Shown one piece after another: positions 1-20,380 of a stretch of 20,380 nucleotides of DNA; within the stretch, counting starts at the first letter, position 1, and every line of letters begins with the position of its first letter. Below the pieces are notes generated by a model. It ran no database searches. It was not told the origin of the DNA and saw only the letters and a list, made by a program, of their open reading frames with translations. Position numbers and translations under genes: made by a program. The stretch spans positions 1 to 20,380 of IMG/VR virus record IMGVR_UViG_3300028840_004269; one strand, written 5' to 3'. This stretch comes from a virus.

Positions 1-924
1 TCCGGTGGTGGATCAAATACTGGGGTAGTGACATATAATTGTAATTTTTTCGGTAATGAATATTTAAAAGGTAAAGAATATAAAGTTTATGTTGGTATAA
101 GTAGAGGTCAATTGGTCAGACAACTATTACAGGAAATCGGTGCCACAAATGTGTTGATAAACTTTACCAGACAAAATGAAATTTTAAATGAAGATACCCA
201 GATTATGCAGAGGGAAACAAATTATAGACTATTATTAAGATTTGCCAGAGAATGGAGAACAGTATTTAGGATAAGTTATGATCCTGCAGGTAATTTGACA
301 GCTTTGTTTGTTTCTCCTTCATTTTTGCAAAGTACTAGTATACCAAAATTGATGAGTGGTGCAATCGGTGGGGACACAGTATTGCTTGATTATAAAGGAA
401 GTATCAACAATGTAATAGAATACACATGGGCTAATAAAGCTGGAGAGGGTGGACAGGGGGACAATGTTAGGATTGTACAGGGTGCTGATGGTAATCCAAC
501 ATTCTTAAGGTATGTGACTAGTGGTGAAACAGTAAAAGTTTATAAGCTTAATGAAGATAGAATTAAGAATAAATTAAGAGGAGCTAAAAATTTTCAAGAT
601 CGAAATAAGCTTATCAAAGAATGGTTAAATACTGATGATTTTGAACAGGTAAAATGGGCATTTGATCCCATAGAGCAATCGACTGCTCCTCAAGGATTGG
701 GGTATACTATGAATGTCAAGATGTTAGGCAATCCTTTGTTGTCTGCACCATTAAAAATTTTGTTTACAGAGACTTTTCCTGTTTGGTTCAATCCTAAGAA
801 TGATAAGACTCATATAGTAAATTACTATGCAAGGAAAGTAACCCATACGATTGATAGAAGTGGTTATAAAATGGATTTAGCTATTATGGATGCCTTTACG
901 ATGTATGGGGGTAGCTTATTATGA
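1..924 (+). CDS. Baseplate hub / late control D-like protein, 5' truncated
   Basis: The reading frame is open from base 1, so the start lies upstream of the window. The GTG at 28 has no ribosome binding site and I do not take it as the start. About 307 residues are visible. The size, the charged mixed alpha/beta composition and above all the position directly before an OB-fold spike gene and ahead of gp25-like and baseplate J genes fit the P2 gpD / T4 gp27 / XkdQ type hub protein. That protein forms the ring that connects the tail tube to the spike. No catalytic motif is expected or seen. The stop codon overlaps the next start (ATGATGA). The function is inferred mainly from gene order, with only weak sequence resemblance. 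Confidence 0.6.
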   Translation, partial: SGGGSNTGVVTYNCNFFGNEYLKGKEYKVYVGISRGQLVRQLLQEIGATNVLINFTRQNEILNEDTQIMQRETNYRLLLRFAREWRTVFRISYDPAGNLTALFVSPSFLQSTSIPKLMSGAIGGDTVLLDYKGSINNVIEYTWANKAGEGGQGDNVRIVQGADGNPTFLRYVTSGETVKVYKLNEDRIKNKLRGAKNFQDRNKLIKEWLNTDDFEQVKWAFDPIEQSTAPQGLGYTMNVKMLGNPLLSAPLKILFTETFPVWFNPKNDKTHIVNYYARKVTHTIDRSGYKMDLAIMDAFTMYGGSLL

Positions 925-1544
925 TGACTGACTATGATTTCTATGGTGAACTTGTAAATGATATAAAGCGTGAGACTGTTTATTTAAGACATTATATAGG
1001 TGAAGTAGTTGATAATGAAGACAGTTTAAAAAAAGGAAGGATTAAAGTCACATTACCTGAATTGGGATTTTTGAGTAAAGATTTATCGATATGGTGTAAT
1101 CCAAGACAGGGACATGGACTAAGTGTACCAAAGGTCGGATCATGGGTAGAAGTTTATTTTATCAATGGAGATCCAGAAAAACCAGTTTATCTATATTTGG
1201 CATCTGAGATTGCTGAAAATACACCAAAGGGTTATACAGGTGACGTAAAACAACATGTATTATTTGAAGATCCAGATGATGAAAATGGATTAATTTTATA
1301 TGAAAATAATGGTACTAAACTTACATTTTTTAAAGGTGATGAAAGTTTTGTATTGGGTGATACTGCACAGACTGAACTTGATAAGGATAAAGATGCAATG
1401 ACTGAATTACAAAATGCTATAAATGGATGGACTCCAGTACCAAATGATGGGGGTGCAGCACTTAAGGCAGCATTAGCAACTTTTTTAGCTAAACCCATGG
1501 CAGATTATTCAAGTATATTAAGTGATTTAATAAAAGGTAAATAA
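921..1544 (+). CDS. Baseplate spike/assembly protein V-like, gp5 N-terminal OB fold
   Basis: A 207-residue protein. Residues about 22-95 have the pattern of the gp5/VgrG/gpV OB domain: a 'GEVVDNEDSLKKGRIKV' strand, then a proline- and glycine-rich middle with 'VPKVGSWVEVYF' and 'GDPEKPVYLY'. The C-terminal part carries 'LGDT' followed by an acidic/alanine-rich segment with 'VPNDGGAALK', a tail common in short phage spike proteins. It would cap the hub and take part in membrane puncture or baseplate assembly. No lysozyme domain is present, unlike T4 gp5. It overlaps the upstream gene by 4 bases. There are two adjacent ATGs (921 and 924); either could be used, with a G-run about 10 bases upstream as the ribosome binding site. 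Confidence 0.75.
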   Translation: MMTDYDFYGELVNDIKRETVYLRHYIGEVVDNEDSLKKGRIKVTLPELGFLSKDLSIWCNPRQGHGLSVPKVGSWVEVYFINGDPEKPVYLYLASEIAENTPKGYTGDVKQHVLFEDPDDENGLILYENNGTKLTFFKGDESFVLGDTAQTELDKDKDAMTELQNAINGWTPVPNDGGAALKAALATFLAKPMADYSSILSDLIKGK

Positions 1545-1958
1545 ATGGCAGAAGAATTAAATTTTGATCAAGCATGGGACATTTTCTTTTATTATGGCAA
1601 AAGTGATTTGGGTCTGGAGAATCAATTTGACTTATACCAAATTATTACTCAACCTAAGAGGTCGCTGTTTTATAATAGAAGAGAATCATCGGGACTTAGT
1701 GAATATGAAAATAATCCGAATGCTTTACAGTTACAAGTATTGGCCAGATTTGATATAGCCAATGCAGTTGCATATAGGAATACTTTAGTGGTTGATGGTA
1801 CAGAAGGTCGAAAAGATAGAAGGATAGCAGTAAGCCAAAATTCTATAGGATTTGATAATAGAAATGGTGAGTTAGATATTAGTATTTTGTATTTCAATTA
1901 TTTTGATTATATAAATCCTAAGATATTCTCATCTCCATTAAGTTCATTGGGAGGTTAA
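1545..1958 (+). CDS. gp25-like baseplate wedge protein (probable)
   Basis: A 137-residue protein that starts directly after the previous stop. It sits between the spike protein and baseplate J, the usual place of the gpW/gp25 wedge protein. Residues about 30-60 ('ITQPKRSLFYNRRESSGL') look like the gp25 'P..GS..F.P.FGS.L' entry. Residues about 90-118 have the later 'RI.V....I.F....G.L.I.I.YF' strand pair. In T4 this protein has lysozyme-like and sheath-initiation roles, but nothing catalytic can be claimed here. The resemblance is weak, so the call depends strongly on gene order. The ribosome binding site (AAAGGTAAAT) is weak, which suggests translational coupling. Confidence 0.55.
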   Translation: MAEELNFDQAWDIFFYYGKSDLGLENQFDLYQIITQPKRSLFYNRRESSGLSEYENNPNALQLQVLARFDIANAVAYRNTLVVDGTEGRKDRRIAVSQNSIGFDNRNGELDISILYFNYFDYINPKIFSSPLSSLGG

Positions 1959-1959
1959 T

Positions 1960-3729
1960 ATGTCAAATAGTGTAAATCCATTAAAATACACAAGTAGAAC
2001 TTTTAATACAATATTGAATGATATAAATAACAATGATGAGTTGGTGGATACTCCTAATTGGTATAAAAATTTAATAGCAGGATTGGGTGATCTATTAAGT
2101 ATGTGGGAAAATGCGAATGCTAATCAAGCTCACTTGAGAACATCCTTTACCAGACAGGCAACGGCTGATTTACTTGAATTAATTGATTATTTTTTATCTC
2201 CTAAGTCCACAGCATCGGGTACATTGTTATTTTATTTAGATGCTGATTCAGTCTCATTTCCTAAGAATATTTTATTGGGTAATTTGGCAGCAAGATCGGA
2301 GGGTACATTAGAAGTTTCATCTCGAAAGTATGAAGCAAGATCAGCAGTAACGGTTAGTGCAACTTCAGAGGGTTTTACTACAGATTTTGCTACTGATAAT
2401 AATTTAGATGTAGCCAGAGTTTATACGACTGGTGAAAAAGTCAGGGTATCGACTGACAATACTTTACCTTCTCCATTACAGGCAAGTACAGATTATTGGG
2501 TAATAAAAATATCAGATACTGAAATAAGGCTAGCCACAACTTTGGCAAATGCTTATGCAGGTACAGAAATTACTTTAACTGATGATGGTACAGGTAATCA
2601 TACAGTAGCTTTATATTCAACTCAGGTAACCTGTTATCAACAGGAGACAATTGACCAGTCTATAATAGGCACAAGTGATGGTACAACAGAATGGCAAAAG
2701 TTTGATTTACCGGATTTAGATGTATTGGAAGATACTTTGATTATTACTATTAATAGTGTCCAATGGACAAGGGTTGATACTTTAGTTGATTCTCTTCCTA
2801 CTGATACCCATTATTTATTAAGATACAATACTGATAATTCGTCTTATATTTTATTTGGTAATGGAACATATGGTGATATTCCTGCCAATTTTGATATATA
2901 TGCTGATTATGCCACTGGTGGTGGATTAGATTCAAATATTAGCACAATAGGTAAAATAAATGTTTATGCGGGTTCAGATGGTGATATATTAGCAGTTTCA
3001 AATCCATCTACATTTACAGGTGGATCCGAAGAGGAAAGTCTTGCATCTGCTAAAGTACTTGGACCACTATTATTAAAAGCTAGAAATAGGTTTGTTACAG
3101 TTGATGATGGTGAATCTCTTGCATTGGATTTTGGTGGAATAGCAAGAGTAAAAGTCAATAAAAATGTCTATGGATTATTATCATGTCAAGTACCAATAGT
3201 ACCAAATGGTGGTGGAACACCTTCATCAGCTCTAAAATCTTCTCTTCAGACTTATTTAATAGATAGAACAATTTTAGAAACAGTTGATGTTCGGGTAGTT
3301 GATCCAACATATAATACTATTACTCCAGTTGTTACTGTAAAGATTGATTCAGGAGCATTATGGTCAACAGTACAAGGATATGTAATATTAGCATTAAGGC
3401 TTCAATTTTCTGAAAGAGGATATGAGATACAGCAAGATTACATATCTAATGGTATAGAGAGTGCTGTCACTATTATAAATGCCGAATGGAGTACTTCATT
3501 TAGTTCAAGTGACTATAATCAAATAGCAACTTTGTTAGATGAAGACAACTTTGAACCAACTGATTTTGGTGTAGATTTTCAGGAATCCGATGTTTTAGGA
3601 TATATAGATACAAATGTTGAAGGTGTTGACTATTTAACATGGTCAAGTCCGGCATTTCCAATAACACAAGCTGATGATGAGATTACTACTGATAATGTCT
3701 TAATTGGTAATGTAACTCAAATTCCTTAG
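1960..3729 (+). CDS. Baseplate J-like wedge protein with an inserted beta module
   Basis: A 589-residue protein. The C-terminal region, from about residue 353, has the Baseplate_J order: 'LLLKARNRFVTVDDGESLAL', then 'GGIARVKV', a Pro/Gly loop, and a helical segment before 'VDVRVVDPTYNTI'. This is the gp6/gpJ wedge component that forms the baseplate periphery in contractile tails. Residues about 140-216 look like an insertion rich in Thr and Asp ('LPSPLQASTDYWVI' ... 'LTDDGTGNHTV'), a beta module I know from assorted phage tail and structural proteins. The start is set by GGGAGG with an 8-base spacer. Baseplate J is confident; the role of the inserted module is not known. Confidence 0.85.
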   Translation: MSNSVNPLKYTSRTFNTILNDINNNDELVDTPNWYKNLIAGLGDLLSMWENANANQAHLRTSFTRQATADLLELIDYFLSPKSTASGTLLFYLDADSVSFPKNILLGNLAARSEGTLEVSSRKYEARSAVTVSATSEGFTTDFATDNNLDVARVYTTGEKVRVSTDNTLPSPLQASTDYWVIKISDTEIRLATTLANAYAGTEITLTDDGTGNHTVALYSTQVTCYQQETIDQSIIGTSDGTTEWQKFDLPDLDVLEDTLIITINSVQWTRVDTLVDSLPTDTHYLLRYNTDNSSYILFGNGTYGDIPANFDIYADYATGGGLDSNISTIGKINVYAGSDGDILAVSNPSTFTGGSEEESLASAKVLGPLLLKARNRFVTVDDGESLALDFGGIARVKVNKNVYGLLSCQVPIVPNGGGTPSSALKSSLQTYLIDRTILETVDVRVVDPTYNTITPVVTVKIDSGALWSTVQGYVILALRLQFSERGYEIQQDYISNGIESAVTIINAEWSTSFSSSDYNQIATLLDEDNFEPTDFGVDFQESDVLGYIDTNVEGVDYLTWSSPAFPITQADDEITTDNVLIGNVTQIP

Positions 3730-3738
3730 GAGTTTAAT

Positions 3739-4410
3739 ATGTTTCCTTATCCGTTTGAAAAATTTGTCCCTGATATTCTTAGGAATAATTTAACAGCTAA
3801 AGGTCAAGCTTTCATTGATAAACATGATGAATATATATTAGCATGGATTGAAGAATTAAAAGAACTTTATTTTGCTAATAAGTTACCTGAACGAATACCA
3901 TTGGATTTTTTAGAAGAAATGGGTTACTTTTTAAATGCAGGATTGATGCAGACTGATACTGAAACCATTAAACGTAAAAAAATTGCAGATGCAGTAAAAA
4001 GTCATAAATTAAGAGGAACGTGGAATGATGATGCCAAAATTAGAATTGATAATATAACTGGTTATAATGCAGCCATTTTTGTTGCTACTCAATCTGATGA
4101 TTCTATAGAAATGGGTCAAACATCAAGTGAAGATGCTACTGTTTATTGGAGCACAGAATCGGGATATGATGGTGCAGATGATAGTTTGGGTACATGGGAA
4201 ATAGGTGATTTTACAGAATACGTTATTGCAGGTAATGTTTACATAGACTGCCATGAAGGTGTTAATACAGCTGTGTTAACTTCAGATCAAATAGAACAAA
4301 TAGTTGTTGAATTAGAGTTTGATGTTGTACCGGCTTATATGAAAGTTTATTTAGGTTATATCAATACATTAGGTCAGTTTATTGTATATACAGGAGGAAT
4401 AATAGAATGA
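3739..4410 (+). CDS. P2 gpI-like tail protein
   Basis: A 223-residue protein directly after baseplate J, the standard position of tail protein I. Residues about 52-95 hold the family signature: an Ile/Pro-Leu-Asp-Phe-Leu start, a helix with repeated acidic residues, 'TIKRKKIADAVKSHKLRGTW', meaning Lys/Arg-rich helix then 'H..RGT'. The rest is acidic and beta-rich and is longer than the minimal family, with a C-terminal 'PAYMKVYLGYINTLG' segment. It is expected to join the wedge to the tail fibres. AGGAG at an 8-base spacing supports the start. The end overlaps the fibre gene by 4 bases (ATGA). Confidence 0.65.
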   Translation: MFPYPFEKFVPDILRNNLTAKGQAFIDKHDEYILAWIEELKELYFANKLPERIPLDFLEEMGYFLNAGLMQTDTETIKRKKIADAVKSHKLRGTWNDDAKIRIDNITGYNAAIFVATQSDDSIEMGQTSSEDATVYWSTESGYDGADDSLGTWEIGDFTEYVIAGNVYIDCHEGVNTAVLTSDQIEQIVVELEFDVVPAYMKVYLGYINTLGQFIVYTGGIIE

Positions 4411-6479
4411 CGATAGACAAATATCACAATCAACAATATAGTGGTAATGTTCCATCAAGAGTTGGTGATAGAAGGTATTCACAAGATAGAGTTAGAGATT
4501 TTTGGTTCCAGATGGACAAATTAGGATTATCATTTGATGATATTATGGGTTTACTTCCTATACTTCTTTCTGGTGGAGTAGTTACACAAGGAGCCGGATC
4601 AAGTCTTGATATTACAGCAGGTTATGGTTATGCAAAATTTAATGTGGAAATACCAGATAGTTTTGCTTCAACTCCACCAACTAAAACTACTGGAGATATT
4701 GAGGCGATGCGAGTATCATGGGGTGCACAAAATGATATAAATGCTTCAAGTGCAAACTGTTCTGTTTACACAGTTGTTGATGATGGTGCAACCGTCCAGT
4801 ATGTGAAGATGAGATATTTGGAAACAGATGGAAATACCAGAAATAGAGCAAAATCTACAGGATCTTATGCCTATGAAGTAACACCAGATTTTGACCTACA
4901 GGTGGATGCAGTCGCTCCAACTGATTATGATATTCTATTGGCAACTTTTACAAGTTCTGGTGGAACATATACGATAACAGCAAGCACAACTCAGGTACTC
5001 CAATTCCCTACGGTAGCAGATTTAAATACTGCATTGATACAAATAGAAAAAAGACAAACTGTTTTATCTGCAAAAACTGACTCAGATGGATATGCAGATT
5101 TCTTAAGTGAAAGTTCTGGACAAATAACTCTTGATACTAACTCAGGGAGTGATCCTGCATATTTGACATGGGCAAAAGGATTTGATGCAAGAGGTGCAAT
5201 TGATTTGCTGAGTGTAATTGAATCAGACCAATCACCAGCAGGATGGGATTTGTCAAGTGAGGACGACGGAGATTGGTATTTATATATTGATAATGATGGT
5301 TCTGGTAATTTAACATATGGAGCAACAAAGAAAGCTCCGCACTATGGAGTTAATTATCCAAATGATTTAAATGCTTTATTGCATTTTGAAGGTGCAAATG
5401 GATCAACCACGTTTACTGATGAATATGGTAATGACTGGGAAGCCTTGAATGATGCCCAAATAAGTACCTCTGAGTCAAAGTTTGGGTCTTCAAGTGTCCG
5501 GTTTGATGGAGGAAACGATGCAGTTCAGGCAACAAATTTTTGTAATAATCATCCAGACGCATTTACAATTGAAATGTGGGTTAATGAAGACAATCTTTCT
5601 GCTACGCGATATTTTCAAGCATGTAGATCGATTTATGGAGTTCAGACTTCAATTGATACAGCAGGCCAATTGAAATTGTTTGCAAGTTCAAATGGATCAA
5701 GTAATGATATAATAAATGGTACAGCTTCTACAGGATCCCCAACTGTTTCAGCAGCTACATGGCATCATCTTTGTGTTGAGTGGGATGGTTCAACTTTACG
5801 AACATATATAGATGGTTCTATTAAACATAGCGTATCTACTTCTTTTCTTGTAAACAATGGAGGAAGTAATGATTTAGAAGATAGATCTTCAAGGATTGGT
5901 TTAAACTATGCAAGTGATGGAGATATGCTTGGATATATTGATGAACTAAGAATTACACATGGATGGGCAAGATACGGTCAAGCTTTTACTGCACCGACTG
6001 AAGCTTTTACTCCGGATACTGACTTCAATTGGTTTGATATTTCAAAAATGCAAATGTATGTAGGGAATCCGACTACTTCATGGACTGCGACTAATAGATT
6101 ATTTGTTGGTCAGGTTAATAAATCCGGATCAAGTTATACAGTAACTAATTATGCAATAAAAGGAATATATGTTACTCCAATTATTGATGGAGAAGTTGGA
6201 AGTACTTACAATTATAATCATAATATTGGAACAACTATAGTCGAAAACAGGGGATTTTTTAGAGCAAATTCTGGATGTCATTGGTCAAGTCTACAAAAAG
6301 TTTATATAGGTGGTACTTATAATGGTAGCACAATAGAAACAACAAAGAATAAACTTACAGTAGATTTTGATACAACGTCAGCTGATAACTTTGGTGGACC
6401 GAATGCCTACGGGAATTTCTCATTTCCAGTTGCAACAAACAATGGCGAAGTTCAAATAATTATTGAAAGAGGTTTTTAA
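4407..6479 (+). CDS. Tail fibre / receptor-binding protein with a LamG-type domain
   Basis: A 690-residue protein rich in Ser, Thr, Asn and Gly. Its N-terminal part (about 1-310) is likely the baseplate-attaching and shaft region. Residues about 315-532 form a concanavalin-like jelly-roll (LamG_3 type): 'LLHFEGANGSTTFTDEYGN', 'FGSSSVRFDGGND', 'FTIEMWV', 'WHHLCVEWDGSTLRTYIDG' and 'GYIDELRITHGWARY' follow in the family order. Such domains bind glycans, so this is the best candidate in the window for host recognition. The last 150 residues are beta-rich and may be the tip or trimerisation part. AGGAGG lies 9 bases before the ATG, which overlaps the previous stop. A small assembly-like gene follows. 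Confidence 0.8.
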   Translation: MTIDKYHNQQYSGNVPSRVGDRRYSQDRVRDFWFQMDKLGLSFDDIMGLLPILLSGGVVTQGAGSSLDITAGYGYAKFNVEIPDSFASTPPTKTTGDIEAMRVSWGAQNDINASSANCSVYTVVDDGATVQYVKMRYLETDGNTRNRAKSTGSYAYEVTPDFDLQVDAVAPTDYDILLATFTSSGGTYTITASTTQVLQFPTVADLNTALIQIEKRQTVLSAKTDSDGYADFLSESSGQITLDTNSGSDPAYLTWAKGFDARGAIDLLSVIESDQSPAGWDLSSEDDGDWYLYIDNDGSGNLTYGATKKAPHYGVNYPNDLNALLHFEGANGSTTFTDEYGNDWEALNDAQISTSESKFGSSSVRFDGGNDAVQATNFCNNHPDAFTIEMWVNEDNLSATRYFQACRSIYGVQTSIDTAGQLKLFASSNGSSNDIINGTASTGSPTVSAATWHHLCVEWDGSTLRTYIDGSIKHSVSTSFLVNNGGSNDLEDRSSRIGLNYASDGDMLGYIDELRITHGWARYGQAFTAPTEAFTPDTDFNWFDISKMQMYVGNPTTSWTATNRLFVGQVNKSGSSYTVTNYAIKGIYVTPIIDGEVGSTYNYNHNIGTTIVENRGFFRANSGCHWSSLQKVYIGGTYNGSTIETTKNKLTVDFDTTSADNFGGPNAYGNFSFPVATNNGEVQIIIERGF

Positions 6480-6480
6480 T

Positions 6481-6798
6481 ATGGGATTTTTTATCACATC
6501 ACAAAACAAATATTATGAAGGTGACAGAGCCAATATAAATGATATAGAGGTCACTCAACGACCATCAAGATTTTATGACTGGAATGGTTCAGCTTGGATA
6601 TTTAATCTTGATATTTACAAGCAAAAGAAAATATTACAACTTGATGAGGTATTCAGCGAATGGTTCAAGTTTAAAAGAACATTGAGTCCACAGAATATCA
6701 GGGACGCTTATTGGGATGGAGTTGATGATATAAATGCCGGTACGAGTCAGTCAGAAGTGGACACTGCTTATGATAATACGATTGGAGGATTGTTTTGA
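6481..6798 (+). CDS. Small tail fibre assembly-like protein
   Basis: A 105-residue protein. I use the ATG at 6481 because AAAGAGG sits 8 bases before it; the longer frame upstream would start inside the fibre gene. It has a 'RPSRFYDWNGSAWIFN' segment (residues about 26-41) like the 'Y..W.G..W' motif of Tfa-type fibre chaperones. A helical, charged C-terminal half follows. Its place immediately after the fibre gene agrees with a fibre chaperone or fibre accessory role. The resemblance covers one short motif only, so the function is tentative. Confidence 0.5.
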   Translation: MGFFITSQNKYYEGDRANINDIEVTQRPSRFYDWNGSAWIFNLDIYKQKKILQLDEVFSEWFKFKRTLSPQNIRDAYWDGVDDINAGTSQSEVDTAYDNTIGGLF

Positions 6799-6821
6799 TT
6801 TAGTTTTAATGGAGGGAGGAA

Positions 6822-7445
6822 GTGGAAATAATAAAAGACCATCGCATAGAAAATAAATGGCACAGGGGATTTAGTAGAGATCAAACTTTTGATCATACAG
6901 GTAAGGTGGTAAAAGTTAATCATGAAGAACCCTATTCAATTGTACTCCATGGTACTGGTGGTGGTGATACATCTGAAGGCATAATAAAATGGATGTTATC
7001 AGGTGGACAATTATCAAATGGCAAGTCACGTAAAAAGCAATATAAAAGAGGTGTAGCTCTATTCCATTATTTGATAGATAGACGTGGTAAAATTGTGGAA
7101 ATAATTGATCCAGATCGGTGGGTATTTCATTCATTGAGTTGGACTAAAGATCGGTTTACCATAGGTATCGAACTTGTAAATCCACATCCTAATAATGGTG
7201 ATCCTTACAATTCACAACAATATGAGTCTTTATTTTATTTAATATTTGATCATCTCTTCAATAAATACCCAATTAACACAATAGTTTCACATCAACGAAT
7301 GGCATATAAATATTCAGGTAAGGAAAAAAACTGCCCAGGGAATTTTGATTATAATAAATTAGAAGATGAATTAACTAATAGAGATTATATATACAGTCAC
7401 AATCCTAACTATGAAAGTTATTGGGGGATCCAAAAAAATGAATAA
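6822..7445 (+). CDS. Endolysin: N-acetylmuramoyl-L-alanine amidase (Amidase_2/PGRP type)
   Basis: A 207-residue endolysin that would cut the amide bond between MurNAc and L-Ala in peptidoglycan. The Amidase_2 fold runs from about residue 38 to 185. His43 ('IVLHGTGG'), His157 ('IVSHQR') and Cys171 ('NCPG') are the expected three zinc ligands, placed as in T7 lysozyme and PGRP amidases. 'FTIGIELVN' (112-120) is the typical central strand. No signal peptide, membrane anchor or separate wall-binding domain is seen, so release needs a holin. The start is GTG with a GGAGG 6 bases upstream; the only nearby ATG is in another frame. The holin-like genes follow immediately. Confidence 0.88.
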   Translation: MEIIKDHRIENKWHRGFSRDQTFDHTGKVVKVNHEEPYSIVLHGTGGGDTSEGIIKWMLSGGQLSNGKSRKKQYKRGVALFHYLIDRRGKIVEIIDPDRWVFHSLSWTKDRFTIGIELVNPHPNNGDPYNSQQYESLFYLIFDHLFNKYPINTIVSHQRMAYKYSGKEKNCPGNFDYNKLEDELTNRDYIYSHNPNYESYWGIQKNE

Positions 7446-7806
7446 TGAAGAGTTACAAATTTTATTAGCTGAATTTAATAGACAATTTGATGAATTGAGA
7501 AAGGATTTGAATAATAGTATCGAAAAAATATCGGATAAAATGACATTATTAGGTGAGTCCAATATTTCATGTGCAAAGGATATTGAGGCTACAAGGATGT
7601 GGTGTGGTGATAAAGTAAAAGAAATGGAAAAAGATATGCATGGTTTAGGTGAAACTATCAGGCATGCAAAAAAAGATGTTTTAAAGTCAACAGCTGAAAT
7701 GATAAAAAATGGTGATTTGATGACTAGACTCATGATAGCAGGGTCTTATATAACAGGTTTATCAGCACTCATAATGTTTTTAGCAAATAAGTATATGGGC
7801 AACTAA
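7438..7806 (+). CDS. Coiled-coil protein with C-terminal TM segment (XhlA/holin-accessory-like)
   Basis: A 122-residue protein. The ATG at 7438 is preferred over an in-frame ATG at 7411: it has a G-rich site 10 bases upstream, and the earlier one has none. Residues about 1-90 are highly charged with heptad spacing and should form a coiled coil. Residues about 95-117 form one hydrophobic segment ('LMIAGSYITGLSALIMFL') with a short C-terminal tail. This layout resembles XhlA-type membrane proteins that work with small holins, and it lies between the amidase and a holin-like gene. It overlaps the amidase stop by 8 bases. The role is inferred from architecture and neighbours. Confidence 0.6.
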   Translation: MNNEELQILLAEFNRQFDELRKDLNNSIEKISDKMTLLGESNISCAKDIEATRMWCGDKVKEMEKDMHGLGETIRHAKKDVLKSTAEMIKNGDLMTRLMIAGSYITGLSALIMFLANKYMGN

Positions 7807-7995
7807 ATGGATTTTACAGAATTTATATCAGATATCACAAGACGGAGTTCATCTAGAAAATTTCTGGTATTGATATTAGGGGTAGCTTTACATTTAAGAA
7901 ATCCGGAGGGATTTAATGGAGATCACGTTGTTTGGGTTTTTGCTGTTTATATGGGTGTTAATGTTGTACAAAAATTTATTGATAAAATGAAATAG
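7807..7995 (+). CDS. Small holin-like membrane protein
   Basis: A 62-residue protein with two hydrophobic stretches, about residues 18-29 and 41-56, joined by a polar turn, and a basic C-terminus ('KFIDKMK'). It starts immediately after the previous stop with no clear ribosome binding site, so translation is probably coupled. In the lysis cassette a small protein with two membrane segments is most likely the holin that times release of the amidase. No family signature is recognised. The first hydrophobic stretch is short for a full membrane span, so single-span topology is possible. Confidence 0.5.
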   Translation: MDFTEFISDITRRSSSRKFLVLILGVALHLRNPEGFNGDHVVWVFAVYMGVNVVQKFIDKMK

Positions 7996-8004
7996 GAGAA
8001 CTAT

Positions 8005-8352
8005 ATGAAAATTGATACATTAAAAAACAATATTGCTAAATATGTGTTTGTTGTAATTATGGCCATATTAATAGTTGTACCAACTGCTATTTTGATGTCT
8101 GGATTTAGTGGTTGTGCTAGAGTCTATTATAAAGATAGTACTCCATCAATTAAGTGTAATTTTGCCTTGATGCTTATAAAGTTAAAAAGTATTAAAGGAA
8201 ATGAGTCTTTTGAAGTTGGACAATTCATCAGGGATTGCTATAATGACTTGAATGTAATCTATTGTAGGGATATAGTGTATGGAGATAAAAAAGTAGAAGA
8301 TGATGAGAATAAGAAATTGGAATTTTTACAATGTCTAAAAGAAAATAGATAG
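8005..8352 (+). CDS. Secreted or lipoprotein-like cysteine-rich small protein (possible spanin)
   Basis: A 115-residue protein. After a basic N-terminus, residues about 13-33 form a strong hydrophobic segment that ends in 'SGFSGC', a lipobox-like site with Cys37 as the possible lipidated residue. Phe at the -3 position is unusual, so signal-peptide cleavage without lipid or a simple membrane anchor is also possible. The mature part has four further Cys residues and a charged C-terminus. Being last in the lysis cassette, it could be an outer-membrane spanin-like lipoprotein in a Gram-negative host. Spanins are not usually Cys-rich, however, and no inner-membrane partner is obvious. AGGAGA lies 7 bases before the ATG. 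Confidence 0.5.
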   Translation: MKIDTLKNNIAKYVFVVIMAILIVVPTAILMSGFSGCARVYYKDSTPSIKCNFALMLIKLKSIKGNESFEVGQFIRDCYNDLNVIYCRDIVYGDKKVEDDENKKLEFLQCLKENR

Positions 8353-8410
8353 TTGCACTAGTTAATCTTTGTAAGTCTTTTAGGAATGCAGGGTATCGCA
8401 GTATTGAATT

Positions 8411-8440
8411 TACCCCCCCGAAATGGGGGGGTATTTTTTT
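8411..8440 (+). terminator. Strong intrinsic terminator ending the lysis/late transcript
   Basis: A perfect 9-bp stem, TACCCCCCC (8411-8419) with GGGGGGGTA (8425-8433), closes a GAAAT loop and is followed by seven T's (8434-8440). It stops + strand transcription between the convergent gene ends. The minus-strand side has only AATTC after the stem, so it is a weaker terminator for the opposite operon. Confidence 0.9.
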
Positions 8441-8750
8441 ATTTACCAACCAACAGGCCGGATTTTGATTTAGTCTCAGGTTTTTTGGTGTTATCTATTG
8501 AAACTTTGGGTTTAGGTTCAATAATATCAACATCCTTGAGTGATATCGGGATTTGAATATCTTTATTTAATGTTATGATCCCTGTATCGGTTTTGATTTC
8601 AAGGTCAATACCAATTACTGCATAGTAATAGTTACCCTTATCATTTAATTCAGTTGAAATAAATTCACTCTTAAATTTTGAAGGCTTGAGGGTCTTCTTG
8701 GTTGATACCTCTAAACTTTTTCTAGCTAAATCTTTTTGTTTTTGATTCAT
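8439..8750 (-). CDS. Hypothetical 103-aa protein, second gene of minus-strand operon
   Basis: The start at 8750 is chosen because AAGGAGAG lies 5 bases upstream on the minus strand; the longer frame back to 8789 has no such site and would run into the upstream gene. The product starts with a Lys/Gln-rich helix, then a Lys-rich stretch, then a beta-rich middle ('YYYAVIGIDLEIKTDTGI'). It ends in a Lys/Pro/Ser-rich tail that looks disordered. No family is recognised. It lies 13 bases downstream of the other minus-strand gene and almost certainly shares its transcript. Confidence 0.7.
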   Translation of the reverse strand: MNQKQKDLARKSLEVSTKKTLKPSKFKSEFISTELNDKGNYYYAVIGIDLEIKTDTGIITLNKDIQIPISLKDVDIIEPKPKVSIDNTKKPETKSKSGLLVGK

Positions 8751-8763
8751 AAGTCTCTCCTTA

Positions 8764-8919
8764 TTAATATAATTCATCCCATTCTTCATCTATTTGAATG
8801 AGGTGTTTCGCATCATTGACTTCATCTATTGATATTGATACTTCTAATCTTTCAGTTTCATAATTACCCAGATTTTTTACTCTTTGATAAGTAATAGTAT
8901 TAATTTTAAGTTTTGACAT
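8764..8919 (-). CDS. Small conserved-looking phage protein, 51 aa
   Basis: The ATG at 8919 is preceded by AAGGAGT at a 6-base spacing, and the two ATGs further upstream lack this. The product is 51 residues with 'ITYQRVKNLGNYETERLEVSI' as its core, a strand-turn-strand pattern with 'NLGNYE' that I recall from many small, uncharacterised phage proteins. An acidic C-terminus ('IDEEWDELY') follows. No enzyme motif is seen. It is the first gene of the leftward operon that faces away from the control region, which suggests early expression. The function is unknown. Confidence 0.72.
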   Translation of the reverse strand: MSKLKINTITYQRVKNLGNYETERLEVSISIDEVNDAKHLIQIDEEWDELY

Positions 8920-9009
8920 CTTGTGACTCCTTAAGATATGTGATGCCATGGTATCGGACACCGGTGGAGGCTGTTTCGTTGGTATCTCTTCGGGGTTTTA
9001 CTGGCTGTT

Positions 9010-9038
9010 TAAATATTGTAAGCCTGTCCGATATACAA
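9010..9038 (-). promoter_or_regulatory. Possible leftward promoter for the two minus-strand genes
   Basis: On the minus strand TTGTAT (9038-9033) is followed after 17 bases by TATTTA (9015-9010), which gives a start near 9003 and a leader of about 84 bases before the ATG at 8919. The hexamers are imperfect. The -35 overlaps one copy of the CTTGTATA motif that recurs twice in the rightward leader, so it could be co-regulated. Confidence 0.35.
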
Positions 9039-9096
9039 GTATAAAAGGAGTAAGGTATTCCACCTAACGGTCTTGTTATATGAATATAAAAAGTGC

Positions 9097-9125
9097 TTGA
9101 CAAGGAAGGGGGGATATGTTATAAT
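9097..9125 (+). promoter_or_regulatory. Perfect-consensus sigma70 promoter, rightward
   Basis: TTGACA (9097-9102), a 17-base spacer and TATAAT (9120-9125) match the bacterial housekeeping consensus at all twelve positions and at the optimal spacing. The start is expected near 9132, about 290 bases before the first gene. The strength and host-type sequence suggest the main immediate-early promoter for the 9419-11375 genes, read by host RNA polymerase before the phage sigma-like proteins are made. Confidence 0.88.
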
Positions 9126-9133
9126 GGTCTTAC

Positions 9134-9150
9134 GAATACAGAAAGTATTC
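9134..9150 (+). promoter_or_regulatory. Operator-like inverted repeat at the early transcription start
   Basis: GAATAC and GTATTC form a perfect 6-bp inverted repeat around AGAAA, placed just after the -10 element so that it covers the expected start site. This is a good position for a repressor. It could also act only as a 5' hairpin of the transcript. Confidence 0.45.
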
Positions 9151-9286
9151 AAGCTTGTATAGTATATGGTTGTTTAGTACGAAATAATATTTCCAGAGAA
9201 CGTCCCGACGGGTTATAGAATTATTCAAGCTTGTATATTCAAAACGGTATAAACACAAAGGGTATTGACTAACGCATGTTTAGTAC
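9146..9286 (+). repeat. Paired direct repeats in the early leader
   Basis: A 16-base element containing the palindrome CAAGCTTG (TATTCAAGCTTGTATA) occurs identically at 9146-9161 and 9222-9237. A second element, TGTTTAGTAC followed by C/G-AAA, occurs at 9171-9180 and 9277-9286. The order A-B-A-B with changed spacing suggests a duplicated control unit. The reverse complement of the CTTGTATA half is found at 9032-9039. Likely uses are protein binding sites or origin iterons. Confidence 0.6.
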
Positions 9287-9418
9287 CAAAGCACTTGACT
9301 CGGACGCTTTCTTGTATTTTTTTTTAAGTAGGGATTGAGAGGGACACTAACTCCACCTCAGACCCACCAGAGAGCCAAAAGACGCTCCAAAATTTAATAA
9401 GCCTTAAGGAGGGCAACT

Positions 9419-9784
9419 ATGAATAACACAACTAAATCTAATACTAACAAAGCTAACACCGTACCAACTAAACCTTTCAAGACTGCAAAGAAGTCATCTA
9501 GCAAGATGATCAACCCTAAGAAAGCGAAATCCAACAAAGCGAAATTAACCAAGTCTGAAAAAAGACTACAGCGTGAAACTAGACTAGCCAAAATTGGCAA
9601 ATATCTATCTACTCTTAAAAAAGGAACTGAACTTACTATTACTGAACTTGCCAAAGCTGTGAAAATGGATGTATTTGTAGTGAGTGGTTACACATCATAC
9701 TTCCAAGATCAAGGTGTTCTATTTACACATAAAAGGTACAATAAAGATACCAAACGTATGGGATCAATAGTTGAAATTAGATAG
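9419..9784 (+). CDS. Lys-rich winged-helix-like DNA-binding protein (early)
   Basis: A 121-residue protein in two parts. Residues 1-55 are almost only Lys, Ser, Thr, Asn, Ala and Pro, like a histone-H1-type or other nucleic-acid-binding tail. Residues about 58-121 resemble a winged helix: 'RLAKIGKYLSTLKKG', then 'LTITELAKAVKMDVFVVSGYTSYFQDQGV' as the helix-turn-helix, then a basic hairpin 'THKRYNKDTKRMG' as the wing. It is the first gene after the strong early promoter, so a role in early regulation or in host transcription or DNA takeover is likely. It uses more C-ending codons than most of the window. AAGGAGGG gives the start. Its TAG stop shares its G with the following ribozyme. Confidence 0.75.
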   Translation: MNNTTKSNTNKANTVPTKPFKTAKKSSSKMINPKKAKSNKAKLTKSEKRLQRETRLAKIGKYLSTLKKGTELTITELAKAVKMDVFVVSGYTSYFQDQGVLFTHKRYNKDTKRMGSIVEIR

Positions 9785-9849
9785 TCGAAATCCCCCTCCT
9801 TAGGGGGATCTACCAGAATTGACCTACTGGTACTGATGAGACAGGTCAA
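9784..9849 (+). ncRNA. Type II hammerhead ribozyme 1
   Basis: All core parts are present in type II order. Stem II 5' strand GTC is at 9784-9786 and the core GAAA at 9787-9790. Stem III is ATCCCCC (9790-9796) with GGGGGAT (9803-9809). The cleavage-site C17 is 9810. Stem I is TACCAG (9811-9816) with CTGGTA (9827-9832). CTGATGA is at 9833-9839 and stem II 3' strand GAC at 9840-9842. In addition, loop I TTGACCT (9819-9825) pairs perfectly with AGGTCAA (9843-9849), the loop-I tertiary contact expected for a fast natural hammerhead. Cleavage is predicted between 9810 and 9811. The element starts on the last base of the upstream stop codon and ends 10 bases before the next Shine-Dalgarno site. Confidence 0.93.
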
Positions 9850-9873
9850 ATTTCGTTCTAAGGAGAACTTTAT

Positions 9874-10056
9874 ATGAAAAACATTACTATGAAATTGGAT
9901 GAATCAACAGGTATCCTCACCATCACGATTGACACAACAGCCAGATTCGGTCAGTCCAAGTCAGGAAAGACAACCATCGTTGCTAGTACGAGTGGGAATG
10001 TTCCTATAGCTGAAGATTCACCAATAAAAATCGGCATCAATTGCTATACAAAATAG
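9874..10056 (+). CDS. Small conserved phage protein with SKSGKT motif, 60 aa
   Basis: A 60-residue beta-rich protein: 'MKLDESTGILTITID', then 'RFGQSKSGKTTIVASTSGNVPI' (residues about 24-45), then 'IKIGINCYTK'. Small proteins with this exact layout ('FG.SKSGKT.I.AST.GNV......IG.N.Y') are, from memory, widespread in phages and of unknown function. SGKT is not a P-loop here because the surrounding fold is too small. AAGGAG sits 8 bases before the ATG. The gene is flanked on both sides by hammerhead ribozymes, so it should end up on its own short mRNA. Its TAG stop shares its G with ribozyme 2. Confidence 0.8.
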   Translation: MKNITMKLDESTGILTITIDTTARFGQSKSGKTTIVASTSGNVPIAEDSPIKIGINCYTK

Positions 10057-10120
10057 TCGAAATCCCCCCTGTTGGGGGATCTATTGGGATTGACCCACCA
10101 ATACTGATGAGACAGGTCAA
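10056..10120 (+). ncRNA. Type II hammerhead ribozyme 2
   Basis: Same architecture as ribozyme 1. GTC is at 10056-10058 and GAAA at 10059-10062. Stem III is ATCCCCC (10062-10068) / GGGGGAT (10074-10080). C17 is 10081. Stem I is TATTGG (10082-10087) / CCAATA (10098-10103). CTGATGA is at 10104-10110 and GAC at 10111-10113. Loop I TTGACC (10090-10095) pairs with GGTCAA (10115-10120). Compared with ribozyme 1, three stem I pairs change on both strands (C-G to T-A twice, A-T to G-C once) while the core stays identical. The conserved structure is therefore under selection. Cleavage is predicted between 10081 and 10082. Confidence 0.93.
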
Positions 10121-10144
10121 ATATTACGCCTTAAGGAGGGCTAT

Positions 10145-10315
10145 ATGACAAAATATGAAATTTTTTACGTTGATACAGGCAAAACTGTTTATTTAACATA
10201 CAAACAATGTTGTGATCAGTTCGGTGAGGAGGAGTTCAAAGAGATCTTATGTGGATATGCTCCTCATATCGTAGCAGTTGAGGTTAATATGACAGATTTG
10301 GATTCCACTTCATAA
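10145..10315 (+). CDS. Hypothetical 56-aa acidic protein
   Basis: An ATG at 10145 follows AAGGAGG at a 5-base spacing and opens a 56-codon frame that ends in TAA at 10313-10315. The product begins 'MTKYEIFYVDTGKTVYLTY', has a Cys pair at residues 22-23, a Glu run at 28-30, and an acidic end ('DLDSTS'). No family is recognised. The excellent ribosome binding site, the position just downstream of ribozyme 2 and the same spacing pattern as its neighbours support a real gene. Confidence 0.72.
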   Translation: MTKYEIFYVDTGKTVYLTYKQCCDQFGEEEFKEILCGYAPHIVAVEVNMTDLDSTS

Positions 10316-10328
10316 ATGGATATCATAA

Positions 10329-10368
10329 TCGAAATTATAATCCCTCACCATCATGGTGGGGGAAATTT
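10329..10368 (+). other. Stem-loop after the third early gene, hammerhead-like remnant or attenuator
   Basis: After a TCGAAAT that matches the entry of the two ribozymes, an 8-bp stem CCCTCACC (10342-10349) / GGTGGGGG (10355-10362) closes loop ATCAT. AAATT and AATTT flank it and can extend the pairing. There is no stem I and no CTGATGA, so it cannot self-cleave by the hammerhead mechanism. The lack of a T run makes full termination unlikely. Confidence 0.5.
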
Positions 10369-10386
10369 GTATTAAGGAGGTGTTAG

Positions 10387-10587
10387 ATGAACCATGATGA
10401 CCAATTGCTATTAATGGTATTACTGGATAAAGTAATATCATCTGCTCATCAAAATTACTGTACCCATGGTAATTATAAGGTGAACATAAAGTATAAATTT
10501 TCTAAGATGGAAATAGATCAACTAGACAAGATCTATTATGAGATTAGTCAAAATTTCATTAACAAACGCAAAAAAGATATGTCTTAA
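10387..10587 (+). CDS. Hypothetical 66-aa protein
   Basis: A small, mainly helical protein with a hydrophobic N-terminal helix ('LLLMVLLDKVI'), a 'HQNYCTHGNYKVNIKYKF' strand region and a Lys-rich C-terminus. No family is recognised. AAGGAGG stands 7 bases before the ATG, and the gene is co-directional with the early cluster. It ends 11 bases before the next gene. Confidence 0.68.
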   Translation: MNHDDQLLLMVLLDKVISSAHQNYCTHGNYKVNIKYKFSKMEIDQLDKIYYEISQNFINKRKKDMS

Positions 10588-10598
10588 GGAGGACACAA

Positions 10599-11375
10599 AT
10601 GTCGAGATTAAAAGAAAGCGAATTAAAAGAATTAGCTCCTGCTATATTCGCACAGGAGCCATCAAGTCGAGTGTCGGATAAGTATAATTTTGTACCGACA
10701 ATCGATTTAATTAAGGAGATTGGCAAACGTCAATTTTTCCCTGTATCTGCAGAACAGCAGGCTACTAAAGATCCTATAAATGCCTTATATCAAAAGCATG
10801 TAGTTCGATTTCGATGGGTACATGATTTGGATAAGGATAAGAAGGATGTATTTGAGTACATTTTGGTTAACAGCCATAATGCCAGATCCAGTCTTCGATT
10901 TTATATGGGTGCACATGTGCAGGTGTGTAGTAATGGTTTGGTATTTGGTACGATAGAAGATTCATTCAGGATTGTACATATACCAGAGTATGATGAGATG
11001 ATAGAATCCAGTATAGATGAAATGTTTGAAAAGTCTTTACGTACCAAGCAGGAAATCAAGGATGCAAAGACTATAGTATTAACTGAAATTGAAAAAGATA
11101 AATTTGCACGTGAAGCTCATCAGTTGAGATATAATAAAAAGTCATTGGTCAAACCTTCTAATTTATTGGAGATACGCAGGCCAGAAAATGAGAAACCTAC
11201 CCTGTGGAATGTGTTTAATGTTTTGCAGGAGAATTTAATAGTTGGTGGTGTGACCTATGAAATGTCAAATGGGACACATAAATACCCTGACACCACAACA
11301 GGATTGACTAATATAGATCGAAAAATATCTATCAATGTCGCACTATGGGACATGATGCTAAAAAGACTTAAATAA
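10599..11375 (+). CDS. DUF932-like phage/plasmid protein
   Basis: A 258-residue protein that fits the DUF932 family, found in many phages and plasmids but of unknown function. Recognisable parts are the entry 'SDKYNFVPTIDLIKEI' (residues about 25-40), 'FFPVSAEQQ', and the central 'ILVNSHNARSSLRFYMGAHVQV' followed by 'CSNGLVFG' (about 87-117), which is the family core. The C-terminal helices end in 'INVALWDMMLKRLK'. It is soluble, with no membrane segment. AAGGAGG at 8 bases sets the start. An intrinsic terminator follows at once, closing the early operon. Confidence 0.78.
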   Translation: MSRLKESELKELAPAIFAQEPSSRVSDKYNFVPTIDLIKEIGKRQFFPVSAEQQATKDPINALYQKHVVRFRWVHDLDKDKKDVFEYILVNSHNARSSLRFYMGAHVQVCSNGLVFGTIEDSFRIVHIPEYDEMIESSIDEMFEKSLRTKQEIKDAKTIVLTEIEKDKFAREAHQLRYNKKSLVKPSNLLEIRRPENEKPTLWNVFNVLQENLIVGGVTYEMSNGTHKYPDTTTGLTNIDRKISINVALWDMMLKRLK

Positions 11376-11383
11376 TCCAAAAT

Positions 11384-11410
11384 CCCCCCAGCAATGGGGG
11401 GTTTTCTTTA
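11384..11410 (+). terminator. Intrinsic terminator after the early operon
   Basis: CCCCCC (11384-11389) pairs with GGGGGG (11396-11401) around AGCAAT and is followed by TTTTCTTTAT. It starts 8 bases after the upstream stop codon. A weaker version of the 3' U tract may allow some read-through into the sigma-like gene, for which I see no separate promoter. Confidence 0.85.
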
Positions 11411-11430
11411 TAAATATATAGGAGATAGTC

Positions 11431-12087
11431 ATGGATAAGGAGTTGTTATTAAACGCAATTGCCAACATACAACTAAATATCTCAACATCTGAAGACGAAT
11501 CCTTAATAGTCAAGGAATTTGAAAATAGGTATCGACCTCACAAGATAGATAACTATATATATGATCCCGATGATTTGAAGTCTGAATATCTAATAGCCTG
11601 TTGGAATGCAATACCAAGAGCTAAATTGGATGTAGGGGATCCTATAGCCTTTTGTGTCAGACGTGGCAAGGGTGCAATGCTTGATTATTATAGGAAGGTT
11701 AGTACACAAAGATTAGTCAAAATTTGTGAATCATGTAATACTGTGGTGGCTTATGATAGGAGGAATGTCTACTGTAAGTCATGTGGTGAAGAGTATATTT
11801 CACTTATGAAAGAAGATACAGTACATGAATTTGTTGAGATACCGGATATGGGTCAAAATTTTGAAGATACAGTAGTTATAGATTTAGTATTGGAGAATTT
11901 AATAGATTATTTAGTCGAATGTTCTACTATTTGTAATCGTGATAGAATTTTGGCTATTAAAGCTATTAAAGATCGAATAGATTTCTATACTTATGCTATA
12001 TCTCAAGGTCTAAAATCCAAGCAAGCCAAATCTCTTGAGGAAAGAATATTATCTGTAATTAGAGACTCATATTTATTTACAAAATGA
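11431..12087 (+). CDS. Sigma-70-like factor with internal zinc ribbon
   Basis: A 218-residue protein. Residues about 44-92 resemble sigma region 2: 'PDDLKSEYLIACWNAIPR', then 'FCVRRGKGAMLDYYRK' (the 'A...I...I.D..R' helix). A zinc ribbon follows with Cys99, Cys102, Cys115 and Cys118 (C-x2-C-x12-C-x2-C). The C-terminal part (about 175-214) has helices with 'YAISQGLKSKQAKSLEERILSVIR', a region-4-like helix-turn-helix. It is most likely a phage sigma factor that redirects host RNA polymerase to later promoters, or a regulator built from the same parts. The ribbon between the domains is not typical of sigma factors. It follows the early operon and lies before the purZ leader. Confidence 0.65.
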   Translation: MDKELLLNAIANIQLNISTSEDESLIVKEFENRYRPHKIDNYIYDPDDLKSEYLIACWNAIPRAKLDVGDPIAFCVRRGKGAMLDYYRKVSTQRLVKICESCNTVVAYDRRNVYCKSCGEEYISLMKEDTVHEFVEIPDMGQNFEDTVVIDLVLENLIDYLVECSTICNRDRILAIKAIKDRIDFYTYAISQGLKSKQAKSLEERILSVIRDSYLFTK

Positions 12088-12116
12088 CACCTCAAAGAAT
12101 TACCATCTAGTATCAA

Positions 12117-12165
12117 GGGGGGACATCTTGTTCAATGAATGAGTGTCCCCCTATTTAATTTTGAG
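12117..12165 (+). terminator. Long-stem terminator after the sigma-like gene
   Basis: GGGGGACA (12118-12125) pairs with TGTCCCCC (12144-12151). Inside it, after a bulged T, CTTGTTC pairs with GAATGAG with two G-T pairs around an AAT loop. The T-rich stretch TATTTAATTTT follows. It separates the sigma-like gene from the purZ transcription unit. Confidence 0.82.
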
Positions 12166-12189
12166 AATATATTAAGATCCCCCTATGAA
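12161..12189 (+). promoter_or_regulatory. Possible promoter for the purZ unit
   Basis: TTGAGA (12161-12166), a 17-base spacer and TATGAA (12184-12189) make an acceptable sigma70-like promoter directly behind the terminator. Transcription would start near 12196, about 180 bases before purZ. The -10 is imperfect. A phage-sigma promoter elsewhere in this region is equally possible. Confidence 0.4.
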
Positions 12190-12195
12190 AAGATC

Positions 12196-12378
12196 TGGGG
12201 TATAGTATGCTTCGGTGTGCGATAAAATTGTAACAAGCAATTGTTCATCGTTTACGATTTCAAAATTGCAATAGTTAATATTTTATCTCGGTAAGGAGAG
12301 GACTATATCAAGAATCTGATATAGGATTTCCTCCTCCATACTATGATGAAAACTAAAAAATACTAAGGAGGATGATAA
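12196..12378 (+). promoter_or_regulatory. Structured purZ leader with alternative anti-Shine-Dalgarno pairing
   Basis: Three hairpins follow one another: (a) GTATGC-TTCG-GTGTGC (12205-12220); (b) a long rod with GATAAAAT/ATTTTATC (12221-12228/12280-12287), TAAC/GTTA, GCAATT/AATTGC and an ATCG-TTTA-CGAT tip (12247-12258); (c) CTATATCA/TGATATAG (12303-12310/12317-12324), extended by GGAGAGGA (12295-12302) with the C/T-rich 12329-12337. The C/T-rich strand of (c) can instead pair with the purZ Shine-Dalgarno GGAGGA (12367-12372). The two pairings exclude each other, as in translational riboswitches or protein-controlled leaders. I see no match to the purine riboswitch core. Confidence 0.55.
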
Positions 12379-13485
12379 GTGAAGGTTAAGAACGTAGATA
12401 TTTGTGTGGGTTGCCAATTTGGCAGTGAGGCCAAGGGATTAGTTGCATCGTGGTTAGCTAAAATCAATCATTATGATTGGTTAGTGTCAGTAAATTCGGC
12501 TCAAGCCGGTCATACTGCTCCATTGGAAAAAGATGGTAAAGTGGTTGAGTATATTGTCACAAGGCAGTTACCATCAGCTTGTATTACAAATCGTAATGCT
12601 AAAATCTATATAGGAGCCGGTGCAGTTATAAATCCACAGGTATTGATTGCTGAGATTATATACTTAGAAAGTGTTGGGATTCCTGTATCTGAAAGACTGT
12701 ATATTTCTGCAGGAGCGACTTTAATAACATCATGGGACTTAGATGGTGAAAAGGAATTAAGGTTAACAGATAGGTTAGGTTCAACATCTGAAGGTGTAGG
12801 ATATGCATTATCAAGGAGGGCATTAAGACAAGCTCAAACTGTGGGTAGTACAAAACCTGATATATCATTGATACTTAATAGTCATGGTATTGAATCGTTT
12901 ACAATTGTAGGTGATAGATTTACCCACGAAATAATTGAAGGTGATGTATTTATAGAGGGATCTCAAGGTTATGGGCTGTCGGTATTTAATAGTTACTATC
13001 CTTATACAACCAGTAGGGATACAACTGCGAGTGCTTTTCTTTCTTATGCAAAGTTACCACCACTTAATATCAGGGATATATATGGTGTATATAGAACTTT
13101 TCCAATTCGGGTAGGTGGGAATTCAGGCCAAATGTATGAAGAGATTGAATGGGAAGAAATAGATAAGATATCGGGATATCAAGATATTAAGGAATATACG
13201 ACTGTAACAAGTCGATTGAGGAGAGTCGGTATGTGGGATGCAGGGTTAGCATATCAGGCTACTCAAATAAATGGGGTAAATAAACCTATATTGACATTTG
13301 CTAATTATTTGTGTAAGGATTATGAGAATGCTAAAACATTTGAAGATTTGCATGCTATAGATCGGGATGCTTATACTCAAATAGTAGAAATGAGTGAAGA
13401 TATAGGTATTCCATGGTTTGCAATTTCGACTAGTAAAGAGGGTGGATTTATAATGGATGGTGATTCGTCCGATAGAATAATATAA
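12379..13485 (+). CDS. purZ: PurZ: N6-succino-2-amino-2'-deoxyadenylate synthetase
   Basis: A 368-residue homologue of adenylosuccinate synthetase (PurA). PurZ joins aspartate to dGMP using ATP or dATP, and host PurB then gives dZMP, the precursor of 2-aminoadenine DNA. The first loop reads 'GCQFGSEAKGL' (11-21), where PurA has 'GTQWGDEGKGK'; Ser16 replaces the catalytic Asp13, the known PurZ change. His45 ('QAGHT') matches PurA His41. Further aligned blocks are 'STSEGVGYALSRR' (135-147), 'EGSQGYGLSV' (193-202), 'PYTTSRDTTA' (208-217), 'RVGG' (244-247) and 'SRLRRVGMWD' (278-287). It is shorter than PurA (about 430), as PurZ proteins are. The start is GTG with AAGGAGG 7 bases upstream; it lies behind a structured leader and heads the replication operon. 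Confidence 0.88.
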   Translation: MKVKNVDICVGCQFGSEAKGLVASWLAKINHYDWLVSVNSAQAGHTAPLEKDGKVVEYIVTRQLPSACITNRNAKIYIGAGAVINPQVLIAEIIYLESVGIPVSERLYISAGATLITSWDLDGEKELRLTDRLGSTSEGVGYALSRRALRQAQTVGSTKPDISLILNSHGIESFTIVGDRFTHEIIEGDVFIEGSQGYGLSVFNSYYPYTTSRDTTASAFLSYAKLPPLNIRDIYGVYRTFPIRVGGNSGQMYEEIEWEEIDKISGYQDIKEYTTVTSRLRRVGMWDAGLAYQATQINGVNKPILTFANYLCKDYENAKTFEDLHAIDRDAYTQIVEMSEDIGIPWFAISTSKEGGFIMDGDSSDRII

Positions 13486-13505
13486 AACAAAAAAGGAGGC
13501 TTAAT

Positions 13506-14537
13506 ATGTCGTGGATGACTGGTGACAACAATCCAAAGACGGAGTTAAAACCCATTTGGTCATATAGGGAAGGCATGGATTTTGTAACTGTTTTGCCCAA
13601 TACATCAAGGGAATTTACTCTAATACAGGGTGATTTAGATCCTACCAGAACGTGGAATGGAGCCATGTCGGTATGGGTACATGAGTTCAAATCTATGAAA
13701 GGTGGATTTGTGACTATTATGTGTAACAAATGGAATGAGGCATGCCCATTTTGTTATGAGAATGAGCTGTATAAACAATCGAATCCGAATTATAAGCAGA
13801 CTGGTGGTAGATTACCGTATGGTCTATCTAATAAGGCTTTGATACAAGTTTATGATTTTCAGCAAGATCAAATCCTTTGGTTATTGGCAGGCAAACAAAT
13901 TAGAGATGGTATGGATTTTATACTCCAACAACATCAGCATTTGTTTAAAGGTCATATAATTATTAGTCGAATGGGTGAGAGGTTAAATACTAATTATAGA
14001 GTTGATCTTTATAATGCAACGGTAAGGAATTTTGATCATTTAAATGATCAGGTTGTAAAGTTGGATGATGTACCACAGCATATATACTTGTCACATGAGG
14101 AAATATATGAAAAGAGTGGTATGAATCCTTATATATACTTTCAACAGAAACAAGCTGAAGGGATCAAGGTGGATATTTCTAGTTGGGGCGCTATTCCTCA
14201 CGAAAACAAAATAAGTGTGAAAAGTAATGAAACAGTAACCCAAACTGCTAATCAATCCCCTCCACCAAATAGTAACCCAATTAGTAATCATACAGTAGTA
14301 CAGGATGTTATGTCAACCAGTGATTTGACACCAGATATGAAGAGTGCTCTTGAATTTGTATGCAAATCGGGAGTATATGTTAATATGAAAATGGAAGATG
14401 TAATAAGGCAGACTGGAAAACCTTACATACAGTTTTTGAGTAAATCGGGTGATCCAGAAGAACAGGCGGTGGCTGTGTATATTCTTGGTCAATGGGATTC
14501 AATACAGTCATACTTAGATAAGTCGTTAGCATTTTAA
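13506..14537 (+). CDS. gp32-like single-stranded DNA-binding protein with zinc site
   Basis: A 343-residue protein. His59, Cys73, Cys80 and Cys83 (H-x13-C-x6-C-x2-C) repeat the zinc-ligand order of T4 gp32 (H-x12-C-x9-C-x2-C). They sit in a similar N-terminal position, within an aromatic- and basic-rich core ('TRTWNGAMSVWVHEFK', 'EACPFCYENELYK') that would be the OB-type DNA-binding domain (about 18-220). A Pro/Asn/Ser linker (about 240-275) leads to a small helical C-terminal domain (about 280-343). Its end is not acidic, unlike gp32 and bacterial SSB. Its place next to recA and the replication genes fits SSB. AAGGAGG lies 6 bases before the ATG. The assignment is by motif and context, not by close overall similarity. 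Confidence 0.65.
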   Translation: MSWMTGDNNPKTELKPIWSYREGMDFVTVLPNTSREFTLIQGDLDPTRTWNGAMSVWVHEFKSMKGGFVTIMCNKWNEACPFCYENELYKQSNPNYKQTGGRLPYGLSNKALIQVYDFQQDQILWLLAGKQIRDGMDFILQQHQHLFKGHIIISRMGERLNTNYRVDLYNATVRNFDHLNDQVVKLDDVPQHIYLSHEEIYEKSGMNPYIYFQQKQAEGIKVDISSWGAIPHENKISVKSNETVTQTANQSPPPNSNPISNHTVVQDVMSTSDLTPDMKSALEFVCKSGVYVNMKMEDVIRQTGKPYIQFLSKSGDPEEQAVAVYILGQWDSIQSYLDKSLAF

Positions 14538-14541
14538 AATC

Positions 14542-14568
14542 GGGGGTATTAATTTACCCCCTTTATAT
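14542..14568 (+). terminator. Stem-loop between ssb and recA, partial terminator
   Basis: GGGGGTA (14542-14548) and TACCCCC (14555-14561) form a perfect 7-bp stem around TTAATT, followed by TTTATAT. It starts 4 bases after the ssb stop and ends 11 bases before the recA ATG. It probably lowers recA transcription relative to ssb or protects the 3' end of the ssb mRNA, because no separate recA promoter is visible. Confidence 0.65.
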
Positions 14569-14578
14569 AAGGTAAATT

Positions 14579-15571
14579 ATGGACAAAATAACAGCATTAA
14601 GAGAGTTAGCACAAAGTATTACTGGTGATTTTGGTGGTGGATCGTTGATGCGATTGGGTGATGATCCCCAGATTATAGAAGACAACACAAAGAGACAGTC
14701 ATTTGGTTTATTAGATTTAGATTTAAAATCTGCAGGTGGCTTGTGCTTTGGTAAAATACATGAAATATTTGGTAATGAAGGTGAAGGTAAAACGACTTTA
14801 GCATTGGAGATCATAGCCCAATGTCAGAGAGATGGATTGGTTTGTCATTATGTAGATGCAGAGCATAAGTTAAATCTTGAGTATGCAAAAACATTGGGGG
14901 TATGTATAGAAGATTTGATGTTTACTCAACCCAGCCATGGTGAGCATGCATTGGATATAACCAAAAATACTTTACAATCTGGATTAATAGATGTATGTGT
15001 TATTGATTCGATTACTTCCTTAGTGCCATTAGCTGAAATAAATGGTGAATTCACAGATGCGAATATTGGTGCACATGCAAGGCTTATGTCTAAGATGTGC
15101 AGGTCTTTAACTCCTATAATAAGTGAAAATAATGTAATATTTATAGCTATTAATCAGATCAGACACAAAATTGGTGTTATGTTTGGTTCACCAGAGGTTA
15201 CTACTGGTGGCAAGGCATTGAAGTTTTATTCGATAATGAGGATGAGAGTTTCATCTAAGAAGTTTGAATCGTCCGATAAAATAGAAAGACGACAAGTTGA
15301 TGTGAGTTTTGTTAAGCAACAATCTGGTGGTAGGCCATATGATAAATCTGAATTACTTCTAGAATTAGGTATGGGATTTGATAAAGGATGGGACATAATA
15401 AATACTGGGTTACAGGTTGGTGTATTAAAGTTGGCGGGTAGTCATGTCAAATATAACGATAAGTCAATAGGTAATGGAAAATTAGCTGCATCAAAATCTG
15501 TTTTATTAGATGAAGATCTATTAATAGACATAGTTCAAAATATAAAAGCAGGAGGTCGTGATGAAGGATAG
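14579..15571 (+). CDS. recA: RecA recombinase
   Basis: A 330-residue bacterial-type RecA, slightly shorter than E. coli RecA (353) because the acidic C-terminal tail is missing. It has 'GGGSLMRLG' in the N-terminal domain, Walker A 'GNEGEGKT' (65-72), Glu95 in 'DAEH' as catalytic glutamate, Walker B ending in Asp143 ('VCVIDS'), and the L1-L2 region with 'INQIRHKIGVMFG' (about 191-203) and 'TTGGKALKFY'. It would promote strand exchange for recombination-dependent replication and repair of phage DNA, working with the adjacent SSB. Phages often use UvsX or other recombinases; a true RecA suggests acquisition from a bacterium. The ribosome binding site (AAGGTAA) is weak. The next gene overlaps its end. 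Confidence 0.92.
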   Translation: MDKITALRELAQSITGDFGGGSLMRLGDDPQIIEDNTKRQSFGLLDLDLKSAGGLCFGKIHEIFGNEGEGKTTLALEIIAQCQRDGLVCHYVDAEHKLNLEYAKTLGVCIEDLMFTQPSHGEHALDITKNTLQSGLIDVCVIDSITSLVPLAEINGEFTDANIGAHARLMSKMCRSLTPIISENNVIFIAINQIRHKIGVMFGSPEVTTGGKALKFYSIMRMRVSSKKFESSDKIERRQVDVSFVKQQSGGRPYDKSELLLELGMGFDKGWDIINTGLQVGVLKLAGSHVKYNDKSIGNGKLAASKSVLLDEDLLIDIVQNIKAGGRDEG

Positions 15572-15935
15572 AATGGGTATGATTCAACAGATTGATGGGT
15601 TCTTTGAGCAGTTAGGTTTAGATCCTGAATCTTATAATTTAAATGAATTAATAGTAATAGTAGAATCTATTATACCTGTACATGCTACTCTGGAGATTAC
15701 TAATTATGCAGAAGTTGATAAATTGTTAGCAGTCTATCCTTATTTATACCAAAAATTGGTCAAAGTATTTGCTTATTTTGCCCATCAGGTGAGGATAGCT
15801 TCAAGAGAAAAGAGAAGTGCAGATGCGTCATATATGAGATCATATAAAGAGGCATTTGAACAGTTAATGAGAGCTGTTAAAATGCAGTACGATTCTCTTA
15901 GTAGAAGAATTACTATTAATATTGAAAAGAGGTAA
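15561..15935 (+). CDS. Hypothetical helical 124-aa protein, possible recombination mediator
   Basis: The ATG at 15561 has GGAGG 5 bases upstream; a GTG one codon earlier would be too close. It overlaps recA by 11 bases, a sign of translational coupling. The product is almost all helix. The C-terminal half is rich in Arg, Lys, Tyr and Ala ('FAYFAHQVRIASREKRSA', 'AFEQLMRAVKMQYDSLSRR'). Size, helicity, basic character and linkage to RecA and a gp32-like SSB recall T4 UvsY, which loads the recombinase on SSB-coated DNA. I see no clear sequence identity, so this is an inference from context. A replication accessory factor is an equal alternative. Confidence 0.6.
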   Translation: MKDRMGMIQQIDGFFEQLGLDPESYNLNELIVIVESIIPVHATLEITNYAEVDKLLAVYPYLYQKLVKVFAYFAHQVRIASREKRSADASYMRSYKEAFEQLMRAVKMQYDSLSRRITINIEKR

Positions 15936-15937
15936 AT

Positions 15938-16144
15938 ATGTGGTTACAAGTTGGTGATACAATAGTTAATCTAAATAAAGTAGGTCAAATTACTAAAGAA
16001 GACAACTTTATTATAGTTTATGGTTTGAATTTTGATGATAAACTCACGATTTATAAGTTTAATGATGAAAAAGAGTGTGATAAGTATTATTTTAAACTTA
16101 GAACTATACTAGCAAAGAAGTCATCATTAGGAGTATTGGTATGA
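15938..16144 (+). CDS. Hypothetical 68-aa beta-rich protein
   Basis: It starts 3 bases after the previous stop with AGAGGT upstream, and its stop overlaps the next start by 4 bases. The pattern 'VGDTIVNLNKVGQI' - 'DNFIIVYGLNF' - 'DKLTIYKF' is a series of strands, followed by a single helix ('KECDKYYFKLRTIL'). This is the outline of a small PH-like or single-domain phage protein seen in many genomes ('I.L..I..I......I.I......... F......A...Y..L'). No function can be assigned. It is embedded in the replication operon. Confidence 0.65.
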   Translation: MWLQVGDTIVNLNKVGQITKEDNFIIVYGLNFDDKLTIYKFNDEKECDKYYFKLRTILAKKSSLGVLV

Positions 16145-16653
16145 TAATGTCAAATTTGGCAAGGAAAGTATTTGATCAAACTGATATTCCATATGAAATA
16201 CCATGGGCATGGTGGGTCGAGAAAAAGTTACAGCATATGAGGATCAATGGTTTGGTTCAAATGATTCAAAAATCTAAAGAGTTGGATAGGACATATATAG
16301 ATGGTTATTTGCCCATGTATAAATGGTCATTCAGGAAGGATGGAATCGATATATCGAAGTTTGCATGGCTATATAGTATAATACAGATTATAGGCGAAGA
16401 TTTTAATTGGGGTTTGTGGGAACAGTTGGTGAAGATTAGACCTGATCACATTGAAATCTTAATGGATGCCATACATAAGTCCATGGCTAGAGGTATATCA
16501 AATTTGGCTTATATACTTAAGGTCTATGAAGGTGTATTAGATGAGTTAAAATCTTTGGATATTATGCCGAGTCAAGTTTGTATTAAAATGAAAGACAAAA
16601 ACTTATCAGCGACTGTTAAAAAAGAATGGTCTGAATTGAAGGATTTACTATGA
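16141..16653 (+). CDS. Hypothetical 170-aa replication-operon protein
   Basis: A helical protein with many Trp in its N-terminal half ('IPWAWWVEKKLQHM', 'MYKWSF', 'FAWLYS', 'NWGLWEQL'). AGGAG lies 7 bases before the first ATG; a second in-frame ATG follows two codons later. The gene overlaps its neighbours by 4 bases at both ends, so its product is probably made in proportion to the primase-helicase. No family is recognised. The position directly before a DnaB-type helicase gene is where phages often keep a helicase loader, but no AAA+ motif is present, so a loader of the small adaptor kind or a primase partner is only a guess. Confidence 0.65.
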   Translation: MIMSNLARKVFDQTDIPYEIPWAWWVEKKLQHMRINGLVQMIQKSKELDRTYIDGYLPMYKWSFRKDGIDISKFAWLYSIIQIIGEDFNWGLWEQLVKIRPDHIEILMDAIHKSMARGISNLAYILKVYEGVLDELKSLDIMPSQVCIKMKDKNLSATVKKEWSELKDLL

Positions 16654-19094
16654 TAAACATCAATAAGGCTGTGTCTTACATATTGAATGAAGTTGATATA
16701 ATTGAGTATTTGCAAGAGCATGAAGATGTTGACTTAAGTAAATATGGTTCGAATTATAGAGCTTTGTGTCCATTGCATGAAGATAAGGATCCATCGTTCA
16801 CAATTACTGGTGGGAAAAATGTTTGGTATTGTTTTGGCTGTGGAGAAGGTGGATCTCTTATAACATTTATAGAAAGGTTGCATGACATAAATAGGGTAAG
16901 TGCAGTAGTTTCAATATTAAATAATCTGGGATTAAATGTACACGATTTTATCAAAGATTTTGTTTCAGAAGTTGATATTAATATATTGGATAGTACTTTA
17001 AGTTTTTTTGTATCTAAGTCTATGAATAATAGGTATAGTCAGTATTTTACTAATAAGGGATGTGAAGATTTAAAAGTCAATGAGATAAGAAATGTTTATA
17101 AGGTTGGATATGCAACTAATGAACAAGAGTTACATGATTATTTGTATTCACAGGGTTATACAAAAGACCAGATAGTAGATTATGGATTGTATGGTACTAG
17201 ATTTAATAATGCTATTGCATTTCCAATTTATAGTGCATATGACAGGTTGGTTGGGTTTCAGTTTAGAGCTTTAGAGGGTGAAGTCAAATATTTAAGTGAT
17301 AGAAATGATAAATACATAGTAGGATTAAATAAACTCAAGACTTTGGATTATGTAATTTTAGTTGAGGGTTATACAGAGTGGATGGCCTTACATATGAATG
17401 GGTTCAATGCTTTGGCTATGAGGGGATTAAATTTAAATGAAGATTTAATTAAACTATTGTTATCTTATGAAATTAAAAAGGTGTATGTATGGACAGATGG
17501 TGATATGGCAGGGTTAAAATTCATACATAAGTTGGTACATGACTATGTGGGATATTTTAACAAGCATGGTATAGATGGTCATGTTATTTATATAAATGAT
17601 AATGATCCTGATGAGTTGATTTTCCAAGGTACAGATGTTCAATCGTTGATAGATAAGAGTCTTTTATTGCCAGAGTATTATTTAGTCCGTAAGCATACCA
17701 CTACTTATACAGGTAAAAATTATCAGTTTATTCAGCATGCTGTGGAAATTTGCAAAGATTACAGTCACCTTCTATTGAATAAAATGATTGGTGTAATATC
17801 ACAGTTGACAAAGATAGATTCTACTATAATAGAAGATAGTTTTATAGATGCATGTGATCGGGTTAATTCCGATTATTTATTGGAAATAAATGTTATATCG
17901 TGTCTGCTTTATGGTTATAAAGTGGAGTCTAATATAGAACTGTCTGAAGATTATTTTGCTTATAAATCTAATAAGTTGGTATTCAATTTGATTAAATTAA
18001 ATGGTGTGACTATTGATAATATAAAATTGGTAGCTACGGAGGTTTGGATCAATGATTATGTAGAGAAGTTACCACCACCGAATTATGATAAGTTGCATGA
18101 GAGATTGAAAATATTAAAATCATATAAGATTAAAAATGATTTAGTGAAATTGTCTAAAAAGATTGTATTGATGAGCAATAACACAGATGAATGCATATCT
18201 TATATTAATGATCAGATAATAAATATGGCATCTGATAAGTCTGTAGTAGTGCAGGATTTTTATGATTCGATGAAAAGTTCAATAGATCGATTGACTAATG
18301 GTGGTAGTATCATGGGACATGACATATCAAGTAAATTTCCAGTTATGAATCGGATCTTATTGGGCATTATGCCAAGCAAGTTGATTATATTGATGGGGGT
18401 AACTGGTCATGGTAAAACCAACATGGCCTTAAATATTGCATCGATTTTATCATATGAGCAGGATAAAAGAGGTATGTATTTTTGTGGTGAAATGCAGGTG
18501 GACGAATTGACTTCAAGGTTTATATCTATTATATCAGGAGTATCAAATACTGATATTTATACTAATAATGTAGATGATGCTGATTTACAGAAGATTATAA
18601 GTTCGACGGTAAATTTTTCAGCTAATAAGTTAAAATTTCATGATACAATGAGTTTTGATAAGATTATCAATATAATAAAATATGTATATCTAAATCAAGG
18701 ATTGGATTATGTGGTTATTGACTATTTGCAGTTATTGGAATCACCAAGTCATATGAATAGAAAGGATAGAACTTATCAACTCAAGGAGATGACTCGTATA
18801 CTTAAGGATAATGTATGTAATAAATTGGGATTGCCAGTTATTTTATTGGGTCAATTGGCAGATCAGGCCATGGATGATGCCACTCCAAATGCAAGGAGGT
18901 CGTCTGAATCCAAGTTAATTCAAGCAGATGCAGATGTAACAATAGCTATGAGGATGAAAAATAAAAAAGAATTAAGTATAAATCCATCGGGAAATATCAT
19001 ATGTCATGTTGATAAAGTCCGATACAATAAAAGCAACACTACAATATTGTTGCAATTTAATGATATAGATTTAACAATACAGGAGACACAATGA
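16650..19094 (+). CDS. Bifunctional primase-helicase (DnaG-type primase fused to DnaB-type helicase)
   Basis: An 814-residue protein. The N-terminal CHC2 zinc finger uses Cys40, His43, Cys61 and Cys64 ('LCPLHEDKDPSF', 'YCFGCGEGG'). A TOPRIM domain follows with Glu239 ('LVEGYTEW') and 'WTDGDMAG' (281-288), the metal-binding acidic residues of RNA-primer synthesis. After a linker of about 200 residues comes a RecA-fold helicase: Walker A 'GVTGHGKT' (near 582-590), Walker B 'VVIDYLQLL' (near 685-694) and 'ILLGQLADQ' as the H4 region, the DnaB family set. It would unwind the fork and prime the lagging strand in one polypeptide, as T7 gp4 does, serving the DnaE-type polymerase encoded downstream. 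Both neighbours overlap by 4 bases. Confidence 0.92.
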   Translation: MININKAVSYILNEVDIIEYLQEHEDVDLSKYGSNYRALCPLHEDKDPSFTITGGKNVWYCFGCGEGGSLITFIERLHDINRVSAVVSILNNLGLNVHDFIKDFVSEVDINILDSTLSFFVSKSMNNRYSQYFTNKGCEDLKVNEIRNVYKVGYATNEQELHDYLYSQGYTKDQIVDYGLYGTRFNNAIAFPIYSAYDRLVGFQFRALEGEVKYLSDRNDKYIVGLNKLKTLDYVILVEGYTEWMALHMNGFNALAMRGLNLNEDLIKLLLSYEIKKVYVWTDGDMAGLKFIHKLVHDYVGYFNKHGIDGHVIYINDNDPDELIFQGTDVQSLIDKSLLLPEYYLVRKHTTTYTGKNYQFIQHAVEICKDYSHLLLNKMIGVISQLTKIDSTIIEDSFIDACDRVNSDYLLEINVISCLLYGYKVESNIELSEDYFAYKSNKLVFNLIKLNGVTIDNIKLVATEVWINDYVEKLPPPNYDKLHERLKILKSYKIKNDLVKLSKKIVLMSNNTDECISYINDQIINMASDKSVVVQDFYDSMKSSIDRLTNGGSIMGHDISSKFPVMNRILLGIMPSKLIILMGVTGHGKTNMALNIASILSYEQDKRGMYFCGEMQVDELTSRFISIISGVSNTDIYTNNVDDADLQKIISSTVNFSANKLKFHDTMSFDKIINIIKYVYLNQGLDYVVIDYLQLLESPSHMNRKDRTYQLKEMTRILKDNVCNKLGLPVILLGQLADQAMDDATPNARRSSESKLIQADADVTIAMRMKNKKELSINPSGNIICHVDKVRYNKSNTTILLQFNDIDLTIQETQ

Positions 19095-19582
19095 TCAAGA
19101 GGTTGAGTAATTTTATAAAAAGAAGGGTGCATCGGTGGTTGTTTACTTATGACTATCAATTTATATTGGATGAGAATGCCAGAAAACCAATTCGTATGTT
19201 CAAAAATGATGCAGGATATGATCTATATGTTTCAGAACATAAAGTGGTGCATGCAAAAAGTATGGTCAATGTTCCAACTGGTGTGTATTGTATAAGTCAG
19301 ATCCCAGCATGGATTTTTTTGACAGGAAGGTCATCGACTTTAATGAAACATGGAGTTTTAATAAATGATGGTGTAATAGATGGGGATTATACTGGAGAGT
19401 TGTTTATTAAAGTTTATAATCCAAAGGATGAAAGTGTATTGATACCTAAGGGCATGAGGATAGCTCAAATTATTGTATTACCACATACCAGAATAAATTT
19501 TAAGTTCAAGAATAGAAACAAAAAGTTTAAAACTCTCAGGGGTGCAAGAGGGGATCAAGGATTTGGTTCTACAGGAGAATGA
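19091..19582 (+). CDS. dut: dUTPase (trimeric dUTP diphosphatase family)
   Basis: A 163-residue enzyme that would hydrolyse dUTP to dUMP and pyrophosphate, keeping uracil out of phage DNA and feeding dTMP synthesis. All five motifs are present: I 'AGYDLY' (41-46), II 'GRSSTLMKHG' (79-88), III 'GVIDGDYTGE' (94-103) with Asp97 the likely catalytic residue, IV 'PKGMRIAQ' (119-126) and V 'RGDQGFGSTG' (153-162), which closes over the substrate. Motif II has Ser-Ser-Thr where Ser-Gly is usual. A basic N-terminal extension of about 35 residues ('IKRLSNFIKRRVHRWLF') is extra to the core fold. It overlaps the helicase gene by 4 bases. Confidence 0.9.
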   Translation: MIKRLSNFIKRRVHRWLFTYDYQFILDENARKPIRMFKNDAGYDLYVSEHKVVHAKSMVNVPTGVYCISQIPAWIFLTGRSSTLMKHGVLINDGVIDGDYTGELFIKVYNPKDESVLIPKGMRIAQIIVLPHTRINFKFKNRNKKFKTLRGARGDQGFGSTGE

Positions 19583-19588
19583 TGCCAA

Positions 19589-20023
19589 ATGAGATTAATA
19601 GAATCATTTGATAAAAAAGTAGTAGATACTTATATTGAACTGGTGGTTAGCTACTATCGGGTTCATAATCAAACTACTGAAATTCATATTGATTCACTAT
19701 TGGTGTTATACAGGTTTACAGGAAGTGATAAGTTGTTTAATGTAATATTTGACACTCATCATGGCTTATTGATTAAGTTGACCAGAACGATTTGTTTTAA
19801 ATATGGGCAATATTTGTATGATGAGGATTATAATGAATTGTTGTCGATGTGTTATGGTGAATTTTACAGGAGAACTTTGTATTATAGTATTCCACCTCAG
19901 GCTCCATTTTCTAAATACGTAAAGTTGTATTTAAAAAGATGGTTGAATACTTATACTAAAGTAATTGTAAAAAAGAACAATAGAATAATATTGAATTGTG
20001 ATAGGGAGTTAGAGTTTGATTAA
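19589..20023 (+). CDS. Small sigma region 2-like protein
   Basis: A 144-residue protein. Residues about 50-115 follow the sigma-70 region 2 pattern: 'FDTHHGLLIKLTRTICFKYG' (2.1), 'DEDYNELLSMCYGEFYRR' (2.2, the 'DL.Q.g..gl' helix that binds the RNA polymerase clamp) and 'FSKYVKLYLKRWLNTY' (2.3-2.4). The C-terminus is a short basic tail with no region 4. It may be a sigma subunit that works with another protein, or a polymerase-binding regulator. It shows a remote likeness to the sigma-like protein at 11431. It is placed between dut and the DNA polymerase, which it overlaps by 8 bases. Confidence 0.55.
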   Translation: MRLIESFDKKVVDTYIELVVSYYRVHNQTTEIHIDSLLVLYRFTGSDKLFNVIFDTHHGLLIKLTRTICFKYGQYLYDEDYNELLSMCYGEFYRRTLYYSIPPQAPFSKYVKLYLKRWLNTYTKVIVKKNNRIILNCDRELEFD

Positions 20024-20380
20024 TTTACATACAAAAACGTCTAAGGGTAGTTTTAATTCGATAATTAAAAATTCAGATCTAATGGGATTGCCAAGTAAGT
20101 TTATACCTGTAATTGATGATACGATGTTTAATGTTATTGATTTTTATAAAGAATGTAAGGCTAATGACAAAAGACCAATTATTGGGCTGGAGGTGTTTGA
20201 GTCATTTGGCAAGGCTGAAGATTTGATACAATATTATGGTAAGATTTATGGCAGGTTGTCATTAGTGGCCAAAGACTATTATGGTTATCAAAATTTGGTT
20301 AGAATAACGACTCATGCAAATAAGTATGGTTATTATAAGAAACCCAGAATTGATTTAGAGACTTTATATGAATACTATGG
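20016..20380 (+). CDS. dnaE: DnaE-type (family C) DNA polymerase III alpha subunit, 3' truncated by window end
   Basis: A frame opening at TTG 20016, with AGGGAG 7 bases upstream and a stop codon just before it in frame, runs out of the window. The 121 visible residues align with the N-terminal PHP domain of DnaE: 'INLHTKTSKGSF' at the start, 'RPIIGLEVF' (like 'KPIVGADF') near residue 54, and 'LSLVAKDYYGYQNLVRI' (like 'LTVLAANNTGYQNL') near 78, then a Tyr/Lys-rich segment before 'PRIDLETLYEYYG'. Only one of the first His pair is kept and the usual 'TDH' is 'IDD', so the PHP metal site looks degenerate. This should be the replicative polymerase. The palm domain is not in view. Confidence 0.82.
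   Translation, partial: MINLHTKTSKGSFNSIIKNSDLMGLPSKFIPVIDDTMFNVIDFYKECKANDKRPIIGLEVFESFGKAEDLIQYYGKIYGRLSLVAKDYYGYQNLVRITTHANKYGYYKKPRIDLETLYEYY

Follow-up and report, generated by a model that had tools for sequence, protein, structure and literature searches.

Tandem pseudoknotted type II hammerhead ribozymes between consecutive small genes of a phage operon

Type II hammerhead ribozymes, including the form in which loop I makes a pseudoknot with the 3' flank of stem II, have already been described (Perreault et al., 2011; PMC3088659). In that study, clusters of hammerheads flanking single prophage genes were found 'on many occasions' and three such clusters were tested. Tandem arrays cleaved in vitro, one of them also in E. 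coli, and among 18 consensus hammerheads tested 14 were active and four inactive. For HHphage, the hammerhead of haloviruses HF1 and HF2, the 5' end of a transcript was mapped close to the cleavage site (PMC3088659). Self-cleaving ribozymes were later reported to be enriched close to other ribozymes (PMC10085705, 2023). The roles of prokaryotic hammerheads were considered an open question in a 2017 review (PMC6155905).

The intercistronic arrangement of phage hammerheads is thus real and of a kind known since 2011. It recurs in the window, the whole stretch of 20,380 nucleotides analyzed here, where two coding-strand hammerheads flank a single phage gene in the manner of tandem phage arrays. 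With one strong promoter, five small genes, two ribozymes and a terminator, this pair is a clean and compact test case.

Anatomy of the ribozymes and their operon

The whole window was scanned with cmscan against all of Rfam. Exactly two matches to any family exceeded the gathering score, both on the plus strand and both to RF02276 (Hammerhead_II; cut-off 37 bits). A custom hammerhead descriptor, composed of stem I, stem II, stem III, core and pseudoknot, assigned scores of 26 to ribozyme 1 and 24 to ribozyme 2 and never exceeded 18 in 400 Markov-shuffled windows searched on both strands. The original prediction had placed two pseudoknotted type II hammerheads one after the other in a small operon, each between neighboring genes, with an Rfam type II covariance search as a check. 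This reading held up, as did its details down to the base: a spacing of 272 nt between the copies, identical cores with a C at the cleavage site, three stem I pairs exchanged on both sides and the pairing of loop I with the stem II flank.

Table 1. Features of the operon, the two ribozymes and their surroundings
Feature	Coordinates	Strand	Remarks
Terminator-like hairpin with T tail	8411..8433	+	End of preceding structural and lysis block; consensus match only
Sigma-70-type promoter TTGACA-17-TATAAT, extended -10 TGn, 12/12	9097..9125	+	Presumed operon promoter; consensus match only
Gene 1	9419..9784	+	121 aa, no family; UAG stop (9782-9784) runs into stem II of ribozyme 1
Type II hammerhead ribozyme 1	9783..9850	+	RF02276 43.5 bits, E 4e-6; predicted cleavage after C9810
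Stem III of ribozyme 1	9790..9809	+	8 bp; predicted 3'-terminal hairpin of gene 1 message
Stem I of ribozyme 1 with loop I (9817-9826)	9811..9832	+	Predicted 5' end of gene 2 message
Pseudoknot of ribozyme 1	9819-9825 with 9843-9849	+	7 bp, UUGACCU:AGGUCAA
Shine-Dalgarno AAGGAG of gene 2	9860..9865	+	10 nt past pseudoknot of ribozyme 1
Gene 2	9874..10056	+	Conserved small phage protein (60 aa); UAG stop (10054-10056) runs into stem II of ribozyme 2
Type II hammerhead ribozyme 2	10055..10121	+	RF02276 40.3 bits, E 3e-5; predicted cleavage after C10081
Pseudoknot of ribozyme 2	10090-10095 with 10115-10120	+	6 bp, UUGACC:GGUCAA
Shine-Dalgarno AAGGAGG of gene 3	10133..10139	+	12 nt past pseudoknot of ribozyme 2
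Gene 3	10145..10315	+	56 aa, no confident family
Hairpin of 10 bp, weak T tail	10341..10363	+	Third intercistronic gap; no CUGAUGA
Gene 4	10387..10587	+	66 aa, no family
Gene 5	10599..11375	+	258 aa, DUF932 (PF06067); last operon gene
Terminator-like hairpin CCCCCC-AGCAAT-GGGGGG, TTTTCTTT tail	11384..11401	+	Presumed operon end; consensus match only

Both copies have the topology of the family, in which stems I and III are closed by loops and the ends open in stem II. Stem II is GUC/GAC in each (9784-9786 with 9840-9842 in ribozyme 1, 10056-10058 with 10111-10113 in ribozyme 2), the GAA core lies at 9787-9789 and 10059-10061, CUGAUGA at 9833-9839 and 10104-10110, and the NUH site reads AUC in both. 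Stem III is one pair shorter in ribozyme 2 (7 bp). Stem I comprises 6 bp in each copy, UACCAG/CUGGUA versus UAUUGG/CCAAUA, so that three of six pairs are changed on both sides and none is broken, with the core left unchanged. The loop I pseudoknot, present in most RF02276 members, is found in both copies. It is near certain that both elements are type II hammerheads, and self-cleavage of both is likely because published members of the class cleave (14/18).

Folded alone, the stem III hairpin is stable (-13.4 and -12 kcal/mol in the two copies); it was rejected as a terminator because the plus strand carries no U tract. In copy 1, a nested folding program, which is unable to draw pseudoknots, favors the helix between loop I and the flank, the expected behavior for such pseudoknotted RNAs. 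Across the family, loop I pairs with its own flank over at least 5 bp in 96 of 116 hammerheads, compared to 35 +/- 3.6 when flanks are swapped. As judged from these sequences, the type II hammerhead pseudoknot is under selection.

Such conservation bears on the idea that the two elements are relics, that is, leftovers, inactive or neutral, from a mobile ribozyme-bearing element or from recombination between modules, that do nothing for the phage. The differing identities of flanking genes among phages and the patchy occurrence of the ribozymes would suit this idea, but three double-compensated stem I pairs, two intact cores, two retained pseudoknots and the exact fit between stop codon and Shine-Dalgarno sequence make it highly improbable.

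Genes 1 and 2 are separated by ribozyme 1, which fills the gap, and genes 2 and 3 likewise by ribozyme 2; both ribozymes lie on the coding strand of an operon whose five genes lie between the promoter and the second terminator-like hairpin. Genes for a recombinase, a primase-helicase and a dUTPase follow on its 3' side. Calling the operon early, as the original prediction did, is a reasonable inference because of the 12/12 promoter, the bracketing hairpins and the location before the replication genes. A third, degenerate ribozyme was considered for the gap 10316-10386 and rejected: CGAAAU and a hairpin are present, but CUGAUGA is absent and the gap gave no Rfam hammerhead match even at E 5, which leaves a plain hairpin. 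With CGAAAU ahead of it, this stable hairpin (10341-10363) has the look of a replacement for a third ribozyme or of what is left of one.

Two genes downstream of the operon deserve mention. One encodes a 218-aa protein (11431-12087) with a sub-threshold match to sigma-70 region 2 and a possible zinc ribbon (CxxC...CxxC), which could be a phage sigma-like factor. The other (12379-13485) codes for an adenylosuccinate synthetase that is PurA-like and of the phage type (PF00709; phrog_1211); enzymes of this type mark phages in which 2-aminoadenine may replace adenine.

Tandem arrays and the position of hammerheads between genes

The original prediction had regarded two hammerheads in a row as unusual. 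This view is contradicted by the prophage clusters of Perreault et al. (2011), by the reported enrichment of ribozymes near one another (PMC10085705) and by the hammerhead collection assembled here. The 18-base segment CTGATGAGACAGGTCAAA is present in 20 viral contigs, 18 of which have RF02276 matches, many of them two to four, and a broader sequence pattern yielded at least 120 stretches. Arrays of two to eight hammerheads occur in 26 of 125 clusters from viral contigs and cellular genomes; seeds for the collection were picked by pattern, so these proportions describe the sample and not all phages. One contig holds the longest array of this collection, with seven Rfam matches and eight hammerheads by the custom descriptor, and others have six or seven. 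In this longest array (L106, 8178-11286), the eight type II hammerheads are distributed over about 3.1 kb, mostly between consecutive small genes. A second array (L107, 8649-11139 in minus-strand coordinates) comprises five hammerheads, among which stem II occurs in four different versions, each self-compensated, and is good natural material for tests of assembly in cis versus across copies.

A point missed by the original prediction is that both ribozymes overlap the stop codon of the upstream gene: the G of its UAG is the first nucleotide of stem II. The frequency of this arrangement was determined by counting open frames of at least 40 codons whose stop ends on stem II nucleotide 11.3 or up to 7 nt before it. 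Such a tight stop codon accompanies 92 of 123 distinct viral hammerheads (75%) compared to 86 of 2,460 positions drawn at random from these loci (3.5%). An independent collection from cellular genomes gave 25 of 45 (56%) compared to 22 of 900 (2.4%). The distance peaks exactly at the overlap with stem II (26/123 viral, 8/45 genomic). By a crude gene caller, the median distance from stop codon to ribozyme is 1-2 nt and that from stem II to the start of the Shine-Dalgarno sequence 14-15 nt, a space that the pseudoknot nearly fills.

Most of this tight packing is accounted for by ordinary genome compactness plus the length of the ribozyme, because viral intercistronic gaps have a median of 88 nt with a hammerhead versus 24 nt without. 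Whatever the cause, the cut in the tight-stop cases lies outside the coding frames, and part of the ribozyme is necessarily covered by a ribosome that terminates there. The positional rule, observed in viral contigs and again in cellular genomes, limits the function to intercistronic cutting that leaves all reading frames intact and turns ribosome interference into a specific testable claim. With respect to the open-licence literature searched, this rule is what the present analysis adds; it may have been published elsewhere.

The most interesting version of cutting follows from this geometry. A ribosome terminating on gene 1 or gene 2 would cover the GAA core and the 5' strand of stem III and delay cleavage until its departure, so that the cut would report on, and react to, upstream translation. 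The ribosome footprint extends about 9-10 nt past the A-site codon and would reach about position 9794, within stem III of ribozyme 1, and the stop codon lies at stem II nucleotide 11.3 or at most 7 nt upstream for 75% of the viral and 56% of the genomic hammerheads. The same packing is nevertheless produced by compactness, hammerhead gaps being longer by roughly one ribozyme length, and about a quarter of the family has no tight stop codon. Translation gating in the window is accordingly rather unlikely, and the general proposal that phage type II hammerheads are placed for translation-gated RNA cutting, uncoupling neighboring genes in operons, is equally doubtful.

Proposed cleavage of the operon transcript and the case of gene 2

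The preferred reading, with a rough probability of 0.7, is that the two ribozymes cut the polycistronic early mRNA co-transcriptionally into single-gene units with structured ends. Acting in cis, they would sever the nascent five-gene transcript at the two predicted sites and release independent messages for gene 1, for gene 2 and for gene 3 together with genes 4 and 5, each retaining its own stop codon. A GC-rich stem III hairpin would be left at the 3' end of the gene 1 and gene 2 messages, where it may protect the end, and each downstream message would begin with a 5'-hydroxyl and a base-paired, pseudoknotted leader, its own Shine-Dalgarno sequence just after. The benefit to the phage might be that stability and translation of adjacent small early genes become unlinked.

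Cutting in cis can be set against the formation of RNA circles. The 271-nt segment between the two cuts, containing all of gene 2, could self-ligate into a circular message: stem I, CUGAUGA and the 3' strand of stem II from copy 1 and the 5' strand of stem II, GAA and stem III from copy 2 make up a whole hammerhead. Since stem II is GUC/GAC in both copies, this chimeric ribozyme can form in the window itself. Ligation of excised segments would need matching stem II strands, and in the small number of neighbor pairs that differ in stem II, cross-copy pairing is broken in six of ten and own pairing is full in eight of ten; cross-copy pairing is thus not kept across arrays, and the mismatches favor cutting in cis. 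Circular or spliced products were sought by Perreault et al. (2011; PMC3088659) and none was detected. Circularization in the window is a slim possibility from which the comparative evidence leans away.

Cutting in cis has to be reconciled with what is seen at gene 2, which is small but genuine and has seven homologues (39-60% identity) in other viral contigs. None of the seven has a hammerhead beside it. The idea that the ribozymes are there because of gene 2 was therefore rejected, and the finding counts against the cutting model, as these homologues manage without ribozymes. Behind four of the seven, a strong hairpin (z -5.9, -5.1, -4.1 and -1.8) lies between the genes, in the place of ribozyme 2. 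These hairpins, of 12-21 bp, stand right behind the gene in L279, L283, L284 and L285. A stem-loop behind hammerhead-free homologues fits a need for a 3'-terminal stem-loop at this gene and weakly suggests that stem III supplies such a stabilizing hairpin to the gene 2 message. The gene families that recur beside hammerheads form only a few small groups, which argues against a gene-specific function.

Relatives of the phage were searched for at several levels. Positions 9000-12000 gave no blastn match among isolated phages, the 71-base ribozyme alone gave chance-level matches only, and no close relative was found by way of genes 1 and 5 and the primase-helicase. The baseplate gene (1960-3729) matched two contigs, L286 with 100% and L287 with 65% identity, near the contig end in both. 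L286, an IMG/VR contig, probably holds the neighboring part of the same phage; neither contig reaches the operon region, and no hammerhead or gene 5 homologue was found in them. Among isolates, the best match of the baseplate protein is to Leptospira phage LE4/LE3 (33%), and LE4 has no type II hammerhead.

Comparison with known hammerhead systems

Viroids and retrozymes resemble the locus in having paired ribozymes around a segment whose excision and ligation are conceivable in principle. They are unlike it in that they move or replicate as whole elements by way of RNA circles, whereas the window pair is located in a DNA phage operon. HHphage of haloviruses HF1 and HF2 likewise lies a few nucleotides ahead of an early phage gene's start codon, but it is a single copy with a variant core in a virus of an archaeal halophile (PMC3088659). 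The prophage clusters of Clostridium scindens, Azorhizobium caulinodans and Agrobacterium tumefaciens (ardA) share with the window the serial coding-strand ribozymes between consecutive genes and the lack of conservation of the flanking genes (PMC3088659, Fig. 3); the window differs in its genes and in belonging to an uncultivated phage. To the RF02276 type II hammerhead (PMC3088659) the likeness extends to the permuted order, the core, the cleavage-site C, the short stem II and the pseudoknot between loop I and the 3' flank; nothing substantial differs, and the stem sequences are the window's own.
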